From positions 1 to 37,169 of the IMG/VR virus record IMGVR_UViG_3300036767_001243: a stretch of DNA of 37,169 nt; one strand, written 5' to 3'. Shown here in pieces: positions 1-37,169 of this stretch. The translations under genes were made by a program, and so were the position numbers. Source of the DNA: a virus. The notes below the pieces were generated by a model. It was not told where the DNA came from, ran no database searches, and saw only the letters and a program-made list of their open reading frames with translations. Every line of letters starts with the position of its first letter. The first letter of the stretch is position 1.

Positions 1-300
1 ATGGCTAATAAAAAAACAACGAAAAAAGGGATGCATCCGGAGGAGATCAAGGCCGCGATTCGTATGCGTGGCGTGACACTTGGTGAACTCGCCGAGAGAT
101 GGGGATTTCACCGTACCGCAATCACCCATGTTTTAACGCGTGAGCTTCCGCATGTGGAAGCACGCATCGCGCAATTTCTCGGCAAAAGCCCGCACGAAAT
201 CTGGCCAGATCGATATACGCCCGAAGGCATTCGCATTCGTCATTTATCTAATATGCCCAATCGTAGCCGATCCAATCCCAAGAGTCACTGCAAAAAATAA
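1..300 (+). CDS. ner: Ner-like DNA-binding regulator
   Basis: A 99-residue protein with the winged/helix-turn-helix signature of the Ner/SfsB (Nlp) family, roughly residues 12-75. It includes the 'MHPEEIKAAIRMRGVTLGEL' start of the fold and the 'GKSPHEIWPDRY' end that is typical of Ner. In Mu, Ner is the first early gene and turns down early and repressor transcription so the lytic programme can proceed. The C-terminal tail of about 20 residues is rich in Arg, Ser and Lys and probably disordered. The window opens exactly on its ATG, so its promoter, operators and the expected divergent repressor gene are not visible. Family assignment is by sequence pattern and by its place upstream of the transposase. 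Confidence 0.85.
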   Translation: MANKKTTKKGMHPEEIKAAIRMRGVTLGELAERWGFHRTAITHVLTRELPHVEARIAQFLGKSPHEIWPDRYTPEGIRIRHLSNMPNRSRSNPKSHCKK

Positions 301-331
301 CATCAATAATTAGCACTATCAGGTTTTCTAA

Positions 332-862
332 ATGGCTAAAAAACGCGACAGTAAAAATCAATTTCATTTTGATTTCAATTTCAATTTTGCAGATATCCCT
401 CAAGCGCGTCCGCTCGAGGGCGGCAATCAGGATCAGCTGAGCGATTTTGAATTCCATTTGCGCGCAACATTGAAATCAGCCTTAGACCGCGCAGGTAAAC
501 GGGATAGCGATCCGCTGGATCGTTACGAAGTTGCCGCAAGAATGAGCCGTAAGCTCGGCCGAGAAATTACAAAATCGCATATTGACCAGTGGGTGGCCAT
601 GAGCACGGTGCAGCGCCGAATTCATGTTGATGCGCTGAAGGCGTTGTGTGAGGTGATAAACGATTATACGACATTGCATACACTTGTAGAATCCTGCGGT
701 TATCGCGCTTTGCATCCAGAAGAAGCGGCGGCCGCCGAATATGGCTCTAAAATGCTGTTTAAGCGGATGATTGATGCTGATTTAAAAGACATTTTAAGTG
801 ACCTGAACGAAGAGGAATTACGGCGTCGCCTTATCGGTCGCATTATGGGAGGTGACGCATGA
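332..862 (+). CDS. early phage protein with CII-like HTH segment, function unknown
   Basis: A 176-residue protein between ner and the transposase genes. The stretch from about residue 65 to 110 (EVAARMSRKLG, then KSHIDQWVAMS, then a helical segment) resembles the helix-turn-helix of phage regulators of the CII/CP76 type, so a DNA-binding regulatory role is likely. The N-terminus alternates F/N/H/D residues and the C-terminus is charged and helical. The ATG at 332 has only a weak ribosome site. Its end overlaps the next gene by 4 bases, so it is part of the early operon. I do not recognise a specific named family with certainty. Confidence 0.7.
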   Translation: MAKKRDSKNQFHFDFNFNFADIPQARPLEGGNQDQLSDFEFHLRATLKSALDRAGKRDSDPLDRYEVAARMSRKLGREITKSHIDQWVAMSTVQRRIHVDALKALCEVINDYTTLHTLVESCGYRALHPEEAAAAEYGSKMLFKRMIDADLKDILSDLNEEELRRRLIGRIMGGDA

Positions 863-1173
863 ATTTCCGAGAAGAAGACATCAAACGGAATTATGAGTTG
901 GTATTTGGAACACTCAAAGAATATCGGGTTCAAATCAAAGAGCAAACAGCCCGCGTTCGTGATCTGTGTGCAGAAATTGATCGTCTTGACGATGTGGGGC
1001 AAAGTAACCATCGGCATATAGATACACTTACAGAAGCCACCAAAGAGCTAGACCGGCTCAAAGAAAGCTACCAACGTCACCTTAAATATTTTCGCTGCTG
1101 GCAAAAGCGCCTTGCTCTGTTTCAGCAGTTTAAATCCGATTATGCCACGGCAGGATTAGGAGGTGAATCATGA
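859..1173 (+). CDS. small coiled-coil early protein
   Basis: A 104-residue, highly charged and almost entirely helical protein with heptad-like spacing over most of its length, suggesting a coiled coil. It overlaps the preceding gene (ATGA) and the transposase gene start by 4 bases, so translation is coupled through the block. Small proteins in this place in Mu-like phages have no settled function. No catalytic motif is visible. It may assist transposition or host takeover, but that is only positional inference. Confidence 0.65.
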   Translation: MNFREEDIKRNYELVFGTLKEYRVQIKEQTARVRDLCAEIDRLDDVGQSNHRHIDTLTEATKELDRLKESYQRHLKYFRCWQKRLALFQQFKSDYATAGLGGES

Positions 1174-3365
1174 TAAAAGAATGGTTCACGGCACAAGAAC
1201 TGGCTGAATTGCGTTTAGAAGGAATGCCGAAAACGCAACAGGGATGTGATCACAAAATAAAACGTGATAACTGGCATGGACGTGACCGATCTGGTCGTGG
1301 CGGTGGTAAGGAATACCACATCTCCAATTTGCCGGACAAAGCGCAGATTGAATTGCTGGACAAGATCATTGGAACGGATGCGATTGCAGATAGCGTTCTG
1401 TGTGACCGTCATGATGACAGCAGATGTGCGGTCACGACAGAAGACCGCCGGAATGCGCGACTTATTATTGTAGCGCTGTTTAAGCGTTTCCGTAAATCGG
1501 TCGGGCTGGGCGTTCTTGCGGCAGAACAACCCTTCTTGAAATTTTACCAAAGCGAAGGGATGAAGAGTGGATCAAAGTTAGTGCCGGACTGGGTTTACGG
1601 CATCTATCCGGATTTTTCGGTTCAGAGTTTACGAAATTGGCGCGCATGCGCGAAGAAAAATGATGGCCTTAAAGATTTAACCGATAAATACGGAAATCGT
1701 AAAGGCACAGGCGTTCTTGACCGGGCGGAAAACGGCGAAGTTGCAACGTATATACACGCGCTGATTACGCACAACGGGCATTTAAAAGCCGGGCATGTGC
1801 GTGATATGTGCCGGGCTAAATGGGGCAATACGCTACGCGTAAAAAATAAGAACGGCGATGAAGAAGAAAAGCCGCTGCCCAAAATACGTACATTTGAGCG
1901 CTTTATCTATGCGTTCAAGCAGGAAAACAAAGATCTGATGCTGAAGCTGACAGATCCTGATGGTTACAAAAATAAAATCATGTTGGCCACCGGTCGTGCC
2001 GATGCTCATATCGAGCGTTTGAACCAAGAATGGGAGATTGACGCATCGCCGGCGGATGTGCTGTGCACCGACGGTCGTTATAATCTATACGCTATCATCG
2101 ATATATTCAGCCGGCGCAGCATGTTCTTGGTGACCAAGACCCCACGCACAGAAGCGGCATTGTCACTGATCCGCAAGGCTATCATGGAATGGGGCGTGCC
2201 GGAGACGATCAAGACCGATAATGGTTCGGATTTTATATCGCACAGATTTCAGACCGCTTTGCTGGCTCTTGGCATAGAACAAGACATTTGTTCGCCATTT
2301 TCACCTGAGAAAAAGCCATATGTCGAACGGGTTTTCGGCACATTGCACCGTGATCTAGGGCCGATATTGCCCGGCTTTATCGGCCATGATGTTGCCGATC
2401 GTAAAAAGATCGAGGCGAAGAAGGCGTTTAGCGCCCGGCTTGGCGAGAAAGAGCAAGATGCCTTTGCCGTCGGACTATCCTCCGAAGATTTACAGCGCCA
2501 TATTGATACATGGGCCAGCGGCAAATATGAACATCGCGTTCACAGCACAATTGGCGTCAGTCCATTCCAGAAAGCGAATAGCTGGACCGGCTCTATCAAG
2601 ACCATCAGCAGCGAACGCGCGATTGACATTCTTCTCGCACCGATTGCATCCGGGAAAGGCTGGCGCAAGGTAACCAAAGAAGGCATCCGCGTTGAGCGTG
2701 GTCGCTTCATGGCGCCGGAATTGGCGATGTATGTCAGTAAAGAAGTTTTCGTTCGGCATGATCCGGCGGACATGGGCCGTATATATGTTTTCGACAACGA
2801 TGATAATTTCATCTGCGAAGCCAAAAACGTCGAACGACTTGGCATTGATCGTCTGGCCTTGACCGAACAATCCAAAGCCGCACAGAAAGAACACATCCGA
2901 GAGCTTACAAAAGACATCAAAAAGGCCGCGCGTTCGATCAAGCCTGAAGATTTTATTGATGCTTACCTCCAAACAGAAGCGGAGAAAGCCGAGAATATTA
3001 TACCGCTGCCGCGTGAGCGGACAGAACACACGAGCAAGGGCTTGAGCGAAGCTGAACGCGCTGTCTTCCGCCCTCAGTTACCCGAAAAAACAGAATTAAG
3101 CGAGAAGCAACAAAAGGCACATAAGAAACTCGTCGAAGAAATGAGTCAATCGCAGCCGACAAAATTGCTGAAGACGGAAGACAGACAAACACGCTTCCGC
3201 CGCGCACTGAATCTTGAAAGCCGTCTGGATGAAGGACTTCGAATTACCGAAGAGGACAACAAATGGCTTTCTCGATACCAGACGACTCCGGAATATCGGT
3301 CGCAGAAATCGATGCTGGAGGATTTTGGAACATCATGGTTAGAAAAAGGAGACTTAAATGCATAG
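1170..3365 (+). CDS. A: Mu-type transposase A (DDE recombinase)
   Basis: A 731-residue transposase, close in size to MuA (663). Residues 1-60 form the Mu-type DNA-binding domain: a 'WFTAQELAEL' start, then 'GRDRSGRGGGKEYHISNLP'. The retroviral-integrase-like core carries the DDE triad at D291 ('WEIDAS'), D350 ('IKTDNGSDF') and E386 ('KPYVERVFG'), with exactly 35 residues between the second Asp and the Glu. A beta-barrel region and a charged, helical C-terminus follow; in MuA the C-terminus contacts MuB and ClpX. It binds the end repeats and performs strand transfer for integration and replicative transposition. The gene overlaps its neighbours on both sides, and the MuB-like ATPase follows directly. 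Confidence 0.97.
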   Translation: MIKEWFTAQELAELRLEGMPKTQQGCDHKIKRDNWHGRDRSGRGGGKEYHISNLPDKAQIELLDKIIGTDAIADSVLCDRHDDSRCAVTTEDRRNARLIIVALFKRFRKSVGLGVLAAEQPFLKFYQSEGMKSGSKLVPDWVYGIYPDFSVQSLRNWRACAKKNDGLKDLTDKYGNRKGTGVLDRAENGEVATYIHALITHNGHLKAGHVRDMCRAKWGNTLRVKNKNGDEEEKPLPKIRTFERFIYAFKQENKDLMLKLTDPDGYKNKIMLATGRADAHIERLNQEWEIDASPADVLCTDGRYNLYAIIDIFSRRSMFLVTKTPRTEAALSLIRKAIMEWGVPETIKTDNGSDFISHRFQTALLALGIEQDICSPFSPEKKPYVERVFGTLHRDLGPILPGFIGHDVADRKKIEAKKAFSARLGEKEQDAFAVGLSSEDLQRHIDTWASGKYEHRVHSTIGVSPFQKANSWTGSIKTISSERAIDILLAPIASGKGWRKVTKEGIRVERGRFMAPELAMYVSKEVFVRHDPADMGRIYVFDNDDNFICEAKNVERLGIDRLALTEQSKAAQKEHIRELTKDIKKAARSIKPEDFIDAYLQTEAEKAENIIPLPRERTEHTSKGLSEAERAVFRPQLPEKTELSEKQQKAHKKLVEEMSQSQPTKLLKTEDRQTRFRRALNLESRLDEGLRITEEDNKWLSRYQTTPEYRSQKSMLEDFGTSWLEKGDLNA

Positions 3366-4080
3366 CCAAACCATCGCACCGTTGAAGAACGTCATGTTAT
3401 TCAACGAAACCGTAGATCGGGTAATGAACCGCCCCGCCCATTTGCCCGGAATGGCAACCTTCCATGGGTTTTCCGGGTTCGGTAAAACTTTCTCGGCGAT
3501 TTATGCCGCCAATAAATATCAGGCGCGCTATATCGAAGCCGGACATAGTTGGTCACAGAGCAAGTTTTGTGACGCCATTCTGAATGAACTGGGAATTCCG
3601 GCAAAAGGCACGATCGCAAACAAGGTCGATAAGATTGTCGAAGGTCTGATCGCGGAAGAAAAGCCGCTGATCATCGACGAGGCTGATTTCATCGTCAGCA
3701 AACGTTTTGTTGAACTGGTTCGTGAAATTCATGACAAAAGCAGCACGCCGATCATTCTGATCGGAGAGGAGTTACTGCCGAACAAAATCAGTGAATGGGA
3801 ACGATTCCACAATCGCGTGCTCGACTGGGTTCCGGCCGTGCCTGCCGACATGGATGATATTAACCATCTGGCCAGAATGTACTGCCCTGAGCTGCATCTG
3901 ACGGCTGACGTCCTAAGTCAACTCAACAAAGTATGCAACGGCCGCGTGCGGCGTATCTGTGTCAATCTGGAACGCATCCGCGAATATGCGGTGACGTCCG
4001 GTGTTGATGAAGTCAGAACCAACGATCTGCAGCAACTACCACTGTTCACCGGTCAACCACCGCAGCGGAGGGCAGCATAA
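3358..4080 (+). CDS. B: MuB-like target-capture AAA+ ATPase
   Basis: A 240-residue ATPase. The Walker A motif is GFSGFGKT at residues 37-44 and the Walker B motif is LIIDEAD at 104-110. The C-terminal part (about 165-225) is helical and rich in basic residues ('NGRVRRICVNLERIREYA'). In Mu, MuB coats target DNA, stimulates the transposase and provides target immunity. It lacks the long N-terminal DNA-binding extension of Mu B (312 residues), like the shorter B/TniB-type ATPases in other transposable phages. Its start lies 8 bases inside the transposase gene, so the pair is translationally coupled. Confidence 0.93.
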   Translation: MHSQTIAPLKNVMLFNETVDRVMNRPAHLPGMATFHGFSGFGKTFSAIYAANKYQARYIEAGHSWSQSKFCDAILNELGIPAKGTIANKVDKIVEGLIAEEKPLIIDEADFIVSKRFVELVREIHDKSSTPIILIGEELLPNKISEWERFHNRVLDWVPAVPADMDDINHLARMYCPELHLTADVLSQLNKVCNGRVRRICVNLERIREYAVTSGVDEVRTNDLQQLPLFTGQPPQRRAA

Positions 4081-4703
4081 TGGCACGACGTAAAGTAACA
4101 GAGATGATTCCTCACAAAGCACAGGCTGGCGTTGGCTATGAAGCGATATGGTCGCATATACAGATGTATAAAGATCAACCCTTCACAGTGCCGGATATTG
4201 TAGCAAAGGCGAACGCGGATCGCACAAGTGTGCATGACTATATAAAACGCCTGGTTCGAGCTGGTTATGTTGAGAAGTTGCCAGTTAAACAGAAAAACGC
4301 TTGGTGTTATAAAGCCGTCAAGCGGCCTTTAACAGCACCGCGATTGCGTCGGGATGGCAGTCAAGTCACGCAAGGCTCTGGCCGTGATCATATGTGGCGT
4401 ACGATGAAGATGCTGCGAACTTTCACGGCGAAAGACCTCGCTATTTCGGCCTCCACGAAAGATGTTCGCATCAAAGAAAACGCTGCGGTTGATTATATCA
4501 AATTTTTGTATCGAGCAGGTTATTTGAAGATTGCCCAGCCACACCGGAAAGGCTCTGCAAGAGTTGGGCATAAAGCGTCGTATATGTTTCTACCGGGTAA
4601 AAATACTGGACCAAAAGCGCCGGTGATCCAGCGGATCAAACGGGTTTACGATCCTAATCTGGAGCAGGTCGTCTGGCCGGAAGATGGAGGCGACAATGAA
4701 TGA
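4080..4703 (+). CDS. tandem winged-helix early protein
   Basis: A 207-residue protein with two similar halves. Residues 18-75 ('AIWSHIQMYKDQPFTVPDIV...VHDYIKRLVRAGYVEKL') and 100-160 ('HMWRTMKMLRTFTAKDLAISA...AVDYIKFLYRAGYLKIA') both read as a winged helix-turn-helix with the same '(D)YIK.L.RAGY' recognition end. This internal duplication is visible by eye. It begins at the last base of the MuB stop codon. A DNA-binding regulatory role is likely, but the target is unknown. Confidence 0.8.
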   Translation: MARRKVTEMIPHKAQAGVGYEAIWSHIQMYKDQPFTVPDIVAKANADRTSVHDYIKRLVRAGYVEKLPVKQKNAWCYKAVKRPLTAPRLRRDGSQVTQGSGRDHMWRTMKMLRTFTAKDLAISASTKDVRIKENAAVDYIKFLYRAGYLKIAQPHRKGSARVGHKASYMFLPGKNTGPKAPVIQRIKRVYDPNLEQVVWPEDGGDNE

Positions 4704-5019
4704 CTGGATTTTTGAGCTGGGTAAAGCCTGCAATGAAACATCACAGCGCACTGTTGCGGCGCGGATTGGATACAGCCCGACCACAATTAGCCTTGTTTTA
4801 AAGGGTAATTACACAGGCGACATAAAAGCTGTCGAGAATGCCGTGCGGCGCAAGCTCATGCGCAGCAGTGTGTGCTGTCCTGTGCTGGGCGATATCAGTG
4901 CAACGGAATGTTCTACCCATCAGAAGAAACCGTTTTCAGCCAGTAGCTCTGTCAGGGTTCGGCTATTCAAAGCATGCAAACAGTGCCCCTTTAACACCAG
5001 AAGAAAGGATGCGTTATGA
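4696..5019 (+). CDS. small XRE-like HTH protein with Cys-rich tail
   Basis: I place the start at 4696, not at the upstream in-frame ATG (4684), because a GGAGG lies at 4686-4690 at good spacing. The product is 107 residues. The first 50 read as a helix-turn-helix ('TVAARIGYSPTTISLVLKGN' followed by a helix). The C-terminal half contains six cysteines in CC, C and CxxC groups ('SVCCP', 'TECSTH', 'CKQCPF') that could bind zinc. Related small HTH-plus-Cys proteins occur in the early operons of Mu-like phages; their function is unknown. Confidence 0.75.
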   Translation: MNDWIFELGKACNETSQRTVAARIGYSPTTISLVLKGNYTGDIKAVENAVRRKLMRSSVCCPVLGDISATECSTHQKKPFSASSSVRVRLFKACKQCPFNTRRKDAL

Positions 5020-5267
5020 TCGCTGAAGACATCGAACATCTGAAAATCCAATTGATACAGATCTCGCAGAACCAGAATGGGCAGTTATTGCTGAGCAAGG
5101 AGACGACAAACTGCCTGTTGCTGGCTCTGCAAGATTATCAAGACCGCGTTGACGCGATGGAGCAGACAATGTGTCCGCATCCTGAATTGTCGGCCGTCGG
5201 TGAGACAAAACAATCCTGCAGCGGCAGCAATGTCGTTGTGTTCCCACGCAAAAAAATCGAGAGATAA
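5016..5267 (+). CDS. small hypothetical early protein
   Basis: An 83-residue protein that begins inside the stop region of the previous gene (TTATGA), with a ribosome site AAGAAAGGA upstream. The N-terminal 50 residues look helical and the C-terminus ends in a basic patch ('VVVFPRKKIER'). I recognise no family. Its place in the tightly packed early operon and normal codon use support it as a real gene. Confidence 0.6.
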   Translation: MIAEDIEHLKIQLIQISQNQNGQLLLSKETTNCLLLALQDYQDRVDAMEQTMCPHPELSAVGETKQSCSGSNVVVFPRKKIER

Positions 5268-5277
5268 GGAGATATCC

Positions 5278-5457
5278 ATGAAAGCACAATTAACGATCAC
5301 TGATACTGATGATGGCGGTGTTGAAGTCAATGTTGAGGCGGTCGAAGGAACGTTCTCAAAAGGCGATGAAATTCCAACGGCGGCAGAAGGCTTAATGTCA
5401 GAAGCACTGCAGCACATCATGACCACTATAAAAATGCGTAAAGGAGAAAAAGCATGA
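5278..5457 (+). CDS. small hypothetical early protein
   Basis: A 59-residue acidic protein. The start at 5278 is chosen because a good ribosome site (AAGGAGA) ends 5 bases upstream; a longer reading from 5149 would run through the previous gene. The first half has alternating beta-like residues ('QLTITDTDDGGVEVNVEAVEG') and the second half is a helix. The end overlaps the DUF3164 gene by 4 bases. No function can be assigned. Confidence 0.65.
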   Translation: MKAQLTITDTDDGGVEVNVEAVEGTFSKGDEIPTAAEGLMSEALQHIMTTIKMRKGEKA

Positions 5458-6056
5458 CACAAGACTACATGACAAATGCCGAGGGGCATCTCGTCCCGAT
5501 CGATAAGGTAAAGCCAGAAGACCGTCTGGAAGACGATCTTGTATGTGAGCTTTATGCAGAAGCACTCTCCCTTAATGCCGAATTGGCGGCCTTTAAGCAG
5601 AAATCGTTCGAAAATGTAAACGGCTTTGTGACGCTGCTTGACGAAAAGTATGGCGTTACCAAAGGCGGAAAAAAGGGCAACCTGACCCTGACATCCTACG
5701 ATGGTCTAACCCGTATTCAAATTTCTGTCGCCGACAATCTGCAATTCGGTCCGCAGTTGCAGGTCGCCAAAAGCCTCATTGATGAATGCATCAACGAGTG
5801 GTCGGACGGCGCGAACAACAACATTCGCGCCCTTGTTGATCACGCTTTCCGCGTGGATAAATCCGGCCGCATCAATGTGCAGAGCATTCTGGGTTTGCGG
5901 CGTCTGAATATTAGCGATGAAAAATGGCTGAAAGCGATGGACGCAATCACAGAAAGCATCCGCGTCACGTCGAGCAAACAATATGTTCGCATCTACAGAC
6001 GGCCGTCGCCGGAAGCTGACTGGGAAAATGTCAATCTGGACATAGCAAGAGTTTAA
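5454..6056 (+). CDS. DUF3164 family Mu-like early protein
   Basis: A 200-residue protein matching the DUF3164 family found in the early region of Mu-like phages. Typical features are the N-terminal 'MTNAEGHLVPIDKVKPED' block and the middle 'FVTLLDEKYGVTKGGKKGNLTLTS' block. The C-terminal block contains 'ALVDHAFRVDKSGRIN' and 'LGLRRL'. The molecular function is not established. It is the last gene before the structured RNA at 6062-6275 and is translationally coupled to the gene before it. Confidence 0.9.
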   Translation: MTQDYMTNAEGHLVPIDKVKPEDRLEDDLVCELYAEALSLNAELAAFKQKSFENVNGFVTLLDEKYGVTKGGKKGNLTLTSYDGLTRIQISVADNLQFGPQLQVAKSLIDECINEWSDGANNNIRALVDHAFRVDKSGRINVQSILGLRRLNISDEKWLKAMDAITESIRVTSSKQYVRIYRRPSPEADWENVNLDIARV

Positions 6057-6061
6057 CCATA

Positions 6062-6275
6062 TGGGGCTGCGGCGTGGAAGGACACGCTGGCAAGCTAGGT
6101 GAGAATGGGGACTACCCTAAAAGCACCGTTCAAGAATACTTCGGTAACACAGCCATTGAGTGTGTCATACGGGTAGCAGGAGAGTGGAAGGAAAGCCACA
6201 GAATGTCCGTTTAGATAACAGCCTCTGGACAGGTGTAGCCCTAGCATCAGCAGGTATCAAGCCCTGCCAGCCCCA
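6062..6275 (+). ncRNA. candidate structured RNA in the gemA 5' leader
   Basis: This 241-base gap (6057-6297) folds by eye into a compact structure. Long-range helices are TGGGGCTG 6062-6069 with CAGCCCCA 6268-6275, GCTAGG 6094-6099 with CCTAGC 6240-6245, and CTACCC 6112-6117 with GGGTAG 6171-6176. Local hairpins are 6072-6076/6083-6087, a C(UUCG)G tetraloop at 6138-6147, 6147-6151/6161-6165, 6184-6187/6196-6199, 6204-6208/6227-6231 and 6250-6254/6263-6267. All pairings are properly nested except that the UUCG stem and the next hairpin abut. The outer helix closes just before the ribosome site of gemA. Options are a cis-regulatory leader, a phage ncRNA or a non-autonomous HEARO/omega-RNA-like element. 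I cannot assign an Rfam family. Confidence 0.55.
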
Positions 6276-6297
6276 CCACTTACTTGAGAGGATTAAG

Positions 6298-6966
6298 ATG
6301 AACACAGTAGCAAAATCAATTCCATCACGGAATGCCTTGATTGCCAAAATTCATATTGGCAAGAAACAGCTTGCCCTGAATGAATGCTCTTACCGTGCCC
6401 TTCTTTTCGGGGCAACCGGCAAGGAAAGTTGCGCGGATATGGACATCGGTGAGCTTGAAAATGTGCTGTCCGCCATGAAAAATGTAGGCTTCAAACCAAA
6501 GCCGAAAACAAAAGGAAAAACGCCGGCCGCGACAGATGATCAGGCGCGGAAGATCCGGGCATTGTGGATTATGCTCTATCATCTGGGGCAGATCGCGGAT
6601 TCAAGCGAAGAGGCTCTGGCCGGTTTCGTGAAGCGGCAAACACAAGTGGAATCGCTAAAATGGCTGACACCGATACAGGCAGATCAGGTAATAAAGGCGT
6701 TGCGCGGATGGTTGAGCCGTGTCGGGTATTATCATCCGACAGCTATGGATCATCAGGTCTTTGGCACGGATGGATTGGCTGAAAATATCAGCCTTATGCA
6801 ATTACAGGCCAGTCTGCTGGATATTGATGATATCTATGATTGGTTGAATAAGAACGGATTCCCATGTGATGCGCTGAAATTTATGGACAGAGACGATATG
6901 TACTGCGCCATCAAAATTCTAGGGGAACGCATCCGTCAAAAGAAAAAGGCTGATCATGTACGATGA
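6298..6966 (+). CDS. gemA: GemA-like regulator (Mu gp16, DUF1018)
   Basis: A 222-residue DUF1018 protein. Diagnostic parts are the N-terminal 'LIAKIHIGKKQLALNECSYRALL' segment and the C-terminal half with 'ALWIMLYHLGQI', 'FVKRQT' and 'LRGWLSRVG'. In Mu, GemA modulates host gene expression and DNA topology early in infection. The start at 6298 (MNTVAKS) has GAGAGG upstream. A longer in-frame reading from 6160 would run through the structured RNA and is rejected. The end overlaps mor by 11 bases. Confidence 0.9.
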   Translation: MNTVAKSIPSRNALIAKIHIGKKQLALNECSYRALLFGATGKESCADMDIGELENVLSAMKNVGFKPKPKTKGKTPAATDDQARKIRALWIMLYHLGQIADSSEEALAGFVKRQTQVESLKWLTPIQADQVIKALRGWLSRVGYYHPTAMDHQVFGTDGLAENISLMQLQASLLDIDDIYDWLNKNGFPCDALKFMDRDDMYCAIKILGERIRQKKKADHVR

Positions 6967-7336
6967 ATACGGCCATGACGACCTATCATTCAAACCGACA
7001 ATCGCGTCCATAGAAAAGATTGTCGGTGAGAATGCTGCCGCCCAGATTTCAATGGATTTCGGCGGCACGCGGATATATATTCCGCACAATCCGGGCGCAC
7101 ATTCTCCGCTGGCAGTTTGCATAGGGCTGGACGCAGCGCAAAAAATAGCGCAGACTTACGGAGGGATGGATTTCACTGTCCCTGTCAATCTTGGCAAAGA
7201 TGCCGAGATCAAAAGATTAAACGCAGAAGGCTATTCTGCCAGTGCCATTGCCAGAAAGGTCCGGTGTTCGCTCCGGAAAGTGTATCTGGTGAGAGAGCAA
7301 GTCGAAAAAGAAAACCAACTCGACCTTCCAATGTAG
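6956..7336 (+). CDS. mor: Mor-family activator of late/middle transcription
   Basis: A 126-residue protein of the Mor/C family. The N-terminal dimerisation part (residues 1-75) ends in a beta strand with 'GTRIYIPHNPG'. The C-terminal helix-turn-helix is 'NAEGYSASAIARKVRCSLRKVYLVRE'. Mor of Mu binds a dyad upstream of a weak -10 and recruits RNA polymerase. It is the last gene of the early operon, as in Mu, and no separate C gene is seen. The repeated dyads at 7345 and 17141 are the obvious candidate sites. Confidence 0.92.
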   Translation: MYDEYGHDDLSFKPTIASIEKIVGENAAAQISMDFGGTRIYIPHNPGAHSPLAVCIGLDAAQKIAQTYGGMDFTVPVNLGKDAEIKRLNAEGYSASAIARKVRCSLRKVYLVREQVEKENQLDLPM

Positions 7337-7340
7337 TATT

Positions 7341-7396
7341 CCCGCTGTAACCATGCAGCATGACGCGCACTGCCTATATAGTGTGAGATAGTTCTC
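7341..7396 (+). promoter_or_regulatory. candidate Mor-activated promoter for the lysis operon
   Basis: The dyad CTGTA-ACCA-TGCAG lies at 7345-7358 within a segment (7341-7375) nearly identical to 17137-17171. A hexamer TGAGAT at 7384-7389 sits at the same offset as TAAGAT in the second copy. The dyad centre is 45 bp upstream of the endolysin ATG. That fits the -43.5 placement of the Mor site in Mu Pm (known) if transcription starts at or next to the ATG. An alternative -10, TATAGT at 7377-7382, would give an 8-base leader. Confidence 0.65.
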
Positions 7397-7409
7397 ATGA
7401 ATGAGAACT
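7390..7409. promoter_or_regulatory. palindrome over the endolysin start codon
   Basis: AGTTCTCAT at 7390-7398 and ATGAGAACT at 7401-7409 are perfect inverted copies separated by two bases, and the ATG at 7397 lies within them. In RNA this would fold as an 8-bp stem with a four-base loop that hides the initiation region. In DNA it could be an operator. A transcript beginning at 7396-7397 would lack the left arm. Confidence 0.55.
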
Positions 7410-8059
7410 CCATACGCCATGATGACCCCCAACCTGCAGACTCCGCATTCTTGTTAAGAGTGCCGGAGTCTGCTGTTTTTTCCGCGTTGCCAGAAACCGG
7501 TGATGCTGCTTTTGATCGTGCGATCAGGCTGGTTTTTCATCACGAAGGGTTCTATTCGGATGATCCAGATGATCCGGGCGGGGCTACAGCATATGGTGTG
7601 TCATTGCGTTATGCGCAGGCGGCCGGTGATCTGGATGGTGACGGACAACTCGATTTTGATATCAATGGTGATGGTCACGTTGACGTGAATGATATCATTG
7701 CGTTGAAGGACGCGCCGATGACAGCGATTAATCTTTATAAGCGGCATTGGTGGGATCGATATGGTTATCAGCGTCTGCCAACTCTTATCGCCCTAAAAAC
7801 TTTTGATCTTGCTGTCGTTATGGGCGCGCCGCAATCGCACAAATTATTACAACGCGCTGTGCGTGCCGCGAGTGATTTGCGTCCGGTTGATGACGGCATT
7901 GTCGGGCCGCGTACTCTGGCTGCTATCAAGTCTTGTAAAGAATTTCCCTTAATTGCCGCCTATCGGTCCGAAGCTGCCGGCTTCTTCCGTTTGTTGGCGG
8001 CGCAACGTCCACAATCCCGCAAATATCTCGGCGGGTGGTTAAATCGTGCTTATTTTTAG
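7397..8059 (+). CDS. GH108 endolysin (N-acetylmuramidase) with EF-hand insert
   Basis: A 220-residue peptidoglycan hydrolase. Residues 38-70 hold the GH108 signature ('FDRAIRLVFHHEGFYSDDPDD...GGATAYGVS') with E50 the expected catalytic residue. Residues 78-99 contain two consecutive calcium-type loops (D78-x-D80-x-D82-G, then D88-x-N90-x-D92-G...D99). The C-terminal third ('DDGIVGPRTLAAI') is the peptidoglycan-binding part usual in this family. No signal peptide is seen, so export would rely on the holin-like neighbour. There is no ribosome site before the ATG. The first 35 residues are not part of the fold and are encoded over a terminator, so a later start such as TTG near 7488 remains possible. 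Confidence 0.85.
   Translation: MNENSIRHDDPQPADSAFLLRVPESAVFSALPETGDAAFDRAIRLVFHHEGFYSDDPDDPGGATAYGVSLRYAQAAGDLDGDGQLDFDINGDGHVDVNDIIALKDAPMTAINLYKRHWWDRYGYQRLPTLIALKTFDLAVVMGAPQSHKLLQRAVRAASDLRPVDDGIVGPRTLAAIKSCKEFPLIAAYRSEAAGFFRLLAAQRPQSRKYLGGWLNRAYF
7436..7481 (+). terminator. intrinsic terminator inside the endolysin 5' coding region
   Basis: GCAGACTCCG at 7436-7445 pairs perfectly with CGGAGTCTGC at 7464-7473. The run TGTTTTTT follows. It lies 100 bases after the mor stop codon, where early transcription would be expected to end (as tE does in Mu), yet it is downstream of the endolysin ATG. It can therefore act as an early terminator that translating ribosomes override. Confidence 0.8.
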
Positions 8060-8070
8060 GAGGCCATAAA

Positions 8071-8583
8071 ATGTACCGTAATCTTTGTTTAATCGTCGGC
8101 AGTCTTTTCTGTTTTTCCGCTTTGTTCTTATTGTTCTACCCGCTTTCGGCGAATGCGGCGGCTGGCGGTCATGTGATCGAGCTTCAGGAAGCGCTCCAAC
8201 ACGGCATCACATTGGTCTTTGCCATTATATCTGCTATCGCTGTCTGGTTTGTCGGTTCAATCTTGGCGCTCATCAGGAAGCGGTTCGGCCTGCAGGTTGA
8301 TGCCGAAGTGCGCGCGTATCTCGATACTGCCATTGTAAATGCGGTCCAATTCGCGGAAGGAAAAGCGCGAGAATGGGCGTACGATATTGATGACCCCGAA
8401 ATCAAAAGCGAGATTGTTGCCGATGCGGCCAACTACGTCACAAAGAATGTGCCTGACGCGCTAAAGCATTTCGGTGTCACGCCGGATAATTTGAGTGACC
8501 TCATTCACGCCCGGTTACAAACAACAAACAATCAAGGTGGTGGCCATGCAGAAGATTCTAAGCCTGATCCCCTCGCTGATTGA
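8071..8583 (+). CDS. holin-like membrane protein
   Basis: A 170-residue protein from the ATG at 8071, which has a strong AGGAGG site. Residues 5-30 form a hydrophobic segment ending in 'SANAAAGG', which could be a cleaved signal peptide or a first membrane segment. A second membrane segment spans about 45-67 ('GITLVFAIISAIAVWFVGSILAL'). The soluble part contains 'VDAEVRAYLDTAIVNAVQFAEGKAREW', a pattern typical of the phage LL-H holin superfamily. Its place between endolysin and spanins supports a role in inner-membrane permeabilisation. The exact holin family is not certain. Confidence 0.7.
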   Translation: MYRNLCLIVGSLFCFSALFLLFYPLSANAAAGGHVIELQEALQHGITLVFAIISAIAVWFVGSILALIRKRFGLQVDAEVRAYLDTAIVNAVQFAEGKAREWAYDIDDPEIKSEIVADAANYVTKNVPDALKHFGVTPDNLSDLIHARLQTTNNQGGGHAEDSKPDPLAD

Positions 8584-8758
8584 TGCCCTGAAATGGGTTG
8601 GTGGGTTGCTCTACATCCGCCGATCCACACAAATCGAGAGTGAAAGAGATGCCCTTGCCCAAACCAATGACATACAAAAACAGCAGCTTGAAATTGCTGC
8701 CGATCCTCTTGCTGATCCTCGTGATGTGCGTGACAGCATGCAAAACGACGAGTTCTAG
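8546..8758 (+). CDS. inner-membrane spanin subunit candidate (Rz-like)
   Basis: A 70-residue protein starting at 8546 inside the end of the holin-like gene. The N-terminus is a hydrophobic/amphipathic helix ('ILSLIPSLIDALKWVGGLLY') followed by a coiled-coil-like segment ('IESERDALAQTNDIQKQQLEI'). The o-spanin gene starts inside it in another frame, the classic Rz/Rz1 arrangement. It is shorter than most i-spanins, and the function rests mainly on this overlap. Confidence 0.6.
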   Translation: MQKILSLIPSLIDALKWVGGLLYIRRSTQIESERDALAQTNDIQKQQLEIAADPLADPRDVRDSMQNDEF

Positions 8759-8915
8759 CGGCGCGATTCCGCCGTGGCCGAAAGCGGGTGCTGCGGTTGC
8801 TGAAGAGCTGGATCGTGTGTGTCCGATTAACGACGGCGTATCAAGCTGCCCGGAAATAGATGGCTGGTTATCGCGCCTTTATGTTTTGCGCCAACAACTG
8901 GAGATTGCCCGATGA
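8649..8915 (+). CDS. outer-membrane spanin lipoprotein (Rz1-like)
   Basis: An 88-residue lipoprotein from the ATG at 8649 (8667 is an alternative). The signal 'LKLLPILLLILVMCVTAC' ends in a clear lipobox (VTAC) with the acylated Cys at about residue 31. The mature part has 'AIPPWPKAG', a proline-containing linker, and two further cysteines. More than 100 bases overlap the i-spanin gene in a different frame. The pair would fuse inner and outer membranes in the last step of lysis. Confidence 0.75.
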   Translation: MPLPKPMTYKNSSLKLLPILLLILVMCVTACKTTSSSGAIPPWPKAGAAVAEELDRVCPINDGVSSCPEIDGWLSRLYVLRQQLEIAR

Positions 8916-9289
8916 TGACATTCCTACAAGACCTTGCCCCGTGGGTGACAATAATCATGTTTGTGCTCCAGTTCGCCACCGGTCTTTTCATTTTGGCGAT
9001 GTCCCGCAAATTCCCGACACGGGCGGAGCATGAAGAATTAAAAGACACCACTGACAATGATCGGGCGCAGCAGGCCAATCTTATGACGCGCATTTACAAG
9101 GTCGAAGAAACACTCGGCCGTCTGCCGGATCAGGAAACGGTTCACGAGCTGTCATTGCAAATGACGCGCTTAGAGGGGCGGCTGGAATCCATGTTCACAA
9201 AATTTGACATGGTGGATGCGCTCGGCAAGCGGATGCAACGCCAGATTGATGTGATGGATGAATGGTTAAAACGAGGAGCAAACAAGTAA
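8912..9289 (+). CDS. DUF2730 family protein (Mu gp25-like)
   Basis: A 125-residue protein with one N-terminal membrane segment (about residues 9-31, 'PWVTIIMFVLQFATGLFIL') and a long coiled coil from 40 to 115. This is the layout of DUF2730, which follows the lysis genes in Mu-like phages. The function is unknown. The stop codon overlaps the next ATG by one base. Confidence 0.85.
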   Translation: MMTFLQDLAPWVTIIMFVLQFATGLFILAMSRKFPTRAEHEELKDTTDNDRAQQANLMTRIYKVEETLGRLPDQETVHELSLQMTRLEGRLESMFTKFDMVDALGKRMQRQIDVMDEWLKRGANK

Positions 9290-9591
9290 TGAGTAAACAG
9301 TATAAAGAACATTTGGCAGAAGACCGCCGGCTGTGCATATTGCGCCTACTCAAAGAGTATAATGGCACAGCAAACGACAGTGTGATCCACGCCGCCGTTG
9401 ATCGTATTGGTCATAGGGGTGTTCCCCGCAGCGATATCAGGCAAGATCTGCGTTTTCTGATCAATAACGGTTGTATCGTTGATGAATGGTACGACGATAT
9501 TCAGGTGGCCACAATCACCCGCCGTGGCGTTGAAGTCGCGGAAGGTAGCGTTGTTGTTGAGGGTATTAAAAAGCCTTCAATCGGCGTTTAA
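9289..9591 (+). CDS. VpaChn25_0724-family winged-helix protein (Mu gp26-like)
   Basis: A 100-residue protein starting at 9289 with GAGGAG upstream. The sequence follows the family pattern: 'EDRRLCILRLLKEYNG' at the start, 'VPRSDIRQDLRFLINNG' as the recognition region, and 'VATITRRGVEVAEG' as the wing. This small winged helix is conserved just before the terminase small subunit in Mu-like phages. It may bind DNA during packaging or regulation, but no role has been proved. Confidence 0.85.
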   Translation: MSKQYKEHLAEDRRLCILRLLKEYNGTANDSVIHAAVDRIGHRGVPRSDIRQDLRFLINNGCIVDEWYDDIQVATITRRGVEVAEGSVVVEGIKKPSIGV

Positions 9592-9604
9592 GGGGGATTT
9601 AAAC

Positions 9605-10162
9605 ATGTCCAGACCATCCACCATTGACCGTTTGCCGAGAGAAATCCGTGAGAAGATCACGGAGCTGCGCGATCGTGGCCGCACGATTGATGAAATCAAG
9701 GCCAAGCTGGACGAGTTGGATTTGGCCGAAGAGGTTAGCCGGTCGGCACTTGGGCGGCATATCAAGAAGGTCGATCAGATGGTTGAGGATATGCGCCGCG
9801 CCCGTGCTGTGGCTGATGGCATTACCCGCAGTTTCGGTGATATCGAAACAAGCAGGGTTGCGCGTACCAATATCGAAATGATGCACGCCCTGGTCATGAA
9901 GTTGATGATGGGCGCTGATGATGAAGAGCCTGTTGTTCTTGATCCCAAAGATGCGATGTTCGTTGCGACATCGCTTGAGAAGCTATCCAAAGCCAGAAAA
10001 CAGGATTTCGACACCGAACTGAAAGCGGCCCGCGAAGAAGAGCGTCTTGCGGCTATGGAGCAAGCATCCGAGATCGTCGAGAAGACCGGCCGTGAAAAAG
10101 GTCTGTCGAATGAAACTATTGAAGTTCTTAAGAAAGAGTTCTTAGGAGTCGATAATGCATAA
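9605..10162 (+). CDS. terminase small subunit (Mu gp27, DUF3486)
   Basis: A 185-residue DUF3486 protein. The N-terminus 'RPSTIDRLPREIREKITEL' and the following 'GRTIDEIKAKLDEL' form the DNA-binding HTH. A helical domain and a charged C-terminal helix follow. In Mu this protein (gp27) recognises the packaging site near the left end and partners gp28. The start at 9605 is preceded by GGGGGATTTAAAC. The gene overlaps the large subunit by 8 bases. Confidence 0.9.
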   Translation: MSRPSTIDRLPREIREKITELRDRGRTIDEIKAKLDELDLAEEVSRSALGRHIKKVDQMVEDMRRARAVADGITRSFGDIETSRVARTNIEMMHALVMKLMMGADDEEPVVLDPKDAMFVATSLEKLSKARKQDFDTELKAAREEERLAAMEQASEIVEKTGREKGLSNETIEVLKKEFLGVDNA

Positions 10163-11759
10163 GGATGCCCCCAGCCAGCTGCCGGATAGTATCAAGCAGA
10201 CACCAGACAAAATTCTGCTAGGATATCAGGGTACGTTGCTCTCGACTACAGCACTGCATCAGGTCGTGTTTTGCGAAAAGTCTCGCCGTATCGGTATTAC
10301 GTGGGCGGTTGGTGCTGATGCTGTTATGGCAGCGGCCTCAAGCAAAAAAGCCGGCGGCATGAATGTTTTCTATATGGGCTATAATCTTGAGATGGCACGG
10401 GAGTTTATCAGCGTTTGCGCGGACTGGGCCAAAATATTCTCACAAGCATGTAGTGATGTTGAGGATTGTGTATTCGAGAGCGTTGACGAACATGGCGATA
10501 CAAAAGAGATCAAGGCGTTTCGCATCCGTTTTGCATCGGGGTTCGAGATAATAGCACTTCCTTCCAGTGCGCGATCTCTACGTGGTATGCAGGGTTATGT
10601 TATTATTGATGAAGCCGCATTCCATGATGATCTGGAAGAGGTCTTGAAAGCAGCTTATGCGCTGTTGATGTGGGGTGGCCGTGTTCTGGTTATATCGACA
10701 CATGACAGCGCGGACAATGTATTTAACCAGCAAATTCAAGCCATCAAGGGAAAGCGCAAAGGCTTTCAAAAACACAAGCTTCTCACGATTACGTTTCAGG
10801 ACGCAATCGCGGACGGACTTTATGAGCGCATTTGCTTGATGCGGGGCATTGAAGCAACCGAAGCCGGCAAGCAGGAATTTGTTGACGATATATATGAATT
10901 CTACGGCGAAGGTGCAGACGAAGAACTTGACGTGATTCCACGCAAATCCGGCGGCGTTTATTTCCCCAGTCAGCTGGTCGAACCATGTATGGATGATGCG
11001 CCTGTTGTCAATCTGGAACTGGCAGATGATTTCTTTACCCAACCAAAACACGAAAAAGAACGCTTCATTCAAGATTGGTGCGTGGATAATTTAAAGCCGC
11101 TGCTGGACAATCTGGACACGGACTTGGTGCATTGTTTTGGTTCTGACTACGCCAGAAAAGGCGACTTGGCAATCTTTGCCCCGATCGCCATTGAAAAGAA
11201 CACACGCCGTCGTGTGCCGTTTCAGCTCAATATGCGGAATGTGCCGTTTTCGCAGCAGGAATATATCCTGTACTACATCATCGACCGGCTGCCGCGTCTT
11301 GGCATGGGAATGATGGATGCAACCGGCAACGGGGAATCCATTGCCGAGAAGATGCAAGAACGCTACGGCATTCATCGTATTTTTGCCGTTAAAATTAATG
11401 TGGGCTGGTACGAAGATGCATTGCCGAAATATAAGGGCGCGATGCAGGATGGCTATATCAGTATCCCGCGCGATGCCGATAACTTGCAGGATCACCGGAC
11501 CGCACAGGTGATCGGCGGTGTTCCACAGATCCCGCGATTAAAAGGTAAAGATGGCGGGCAGCGGCACGGCGACTCGCTGGTTGCATTTGCCGGCGCATAC
11601 TGGGCGACGCTGCAGGACTGTGTTGACTATGGCTATACGCCAGCCTTCCCAGAGGATCAAAACATTCACAATAGTAAACTGACAATGCGGCCGGATCATT
11701 CTGATGATATCGGCGCACAGCGTTCCCGTAATTTCGGGAATAACAGAGGAGCATGGTAA
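10155..11759 (+). CDS. terminase large subunit (Mu gp28-like)
   Basis: A 534-residue packaging motor. The Walker A-like motif (residues 41-50, 'EKSRRIGITW') is the arginine-containing form usual for Mu gp28. Walker B is YVIIDEA at 148-154, followed by 'ISTHDS' (about 180-185) as the coupling motif. The nuclease domain has candidate metal-binding acidic residues at D331 ('FGSDYARKGD') and D388 ('GMMDATGNGE'). It cuts and pumps DNA into proheads by a headful mechanism. It overlaps the portal gene by one base. Confidence 0.95.
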   Translation: MHKDAPSQLPDSIKQTPDKILLGYQGTLLSTTALHQVVFCEKSRRIGITWAVGADAVMAAASSKKAGGMNVFYMGYNLEMAREFISVCADWAKIFSQACSDVEDCVFESVDEHGDTKEIKAFRIRFASGFEIIALPSSARSLRGMQGYVIIDEAAFHDDLEEVLKAAYALLMWGGRVLVISTHDSADNVFNQQIQAIKGKRKGFQKHKLLTITFQDAIADGLYERICLMRGIEATEAGKQEFVDDIYEFYGEGADEELDVIPRKSGGVYFPSQLVEPCMDDAPVVNLELADDFFTQPKHEKERFIQDWCVDNLKPLLDNLDTDLVHCFGSDYARKGDLAIFAPIAIEKNTRRRVPFQLNMRNVPFSQQEYILYYIIDRLPRLGMGMMDATGNGESIAEKMQERYGIHRIFAVKINVGWYEDALPKYKGAMQDGYISIPRDADNLQDHRTAQVIGGVPQIPRLKGKDGGQRHGDSLVAFAGAYWATLQDCVDYGYTPAFPEDQNIHNSKLTMRPDHSDDIGAQRSRNFGNNRGAW

Positions 11760-13300
11760 TGCCTGAGATATTAGACCTGTACGGAAATCCGGTTAAGAAA
11801 TCCTTGCTGCGTCAGGAGCAAGCCACACCGACAATGAGTGGTGTCCGGACGATTTTGAACGAGCACACAAGCTACGGCCTTGATCCGTATAAGCTCGGCC
11901 AGATCCTGCACGAAGCGGATAATGGTAATCATATTGATCGATATCTGGGGCTTGCGGAAGAGATCGAGGAGAAAGAAAGCCATTATCATTCTGTTCTTGG
12001 CACACGGAAACGTTCAGTGTCCCAGCTCGATATTACAGTTGAACCGGCCGGCGATGATAAAGAATCTATCCGGCATGCCGAGTTTATCGAAAGCTGGCTG
12101 GATCGGGATTGTCTCGAAGATGAGCTGGTCGATATTCTGGACGCGATCGGCAAAGGTTTTTCAGCCACAGAGATCATGTGGGAAACATCAGAGTCGCAGT
12201 GGCTGCCTTCAGAATTAAAACGCCGCGATCCGCGCTGGTTTAAATTTGACCGGCACGATGGTGAAACACTCTATTTGCGGAACAATGCGGGTGTCGAGCC
12301 ATTAAGTCCGTACAAATTCATCATTCATAAGCACCGTGCCAAATCCGGCCTGCCCATTCGCGGCGGTGTCGTACGGCCGGTTTTCTGGATGTATCTTTTT
12401 AAGAACTTCAGCATCAAGGATTGGATTACGTTTGCGGAAGCTTATGGACAACCGATCCGCGTCGGTAAATACGGCAGCGGCGCCAGCGAAGAGGATCGCC
12501 GTGTCTTGTTGCGGGCCGTTGCCAATATTGGCAGCGATGCCGCCGCGATTATACCGGACAGCATGGAAATGGAGTTTATCGAGGCGCAGAATAAATCACA
12601 GACAGCAGATGTCTTTGAGAAGCTGTGTCGCTATATCGACGAGCAGATATCTAAAATTGTTCTCGGGCAGACCATGACGACGGACAATGGCTCGTCCAGA
12701 TCGCAGGCAGACGTTCATAACGAGGTCAAACACGATATCGAACGCAGTGATGCGAAGCAACTTGCGGCCACACTCAACCGCCAACTTGTGCAGCCGATCA
12801 TTAATCTGAATTTTGGCGCGCGTGCTAAATATCCGCGCATCCGCATTGGTCGTTCCGAGAATGTCGATATCGAGAAGGTTATGAATGCGGCCGACAAAGG
12901 TGTGCGTTTCGGGATGCGGATTTCAGAAAAAGGCTTGCGCGAAAAAGTCGGGTTTAGTGCGCCGGAAAGCGATGACGATACGCTGCGTCTGCCGGTATCC
13001 GGCCAGACCGCGTCCCCAGCCGGGCAAGAGGATACGGCCGCGCAGCAGAAGCACCAGCATCATGATGCCATTGATGATCTGGCGGATACTGCATCTGCAG
13101 ACTGGGAAGAAACCCTGAACCCCTTCAAGGCCGCTGTTGAAAAAGCCGCACGAGAGAGCGGCTCTTATGAAGAGTTCCAGCAAAAGCTTCTGGAGATTGC
13201 CGGTGAACTTGATTTGGCGGATGCGGCTGAACAGATCGCGCAGGTGAACTTCACAGGCAATATTGCCGGACAAGTTGATTACGACATCGAGGAGGATTGA
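11759..13300 (+). CDS. portal protein (Mu gp29, DUF935)
   Basis: A 513-residue DUF935 portal. I use the ATG at 11759 rather than 11753 because GAGGAG lies 7 bases before it. Family hallmarks include 'DPYKLGQILHEADNGN', 'HYHSVLGTRKRSV' and 'WMYLFKNFSIKDWITFAEAYGQP'. The segment 'VLGQTMTTDNGSSRSQADVHNEV' is also typical. Portal dodecamers form the DNA entry vertex and bind terminase. The C-terminal 100 residues are acidic and helical. Confidence 0.95.
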   Translation: MPEILDLYGNPVKKSLLRQEQATPTMSGVRTILNEHTSYGLDPYKLGQILHEADNGNHIDRYLGLAEEIEEKESHYHSVLGTRKRSVSQLDITVEPAGDDKESIRHAEFIESWLDRDCLEDELVDILDAIGKGFSATEIMWETSESQWLPSELKRRDPRWFKFDRHDGETLYLRNNAGVEPLSPYKFIIHKHRAKSGLPIRGGVVRPVFWMYLFKNFSIKDWITFAEAYGQPIRVGKYGSGASEEDRRVLLRAVANIGSDAAAIIPDSMEMEFIEAQNKSQTADVFEKLCRYIDEQISKIVLGQTMTTDNGSSRSQADVHNEVKHDIERSDAKQLAATLNRQLVQPIINLNFGARAKYPRIRIGRSENVDIEKVMNAADKGVRFGMRISEKGLREKVGFSAPESDDDTLRLPVSGQTASPAGQEDTAAQQKHQHHDAIDDLADTASADWEETLNPFKAAVEKAARESGSYEEFQQKLLEIAGELDLADAAEQIAQVNFTGNIAGQVDYDIEED

Positions 13301-13301
13301 A

Positions 13302-13973
13302 ATGAGTCACGAAGATTATGTAGTGCGCAGCTGGGCGCTTGATCATGCGATTCAATCTAACCATAGTGGAGCTGGCGCGGATAAAATCATCAAAGACGCC
13401 GAAAAGTTTTATGGCTTCATGTTTCGCAACAACGGCAGTGTTGCGGATATTAACGATTTAAAGACGGCACGCGCTGTACCACAGCCTGTCGAAGATAACG
13501 CGCAGGAAGTTTTTATTCCGCCCGCCCCAGTGACACCGGAGGATATCGAGCTAACGGACGCAGAAAAGCGTGACGAGGTCAAACATGCGTCGTCTGTGCC
13601 AGAGCCGGCTACCGCACGGTCAGACATTAAGAAGCAGCTCTTGTCCCCGCGCCAAAAAGAAGTTCTTCAGACGATTATTGAATTAAATCGTGAAAAACAA
13701 CAGGCCACGCATAAAGAAATATCCAGACGATCGGGTGTCACTTCGAACAATATCAGCGCGTTCATAAAGATATTGTCCTCCAAAGGTTTTGTTGAACAGA
13801 AGAAGCCGAATATCGGCCGTCGGCTTGTCTGTCGTGCGTTAAAAGATGCCGATGGAAATCCTCTTTTAAACGGTCATCCTGTCGGTGAAAAGGATGCCGC
13901 AACAGGTATCACAAAATGCCAGCCGGGCTACGCAGATGGATACGGAATTTCAACCCTTTTCGAAGAAGAATGA
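13302..13973 (+). CDS. winged-helix cargo protein, function unknown
   Basis: A 223-residue protein starting one base after the portal stop, with CGAGGAGG upstream. The N-terminal 50 residues form one small domain ('SHEDYVVRSWALDHAIQ...DAEKFYGFM'). An acidic linker follows. Residues 115-185 form a MarR-like winged helix ('LSPRQKEVLQTIIELNREK', 'THKEISRRSGVTSNNISAFIKILSSKGFV'). It opens a block not present between portal and F in Mu itself. A regulator of the block or a DNA-packaging accessory is possible. I do not recognise a named family. Confidence 0.75.
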   Translation: MSHEDYVVRSWALDHAIQSNHSGAGADKIIKDAEKFYGFMFRNNGSVADINDLKTARAVPQPVEDNAQEVFIPPAPVTPEDIELTDAEKRDEVKHASSVPEPATARSDIKKQLLSPRQKEVLQTIIELNREKQQATHKEISRRSGVTSNNISAFIKILSSKGFVEQKKPNIGRRLVCRALKDADGNPLLNGHPVGEKDAATGITKCQPGYADGYGISTLFEEE

Positions 13974-14668
13974 CGATGAATTACAAGCGTAAGGAAATTA
14001 TCGGCAATGCAACGCTGTATCTCGGCGATGGTTACGAGATAGCGCCAAAGCTGGGTGTGATGGATGGATTTGTATCCGATCCGCAATATAAATTCGAGAC
14101 AAGCGGTGGCGGTCAGTACCGCAAGAAGCGCAAATGCCTTGAAGAAATCATCGCGCAAGGACTGGATCAGGGCTTTGATCATTCGATCATGAATACCATG
14201 CTTTACAAGGCGGTCTTTGTCTTCTGCCATAACGATCAGTTGCCGGAGCTGTTGGCATATCTGCAGGGAAGCTTTAATCGCTTCTGCGTGATCTCGTATC
14301 ACAAGACAAACCCGCAGCCATTCGGCAATAAACACTATGTGCCGGACACAGAATACATCGTCCACGCATGGAATGATGGCGGTCATCCCGTCGGGACATT
14401 GGCCGAAAAGAAACGCTATATCATCGGGACGAACGGTAAGTCGGCCTATGACCACCCGACCGTTAAGCCGCTGGAGGTCATGATGAAGATTGTCCGGAAC
14501 GTTAACGGAACGCACATTATCGATCCGTTTATGGGAACAGGCACAACCGGTGTGGCGGCCTTACTGCAGGGGAAGACATTTTACGGCATCGAACATAACG
14601 AAAAGTATTTCGATATCGCCTGCCGGCGTATTGAGGAAACACTCAAAGAGCAAGAGGTGGCCGCATGA
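13970..14668 (+). CDS. beta-type DNA methyltransferase with atypical motif IV
   Basis: A 232-residue DNA methylase of the N4/N6 class. The catalytic motif comes first ('VSDPQY', DPQY at 37-40) and the AdoMet motif last ('DPFMGTGTTG' 185-194). 'HPTVKP' (162-167) lies just before the latter, which is the circularly permuted beta order. The usual DPPY/SPPY is DPQY here, and the second proline is normally strongly conserved. The enzyme may be altered in activity or be a specialised subfamily. The ATG at 13970 overlaps the previous stop; 13976 is an alternative. It is likely to protect phage DNA from restriction. Confidence 0.85.
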   Translation: MTMNYKRKEIIGNATLYLGDGYEIAPKLGVMDGFVSDPQYKFETSGGGQYRKKRKCLEEIIAQGLDQGFDHSIMNTMLYKAVFVFCHNDQLPELLAYLQGSFNRFCVISYHKTNPQPFGNKHYVPDTEYIVHAWNDGGHPVGTLAEKKRYIIGTNGKSAYDHPTVKPLEVMMKIVRNVNGTHIIDPFMGTGTTGVAALLQGKTFYGIEHNEKYFDIACRRIEETLKEQEVAA

Positions 14669-14970
14669 GTAAGAAAAAACTGACAGTGCGGCAGCGCAAA
14701 TGGTTGAATCAAATGCAGGCCGAGATGATGAACCGTAGGAATCAACGTCGCCGTGAATTGTTAGCACAGACAACGCCTGAGCAGCGCAAGGCATTTATTG
14801 GTAAATTAAACGAAGCAACTCTGGCTTCGGTCGGGGGGGTATTCAGTATGTGGAATGAGGCCAAGAAGGTCGCTGGCATTACCAATGACGAAGTCGCGTG
14901 GGAAGTGTATCGGAAGTTCTCACGGCCATCGAACTTGCGCATCCCTGTCGATGTGGAAGAGGTGAAGTGA
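14665..14970 (+). CDS. basic hypothetical protein of the cargo block
   Basis: A 101-residue protein with a strongly basic N-terminal 35 residues ('KKKLTVRQRKWLNQ', 'NRRNQRRREL') that could bind nucleic acid. A helical middle follows. It overlaps the methyltransferase and the next gene by 4 and 1 bases, so the block is translated as a unit. No family recognised. Confidence 0.65.
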   Translation: MSKKKLTVRQRKWLNQMQAEMMNRRNQRRRELLAQTTPEQRKAFIGKLNEATLASVGGVFSMWNEAKKVAGITNDEVAWEVYRKFSRPSNLRIPVDVEEVK

Positions 14971-15143
14971 TGGCAACGAAGAACTTTTACCGGAAATGGC
15001 GACAGGAACAGCAAACTGCGCAATGGCTGCGTGACCGGCTGCGCATCGCCGAAACCAAATATACGCTGTCTTTAATCGGCTGCGCCGTCGGCATGTCCGG
15101 CTTTCTTATTTGCGGCCTTCTGTTGATATGGGGGATGTCATGA
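14970..15143 (+). CDS. small single-pass membrane protein
   Basis: A 57-residue protein starting at 14970 inside the preceding stop codon, with AGAGGTGA upstream. Residues 1-33 are charged and helical. Residues 34-56 form one membrane helix ('YTLSLIGCAVGMSGFLICGLLLIW'). An inner-membrane location with the charged part in the cytoplasm is likely. Function unknown. Confidence 0.6.
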   Translation: MATKNFYRKWRQEQQTAQWLRDRLRIAETKYTLSLIGCAVGMSGFLICGLLLIWGMS

Positions 15144-15454
15144 ATAAAAAACAGCCGCCCCTTTTTGTTCCTCTTAAAACCGATCCTTACAACGCGTTTA
15201 AACAGGGTTTTAAAACCCATGAGATCCGTTTGAACGGCATCCGTTGGAATCGCAACACATGCTCTGTCGGACGGGCTGTTATTTTATCCAAAGGATACGG
15301 CAAGCATGACCGGCTTTATGGCGTGATAACATCCGTTGATGTGTTTCCGGCCGGAGAGCTACCTTGCTATGAATATGCCGATTTTGTGGATTGCTATGGC
15401 GAAGATCGTCAAGACGAGGACGTGATTTATATCGGGATCGAGATTGATGGATGA
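15140..15454 (+). CDS. ASCH-domain protein
   Basis: A 104-residue protein matching the ASCH (PUA-like) fold. 'PLKTDPYNAFKQGFKTHEIR' carries the K-x-x-E-x-R signature (K25, E28, R30). A beta strand 'GRAVILSKGYG' and the final 'DRLYGVITSV' strand follow. ASCH proteins bind RNA or act on modified nucleosides; E. coli YqfB is an N4-acetylcytidine amidohydrolase. Next to a methyltransferase, a role in nucleic-acid modification or modification sensing is plausible. Overlaps by 4 bases with the membrane-protein gene. Confidence 0.7.
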   Translation: MNKKQPPLFVPLKTDPYNAFKQGFKTHEIRLNGIRWNRNTCSVGRAVILSKGYGKHDRLYGVITSVDVFPAGELPCYEYADFVDCYGEDRQDEDVIYIGIEIDG

Positions 15455-15587
15455 AGAAAAAGAAGAAATCTTGTCAAGAATACTCCAACGACTAAAACCC
15501 AAACCACAAACGCCGGAACAGAAAAAATCATCTTATCGGCTTTTGATCAGGAACTTAAGAAAGAGGAAGGAACAAAATGCCGGCTGA
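15447..15587 (+). CDS. small basic hypothetical protein
   Basis: A 46-residue ORF that fills the gap between the ASCH gene and F and overlaps both (8 and 11 bases). It begins with an acidic helix ('MDEEKEEILSRILQRLKP') and ends with a basic helix ('YRLLIRNLRKRKEQNAG'). The overlapping start, lack of any other use for the 122-base gap and coherent charge pattern support it. No homology recognised. Confidence 0.5.
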   Translation: MDEEKEEILSRILQRLKPKPQTPEQKKSSYRLLIRNLRKRKEQNAG

Positions 15588-16851
15588 CCTCAAACCATTA
15601 GCGCCTAGAGAAGCTGTCGATTTCTTCCGTAAAAAAGGCTACCGGGCCGGCTTTAGCTGGCAGGATGTCTGGCACGAAGAGCATGCTTACGGCTTTACGG
15701 TCGCAAAAGCCATGCGCAATGATATCTTGCAAGATATACGTGGCGCGGTTGATGAGGCAATCACTGGCGGCGTGCCGTTCAAAGAATTTGCCAAGAAGCT
15801 AGAGCCGACATTGGCCGATAAGGGCTGGTGGGGCCGCAAGGAAATGATTGATCCGAAGACCGGCGAGAAAAAACTGGTCCAGCTTGGATCACCGCGCCGT
15901 CTTAAAACGATCTACCAGACGAATTTGCGGTCTGCCTATAGCGCCGGCCGGTGGGAGCGTATCCAGCGGACAAAGAAAACGCGGCCGTATTTGCGATACG
16001 TTGCCATTCTGGATGATAATACCCGTGATCAGCATCGCGCCTGGCACGATATTATTCTGCCGGTGGATCATCCGTTTTGGCAGCAATTTTATCCGCCGAA
16101 TGGTTGGGGCTGCCGCTGTACTGTTCAGCAGTTGTCCGAACGCGATCTGGAGCGCCGGGGCTTGAAGGTGAGCGCGGATGATACATTGCCGAACGCCAAA
16201 CGCACCTTCACAAACAAACGCACTGGCGAAATCATTCGTGTGCCGCAGGGGATTGATCCGGGCTTTTCATTCAATATCGGCCGTGCGCGGATGAAAGCGT
16301 TAACGCCGCCGCCATTGGATCGGCCACTTAATATTCCCTTTGCCGGCCGTCCGGCGAAAATCCCGATGCCAGATCCGCGCAATCTTGGTGGGCATGTTCT
16401 GTATCAGGATGGCTTGCTCGATAAGCAATATGTGCGCAAATTTCTGCGCGAATTCGATAAAGGCGGAAAACCAAATGTGTTCATGGACGTAATGGGTGAG
16501 CCGGTTATTATTAGCGAGGATCTGTTCAAGACAGCGTCTGGACGTCTTAAATTTAGCAAGGACTTGAGAGTTCGTTATTTGGGCGTGCTCGCACGGACGA
16601 TTAAAGACCCGGATGAAATATGGCATGTATGGGAAGAATATCCGAAAGGTCGCATGACTTTGCGGCGAAAATATATCGCAAGGTTTAAAGTCGGCGATGA
16701 AGATGTTCCGGCATTTATCTTATTTGATACCAACGAAGATGGCTGGAATGGCGTTACAGCTTTTCGGACGGATAAAGAAACATACATCACCAAACAAAGA
16801 AATGGAGCTTTAATTTACCGTCGCACTGACACTGACCAGGATAAAAAATAA
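15577..16851 (+). CDS. F: head morphogenesis protein F fused to a PBECR2-like nuclease domain
   Basis: A 424-residue protein. Residues 1-200 are the Mu F-type minor head domain: 'GYRAGFSWQDVWHEEHAYGF', 'IYQTNLRSAYSAGRWERIQ', and 'PPNGWGCRCTVQQLS' as the conserved Cys pair region. A linker with proline-rich segments (240-275) follows. Residues about 295-415 resemble the PBECR2 group of barnase/EndoU/colicin-like nuclease folds: 'DVMGEPVIISEDLF', 'IKDPDEIWHVWEE', 'RRKYIARF', 'ITKQRNGALIYRR'. Such domains are fused to head proteins in many phages and may be delivered with DNA or act as toxins. A RAGGAA site precedes the ATG. Confidence 0.88.
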   Translation: MPADLKPLAPREAVDFFRKKGYRAGFSWQDVWHEEHAYGFTVAKAMRNDILQDIRGAVDEAITGGVPFKEFAKKLEPTLADKGWWGRKEMIDPKTGEKKLVQLGSPRRLKTIYQTNLRSAYSAGRWERIQRTKKTRPYLRYVAILDDNTRDQHRAWHDIILPVDHPFWQQFYPPNGWGCRCTVQQLSERDLERRGLKVSADDTLPNAKRTFTNKRTGEIIRVPQGIDPGFSFNIGRARMKALTPPPLDRPLNIPFAGRPAKIPMPDPRNLGGHVLYQDGLLDKQYVRKFLREFDKGGKPNVFMDVMGEPVIISEDLFKTASGRLKFSKDLRVRYLGVLARTIKDPDEIWHVWEEYPKGRMTLRRKYIARFKVGDEDVPAFILFDTNEDGWNGVTAFRTDKETYITKQRNGALIYRRTDTDQDKK

Positions 16852-16879
16852 GCCCGTCAGAGCCATTCTCCAGACGGGC
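16842..16879 (-). terminator. leftward intrinsic terminator after F
   Basis: GCCCGTC at 16852-16858 pairs with GACGGGC at 16873-16879. The A-run lies on the left side (16843-16849), so on the minus strand the hairpin is followed by TTATTTTTT. It would stop leftward transcription coming from 16880-17190. On the plus strand no T-run follows, so rightward termination is weak. Confidence 0.6.
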
Positions 16880-16940
16880 AAGGATGCAGATGTGTCACGG
16901 AATGGCCGCTGTGTACATCCTTATACCTACCATTATAACG

Positions 16941-17039
16941 CTATCCGCGTACAATTTCAAATTCAAACTTGCGCCATAAATGCCCGTACAGGGCGATGAA
17001 ATCTTTTTGATGCCCCGTGATGCCCCAAAGACATTTCAT
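16941..17039 (-). CDS. possible 32-residue minus-strand protein
   Basis: A short ORF on the minus strand inside the 340-base gap between F and I, starting MKCLWGITGHQKDF and ending EFEIVRG. It lies upstream of a leftward terminator (16842-16879), which makes a small antisense transcription unit conceivable. No ribosome site and only a weak promoter candidate (TTGATG then TAAACA, plus coordinates 17125-17097) are visible. It could be noncoding. Low confidence. Confidence 0.25.
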   Translation of the reverse strand: MKCLWGITGHQKDFIALYGHLWRKFEFEIVRG

Positions 17040-17136
17040 GGCAAAATTAAACAAGATACGGCGAATTTAAACAGGGGTTTATATAAGGGCGCAGGCTGTT
17101 TATCGATAATTCTATTTTGCATCAAGGGTGAAAATG

Positions 17137-17191
17137 CCCCCTGCAACCATGCAGCATGATGTGTCATTCCTTACTTTCCTAAGATGCAGGA
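17137..17191 (+). promoter_or_regulatory. candidate Mor-activated promoter for the head operon
   Basis: A perfect dyad CTGCA-ACCA-TGCAG at 17141-17154 lies in a segment closely matching the one before the endolysin gene. TAAGAT at 17180-17185 is at -12 to -7 if the A of the ATG at 17192 is +1. The dyad centre is then at about -44.5, the Mor position known for Mu Pm. The rest of the 340-base gap (16852-17191) holds only the leftward terminator and the doubtful minus-strand ORF. Confidence 0.65.
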
Positions 17192-18322
17192 ATGAAAAAC
17201 GAATCGCAACAGAAAAACGAAACAAAGAAAAATCAGGGCGAAGTAACCGGCCTTGCTACCGCGCTTGTCGTTGATGGGCCGTGGACGCAGATATTTCCTG
17301 CTGCCGCAGAGTGGTATGGTGCTGATGGACGTGGCCCGTACCGGATGTCCAATCCGCAGCGCGTTATCCTGCAGTCACGCTCTGATGAGTTTATACGCTT
17401 TTCCATGATTGACCGCGATCATGCACGGCAACTTGCGCCGGCGGGAACGCCTGTGAAAGCTGCTGGATGGTTTACTGAATACGAAGTACGTGAAGATGGC
17501 AGTGTCTGGGGGCGCGTTGATTGGACGCCTAAAGGGAAAAGCGAATTGGATGACAGAGAATTTCGCTACTTCTCGCCGACATTCCGTTTCGATAAAGCAA
17601 CCCGTGAAATCACCGTGATTACGGGCGGCTCTCTTACAAACACACCGAATTTCCGTGAGATGCAGGCGCTTGCCAGCAAGGAAAAAACCAAAACCCAAAC
17701 CCCATCAGAGGAGAACAACCCGATGAAAAAAGAATTGATTGCTCTGGCCAAATCGCTTGGCCTTGATCCAGAGGCGTCCAGTGAAGAAGAAATTCTGGCG
17801 GCTGCCCGGAAGTCGCAGGAGAAGATGAAGAAGCTGGAAGAAGATGTCGCCAGCATTAAAAAGCTGGTCAAGCTGGGCGACGATGCTGATATCGCCAGTG
17901 TGCAAAATGCCGTGAAAGATATCGCCGGCAAGCAAGAGACAGCATCCGCAACAAAAGTTGATCCGGAAGAATATGTACCGCGCAAGATGTATGACGAGCT
18001 TGCGACGCGTATGGATAATTTTGAAAAAGATGTTTCCCAGAAAAACGCGACGGAGACTGTGGCTTCAGCCATCAAGGACGGCAAAATCACGCCGGCCCAG
18101 AAAGAATGGGCCGAAGACTATGCCCGCTCAAATCCAGACGGCTTCAAGAAGTTTCTGGATAAGCAGCCAAAAATCGTTGGTGGCAATGATGAAACTGCAA
18201 CGGCCGCGCGTTTTGCCGAAGAAAATGGCGGTTTGACGGAAGCGGATGTTGAGGTTGCAAAGCAGCTTGGTGTCGATCCGGACAAGCTGAAAGATAAGAA
18301 GAATAAGGAAGAAGCTGCGTAA
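17192..18322 (+). CDS. I: Mu I-like prohead protease/scaffold
   Basis: A 376-residue Mu I-type protein. Residues 20-170 are the protease domain: 'VDGPWTQIFPAAAEWYGADGRGP' near the start, 'GWFTEYEVREDGSVWGRVDWTPKG' in the middle, and 'RYFSPTF', 'ITGGSLTNTPNF' at its end. Residues 178-376 form the helical scaffold part, also expressed separately as Z. In Mu, I matures the prohead and removes the scaffold. The ATG lies directly downstream of the putative Mor promoter with little or no 5' leader. The early codons are A-rich. Confidence 0.9.
   Translation: MKNESQQKNETKKNQGEVTGLATALVVDGPWTQIFPAAAEWYGADGRGPYRMSNPQRVILQSRSDEFIRFSMIDRDHARQLAPAGTPVKAAGWFTEYEVREDGSVWGRVDWTPKGKSELDDREFRYFSPTFRFDKATREITVITGGSLTNTPNFREMQALASKEKTKTQTPSEENNPMKKELIALAKSLGLDPEASSEEEILAAARKSQEKMKKLEEDVASIKKLVKLGDDADIASVQNAVKDIAGKQETASATKVDPEEYVPRKMYDELATRMDNFEKDVSQKNATETVASAIKDGKITPAQKEWAEDYARSNPDGFKKFLDKQPKIVGGNDETATAARFAEENGGLTEADVEVAKQLGVDPDKLKDKKNKEEAA
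17723..18322 (+). CDS. Z: nested scaffold protein (Mu Z-like)
   Basis: An in-frame start inside I (MKKELIALAKSLG) is preceded by AGAGGAG, 10 bases upstream, giving a 199-residue product. It equals the C-terminal helical, acidic half of I ('SSEEEILAAARKSQEKMKKLEEDV', coiled coil). This is the same design as Mu gpI/gpZ and lambda C/Nu3, where the shorter product is the capsid scaffold and the longer one adds the protease. The strong internal ribosome site is the direct evidence. Confidence 0.75.
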   Translation: MKKELIALAKSLGLDPEASSEEEILAAARKSQEKMKKLEEDVASIKKLVKLGDDADIASVQNAVKDIAGKQETASATKVDPEEYVPRKMYDELATRMDNFEKDVSQKNATETVASAIKDGKITPAQKEWAEDYARSNPDGFKKFLDKQPKIVGGNDETATAARFAEENGGLTEADVEVAKQLGVDPDKLKDKKNKEEAA

Positions 18323-18343
18323 GGCGTAGCTTCCCCTCTTTTA
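18311..18343 (+). terminator. hairpin with T-rich tail at the end of I/Z
   Basis: GAAGCTGCG at 18311-18319 pairs with CGTAGCTTC at 18325-18333 (one G-T pair, five-base loop), followed by CCCTCTTTT. It overlaps the stop codon of I. It could reduce transcription into the capsid genes or protect the 3' end of an I/Z transcript. The tail is not a pure T-run, so it may be leaky. Confidence 0.5.
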
Positions 18344-18384
18344 CCGAACACACGTAAATCCAAAGCCAACAAGGAGAGATTGAA

Positions 18385-18792
18385 ATGGCATTGACAAAGG
18401 ACAGAGACACAAAGCAACGGGGCGGAAAGCGTTTTAATGCGCCGGTTGCAGCTTCTACACACATTTATGCGGGCGCATTGGTGGCCCGTGACGCCAGCGG
18501 GAATCTCGTTCCCGGCAGTGAATCGACAGCCCTGAAAAAGCCCGGTGTTGCCAAAGAGAACGTGGACAACAGTGACGGCAGTGCCGGTGACGCGCGTTGT
18601 GATTACGAGCTCGGTTGCTATCCATTCAAGAATAGCGCCAGCACGGACGAAATCACGGCTGCTGATATCGGAAATGATTGTTACATCGTTGACGACGAAA
18701 CAGTTGCCAAGACTGATGACGAAGGCGCACGCAGTGTTGCCGGGCAGATTGTTGACCTTGATAGCTATGGCGTCTGGGTTGACTTCAAATAA
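18385..18792 (+). CDS. capsid decoration/cement protein candidate
   Basis: A 135-residue acidic, beta-rich protein between scaffold and major capsid genes, where Mu-like phages of this group carry a decoration or structural cement protein. The start 'RGGKRFNAPVAASTHIYAGALVARDASGNLVPG' and the end 'AGQIVDLDSYGVWVDF' resemble the gp24/DUF2190-like cement family. A strong AAGGAGAG site precedes the ATG. The function rests on position and fold-like pattern. Confidence 0.65.
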   Translation: MALTKDRDTKQRGGKRFNAPVAASTHIYAGALVARDASGNLVPGSESTALKKPGVAKENVDNSDGSAGDARCDYELGCYPFKNSASTDEITAADIGNDCYIVDDETVAKTDDEGARSVAGQIVDLDSYGVWVDFK

Positions 18793-18796
18793 TTAA

Positions 18797-18871
18797 AGCG
18801 GAGTAGAGCAGTGGCAGCTCGTTAGGTTCATACCCTAAAGGTCGGGGGTTCAAGTCCCCCCTCCGCAACCA
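18797..18871 (+). tRNA. tRNA-Met(CAT), initiator type
   Basis: A 75-base tRNA with encoded CCA. The acceptor stem is GCGGAG/CTCCGC with an unpaired A1:A72. D stem GAGC/GCTC includes an A11:T24 pair. The anticodon stem is TTAGG/CCTAA with loop TTCATAC, anticodon CAT. The variable loop is AGGTC. The T stem is GGGGG/CCCCC with loop TTCAAGT. A missing 1:72 pair and A11:U24 are known hallmarks of bacterial initiator tRNA. Of the three G:C pairs expected in the anticodon stem only two are present (29:41 is A:T). It starts 4 bases after the decoration gene stop and ends 43 bases before the capsid gene. Found within a prophage head operon, it is very unusual. Confidence 0.93.
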
Positions 18872-18914
18872 GAAACACCTTCACAACAATTAAATCGAAG
18901 AGGATTTAGAAGAC

Positions 18915-19808
18915 ATGCTTATTAACAAAACTACACTTGATGCGCTCCGCAAGAATTTCGTCGGTCTGTATGACGAGTCTTTCAATAAAGCAGAGCCAAA
19001 ATGGGACAAGGTCGCGATGCACGTTAAGTCGAATACGGCGGCGAATGTTTACGGCTGGCTCGGCTCAACAACTCGTGTCCGCGAATGGATCGGGGAGCGT
19101 GTTCTCCAGAATTTGGCCGCACATGACTTTGAAATCAAAAACAAGGATTGGGAAGACACAATTTCAGTTGATCGCAATGCGATCGAAGATGACAATCTCG
19201 GTGTGTATGCGCCGATGGTGTCCATGCTTGGTCATGACGCGGCGAACTTCCCAGATGAACTGGTGTTCAGCTTGCTTGCGGCAGCCTTTACGACTGTCGG
19301 CTATGACGGCCAATATTTGGTCGATACGGATCACCCTGTTCTGGATGAGAATGGCAATGTCACATCCGTTTCAAATAGCGGTGGTGGATCAGGTGAGCCG
19401 TGGTTCTTGATTGATGATACGAAGCCAATCAAGCCGATTATCTTCCAAGAGCGCAAGCCGTTTGATTTTGTGGCCCTTGATGACATGAAAGATGAAAACG
19501 TCTTTATGCGTAAAGAGTTTATCTACGGTGTTGATGCCCGCATGAACGTCGGTACAGGTCTGTGGCAACTGATTCAAGGCTCGAAGCAAGACTTGACGGC
19601 CGAGAATTATGCTGCCCGCCGCGCTGCCATGACGAGCATGAAAGGCGATAATGGTCGTCCGCTGCGCTTGAAAGGTAGCCTGTTGGTTGTTGGTCCATCA
19701 AACGAGGAAGCTGCTAAAGAAATTCTGGAAGCAGAGCGCAATGCTGCCGGTGCGACGAACATCCACCGTGGCACAGCCAAGCTTCTGGTTGTACCGGAAC
19801 TCGGCTAA
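18915..19808 (+). CDS. T: major capsid protein (Mu gpT-like)
   Basis: A 297-residue Mu gpT-type major head subunit. Landmarks are 'LDALRKNFVGLYDESFN' at the N-terminus, 'YGWLGSTTRVREWIGER', 'VDRNAIEDDNLGVYAPM', 'YLVDTDHPVL' and 'PLRLKGSLLVVGPSNE'. Mu gpT has 305 residues, so it is full length. The gene is separated from the decoration gene by the tRNA and followed by a strong hairpin, so its mRNA may be processed on both sides. Confidence 0.95.
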   Translation: MLINKTTLDALRKNFVGLYDESFNKAEPKWDKVAMHVKSNTAANVYGWLGSTTRVREWIGERVLQNLAAHDFEIKNKDWEDTISVDRNAIEDDNLGVYAPMVSMLGHDAANFPDELVFSLLAAAFTTVGYDGQYLVDTDHPVLDENGNVTSVSNSGGGSGEPWFLIDDTKPIKPIIFQERKPFDFVALDDMKDENVFMRKEFIYGVDARMNVGTGLWQLIQGSKQDLTAENYAARRAAMTSMKGDNGRPLRLKGSLLVVGPSNEEAAKEILEAERNAAGATNIHRGTAKLLVVPELG

Positions 19809-19819
19809 CCGTTAACCAC

Positions 19820-19858
19820 AAGAGCCGCCTCCCACATCATCCCGGACAGGCGGTTCTT
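19820..19858 (+). other. strong hairpin downstream of gpT
   Basis: AAGAGCCGCCT at 19820-19830 pairs with AGGCGGTTCTT at 19848-19858 (11 bp, one G-T, 17-base loop). ACACCCCTTTT follows, so termination is possible but not classical. It may stabilise the capsid mRNA. A conserved RNA motif downstream of gpT (Mu-gpT-DE) is described from metagenomes; whether this hairpin belongs to it is not known to me. Confidence 0.6.
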
Positions 19859-19896
19859 ACACCCCTTTTAAATCATTCAATAAAGTGAGGAATAAA

Positions 19897-20298
19897 ATGT
19901 CCAAAAAAGAAGAAACACAAAAATATATCTCTGTTGTCGCCCGCCCGGCTTCTGGTTTCCGCCGCGCAGGATATGAGTTTGCTGCAGACAAGCCGACAGT
20001 GATCGAATTGGCAAAGCTGTCGAAAGAGCAATTGGCGCAAATCAAGGAAGAGCCAAATCTGGTTGTTGTTGAGACAGGCGGAGAGCCTGCGCTAGCCAAA
20101 GCCAGTGAAGATGTTGATGCTTTGAAAGCGCAGCTTGCCGATCTGCAAAAACAGCTTACAGCTTCAGAAGGCGCAGAAAAGGCAGCGCAAGCCGAACTGA
20201 AAGAAACGCAGGACAAGCTTGCCGAGGTGCAAAAGCAACTTGCTGCCGAGAAGGATCAGCCGAAATCAAAGACAGGTTCTGGAAAGACCAACAAATAA
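19897..20298 (+). CDS. Mu gp35-like (HI1506-type) head protein
   Basis: A 133-residue protein starting at ATG 19897 with GTGAGG upstream; a GTG at 19885 is rejected. Residues 8-60 match the HI1506/FluMu N-terminal pattern ('FRRAGYEFAADKPTVIELAKLSKEQLAQIKEEPNLVV'). Residues 68-120 form a long coiled coil. In Mu-like phages this gene follows T. Its function in the virion is uncertain. Confidence 0.8.
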   Translation: MSKKEETQKYISVVARPASGFRRAGYEFAADKPTVIELAKLSKEQLAQIKEEPNLVVVETGGEPALAKASEDVDALKAQLADLQKQLTASEGAEKAAQAELKETQDKLAEVQKQLAAEKDQPKSKTGSGKTNK

Positions 20299-20422
20299 CC
20301 GCTGCGCCGCTGGGCCTCATCTGACGGGGCTGAGGGTGGAACGCCGCATCCTTCGACAATCAAGGCGTGACAGACCGGAGAGTACGGTCATCCCTTTAAC
20401 TCGATAGTACAGGATAGTAACG
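20299..20422 (+). other. hairpin-rich intergenic segment
   Basis: A 124-base gap in an otherwise packed operon. Hairpins seen are CCTCA 20315-20319 with TGAGG 20331-20335, and GACCG 20373-20377 with CGGTC 20385-20389. A third possibility is CGCC 20342-20345 with GGCG 20364-20367. No ORF with a ribosome site fits. It could be a processing or stability element, or a gpT-operon RNA motif. No ribosome site for the next gene is obvious except GGATAG. Confidence 0.35.
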
Positions 20423-20842
20423 ATGGTCTATGCAACAAAAGCCGATATGCTTAAGCGCTATGAAGAGCAGGAGTTGATCCAGCTTACTGATTACGTGAAA
20501 CCATTTACAGAGGCAATTGTCGATTCTGTGTTGGACCAGGCACTGGCAGATGCCAGCGCGACGATTGATCTCTATCTACACCGCTACGATCTGCCGCTGG
20601 CTGATATACCGCCGGCACTGGTCAATATGGCCTGCTTGCTTGCCTTTTATAACCTTAACCGTAACCGCATGACTGATGAAATCCGGCAGGATTATGCCGA
20701 TGTTATGAAATCGCTTGAGAGCATTGCGGCGGGTAAGATCAAACTGGATTCTGGCGGTGAAGAGCCGAAGTCGGCGGCCGCCATTGCGCAAGTGGACGGC
20801 CCGAACCGCATCTTTAACCGTGCCAGCCTGAAAGGATATTAA
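20423..20842 (+). CDS. Mu gp36-like head-tail connector (DUF1320)
   Basis: A 139-residue DUF1320 protein. The N-terminus 'YATKADMLKRYEEQELIQLTD' and the central 'LADASATIDLYLHRYDLPL' are diagnostic. 'PPALVNMACLLAFYNLNRNR' follows in the family order. It is thought to act at the head-tail junction, like HK97 gp6-type adaptors. It is four bases from the G gene. Confidence 0.9.
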   Translation: MVYATKADMLKRYEEQELIQLTDYVKPFTEAIVDSVLDQALADASATIDLYLHRYDLPLADIPPALVNMACLLAFYNLNRNRMTDEIRQDYADVMKSLESIAAGKIKLDSGGEEPKSAAAIAQVDGPNRIFNRASLKGY

Positions 20843-20845
20843 GTC

Positions 20846-21325
20846 ATGATCCGGATGGAATTTCAGGGCAAGGACGAGGTATTGCAGAAATTGGCCGCTG
20901 TCACGGACAATAATGTGCGTGGTCAGATCATGGATGATTTCGGCAGTTATATGGTGTCGGAAATTGACCGTCGCTTTGAAACCGAAACCGGCCCTGACGG
21001 TGAACCGTGGGAAAAGTCTTACCGTGCCCGTGAAGAAGGCGGTCAGACATTAAGTGATTCCGGCATCTTGCGGCAATCAATTACACATATTCACAGTGCC
21101 GATAAACTGGAAGTCGGCAGCGCAATGGTCTATGCCCGTATCCATCAAGAAGGCGGCGTTATTAAACCCAAAAACGCTAAAAAGCTATCTTTCCGTGTTG
21201 GCGGCCATTTTATCCAGACCGATCAGGTTGAAATGCCGGCGCGGCCGTATCTCGGATTTACTGATGATGACGAGGCAGAACTGGTGAATATCATTCATGA
21301 TCACTGGCAGGGGGCGCTGCAATGA
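20846..21325 (+). CDS. G: Mu G-like virion morphogenesis / tail completion protein
   Basis: A 159-residue member of the phage virion morphogenesis (tail completion) family. Typical segments are 'VRGQIMDDFGSYMVSEIDRRFETETGPDGEPW', 'LSDSGILRQSITHIHS', and 'MVYARIHQEGGVI', ending 'MPARPYLGFT'. It finishes tail or head assembly. In Mu itself G lies next to F; here it has moved behind the gp36-like gene. It overlaps the next gene by 4 bases. Confidence 0.9.
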   Translation: MIRMEFQGKDEVLQKLAAVTDNNVRGQIMDDFGSYMVSEIDRRFETETGPDGEPWEKSYRAREEGGQTLSDSGILRQSITHIHSADKLEVGSAMVYARIHQEGGVIKPKNAKKLSFRVGGHFIQTDQVEMPARPYLGFTDDDEAELVNIIHDHWQGALQ

Positions 21326-21954
21326 TAGGCACAATCGAAAACGCTCTTATCGCGCGGCTGGACCGGATCAATGATGCCGGTGCGCTTGGTTATAATTTGC
21401 GTCAGATTAAGAGCTATTCCGGCGAACTGCGTTCACAGGCCGAGCGTGCGCGGATGAAAGATTTTCCAGCGGCATGGCTGGCTTTTGACGGTGCTGATCC
21501 GGTGCAGGATCTGAACGGTTTTGTAAAAATGCGTGGCCGCTGGACATGGCTTGTCGCAACCGAGAATTTTAGAAATGAAAAGGCATCGCGTCATGGTGCT
21601 GGCGGTGATGTCGGTGTCTATCAAATTGGCACTGATCTTATCAGTATATTTGCAGGCAAGAAACCGGCTGAACTGGAAGATGGCGCAGAAGTACTCGTTG
21701 CGGGGGCGGAAGCCGTTAAGAACATGTCAATCCGCCCCGTCAGCGTTGACGATAGTCGTAACGGGCGGCTGGCTATTTATGCCGTACCGCTCACATGTGA
21801 TTTCCAGATCAAGAAAACAACGCCGGATGTCGATCTGACAAACCCACTGGAAGTCATCCACGCAAACTGGGATTTACCGCCAACTGGCGAAGTCGGGCCG
21901 GATCTGCCGGACGATGACTCTGCCGATGCAACCTCACACATTACAGGAGACTAA
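21322..21954 (+). CDS. Mu gp37-like protein (DUF1834)
   Basis: A 210-residue DUF1834 protein. The N-terminus 'MIGTIENALIARLDRI' and the middle 'AAWLAFDGADPVQD' and 'WTWLVATENFRNEKASRHG' follow the family. It is likely to act as a tail terminator or head-tail joining protein. The next gene starts 2 bases after the stop. Confidence 0.88.
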   Translation: MIGTIENALIARLDRINDAGALGYNLRQIKSYSGELRSQAERARMKDFPAAWLAFDGADPVQDLNGFVKMRGRWTWLVATENFRNEKASRHGAGGDVGVYQIGTDLISIFAGKKPAELEDGAEVLVAGAEAVKNMSIRPVSVDDSRNGRLAIYAVPLTCDFQIKKTTPDVDLTNPLEVIHANWDLPPTGEVGPDLPDDDSADATSHITGD

Positions 21955-21956
21955 AA

Positions 21957-22148
21957 ATGGACAAAATCACGATTAAACCAGCCCCCACCACTTTGCTTGT
22001 GCCGAACCCGGACAACAAAAACAAGCCATTGGCGGCAGATGGTGAGACGGTTGTGAATAGCCGTTATTGGAAGCGGCGGCTGAAAGATGGCGATGTTGTC
22101 AAAACAAAGCCGGCCGGCAAAAGCACGGACAAAAAGAAGAAGTCCTAA
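21957..22148 (+). CDS. DUF2635 protein (Mu gp38-like)
   Basis: A 63-residue DUF2635 protein. The core 'ITIKPAPTTLLVPNPDNKNKPLAADGETV' with 'YWKRRLKDGDVV' is the whole family domain. The C-terminus is a Lys/Ser tail. It is always found just before the tail sheath gene in Mu-like phages. Function unknown. Confidence 0.85.
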   Translation: MDKITIKPAPTTLLVPNPDNKNKPLAADGETVVNSRYWKRRLKDGDVVKTKPAGKSTDKKKKS

Positions 22149-22197
22149 AACAACAACCCTTCACGCGGATTATTAGAGCATTACAGGAGATTTAAAC

Positions 22198-23664
22198 ATG
22201 ATTACTTTTTCGCAGATCGCAAGCAATGAGAAGATACCCGGCTATTACGGTGAATTCACAACTGTCAATGCCAATCAGGGTGTGTTCGATTATCCGACAC
22301 GCATTCTTGTCATCGGACAGTTGCTGTCCAGCGGCAGCGCCGACGCTTTAACAAAACACATCATTGCCGATCCGAAACAAGCCCAAGCCTTATTCGGCCG
22401 TGGCTCACAACTTGCCCTGATGTGTGAAATTATCCTCGGTATTCAGGACAGCATCGAGGTTCATGCCATCGGTCAGGAAGATGATGGCGCAAGCGCTACA
22501 GCGGACGGCAGCTTGCTGGTGACATCGGCAGCGACTAGCTCCGGCACGCTCTATTTGTACATTGCCGGCACGCGGCTGAAAGTTGGCATCAGTGCTGATG
22601 ATACCGAAGCCGAAATTGCGACGGCCATCACGGCTGCGATTAATGATAAAGTCGATCTGCCGGTTACGGCCGAAGTGAACGGCGACACAGATGAACAAGT
22701 CGATATTACCGCTAAAAATGCGGGTCTGTGCGGGAATGAAATCAAAATTGCTGTCAACAATAATCCGGATGAAGTTTATCCGGCCGGCTTCGCTATGACG
22801 ATCACGCAGTTATCCGGCGGAACAACAAATCCGGACATTGCCGATGTGATCGATGCGATTGAGGGCGACTGGTTTACGGATATTGTGATGCCGTATACTG
22901 ACGCTGCTAACTTGCTTGCGGTTGAAGAGGAATTAGAAGAGCGCTTTAGTGCTACAGGCAAAATGGATGCGACGCTCTCAATCGGTTATCGTGGCACATT
23001 CTCGGAAATCTATACGTTCACAGATGGCCGCAACTCCGGGTTCTTGACGAACATCCCGGTTCCGGCAGACTCTTTAGAGCCGGCATGGCTCTGGGCGGCC
23101 GCCGTGGTGGCATGGGAAGGCTTCTGGTCGAACCAGCATCCGGCACGCCCGTATAAGGGTCTGGTGCTTAAGGGTATTACAAAACCAAAAACCGAGTTCA
23201 CGACGACAGAACGCCGTATCCTGTTGGGTAATGGCTGTTCGACATGGACAACCAATGCCGATGGCAATGTTGTCCTCGAACGTCTGGTTACAATGTATCA
23301 GGAAAACGCCGCCGGCATCGAGGATGAAACATTCCTTGATTTAACTACGGTCAAGACTTTCAGTCACATCCGTTACGATCATGATGCCTATATCAGCACA
23401 CTTTATTTCGGTGAAGAAGGCAAGGTTTTGACCGAAAACGAGCAAGCTGCGGCCGCATCCGACATTCTGGTAACACCGAAGACGATTTCGGCCAGTTCAA
23501 AAGCGCGTGCGGAGCTTTGGATCACCGAAGGTTGGGTGTCTGAGCTTATCAATATTAAAGCCGAGGTGGATTCCGGTGATCCGACCCGCGTCAATATGCT
23601 GATGAGCATGGACATCACCAACCCGCTGATGATTTTGGCTGCCAAGCTGGATATGCGCGTTTAA
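22198..23664 (+). CDS. L: contractile tail sheath protein (Mu L)
   Basis: A 488-residue sheath protein, close to Mu gpL (495). Recognisable parts are 'IPGYYGEFTTVNANQG' at the start and 'FGRGSQLALMCEII' and 'GLCGNEIKIAVN' in the insertion domain. The C-terminal 'GWVSELINIKAEVDSGDPTRVNMLMSMDITNP' strand hooks neighbouring subunits in sheaths. AGGAGATTTAAAC precedes the ATG. It shows the phage is a myovirus. Confidence 0.95.
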   Translation: MITFSQIASNEKIPGYYGEFTTVNANQGVFDYPTRILVIGQLLSSGSADALTKHIIADPKQAQALFGRGSQLALMCEIILGIQDSIEVHAIGQEDDGASATADGSLLVTSAATSSGTLYLYIAGTRLKVGISADDTEAEIATAITAAINDKVDLPVTAEVNGDTDEQVDITAKNAGLCGNEIKIAVNNNPDEVYPAGFAMTITQLSGGTTNPDIADVIDAIEGDWFTDIVMPYTDAANLLAVEEELEERFSATGKMDATLSIGYRGTFSEIYTFTDGRNSGFLTNIPVPADSLEPAWLWAAAVVAWEGFWSNQHPARPYKGLVLKGITKPKTEFTTTERRILLGNGCSTWTTNADGNVVLERLVTMYQENAAGIEDETFLDLTTVKTFSHIRYDHDAYISTLYFGEEGKVLTENEQAAAASDILVTPKTISASSKARAELWITEGWVSELINIKAEVDSGDPTRVNMLMSMDITNPLMILAAKLDMRV

Positions 23665-23714
23665 TCATCATTTAACCCGAATTTTAACAGAGCCTTTAAA
23701 AGGAGATTTAAACA

Positions 23715-24065
23715 ATGGAAGCACTACACGGAATCGCGACGATCAAACGTGATGGCACGAACATCATTGCTGAGGTTGATGCCAAACTGAAGATTGGTGG
23801 CTATGTCAACGATGTGCAGATGGTTGGCCCGAAAGCCCACCGCAAACAACGTATCATAGCCAGTGAGTTGGAGGTCAAAATCCCGCACACTGCTGATGTC
23901 GATCTTGTCAAAGAACAATCACGCGCTGATGTGGAAATCCAATTCCAGTCAGATAACGGTGCGGTCTATGTCGTTCCGCAGGCAGCGCAGACCGGTGAAG
24001 TGGATACCGGTGAAGAAGGTCTTGTTGGCCTTGTTTACATGGGCGATCCAGCGAAGAAACTTTAA
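23715..24065 (+). CDS. M: tail tube protein (Mu M)
   Basis: A 116-residue tail tube protein. The N-terminus 'LHGIATIKRDGTNIIAEVDAKLKIGGY' and the central 'SELEVKIPHTADVDLVKE' match the Mu gpM tube family. The ribosome site AGGAGATTTAAAC repeats the one before L. It forms the inner tube on which the sheath packs. Confidence 0.92.
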   Translation: MEALHGIATIKRDGTNIIAEVDAKLKIGGYVNDVQMVGPKAHRKQRIIASELEVKIPHTADVDLVKEQSRADVEIQFQSDNGAVYVVPQAAQTGEVDTGEEGLVGLVYMGDPAKKL

Positions 24066-24101
24066 CCACAGATGAATCCGAAAAGAGAGGAGTAGAAGAT
24101 C

Positions 24102-24521
24102 ATGAGTGAGCGGCGCATTACTATTGATGAAAAGCAACCCAAAGAAGTGGTTATTGACCCGATTACCAAACATCCGAATGGTCTGGTTGAGGTCAAACTG
24201 TCCCAGCCGATTACGGCCACCGTTAAAAAACGCGATGGCAACACACAAACACAAGAGTTTGCGAGTATCACGTTCCGTTCGATGAGTTTCGGTGATGTTA
24301 AGGCTATGGCCAATATCGATCTTGGCAAGAATGTCGGGAAGAAAATCGGCGATGTCGATCTTGGCGAAATGGACATGGCGTATTGGCTTGTTCAGCGACT
24401 TTCAAATGTACCCGCCGAAGTTCTCGATCAAATCGATGGCGAGGACATGCAGAATTGCATTGAGGCCATTGGCGATTTTTTTACGACATCCCAGAAGACC
24501 TCGAAAGACGAGTTGTCGTAA
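24102..24521 (+). CDS. tail assembly chaperone, unshifted product (Mu gp41-like)
   Basis: A 139-residue chaperone. The part 'VEVKLSQPITATVKKRDGNTQTQEFASITFR' and the helical C-terminal half ('FGDVKAMANIDLG', 'MAYWLVQRLSNVPAEVLDQID') fit the Mu/P2 tail chaperone families. It binds the tape measure during tail assembly. A T7 slippery site (24476-24482) near its end allows the longer product described separately. Confidence 0.88.
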   Translation: MSERRITIDEKQPKEVVIDPITKHPNGLVEVKLSQPITATVKKRDGNTQTQEFASITFRSMSFGDVKAMANIDLGKNVGKKIGDVDLGEMDMAYWLVQRLSNVPAEVLDQIDGEDMQNCIEAIGDFFTTSQKTSKDELS

Positions 24522-24631
24522 CGGCATACGTTTTTGGTTTTTCGGCAACCGAAATCTGGGACATGCCGATATCACAACTAATCTTCTGGAGCGATAAAGC
24601 GAAGAAAATAGATGAGCGATTTAAAGGTTAA
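24102..24631 (+). CDS. tail chaperone -1 frameshift product (gpG-GT type)
   Basis: Slippage at T TTT TTT (24476-24482) from ...GDFF puts the ribosome in the -1 frame. It then reads on without a stop to TAA at 24629-24631. The added 49 residues contain 'AYVFGFSATEIWDMPISQLIFWSDKAKK', the (W/F)-aromatic and 'DM.(L/I)..L..W...A' pattern of frameshift extensions in P2 E' and Mu-like chaperones. Total about 176 residues. The extension has no independent start with a ribosome site. It overlaps the tape measure gene by 20 bases. Confidence 0.82.
24476..24482 (+). promoter_or_regulatory. -1 ribosomal frameshift slippery heptamer
   Basis: Seven consecutive T bases phased as T TTT TTT in the chaperone frame (GAT TTT TTT ACG). 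Both tRNA-Phe can re-pair after slipping back by one. A downstream stimulatory structure was not resolved by eye. Confidence 0.78.
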
Positions 24632-26078
24632 ATTAGTATTAGAAGCGCTTGATCGTCTGACACAACCTGTCAGACAGATGGCAGCTCGTATTCGCCAGTT
24701 TGCTTCGCAGATGAATTCTGCGTTTCGTTCTGTTGGTCAGTCCATGCGTAATGTCGGGAAGTCGATGAGTGATATCGGCGGACAAATGACCGCGAAAGTA
24801 TCAACAGCCATATTCGGTTTGGGAACTGCATCTGTATTTACTTCTGCCAAGTTTGAGGATTTGAGAGCTGCGATGGAGACAGCCGCCGGATCTGCTGAAG
24901 ATGGTAATAGAGAGTTTGATCGCATGTTGAGCTTTGCCGAAACTACACCGTATCAGCTCGAAGAAGTTATGACGGCCTACATCAAATTGAAGAATCTCGG
25001 CCTTGATCCGACGAACGAGTCTTTGACATCCTTTGGGAATACGGCATCGGCAATGAATAAAAGCTTGGATCAGATGATTGAAGCTGTTGCTGATGCTACG
25101 ACAGGAGAGTTCGAGCGTTTGAAAGAGTTTGGTATCAAAGCTCGTGTTGAAGGTGAAAAAGTCGGTTTTACGTTTCAGGGGCAGACCACTGTTGTGAGAA
25201 ATACAGCAGAAGAGATTGAGAAATATCTATTGAGCATTGGGAACGATAAATTCGGTAGCGCAATGGAAAAACGTATGCGTGGCATGAATGGAATTATTTC
25301 TAATTTCAAAGATGCTGTCGCAGGTAGTCTGGCGGGCTTCGGTGATGATATTATTAGAGAGTTGGAACTTAAGCAGTTCTTTAAAGACCTTGCACAGGGA
25401 GTGCGTGATCTCTTGACGTTATTCAGATCATTACCCCAACCCATACAGGGTTTCATCATAAAAGGAGGTCTGGTATTGGCCCTGCTAGGCCCCTTGATCA
25501 TGATGGTCGGTCAACTATTTATGGGGTTTGGCATGCTTACCATCGGGATTTCCAATACCGCAACGGGGGTTGTTTGGCTGTCCGGTATACTAAAAGCGTT
25601 GACTGTGTTTTTATGGGGCGCTACGGCCGCGACGATTAAAATGGGAGCTGCATTCATGGCCACTCCTATTGGTTGGATTACAGCGGCGATTGCTGCACTA
25701 GCTGTGGCTGGATTCCTTATTATCAAAAACTGGGACAAGATCAGAAAGTTCTGGACAAATTTGTGGGGCGGGATTGTTCAGCGTGTCCGGACTGCGGCCG
25801 AGTATATCATGCCGGTTATTGAAGCGATATCAAAGGGGATGGATTTCATCACAGACAACGCTGTCACCCGTGGAATCGGTCGAGCCGCTGATTTCGTGAC
25901 CGGCAATGATTCTGATGAAACCTCTCCAGTGCAGGGTACAAAAGGTCAGGTTGATACGGGCGGCGAGTTGCGCATTGTGATTGACGAAAACCGTCGAGCC
26001 TCTGTTCAAGCCACAATGAATGACAAGAATACAAATACAGTCATCGATCAAGGCGTGTTGATGGGGGCTGCGTTATGA
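24612..26078 (+). CDS. tail tape measure protein (Mu gp42-like)
   Basis: A 488-residue tape measure. Residues 1-60 are helical ('LKVKLVLEALDRLTQPVRQMAARIRQF'). The TP901-type core lies at about 80-240 ('FEDLRAAMETAAGSAEDGN', 'TTPYQLEEVMTAYIKLKNLG'). Three or four hydrophobic segments (about 280-375, such as 'GGLVLALLGPLIMMVGQLFMG') may insert in the host membrane at DNA ejection. By the usual rule of about 1.5 angstrom per residue it predicts a short tail. It starts within the frameshift extension of the chaperone gene. Confidence 0.92.
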   Translation: MSDLKVKLVLEALDRLTQPVRQMAARIRQFASQMNSAFRSVGQSMRNVGKSMSDIGGQMTAKVSTAIFGLGTASVFTSAKFEDLRAAMETAAGSAEDGNREFDRMLSFAETTPYQLEEVMTAYIKLKNLGLDPTNESLTSFGNTASAMNKSLDQMIEAVADATTGEFERLKEFGIKARVEGEKVGFTFQGQTTVVRNTAEEIEKYLLSIGNDKFGSAMEKRMRGMNGIISNFKDAVAGSLAGFGDDIIRELELKQFFKDLAQGVRDLLTLFRSLPQPIQGFIIKGGLVLALLGPLIMMVGQLFMGFGMLTIGISNTATGVVWLSGILKALTVFLWGATAATIKMGAAFMATPIGWITAAIAALAVAGFLIIKNWDKIRKFWTNLWGGIVQRVRTAAEYIMPVIEAISKGMDFITDNAVTRGIGRAADFVTGNDSDETSPVQGTKGQVDTGGELRIVIDENRRASVQATMNDKNTNTVIDQGVLMGAAL

Positions 26079-27304
26079 GTAGTTTTTTTGATCAGCTCCG
26101 GAAAGCCAGCTTCAAAGGGTTTGAATTTGCGTGGGATCGCGAAGACAAAACGGGCGGCCGTGATGTTAAAAAGCACAAGCTTATCAATGGCAAGAAGGTA
26201 TCGTATGAAGACGTTGGCGTTAAAGAGACAGCGTTCACCATTGAGGCTGTCATCGGCGGCCGCGAAGATTTTGTTGCGCAGGCGGCCGCATTTGAAGCGC
26301 TGCTGAATGAAAAAGGCATCGGCCGTCTTGTGTTGCCGCACGAAGGCGAGATCGCGGCTGTTGTGATGGATGTGCGCCGCCGGACATCTAGTAATGAAGT
26401 CGGCATTGTCCGCTTTAGTATCACGTTCGAGCGGGTTGAGCCGGACAGCAAATCATCGTTTACATCCACGTCTGTCACCTTGAAAAATCAAGCAGACACA
26501 TCTCTGGACGCGGCACTGACAGATTTTATCAATGCTTATAATGCGAACGTGCCTGACTTCGTGCTGGATTCTACATTGGCGCAGATTGCCGGGTTTACCG
26601 GTGGCATGAATACGGCATTAAATCGCATCGGCACAGATGTTCGACCACCGGTGTTTGTTCCTAGTGATGCAAAAACGTTCGGACAACAGATCATTTCTAT
26701 GTTTACGGGCTTGTTGCTCAATTTCGAAAGTCCGGTTGATTACACAATATCGACAGCGGCCACGCCCGGCATCTCCGATAGCACAAGCAACGCGTTTGAA
26801 GTGTCCCGTACACTGAATGGAATCAGTGGCGAGTTGCGGACGATTGAAGATGCCGTTACGACGACCGGCAGTTTGCGGGCCAAGAATAATACCGCCGTTG
26901 ATTTGCTGACAAAGATTGCCGGTACGTCAGCGGCGGCCAAAGCGGTCGCTTACGCCGATTTCGAAAGCAAGGAACAAGCGCTGAACATGCGGGATAGTTT
27001 GCTGCACAATATGTCTTCACTCCGCGAGGCAGCCGGCACAGCCAGATGGTCTGGAAGCTATACATCACTAGGGTCACTGATGGCGGCCGTGAATAGCGAT
27101 ATTAATACCGGGCTTGGCCGCTTGCCGGATACAATCACCATCCAGAATGGTTCGGTGCGGTCTTCTCTTGCATTGGCACACCGTCTATATGGTGACAATC
27201 CCGCGCAAGTGATTTCTAAAGCGCAGGATATTGTAAACCGCAACGGTATTGTCCATCCGTCTTTTGCGCCGGCAGAAGATTTGGAGGTGTTGATCGATGC
27301 TTAA
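26075..27304 (+). CDS. N: Mu N-like DNA circularisation/baseplate protein
   Basis: A 409-residue protein of the DNA-circulation N-terminal family (Mu gpN). Residues 1-95 match: 'FFDQLRKASFKGFEFAWDRED', 'RRDVKKHKLI'-like basic segment, 'GIGRLVLPHEGE', and 'VGIVRFSITFERVE'. The long helical middle and the end 'VLIDA' are normal. It acts at the tail tip/baseplate hub. Overlaps of 4 and 8 bases join it to its neighbours. Confidence 0.9.
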   Translation: MSSFFDQLRKASFKGFEFAWDREDKTGGRDVKKHKLINGKKVSYEDVGVKETAFTIEAVIGGREDFVAQAAAFEALLNEKGIGRLVLPHEGEIAAVVMDVRRRTSSNEVGIVRFSITFERVEPDSKSSFTSTSVTLKNQADTSLDAALTDFINAYNANVPDFVLDSTLAQIAGFTGGMNTALNRIGTDVRPPVFVPSDAKTFGQQIISMFTGLLLNFESPVDYTISTAATPGISDSTSNAFEVSRTLNGISGELRTIEDAVTTTGSLRAKNNTAVDLLTKIAGTSAAAKAVAYADFESKEQALNMRDSLLHNMSSLREAAGTARWSGSYTSLGSLMAAVNSDINTGLGRLPDTITIQNGSVRSSLALAHRLYGDNPAQVISKAQDIVNRNGIVHPSFAPAEDLEVLIDA

Positions 27305-28379
27305 ATCTTACGATTTCAAAGTCAGAATTGACGGCACAGTTTATACGCACACCTCCAGTATGCGTTTTAACCGCAGCATGGATATGTTGGGCGGCGGCCT
27401 GAAGCTGGATCTGATTGATCCGGACAGATCATTGATCCGCGCTTTCCGGCCGGGCATTCGATCAGAGATCGAGATCAATGGCGTAACAATCACGAAAGCC
27501 ATTTTTGATCTTGTCAGCATCAATGACAATAATGGCCACGTGTACAGCTATACGGGCCGTGACCCGTCCGGCGATCTGGTGGACTGTTCGGCCATGTTTT
27601 CAGACGGTGGATTTTCCAAGAAAAACATCAATCTTGAAACCGCCATTAAAGACCTTTTAAAGCCATATGGCATGGGCGTTAAAATGGCGGCCGATGGCGG
27701 TGCGGCATTTAACGAAGTCAGTTTTACGCCCGGTGAAACCGTTGCCGAAGTGATCCGCCGGCTGTGCAAATACCGGGCATTGTTCCCGTTTTCTGATGGT
27801 TTTGGCAATCTGGTGATTACAAAAGCCGGTGCGCGTCGTTCAGGTGGGTATCTGGCGACCGGTGATGAGGGCAATGTTATTACGCGCAATGGTGATATCA
27901 GTCACATCCAAAGATATTCTGAAATCATCGTCAAAGGCGGCAGCAATGGTGGCGCTGGTCTTGAAGGATTTAGCGAAGCATCACCGGATGATCTGGCTTC
28001 AAAGGAAGGCCGTGCCCGTGATCCGGATATCACCCGCCACCGGCCGCTTATCATTCAAGCAGAATCCGAAGGATATGATCTGGATTTGCAAGAACGCGCT
28101 TTGTGGGAGGTAAGACATCGCCGATTTAGCGGCGTATCGCTGAATTACACTGTGCCGGGCTGGGAAGCCGCTGAAGGGGAATTCTGGAAGATTAACACGC
28201 TGGTGCCGGTCATTGATGCGCCGTTATTCATCAAACGTGACATGCTGGTGAAATCCGTTGAATTAAGCCGTGACGATCAGGGCACAACGACCACTTTGGG
28301 CGTTGCGCCGGCGGAAGCATATGATTTGCCGCCAAGCCGTGAACCGGAAAGTGATGATGCTTTGTGGGGTGGAGCATGA
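27297..28379 (+). CDS. P: baseplate hub protein (Mu P)
   Basis: A 360-residue hub protein of the Mu gpP / T4 gp27-like family. 'GGGLKLDLIDPDRSLIRAFRPGIRSEIEING' and 'YTGRDPSGDLVDCSA' are diagnostic. Later parts include 'PGETVAEVIRRLCKYRALFPFSD' and 'VVRHRRFSG'-like 'WEVRHRRFSG' segments. It forms the trimeric hub on which the spike protein sits. Confidence 0.92.
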   Translation: MLKSYDFKVRIDGTVYTHTSSMRFNRSMDMLGGGLKLDLIDPDRSLIRAFRPGIRSEIEINGVTITKAIFDLVSINDNNGHVYSYTGRDPSGDLVDCSAMFSDGGFSKKNINLETAIKDLLKPYGMGVKMAADGGAAFNEVSFTPGETVAEVIRRLCKYRALFPFSDGFGNLVITKAGARRSGGYLATGDEGNVITRNGDISHIQRYSEIIVKGGSNGGAGLEGFSEASPDDLASKEGRARDPDITRHRPLIIQAESEGYDLDLQERALWEVRHRRFSGVSLNYTVPGWEAAEGEFWKINTLVPVIDAPLFIKRDMLVKSVELSRDDQGTTTTLGVAPAEAYDLPPSREPESDDALWGGA

Positions 28380-28927
28380 TGAACCAGTTGATCAATAAAC
28401 TCAAAGGCATGATCGTTCGTGGCGTGATTAAATCAATCAATGATTCTGGATCGCGTCAAATGGTCGTTGCCACGCTTTTGGCGGGTGAAGTGAAAGACCG
28501 GATCGAGCGCATCCAACAATTCGGTATGTCGTCAAACCCACCTGCCGGCGCATCCGGTGTTTTTGCGGCCGCTGCGGCCGATCGATCCCGTCTGGTGTGT
28601 ATCGGCGAAAATCATCCGGCGCATCGTCCTAAGAATCTGCCGGCTGGTGAAACCAAGCTCTATGACGCTTTTGAGCAGTTTGTCCATTTGCAGGCTTCTG
28701 GCGTGATTGAGATTAATGCCGCCGGCACAGTTCTTATTAACGCACCGGCGAAGGTTCGTATGGTAACAGCTGTATTGGAAGTGACAGGCGATATCGTCGA
28801 TAACTGCGATACGGATGGTCAATCAATGAGTGATATGCGTGACACATATAATACGCACGTCCATCCGGAGAATGATTCTGGCGGTCCGACCGCTGTGCCA
28901 AACCAGCAGATGGGTGGCGGATCATGA
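28379..28927 (+). CDS. baseplate spike protein (Mu gp45-like)
   Basis: A 182-residue puncturing spike. The N-terminal OB-like part is 'GVIKSINDSGSRQMVVATLLAGE'. A beta-helical stem follows ('VIEINAAGTVLINAPAKVRMVTAVLEVTGDIVDN'). The tip contains 'NTHVHPENDSGGP', the H-x-H iron-binding tip known in gp45/P2 V spikes. The start is 28379 or 28376 (adjacent ATGs overlapping the previous stop). Confidence 0.92.
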   Translation: MNQLINKLKGMIVRGVIKSINDSGSRQMVVATLLAGEVKDRIERIQQFGMSSNPPAGASGVFAAAAADRSRLVCIGENHPAHRPKNLPAGETKLYDAFEQFVHLQASGVIEINAAGTVLINAPAKVRMVTAVLEVTGDIVDNCDTDGQSMSDMRDTYNTHVHPENDSGGPTAVPNQQMGGGS

Positions 28928-29391
28928 AGCTTGAATTAAACGAAGACGGTCTGCTGGACGTGGTCATTGATAATGGCGTTGTGCAAGAAGAGACAATCAA
29001 GACGGCCTTGCTGACATCAATCTTGCTTAACCGCCGGGCTGATCCGGAAGATACGCTGCCCTACGGTTATCAAGGCAAAGACGGTGCGTTAACAGATGAC
29101 CGGCAGGGTTGGGTCGGTGATGTGCTGGACAGTCAAGGCAGACTTGTTGGTTCTAAGCTTTGGCTTCTCGATCAGGAACTGGCGACAGAAGAAACCGTTC
29201 AGCGGGCAAAAGATTATATACGCGCTGCAACACAATGGAGCGTTGACGATGGTTATGTCGTCCGCGTTGAAATCACACATGAATGGCGCCGGCCGAACCG
29301 CGCCGATCTTGCGGTGAGCTTCTTCATGGTAAATGGCGAGGTTTTCCAACTGCGCGTTGATTACGAAACAGGAGCTGTCTATGAGTTATAA
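28924..29391 (+). CDS. baseplate protein (Mu gp46-like)
   Basis: A 155-residue GP46-family baseplate wedge protein, similar in place to T4 gp25. 'TALLTSILLNRRADPEDTLPYGYQG' and 'GSKLWLLDQELATEETVQRAKDYIRAATQW' fit the family. It overlaps the spike gene by 4 bases and the gp47 gene by 11. Confidence 0.9.
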   Translation: MKLELNEDGLLDVVIDNGVVQEETIKTALLTSILLNRRADPEDTLPYGYQGKDGALTDDRQGWVGDVLDSQGRLVGSKLWLLDQELATEETVQRAKDYIRAATQWSVDDGYVVRVEITHEWRRPNRADLAVSFFMVNGEVFQLRVDYETGAVYEL

Positions 29392-30451
29392 CATCCCGTC
29401 CCCATCAGAAATTCAGAAACGTGCCGAAGCCGAAGCGGCCGTCAGCATGGGCACGCAGCGCGCGTCGCTGTCGGGTACGCCGGAAAACATGTACACCCGT
29501 GTTTTAACGGTGATGGTGTATGAGATTTATTCCCTGATTGCCTTTATCGCATTACAGATATTGCCAACCACGGCCGCCAAAGAATGGCTCGAAGAACATG
29601 CGAGTTTTTGGCTTGAACAATCCCGTAAAGCGGCGGCGCAAGCCAGCGGCTCTGTTGTTATTACCGGCACAGCCGCCACGGTGATTCCTGCAGCCACAAC
29701 AATGACCAGAGATGACGGCCGTGTTTTTGTGCTGGACGAAGATGCAACTATTGCCGGCGGGGGAACGGTCACGGCTTCTGTGACCGCCGAAGATGCTGGT
29801 GCGGCGGGGAATACCGTCAACGGTATCGAACTCTCATTGTCATCGACGATTGTGGGCGTAGATTCCATCGTTGTGGACACGGATGGCCTGTCCGGTGGCA
29901 CAGACATTGAAACAGATCCATCGCTATTAGATCGCGTGAAAGATCGCGTGCAGACACCGCCCAGAGGCGGCGCGTTGCATGATTACGAAGCATGGGCTAC
30001 AGAAGTGCCCGGTGTCACCCGCGCATGGGCCAAAGAAAGTGATGGCGGCGTTGTCACGGTCGAAATCACTTTTGTCATGGACAACAAAACAGATACCCCG
30101 ATTCCGACCGCCGGAGAAGTGACGGCCGTGGATGATTATATTGCCGGCGTTCGCCCGGTCGGTGCGCGTCCGGATGTGGCTGCACCAACAGAAACCGAGG
30201 TTGATTTCGAGATTGAAATCAGTCCGAACACGGTTGCCGTGCAAAACGCGATCAAAGCCGAGCTGGAAGACTTTTTCTTGCGCGAAGGCGCGGCCGGCGG
30301 AACGACACTTTATTTGTCGCGGCTCTCAGAAGTGATATCGGCCGGCGCAGGCGAGAATTACCACAATCTTGTATCGCCTTCGGCAAATCAGAGTTTTGAT
30401 TTCGGTGAGTTGCCAGTGCTGGGCACAATCACGTGGAGCAATCCGTCATGA
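29381..30451 (+). CDS. baseplate J-like protein (Mu gp47)
   Basis: A 356-residue J-family wedge protein. I take the start at 29381 (MSYNIPSPSE), preceded by CAGGAG. Diagnostic parts are 'MVYEIYSLIAFIALQILPTTA', 'GGTVTASVTAEDAGAAGNT', 'DRVKDRVQTPPRGGALHDYEAWATEVPGVTRAW' and 'VRPVGARPDVAAPTE'. It links the hub to the fibres and sheath. Confidence 0.93.
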   Translation: MSYNIPSPSEIQKRAEAEAAVSMGTQRASLSGTPENMYTRVLTVMVYEIYSLIAFIALQILPTTAAKEWLEEHASFWLEQSRKAAAQASGSVVITGTAATVIPAATTMTRDDGRVFVLDEDATIAGGGTVTASVTAEDAGAAGNTVNGIELSLSSTIVGVDSIVVDTDGLSGGTDIETDPSLLDRVKDRVQTPPRGGALHDYEAWATEVPGVTRAWAKESDGGVVTVEITFVMDNKTDTPIPTAGEVTAVDDYIAGVRPVGARPDVAAPTETEVDFEIEISPNTVAVQNAIKAELEDFFLREGAAGGTTLYLSRLSEVISAGAGENYHNLVSPSANQSFDFGELPVLGTITWSNPS

Positions 30452-31104
30452 TGAAGCTGGAATTCAAAGCGACAGACTATCTGAAGCGGGCCTTGAGCCT
30501 GCTGCCGCCCGGTCACATGGCACGGGGTGAAGATAGTAACTGGGCAAAGGTCTTTGGCCCGGCCGCATCCGAATTTGAGAAAGTCACAAAGCGCGGCGTC
30601 GATCTTCTACGCGAAGCTGATCCACGCACGACCATTGAACTGTTCGAAGAATGGGAATCATTCGCGGGCTTGCCTGATGCATGCACTTTGGCAGATACGA
30701 CATCCGGTGAACGCCGTGATGCGCTGATTTCGAAATTGCGGACGCAAGGCAATCCATCTCGCGCTTATTTCAAGGCCATCGCAGAAGAGCTGGGCTACGA
30801 CGTTGAAATCAGTGAATACCGGCCTATGGCTTTCGGCAACTGGGGTTTCGGCGCGAACGAAGTATATGACGATCACGGCCGATATTACATCGGCCCGCAA
30901 ACGCCCGGTAACAATCATTATTATTACTGGGTTGTCCATGTCTATGGCGCGAAATACACGCGCTTTGCATTCGGGCGCAGTGCGTTCGGTGATCCCATGC
31001 TCTACATCCGCACGGCCGATGATCTGGAATGCAAACTGCGCAAAATTAAACCGGCCGATACCCACCTGACATTTATTTACGTTGAATCCGAAGAAGAGGA
31101 GTAA
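30448..31104 (+). CDS. baseplate protein (Mu gp48-like, DUF2313)
   Basis: A 218-residue DUF2313/YmfQ protein. 'YLKRALSLLPPGHMARGED', 'LLREADPRTTIELFEEWESFAGLPDAC' and 'ERRDALISKLRTQGNPSRAYFKAIAEELGYDVEI' match the family, as does the C-terminal 'CKLRKIKPADTHLTF'. It is the last baseplate gene and connects to tail fibres. Start at 30448, overlapping the J gene stop. Confidence 0.92.
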   Translation: MMKLEFKATDYLKRALSLLPPGHMARGEDSNWAKVFGPAASEFEKVTKRGVDLLREADPRTTIELFEEWESFAGLPDACTLADTTSGERRDALISKLRTQGNPSRAYFKAIAEELGYDVEISEYRPMAFGNWGFGANEVYDDHGRYYIGPQTPGNNHYYYWVVHVYGAKYTRFAFGRSAFGDPMLYIRTADDLECKLRKIKPADTHLTFIYVESEEEE

Positions 31105-31110
31105 TCCAAG

Positions 31111-31869
31111 ATGAAATATATACCACCTTTAAACGCTTTACCGGGCGATGAGGAAGACGACAACCGCAGTCATTGGAATGCTGATCCATCCGGTGAAAAC
31201 TTGCCTTTAAGACAAGGGGCATTTCCGGATGCCGTCGGTTTCGAAGCCGTACAGCGCGAAATTCTGAATGCAATTACCGCCGGCGGGCTGACACCCGATG
31301 GTGAAGATTATACGCAGTTAGCTCAGGCGATCGCGGCGGCCGTTGCCGGAATCGATATTTCGGGTCTTATTCATGAGGATGACGTTTTAGCGGTTAGCCC
31401 TGCCGGTGCTTTTGGCGGACAGTTGCTACATATACAGGATCAAAAACCATCAGGCACTGCTGGTGGTTCGTTCACTAGTGGTGCTTGGCGAACGAGAGAT
31501 ATGAATGTTGTGATAACAAACGAAATTCCGGGCGCATCGCTATCCTCTAATCAGGTGACGTTGCCAGCCGGCGAACATTATCTGAAAGGACGCGCTCCAG
31601 CGTATAGAGCAAACGATCATAAGATCAGGGTGCAGGATGTAGATAATGACACCACGTTATTGGTAGGAACGTCAGCGTTCTCACAATCCGGAGCGGTTTT
31701 CTCGCAAGATAACAGTTTTGTATCCGGTAGGTTCACGTTGGTTGAGCCTACAACTATAGAATTGCAACATATTTGTAATAGCTCCCAATCAGGAAATGGG
31801 TTCGGTAATGAAGGGTCGTTTGGTGTTTCTGAAGTTTATGCTGAATTGAAAATCTGGAAGGTAGGGTAA
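31111..31869 (+). CDS. tail fibre protein
   Basis: A 252-residue putative fibre. The N-terminus (residues 1-85) has a fibre pattern seen in Mu-like phages: 'PGDEEDDNRSHWNADPSGENLPLRQGAFPDAVGFEAVQREILNAITAGGLTPDG' and 'QLAQAIAAAV'. The C-terminal 130 residues are a beta-sandwich-like head rich in Ser, Gly and Asn, likely to bind receptor. It is much shorter than Mu S. Only one fibre and no invertible segment or Gin invertase are present. Confidence 0.78.
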   Translation: MKYIPPLNALPGDEEDDNRSHWNADPSGENLPLRQGAFPDAVGFEAVQREILNAITAGGLTPDGEDYTQLAQAIAAAVAGIDISGLIHEDDVLAVSPAGAFGGQLLHIQDQKPSGTAGGSFTSGAWRTRDMNVVITNEIPGASLSSNQVTLPAGEHYLKGRAPAYRANDHKIRVQDVDNDTTLLVGTSAFSQSGAVFSQDNSFVSGRFTLVEPTTIELQHICNSSQSGNGFGNEGSFGVSEVYAELKIWKVG

Positions 31870-31871
31870 TT

Positions 31872-32363
31872 ATGGCATACGTAAAAATCGAAAATAATAT
31901 TGTTGTACAAAAACAGCCTGATGAAGCGGAGGGTTTCATCGAAGCCCCAGATGATGTGGTACCTGGTTATATATATGAAGATGGATCTTTCACGCCGCCT
32001 CCGCATACTCCTGATTTGAAAGCTGTTTTAGCGGATTGGCGTTATGGGGTGGAGACAGGCGGCATTACTGTTGCTGGCGTCGAGATACAGACTGATCGTG
32101 AATCACGCGGCAATTTAATGGCAGCTCATATTATGGCGAGTGAGGATGCAAACTACAGTGTCACATGGAAAACGGCTCAGGGCTTCACGACATTGGATGC
32201 ACAGGCCATTCTAACGATATCCGCTGCGGTAAGACAGCATGTGGAGACATGCTTTGCTGTTGAGAAGATCGTGAGTGATCTGATCGACACCGAAGCGGTC
32301 AACAGGCCACAAGAGGTGCAAGACCGTTTTATGAACGGTATGGCAGAAATGGCATCTGAATGA
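31872..32363 (+). CDS. tail fibre assembly protein (DUF4376)
   Basis: A 163-residue protein. Residues 1-50 make a small domain ('YVKIENNIVVQKQPDEAEGF'). Residues 50-160 match DUF4376 ('LADWRYGVETGGITVAGVEIQTDRESRGNLMAA', 'AVRQHVETCFAVEK'). DUF4376 occurs on tail fibre chaperone-like proteins directly after the fibre gene. It starts 2 bases after the fibre stop. Confidence 0.78.
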   Translation: MAYVKIENNIVVQKQPDEAEGFIEAPDDVVPGYIYEDGSFTPPPHTPDLKAVLADWRYGVETGGITVAGVEIQTDRESRGNLMAAHIMASEDANYSVTWKTAQGFTTLDAQAILTISAAVRQHVETCFAVEKIVSDLIDTEAVNRPQEVQDRFMNGMAEMASE

Positions 32364-32965
32364 TCTATTTGGCCATCATACTCTATATGGGGATCATGAG
32401 CGGCTATGCGGGCGGTTCATTACCTCATGCGGATAAGCTCGACAAACTTCACCTGACATGGTTGCCAGAGTTGTTGTTTGCCTTGCCGTTCGGATTGGTA
32501 TGGTGGCCAGTATTGTCGATGCTTGATTTGCAAATGCACATCAACATAACCAGAGGCGATGATCTGTTGATGTCTGGTATTGTCTCTCTAGTCTATGTCA
32601 TTATTTCTGTAATTGTAGCATGGTCCTATATCTGGATGCAGACAGGTCACGCGAATGCGTTGCCGTGGGGCAAAGGCGGGCATGATCCAGAGCGTACCAA
32701 CACATTATCACCGATCATTAAATGGCTATCTGATCGACTGCGGGTTGAATATTACAGCACCAATTACGCCCGGCTTTTTATGGCCGTTAAAGGGTGTTTA
32801 ATCGGTCTGCCGGTTGGTGGACTGACACTTCTTATTGGCTGGCCTCTCGGATATGAAATCGGCAGTCGTGCTGGCAATCACGCCGTTGCTGAAGTCGCAG
32901 CCGGTTGCTTTGCCGGATGCGGTGTAAGCTTGGCTTTGTTTGTTATTCAGAGTGTTTTGATATGA
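32360..32965 (+). CDS. multi-pass membrane protein, function unknown
   Basis: A 201-residue membrane protein. Hydrophobic segments lie at about 2-18, 32-52, 73-93, 145-168 and 178-200. The loop between the third and fourth contains 'ALPWGKGGHDPERTNTLSPI'. No family recognised. It overlaps the fibre assembly gene. In its place Mu carries fibre genes or morons. Superinfection exclusion or lysogenic conversion is possible. Confidence 0.7.
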   Translation: MIYLAIILYMGIMSGYAGGSLPHADKLDKLHLTWLPELLFALPFGLVWWPVLSMLDLQMHINITRGDDLLMSGIVSLVYVIISVIVAWSYIWMQTGHANALPWGKGGHDPERTNTLSPIIKWLSDRLRVEYYSTNYARLFMAVKGCLIGLPVGGLTLLIGWPLGYEIGSRAGNHAVAEVAAGCFAGCGVSLALFVIQSVLI

Positions 32966-33105
32966 GTTTCCCTCTTAAGAAGACGGGGGCAGGAGCGCGG
33001 CAACGCTCCCAACCGCAAGAAATGACCTTGCATGACCACAACCGGCCGCGATGCGGTCAATCCCGCCACCCTGTACTGGGCGGGACTATATATAGGAGAT
33101 TCGCT
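32966..33105 (+). promoter_or_regulatory. structured leader of the Dam-type methyltransferase
   Basis: A 140-base gap with two strong hairpins: GGAGCG 32992-32997 with CGCTCC 33004-33009, and TCCCGCC 33061-33067 with GGCGGGA 33079-33085. TATATATAGGAG at 33087-33098 gives the ribosome site for 33106. In Mu the mom gene in the same position is translationally controlled by RNA structure. Something similar is possible here. Confidence 0.4.
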
Positions 33106-33930
33106 ATGGATCATGCAATGCAAATCGTAAAACCGCGTAACCCGCTTGCGCCATATATTGGCGGGAAACTGAAACTTGCGCCGGAGATTATCCGGATCAT
33201 CGAGCAAACAGAACACACCACATATGCCGAATGCTTTGTCGGTATGGGCGGCGTATTCCTGCGGCGTGGCTATGCGCCAAAGGCCGAAGTTATTAATGAC
33301 TACAGCCGTGATGTGTCGAACTTCTTCCGTATCCTGCAGCGCCATTACGTGCAATTCATGGATATGCTGAAATGGCAGATCACAAGCCGGTCAGAGTTTG
33401 AGCGCTTGATACAGACAGATCCTGAAACCTTGACCGATCTGGAACGCGCAGCGCGCTTCTTGTATCTGCAGCGCACGGCATTTGGCGGCAAAGTATCCGG
33501 CCGTAACTTTGGTGTAACGGCCACACGTCCGGCGCGTTTTGATATTACGAAACTGGCCACAGCTCTTGAAGATGTACACGAGCGTTTATCCAGTGTGGTG
33601 ATAGAGTGCCTTGATTATAAAGACTTCATCAAGAAGTACGATCATGAGGGCTGTCTGTTCTATCTCGATCCGCCCTATTTTGACTGCGAAGATGATTACG
33701 GTAAGGGCATGTTCGAGCAGAGCGAATTTGCTGTCATGGCAGAGTGTTTAAAAGCCATTGAAGGGCGCTTTATAATGTCCATTAATGATACCCCACAGAT
33801 ACGTGAAATTTTCAAGGATTTTCATTTCAGTGAGGTCGGTTTGAAGTACTCGGTCGGCGGCGGCGCGAATCAAGTCGCGGCCAAAGAACTGATCATCATG
33901 AATTATGAGCCAAACGCACTATTGTTATGA
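33106..33930 (+). CDS. Dam-type (D12 class) adenine DNA methyltransferase
   Basis: A 274-residue alpha-order adenine methyltransferase. Motif X 'PYIGGK' is at 16-21 and 'CFVGMGGVFLR' forms motif I. The catalytic DPPY is at 188-191 ('FYLDPPYF'). These are intact, so an active N6-adenine enzyme is expected. It is at the right end like Mu mom, and would protect phage DNA against restriction. I place the start at 33106 with AGGAG upstream. An in-frame ATG at 32962 would add 48 residues over the two hairpins and is less likely. Confidence 0.9.
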   Translation: MDHAMQIVKPRNPLAPYIGGKLKLAPEIIRIIEQTEHTTYAECFVGMGGVFLRRGYAPKAEVINDYSRDVSNFFRILQRHYVQFMDMLKWQITSRSEFERLIQTDPETLTDLERAARFLYLQRTAFGGKVSGRNFGVTATRPARFDITKLATALEDVHERLSSVVIECLDYKDFIKKYDHEGCLFYLDPPYFDCEDDYGKGMFEQSEFAVMAECLKAIEGRFIMSINDTPQIREIFKDFHFSEVGLKYSVGGGANQVAAKELIIMNYEPNALLL

Positions 33931-33965
33931 CAATTTTTGCGCTCCGAGCCGTCAAATAGAAATTC

Positions 33966-34009
33966 TAAAACCATGTGACGTTAAAATTAAAACCATGTGT
34001 CGCGCGACA
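33966..34009 (+). other. probable right end of the Mu-like prophage
   Basis: TAAAACCATGTG occurs at 33966-33977 and again at 33988-33999, exactly 22 bp apart. In both copies the next bases are (A/T)CG. Mu right-end R1 and R2 sites are also 22 bp apart (known). Seven bases after the second copy's CG the sequence reads CA (34008-34009), the conserved terminal dinucleotide of such ends. Beyond that point the sequence changes to AT-richer coding DNA. The end could be shifted by 3 bases (CA at 34011-34012). Confidence 0.7.
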
Positions 34010-34480
34010 GCAGTTGTCACGAACTGTGTTGCTTATATTGAAGGCTCACTAAACGAAAAACTTCAACGTCTACAGACAGTCAAGGCCTTCCAAGAAGCAG
34101 AATATGAAGAAATTGATGCTGCATGCGATATATCGTCTTTTAAAAAATTCAGAAAAATTCGTCAAAAGTGGAATCGTATAAAAAACATGGAGGGCACAGG
34201 TAATAAGTGGGACGAGAAGAACTTGGTCTTTTCTAATTTCTCTTCACTTTATGACCTGAGGAATGAAGTACTTCACTATAAATGCGACTATTTGGAAGCT
34301 GGTGAAGTCCCTAAAGAGTCCATTAAAAGCATCATGCATCAAGTTTGCGACGAACAACCATACGGCGACAAGCCTTACCGCAAGCAACTGAATGAATCAT
34401 GGTGTTCATATTTACTTATGCAGAAGAGCTTGTGCGAGTGGAGTATCACGACAACTAAAGAGCTTAAGAAAATCCTATGA
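34010..34480 (+). pseudogene. HEPN-type protein, 5' end removed by prophage insertion
   Basis: From 34010 an in-frame 156-residue C-terminal part of a protein is coded. It starts inside a hydrophobic helix ('AVVTNCVAYIEGSLNEKLQRL') and carries 'DLRNEVLHY'. This is the R-N-x-x-x-H motif of HEPN RNases (R-x4-H). An apparent start at 33905 would fuse phage end DNA to it and is rejected. The true 5' part should lie left of the prophage. HEPN proteins are toxins or defence effectors; the fragment keeps the motif. It overlaps the integrase gene by 4 bases. Confidence 0.65.
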
Positions 34481-35814
34481 GCAACATAGCACCAAACAGC
34501 AAGTTCAGCTTTACGAAGAAAGCCTTAGACGACCTTCCCTGTCCACCGCAGGGCAAGCGGTACTCGTTTAAAGACGAAAAAGAGCGCGGTCTGATTATTC
34601 GCGTAACCGCCAATGGTCAGAAGACATTCCAGCTTTATCAAAAACACCTAGGAAGGCCTGTCCGGATTACCCTAGGGACATTCCCAGACATGAGCATTGA
34701 GAATGCGCGAAAAGAAGCATTAAAGGCTAAAGGCTCTCTAGCGGGGGGCGTAAATCCGAATATAGAGAAGAACAAGCTCAGGCAAGAAATAACACTCAAA
34801 GAGTTGTTTCAACTCTACATGGACAGATACAGCAAGATTGAGAAGAAATCTTGGAAATATGATGAACGTGAGATCAATAAATTCTTATCGCATTGGTTCA
34901 ATCGAAAAATTTCAGACATCAGCAAGCACGAGATCACCAATCTTCATTTAAAGTTGCGAGAGACAAACGGACTATATCAGGCTAACCGTATATTGGAGCG
35001 CGTAAGAGCTTTGTACAACAAAGCTATTGAATGGGGGTGGGACGGGAACAACCCAACTAAGGGCATCAAGAAATTCAAAGAGAAGAGCCGAGATCGCTAT
35101 ATAAGCCCTGCTGAAATGCCTCTCTTCATTAAAGCCTTAGAGATGGAAGAGAATGAAACAGCAAAAGACTATTTCTACATAGCTCTTTTCACAGGTGCGA
35201 GAAAAACCAATACGCTTATGATGCGTTGGGAACAAATAGACTGGCATAACAGAACGTGGCGTATCCCAGATACTAAGAATGGCGAACCTGTTATAATTCC
35301 ACTCACAAAGCAAGCGGAGGCTATTTTAGATCGACGCTTAAAAGCTGCGCATGGAAACCCTTGGGTATTCCCTAGCGATAGCAGTAAAGAAGGATATTTT
35401 AGCGACCCTAAAAAAGCATGGAACAGAGTTCGGCAGAGAGCGACTATGGAGCTATGGAAGCAGATGCCAGATGTTGCACAACTTATTGCTGAAACAGAAG
35501 AAAAACTAGGAAAAGCGGATAACTACGGCTTTACCGTTTTAAAGCTTTTCGACACAGTGCAGAAAGAAGCCGAGAAAAAGAACATAAACCTGCCTACCGG
35601 CCTAATGGATATCAGACTGCACGATATAAGACGCACATTCGGAAGTTATCAGGCTATATCAGGAGCAAGTTTACAAATTATAGGCAAATCTCTAGGACAT
35701 AAATCGCAGCAATCAACACAAGTTTACGCTAGGCTACACAGTGATCCAGTAAAAGCATCAATGGATAAAGCTACAGATGCTATGTTGGCCTTCGCTACAG
35801 GAGAGAAAAAATAA
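34477..35814 (+). CDS. int: tyrosine site-specific integrase
   Basis: A 445-residue integrase of the P4/DUF4102 type. Residues 10-95 make the N-terminal domain ('GLIIRVTANGQKTFQLYQK', 'TLGTFPDMSIENARKEA'). 100-185 is the SAM-like core-binding domain. The catalytic residues are R242, K267, H382, R385, H408 and Y417. All are present, so it should be active. A spacer of about 60 residues (320-380) before the H-x-x-R box is longer than in lambda-type enzymes. It lies outside the Mu-like prophage end and belongs to a separate integrated element. Confidence 0.93.
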   Translation: MSNIAPNSKFSFTKKALDDLPCPPQGKRYSFKDEKERGLIIRVTANGQKTFQLYQKHLGRPVRITLGTFPDMSIENARKEALKAKGSLAGGVNPNIEKNKLRQEITLKELFQLYMDRYSKIEKKSWKYDEREINKFLSHWFNRKISDISKHEITNLHLKLRETNGLYQANRILERVRALYNKAIEWGWDGNNPTKGIKKFKEKSRDRYISPAEMPLFIKALEMEENETAKDYFYIALFTGARKTNTLMMRWEQIDWHNRTWRIPDTKNGEPVIIPLTKQAEAILDRRLKAAHGNPWVFPSDSSKEGYFSDPKKAWNRVRQRATMELWKQMPDVAQLIAETEEKLGKADNYGFTVLKLFDTVQKEAEKKNINLPTGLMDIRLHDIRRTFGSYQAISGASLQIIGKSLGHKSQQSTQVYARLHSDPVKASMDKATDAMLAFATGEKK

Positions 35815-36821
35815 TGTCAGAAGCAAAAGATGTGAGTGTATTTCATCCAGAAATGTTTGATGAAATACAAAAAGACGGCAACAAATATTTTCAGACACAC
35901 GAAGCTACAAAAGCTTACAGGGAGGGCTTTCCTGATATTAGCAGCGATGACAAAGAAGTGTATTTGTACATAAAGAATGTGATTTTCAATACACTCGAAG
36001 CTTTATGGTCTCATGTTGAGGCAAATAAGGATTCAATAAACATCGATGACACAGAAGATGACATCCATGATTATTTCCGTACTCTGATAAAGTTACATTT
36101 TGTTGAAGATGATTTTTTAAACCACTTGGAACTATCTTTAATCCTCTGGTTTTACGGCAAGAAAGAGAAAGAAGACGCAACGCGACTGCAAAGCGTTTTA
36201 GACGATAAATTAATTCCAAAAACAGATTATAAAAAAAATAAGCTCAAAGTATCGCCTGTCCTAAAATGCCTCGCAGCAAGCTTAGCCTACTTTATAGAAC
36301 AAAAAGGAATATCAGCACGACAGGCGATTTTAACTAGCTCCGATTTTTTTAATTTAAGTCATAGCTTGATAAACAAGATTTTACCAGACGTAAGAGAAGC
36401 ACAAAAATCCGATATTATTGACATGATGCTTCCTGTCCGAGATTTAATAAAAGCTATCATTATTTTAGAGTTGAATGATCGTGTAACTTATATTGAAAAT
36501 ATAGTCGCAGAGTATCAAGCCCCTAAGGTAAATAAGTCTCGAGCCAAGCATTTTAATGAATCGTATGAGGCTTTTGAAATTTTTGTAAAAGAAACCAATC
36601 AATATTTTTCAGAGCTCTTGAATGCAAAAGAGTTCGAGTTGTTAGAAAAAAATAAAAGTTCTTTCTTTAAAGAAGAACACGCTGAAACCCTGAAGACTCT
36701 ATTTATAGAAGAAACCGACAACTTATCTAACCTTCTATCAAAAACATACATATTGTCTATTGGATGGCTTATCACAGTTCTAAGCCCAGAGCCTTTAGAA
36801 GACCTACTTCAGTCAAAATAG
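35814..36821 (+). CDS. unknown helical protein of the integrase element
   Basis: A 335-residue acidic protein, mainly alpha-helical by pattern, AT-rich and Lys/Asn/Ile-rich compared with prophage genes. It starts on the last base of the integrase stop codon and so is translated with it. No catalytic motif, membrane segment or known domain is seen. Position between integrase and an excisionase-like gene suggests a role in the mobile element, possibly cargo such as defence. Confidence 0.75.
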   Translation: MSEAKDVSVFHPEMFDEIQKDGNKYFQTHEATKAYREGFPDISSDDKEVYLYIKNVIFNTLEALWSHVEANKDSINIDDTEDDIHDYFRTLIKLHFVEDDFLNHLELSLILWFYGKKEKEDATRLQSVLDDKLIPKTDYKKNKLKVSPVLKCLAASLAYFIEQKGISARQAILTSSDFFNLSHSLINKILPDVREAQKSDIIDMMLPVRDLIKAIIILELNDRVTYIENIVAEYQAPKVNKSRAKHFNESYEAFEIFVKETNQYFSELLNAKEFELLEKNKSSFFKEEHAETLKTLFIEETDNLSNLLSKTYILSIGWLITVLSPEPLEDLLQSK

Positions 36822-36853
36822 ATAGTTTTTAAAATTCAAAACCTATTTCTGAC

Positions 36854-36874
36854 TTTCAAATACCGTTTTTGAAA
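36854..36874. promoter_or_regulatory. inverted repeat before the excisionase-like gene
   Basis: TTTCAAA at 36854-36860 and TTTGAAA at 36868-36874 are perfect inverted copies separated by 7 bases, in the AT-rich intergenic region 36822-36965. An operator or a recombination-directionality site is plausible. A second imperfect dyad is near 36921-36937 (GTTGGC...GCTAAC). The promoter itself could not be resolved. Confidence 0.4.
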
Positions 36875-36965
36875 TCCGTAACTTATTGAGAAAGAACACT
36901 TTTTAGCTACCCTTAATTTTGTTGGCGCGGTGCTAACGAAACTTAACCAAGAAAGGGTAATTAAA

Positions 36966-37169
36966 ATGAATCCGATACTTTTAACAACACAACAAGTTTC
37001 AAAGATACTCGGCGTATCGGTTGGAACACTAGCTGTTTGGCGCACAACCAAACGCTATAATTTGCCATACGTGAAATCTGGTCGTCTGGTTCGCTACCGT
37101 GAAGAAGACGTGCAAGCATTGTACCCCGTCAGCACAAGTTGGACAGATAGCGCATCATTGCTAAGGTGA
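36966..37169 (+). CDS. excisionase-like HTH (AlpA/MerR-type) protein
   Basis: A 67-residue protein with 'LLTTQQVSKILGVSVGTLAVWR' followed by 'LPYVKSGRLVRYREEDVQAL'. This is the compact HTH_17 / AlpA-excisionase layout. Such proteins direct excision or activate the integrase of genomic islands. GAAAGGGTAA precedes the ATG at 36966. The stop is at the last base of the window, so the ORF is complete. It may pair with the integrase upstream. Confidence 0.82.
   Translation: MNPILLTTQQVSKILGVSVGTLAVWRTTKRYNLPYVKSGRLVRYREEDVQALYPVSTSWTDSASLLR

Follow-up and report, generated by a model that had tools for sequence, protein, structure and literature searches.

A covarying phage RNA family with a tRNA-like core layout and a wholesale-replaced insert

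The DNA analysed here (the window) comprises the 37,169 nt of the IMG/VR virus record IMGVR_UViG_3300036767_001243. Within its Mu-like early region, a gap of 241 nt separates a gene for a DUF3164 protein from gemA, and this gap holds a structured RNA that starts 6 nt past the DUF3164 stop codon and ends ~20 nt ahead of the gemA start codon (Table 1). The gap segment folds with −77.7 kcal/mol (z −2.6), a value equalled by one in 200 shuffles, which bears out the pairing beyond chance proposed in an earlier, sequence-only reading. Its 8-bp outer helix, TGGGGCTG/CAGCCCCA (6062–6069/6268–6275), is present, and the inner 7 bp covary strongly in homologues; the bounds of 6062–6275 that it claimed are better drawn at 6063–6274, plus an ACCA at 6275–6278. 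Both copies of GTGGAAGGA that it pointed out exist, the first being a conserved core hairpin and the second lying in the insert, where it forms a small hairpin (6184–6199) that is no family feature. The sequence of the proposed UUCG tetraloop, TACTTCGGTA (cUUCGg), is likewise there, but the fold of lowest energy does not pair it into a tetraloop. Two pairs of complementary 6-mers, GCTAGG/CCTAGC (6094–6099/6240–6245) and CTACCC/GGGTAG (6112–6117/6171–6176), both fall inside the insert, which has no homologues.

Table 1. Features of the RNA element and its flanking genes in the window.
Feature	Position	Strand	Evidence
Upstream gene, DUF3164 protein	5454..6056	+	PF11363, E 3.2e-78; stop at 6056
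Whole RNA element (core and insert)	6063..6274	+	Match to family model R1 (cmsearch) over its full length 1-102, 68.5 bits, E 1.5e-15; not an independent score, as R1 was trained on 55 rows that include the window
Closing (acceptor-like) stem, 5′ strand GGGGCTG	6063..6069	+	Pairs with 6268-6274; 7/7 pairs double-changed in the family
2-nt linker CG (analogue of tRNA positions 8-9)	6070..6071	+	C invariant, G in 93/101
D-arm-like hairpin GCGTG-GAAGGA-CACGC	6072..6087	+	4/5 pairs covary; hexaloop GAAGGA/GATGGA nearly invariant
Variable insert, 162 nt in the window	6088..6249	+	117 inserts in 110 clusters, unrelated even in close relatives; A6249 conserved
T-arm-like hairpin GCAGG-TATCAAGC-CCTGC, flush with the closing stem	6250..6267	+	5/5 pairs covary; 70 viral contigs share the exact 18-mer
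Closing stem, 3′ strand CAGCCCC	6268..6274	+	Family conservation and covariation
ACCA directly after the stem (tRNA-like 3′ end)	6275..6278	+	NCCA in 8/117 members
Downstream gene, gemA	6298..6966	+	PF06252, E 2.8e-36; ATG at 6298

A direct BLAST search with the segment gave chance matches only, in phages, plasmids and relatives' loci alike, and exact 16- to 22-mers of the window insert found nothing real. The clue to homologues was the 3′ end of the element, which resembles that of a tRNA (T-arm, stem, ACCA). When viral contigs were searched for GGTATCAAGCC-N11-ACCA, a pattern biased towards ACCA, several phages unrelated to one another emerged. Their stems are formed by differing sequences, and the hairpin GCGTG-GAAGGA-CACGC comes after the 5′ strand in all of them. 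Scanning with the D-like hairpin returned at least 120 contigs and with the exact T-like hairpin 70, while a geometric finder yielded 118 distinct matches; one mis-pairing was dropped, leaving ~117 members. A CCA end had been considered as a defining feature and was rejected, as the first scan required ACCA and an unbiased scan found it in a minority only.

The members lie in phage contigs, cultured phages, and a few prophage or plasmid loci. Among the cultured phages, AP1 (Acidovorax/Paracidovorax) and QDWS595 (Alcaligenes) were found by the scans and the geometric finder; Pan3 (Pseudanabaena), DMCA (Caulobacter), and phiKX1 and phiKX2 (Komagataeibacter) were confirmed by the family model R1, as were loci on Roseomonas and Sinorhizobium plasmids. 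The DMCA copy lies at ~25554–25686 of record PQ480021. Membership is doubtful for DSS3P8 and Rb1, with R1 scores of 22 and 15 bits, respectively.

The common core runs, in order, through a closing stem of at least 7 bp, a 2-nt linker (consensus C-G), a 5-bp hairpin with the loop GAAGGA (consensus GA(A/T)GGA), the insert, a conserved A, and a 5-bp hairpin with the loop UAUCAAGC (consensus (T/A)ATCAAGC) set flush with the stem. The window has each of these elements, with all 17 core pairs formed. The closing stem is mostly 7–9 bp long, reaching at least 15 bp in 28 of the 117 members. Loop conservation was partly set by the search patterns, each scan fixing one loop, and the other loop proved conserved too. 

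The cleanest test of the family takes contigs chosen by the T-hairpin 18-mer alone: in 53 of 69, a 7/7 closing stem, the 2-nt linker and a 5-bp hairpin lie upstream, compared with 2.25 in a control that borrows the 3′ strand from a different contig. No match arose in 17 Mb of shuffled sequence. In the 55-row alignment, 16 of the 17 core pairs are changed on both sides, and the covariation score is 0.62, compared with 0.14 for shuffled and at most 0.107 for slid alignments. The percentage of paired positions is high by construction, members having been chosen by pairing; free of that bias are independent matches of R1 to untrained sequences (L183, L155, L147, and cultured phages outside the alignment), all at E<1e-11. 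G-U outnumbers A-C mismatches by 32:9 (p 0.0004), and therefore selection acts on the RNA of the + strand. None of the 4227 families of Rfam 15 matches the segment (E≤10), so that the description of the element as a compact structured RNA of unknown family, and as a phage ncRNA, stands, with homologues in many phages and strong covariation among them. The existence of an RNA family is well supported; its function we infer.

The insert behaves quite differently from this core, ranging from 36 to ~320 nt in length. In three pairs of loci (L332/L344, L283/L363 and L375/L383) the matching flanks are 83–94% identical and the frame is the same, yet the inserts resemble each other no better than unrelated inserts do; the shortest of these flank matches is that of L375/L383, at 41 nt upstream. 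A helix common to the insert ends is absent, pairings of at least 5 bp occurring in 42 cases and in 46 of the control, and GCTAGG/CCTAGC was accordingly rejected as a conserved P2-like family helix. Antisense matches of the inserts to their own contigs show no excess. At L341, a complete tRNA-Pro lies inside a member's insert (6872–6944), and the inserts of Pan3 (L392 ~3063–3128, degenerate) and L367 are tRNA-like.

These properties bear on a possible, though unlikely, alternative, in which the family is a new class of structured RNA whose conserved two-loop core is itself active, as a ribozyme or in binding a protein or ligand, with no mimicry of tRNA and with the insert as a neutral loop. 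The loops are nearly invariant over ~100 members, more rigid than a mere fold needs, and the wide range of insert lengths with no common fourth helix would suit a neutral loop. Inserts are, however, replaced wholesale rather than drifting, and the tRNA-like spacing of the core and the same-strand placement of members in tRNA clusters, described below, also speak against it.

The closest relative identified, L134, belongs to a Rickettsiales MAG and is a prophage-like stretch; its DUF3164 protein is 77% identical. A 60-aa ORF (5609–5788), and no RNA, lies there between the DUF3164 gene and gemA, and nucleotide homology with the window stops at 6063, the first base of the closing stem. The element is thus a discrete cassette, present in this phage and missing from its nearest relative, as the earlier reading had it. 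Among the loci of 100 relatives, the family model gave one weak match (L097, 23.6 bits), ~3.9 kb downstream of the DUF3164 gene. Copies were found in three of 299 sampled Pseudomonadota genomes, and the exact T-hairpin in none of 385 genomes from the class to which the genome of L134 belongs; this is therefore essentially a phage or prophage RNA.

Such a patchy, discrete cassette of ~200 structured nt recalls the HEARO/IscB omega-RNA (RF02033), and the sequence-only reading had suggested a non-autonomous insertion of that kind. That the element is a HEARO or IS200/605-type insertion is nonetheless extremely improbable: RF02033 has no match in the segment at E≤10, nor in a second search in which the control genomes were also silent, and the core differs, with covariation in three helices that fit no Rfam family. 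No IscB-type HNH ORF lies by the RNA in the window, the nine early-region genes scanned (1170–7333) being Mu-like or unknown, and IscB and TnpB are absent from the listed families of neighbour proteins. The earlier interpretation is thus partly supported overall, being right in the observation of a structured RNA and wrong in this proposed identity.

The position of the element immediately upstream of gemA would fit a cis-regulatory leader of that gene, a riboswitch or attenuator. A cis leader is very unlikely because the orientation of the next gene varies, 70 lying on the same strand and 42 on the opposite (mechanical ORF calls), and because no neighbour protein that would point to a function recurs across the family loci. 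Members precede unrelated or opposite-strand genes (in Pan3 and DMCA, the annotation places the downstream genes on the other strand), and no confident copy was found at the loci of related DUF3164 or GemA genes. The role of gemA leader in general, which had also been considered, is not upheld.

The layout of the core appears to copy the tRNA elbow, the insert standing where a tRNA has its anticodon arm, a resemblance read from the sequence rather than a demonstrated fold. In common with tRNA (RF00005) are the 7-bp acceptor-like stem, the 2-nt linker, GG in the loop of the D-like hairpin, the T-like hairpin flush with the stem, UC in its loop, sometimes CCA, and the occurrence of members in tRNA clusters; the GG and UC are compatible in sequence with an elbow contact. 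The family differs from tRNA in lacking an anticodon arm, in the 8-nt T loop UAUCAAGC with its extra A, in the hexaloop GAAGGA, and in having C at position 8, an often extended stem and mostly no CCA. At standard thresholds, neither ARAGORN nor Rfam calls the element a tRNA, and a tRNA is the only Rfam match in the whole window: a good tRNA-Met(CAT) gene at 18797–18871 (+), beyond the Mu-like early region. At 80%, ARAGORN called a tRNA-Leu interrupted by a 139-nt intron; this was rejected, the threshold having been lowered and the anticodon stem being no family feature.

A subset of members keeps the company of tRNAs. Ten of 121 have a tRNA or tmRNA no more than 30 nt away, in every case on the same strand, where random placement gives 3.1. 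L235 has the order tRNA, member, tRNA, member, tRNA, the tRNAs being those for Leu, Lys and Arg and the spacings 8–22 nt, and at L400 a member sits between tRNA-Met and tRNA-Trp. Most members are not beside a detectable tRNA, and the nearest in the window is that at 18797.

This spacing of members like tRNAs within clusters, and the close fit between the DUF3164 stop codon and the gemA start codon in the window, would be expected of a punctuation element, whose tRNA-like structure makes RNase P or another tRNA nuclease cut a polycistronic transcript, the insert having no role. We regard this explanation as improbable, given that orientation to the downstream gene is inconstant, that closing stems of at least 15 bp would hide the RNase P site, and that the swapped inserts are left unexplained.

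Several other structured features were observed at the family loci. A second recurring hairpin, of 5 bp around TGGAAGC, occurs near members, with five on the same strand and none on the opposite (L328 ~3197, L348 ~11385, L372 ~7060, L383, and L394 ~347, the L394 copy being identified by eye), and is perhaps a sister family of tRNA-like RNAs in the same arrays. Long noncoding zones at L372 (6300–7320), L348 (11300–11800) and L332 (1100–1900) consist of multiple distinct structured cassettes, and inverted repeats such as CCATCA...TGATGG bound many of these. QDWS595 encodes a permuted tmRNA (RF04321, 111 bits; L329 603–856), and in Xanthomonas phage Rb1 (L331 3390–3700) a tmRNA-like 3′ end precedes the 5′ end, as judged by eye, with no feature annotated in either place. 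An abiF RNA (RF03085, 46.6 bits) lies at L368 2631–2668 (−), in a phage contig that also bears a member.

With tmRNA (RF00023, and RF04321 in permuted form), the family shares tRNA-like ends and another RNA domain replacing the anticodon arm. A reduced tmRNA with a tag ORF in the insert might be read from the acceptor-like stem, the ACCA and the short open frames of the window insert, and ARAGORN makes such a call at lowered thresholds only; these thresholds give 2815 calls, spurious in bulk, and neither ARAGORN nor Rfam calls a tmRNA in the window at standard ones. The family has no G3-U70 (the window has G6065-C6272), no UUCGAC motif, no conserved tag ORF and no conserved insert, and with inserts unrelated there is no conserved tag. 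tmRNA, first suggested by a stop codon in a hairpin loop together with the ACCA, was rejected on these grounds, and its reduced form is exceedingly unlikely.

The YrlA bacterial Y RNAs are also noncoding, carry a tRNA-like module and are known from phages too, and to that extent the family is alike. It differs in its hypervariable insert and in the lack of a CGAA (Ro60-type) motif at 6063–6274 of the window. It also seems to have no common Ro60 neighbour: in the Pfam families listed for 121 neighbour proteins Ro60 does not occur, and RtcB occurs once. In engineered tRNA scaffolds, a foreign RNA is carried in the place of the anticodon arm of a tRNA. The phage RNA likewise has foreign RNA in that place, but is natural and has a frame that is not a canonical tRNA; the engineered design is in use for recombinant RNA (PMC3753655).

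We consider the chances about even that the element is a stand-alone phage noncoding RNA, a tRNA-like scaffold with an exchangeable payload. Its 5′ and 3′ ends pair into the acceptor-like stem, the D-like and T-like hairpins keep tRNA spacing, and the long unrelated insert stands in for the anticodon arm. The GG of the GAAGGA loop may dock on the UC of the UAUCAAGC loop in the style of the tRNA elbow, by which the head would fold whatever the insert. The enzymes that process tRNAs, RNase P and its partners, would probably release the RNA from the transcript of an operon or tRNA cluster, and it would be stable. In the weakest step, the insert would evolve fast and work in trans against some host target, as a decoy or effector, and the swapping of inserts between close relatives is proposed to follow from such a host conflict. 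Counting against the scaffold are the 8-nt T loop, the C at position 8 and the missing anticodon arm, the rarity of NCCA and the frequency of long stems that are unlike tRNA, the lack of a shared neighbour protein or an antisense signal, and the distance of most members from tRNAs.

A literature search found no description of this RNA family. It is apparently undescribed. Of the known RNAs compared, tRNA, tmRNA, YrlA and HEARO each have at least one defining feature that was looked for here and is missing from it. Fremin and colleagues reportedly produced, in about 2023, a large prediction set of structured phage RNAs, and bulk lists of this kind might contain the family as an unnamed cluster; in view of its likeness to tRNA, it may later be classed as a derived tRNA-like RNA.

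The family thus lies outside Rfam, covaries very strongly, and occurs in phages whose hosts are alpha- and betaproteobacteria and a cyanobacterium. Its design is unusual, a nearly invariant frame surrounding an insert that is replaced wholesale, and such variability is a sign of host conflict or modular cargo. With members in the cultured phages DMCA, phiKX1/2, QDWS595, AP1 and Pan3, it is testable at once. We tentatively suggest, at rather less than even probability, that phages use the conserved tRNA-like frame as a cassette for RNA payloads, decoys or effectors, which related phages would exchange in the manner of variable domains and often express together with their tRNAs. The family also bears on the purpose of phage tRNA clusters.

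Follow-up and report, generated by a model that had tools for sequence, protein, structure and literature searches.

What might a Mu-like phage gain from a lone initiator-type tRNA gene lodged among its head genes? The function of phage tRNAs remains a matter of debate, and since an initiator tRNA is not explicable by codon compensation, such a gene separates the competing hypotheses on that function well. The window, i.e., the whole 37,169-base stretch of DNA analyzed here, comes from a viral record and presents the gene complement of a Mu-like phage: a MuA-type transposase, an AAA ATPase in the MuB position, a Mu portal, a Mu F protein with a PBECR2 domain, a Mu I protease, and a gpT head protein. 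ARAGORN and Rfam recover a single tRNA in the entire window; ARAGORN calls it as a tRNA-Met(CAT) at exactly 18797-18871 on the + strand, and the Rfam tRNA model (RF00005) matches the same segment with 62.7 bits (E 1.9e-11).

The gene is 75 nt long with an encoded CCA end, and its RNA, folded alone, yields a full cloverleaf (-28 kcal/mol, z -2.85) that leaves positions 1 and 72 unpaired. Its 5' half parses into A1 GCGGAG, TA, GAGC-AGTGGCA-GCTC, G26, and TTAGG-TTCATAC-CCTAA, and its 3' half into AGGTC, GGGGG-TTCAAGT-CCCCC, CTCCGCA72, and A73 CCA. On the + strand, these include the 5' acceptor strand A1 G2 C3 G4 G5 A6 G7 (18797-18803, from parse and fold) and, from the parsed sequence, the D-arm (18806-18820) with A11:T24 and a 7-nt D-loop lacking 17/17a, the anticodon loop (18827-18833) with T32 at 18827, CAT at 18829-18831, and C38 at 18833, and the discriminator A73 with the CCA (18868-18871). 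A1 faces an unpaired A72 (18867), and the succeeding pairs G2:C71, C3:G70, and G4:C69 are as in E. coli tRNA-fMet. In the bacterial initiator, methionyl-tRNA synthetase and formyltransferase rely on the A1xA72 mismatch, these three pairs, A11:U24, A73, and the CAU anticodon.

The features that an earlier, sequence-only reading of this DNA had claimed, namely the cloverleaf, CAT, encoded CCA, A1xA72, A11:T24, and A29:T41, are all recovered by ARAGORN, parse, and fold. Measured against the usual hallmarks of initiators, the tRNA lacks a Watson-Crick pair at 1:72, has a purine at 11 opposite a pyrimidine at 24, and combines the CAU anticodon with A73 and a CCA end; in place of three G:C pairs at 29-31:39-41 it has two plus A29:U41, and in place of the loop CUCAUAA, which is usual for initiators and not functionally defining, it has UUCAUAC. 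A per-position log-odds score contrasting 152 cellular initiators with 64 elongator-type CAT tRNAs places it at +31.2, within the range of the initiators (22.5 to 60.1) and above the best elongator-type score (7.8); the D-stem supplies much of this score, and without it the value is 9.6, within the range of both reference sets. The claim of a phage-borne tRNA of the initiator type is strongly supported. The same reading had taken A29:T41 as a defect; we rejected it as an oddity since most of the Pseudomonadota hosts sampled share it (30/37 of the initiator loci parsed, as well as most of the matches listed from 398 genomes). Two features had been overlooked, viz., the T32/C38 anticodon loop and the 7-nt D-loop. 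We considered whether the short D-loop might mark phage genes and rejected this, as it is frequent in genomes of Bacteroidales, Chloroflexi, and Planococcaceae and is also seen at 6/37 of the Pseudomonadota host loci.

The location in the late operon is likewise as previously described, with the tRNA starting 4 nt past the stop (18792) of a 135-aa gene in the capsid-decoration position (18385-18792, + strand; no Pfam hit, homologous in tRNA-less relatives) and ending 43 nt ahead of the ATG (18915) of the Mu-like major head subunit gpT (18915-19808, + strand; Pfam PF10124, E 2e-118). The Mu-like prophage I protein (protease/scaffold; 17192-18322, + strand; Pfam PF10123) is encoded further upstream. 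No promoter- or terminator-like signal around the tRNA rises above shuffle expectation, which suggests that it is probably transcribed together with the head operon. A possible ribosome-binding site of gpT, GAGGA (18900-18904, + strand, from inspection of the sequence), lies 3' of the tRNA, so that a processed capsid message would keep this putative site. The end of the protease gene overlaps a ten-pair hairpin followed by CCCTCTTTTA (18311-18333), which is terminator-like in form and not above the regional shuffle expectation. Elsewhere, the window encodes two DNA methyltransferases (N6_N4_Mtase, D12 class), one between the portal and F genes (13916-14668) and the other near the right end (32905-33930). 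An integrase-type tyrosine recombinase (34477-35814) is also found at the right end of this Mu-like genome, which has its own MuA-type transposase, and might belong to a flanking host island or represent cargo. It is the only integrase gene found and lies ~15.6 kb from the tRNA; a role for the tRNA as an attachment site or in tRNA-dependent lysogeny was rejected given the Mu-type transposase and a full-length tRNA situated midway among the head genes.

At the homologous decoration-gpT junctions of relatives from viral contigs and genomes (gpT 30-54% identical), the tRNA is absent in 8 viral and 13 genome loci, and the gap between the two genes, where measurable, is mostly about 10-40 nt. These tRNA-less junctions indicate that the tRNA is an insertion in this lineage, which at the available sampling appears to be private to this phage.

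The anticodon loop is where this tRNA departs from its cellular counterparts. C32/A38 is present in 152/152 of the cellular initiators parsed, with the loop CUCAUAA, whereas the UUCAUAC loop of the phage tRNA displays both A38->C and C32->U, a paired change across position 32-38. Among 398 Pseudomonadota genomes, 329 of them with an initiator match, exactly one initiator-type gene lacks A38. This is an extra copy in a genome (G189) that also has a normal copy, and it lies in the head cluster of a Mu-like prophage, flanked by the major head gene and gp36 (locus L276). The same arrangement is found in a viral contig (L217), and its persistence despite only 57% identity between the two capsids indicates that the tRNA gene has been retained at this site in both. 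When viral contigs were scanned without bias, at least 119 initiator-type matches were recovered, some of them host flanks. Non-A38 forms account for 6 of the 115 viral genes parsed among the matches listed (3 of the 6 being U32/C38) versus 0/328 cellular ones (Fisher p 0.0003), a contrast in which the viral contigs span hosts of every phylum and contain some host-derived flanks. These observations define a viral class of initiator genes that is absent from the sampled cellular genomes outside a prophage.

A scan of viral contigs specifically for the U32/C38 initiator type, using a pattern in which the loop, the D-stem, and positions 30, 31, 39, and 40 were fixed and position 29 had to be a purine, returned about 90 stretches with 73 distinct sequences, near-duplicates included. 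Across the distinct sequences, pairing is kept in 1164/1168 stem cells other than 1:72, in many cases through compensatory substitutions, a count that includes the pattern-fixed pairs 30:40 and 31:39, which hence offer no independent evidence. Position 1:72 is unpaired in 57/73, and 29:41 is only ever A:T or G:C. Judged by these pairing patterns, the viral U32/C38 genes look like functional tRNAs under selection. The U32/C38 combination also occurs in 8/64 elongator-type CAT tRNAs of the reference set, and so may be a general drift or decoding feature of phage tRNAs. Two further viral tRNAs are noteworthy: EBPR siphovirus 2 (L522 2500-2575) has a hybrid Met tRNA with a 1:72 mismatch and a UUCAUAC loop and an elongator-like C11:G24, and in another viral contig (L154 8982-10412), an initiator-like tRNA with no encoded CCA precedes a TROVE/Ro60-like gene by 14 nt and might be a tRNA-like Y RNA.

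The U32/C38 initiators variously adjoin genes for major head proteins (L016, L152, L171, L188, L236), portals (L155, L164, L184), terminase plus portal (L181), terminase (L208), or the tail sheath (L215). Head/packaging families make up about 17/84 of the neighbors tallied versus 6/99 in two comparison sets, comprising viral CTCATAA initiators and viral elongator tRNAs (p 0.006, indicative only, with tallies made by family rather than per locus and some redundancy and near-duplicates). The same initiator type is found in CBW1004C-Prop1 and Ochrobactrum phage POI1126 (both UUCAUAC) and in Clavibacter phage CN1A (CUCAUAU); the tRNA is positioned just before the terminase genes in phiLM21 and CN1A and between the capsid and portal genes in POI1126. 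The POI1126 gene (L527 2501-2575; KY417925.1 6932-7006) is unannotated and overlaps the end of an annotated hypothetical gene. The sequence-only reading had held most phage tRNA-Met genes to be elongators; initiator-type tRNAs are nonetheless not rare in phages, to judge by the number of matches in viral contigs, some of them host flanks, and by a report that ranks tRNA-fMet among the tRNAs most commonly introduced by phages in S. meliloti (PMC11476347).

Anticodon nucleases provide a potential context for the altered loop. VapC of Shigella/Salmonella makes a single-bond cut in tRNA-fMet between A38 and C39 (PMC4105405), a VapC from the alphaproteobacterium Rickettsia cleaves the same tRNA in the region of its anticodon loop (PMC12321070), and in phage tRNAs the loop is changed at sites of nuclease attack, for which evasion has been proposed (van den Berg et al. 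2023, PMC10264068). The altered position 38 of the present tRNA lies immediately 5' of this published VapC cut, placing the A38->C38 change at or next to a known site, that of the Shigella/Salmonella enzyme. Our tentative preference, held well short of conviction, is that this is a working late-operon initiator tRNA with a loop altered such that host anticodon nucleases depleting tRNA-fMet spare it. Under this proposal, a Mu-like phage would have acquired a charge-competent initiator tRNA gene and placed it in the head-gene operon, where it would be transcribed late and the tRNA released by host tRNA processing enzymes. The tRNA would keep the features for methionylation, formylation, and the P site, with U32/C38 replacing C32/A38. 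Upon cleavage of the host initiator tRNA in its anticodon stem-loop, e.g., by VapC-type toxins, the altered loop would make the phage tRNA a poor nuclease substrate and allow it to sustain translation initiation late in infection. Among the three functions raised by the sequence-only reading (late supply of fMet-tRNA, replacement of a cleaved host tRNA, and a processing point in the capsid mRNA), replacement fits best because of the loop change; the cleavage resistance it entails is, along with the expression, processing, formylation, and use in initiation of the phage tRNA, what we infer from these patterns. As a wider and rather doubtful conjecture, unrelated tailed phages might repeatedly place a lone non-A38 initiator tRNA with a nuclease-resistant loop in head/packaging operons as a late counter-defense against initiator-cutting toxins.

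The main rival is supply alone, wherein the phage merely adds fMet-tRNA to serve the surge of initiation on capsid and tail messages late in infection, with no nuclease involved and the loop change being incidental. The late-operon position and the recurrence of head/packaging genes beside such tRNAs are as would be expected from supply, and the normal loop is kept in 106/115 of the viral-contig initiator genes among the matches listed, some of them host flanks, indicating that altered loops are not required. However, it leaves the presence of non-A38 loops in viruses and not in cells unexplained, and we see it as possible, if somewhat unlikely. The tRNA-less junctions of relatives would also accommodate a recently acquired host initiator gene that is drifting as a passenger, but all the stems are intact, even at pairs unlike the host consensus, the loop recurs in 73 distinct and compensating sequences, and the gene is kept in place between L217 and L276; this makes a passenger unlikely.

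The placement between the decoration and gpT genes, with the possible ribosome-binding site staying on the downstream piece, would also fit mRNA punctuation, in which RNase P and 3' processing might split the capsid message from the upstream genes and set capsid expression. The relatives lend this no support: a short gap with no tRNA suffices at the homologous junctions, making such a device dispensable, and the location of the tRNA varies among phages, others having it downstream of the capsid gene or on either side of the portal or terminase gene. Moreover, any tRNA would do for this purpose and the initiator identity would be superfluous; we therefore consider punctuation improbable. Least credible of all is self-protection, whereby the PBECR2 domain (of the Barnase/EndoU/ColicinE5-D/RelE-like group) at the C-terminus of gpF (15577-16851) would cut the initiator tRNA of the host while the altered one of the phage would resist it, since PBECR2 occurs with no tRNA in L006 and was not detected in L276 and L217, which have the tRNA, and the link was rejected for this want of association. 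With this nuclease-like domain, the gpF-like head morphogenesis protein is a structural protein that may carry an RNase.

Phage-borne tRNA-fMet has been recorded before (PMC12429752; PMC11476347); our literature search found no paper on phage initiator tRNAs with altered loops or on one in a Mu-like head operon, which does not prove absence. In comparison to the host-type bacterial initiator tRNA-fMet, the phage tRNA shares the 1:72 mismatch, G2:C71-C3:G70-G4:C69, A11:U24, G30:C40, G31:C39, CAU, A73, and CCA, and its A29:U41 is the variant common in Pseudomonadota hosts; it differs in having U32/C38 instead of C32/A38 and a 7-nt instead of the 9-nt D-loop usual in Pseudomonadota. The phiLM21-like prophages of S. 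meliloti (PMC12429752, PMC11476347), CBW1004C-Prop1, POI1126, and CN1A similarly carry an initiator gene, usually alone or nearly so and often near terminase, portal, or capsid genes, as in our phage; none of these is in a gpT-type Mu-like head operon, and the parts of those reports available to us do not discuss loop changes. A further parallel is with the anticodon-nuclease-evading phage tRNAs (PMC10264068), in which the loop is altered at or next to a published cut site, as it is here. According to that study, phages generally avoid tRNA-fMet when it is the nuclease target (the VapC-LT2/Shigella case), a statement that is qualified by the Mu-like phage described here, which encodes tRNA-fMet with A38 replaced. 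As the change in this viral class adjoins the published toxin cut site, a single enzyme and a pair of tRNAs would suffice for a direct test of the counter-defense idea.
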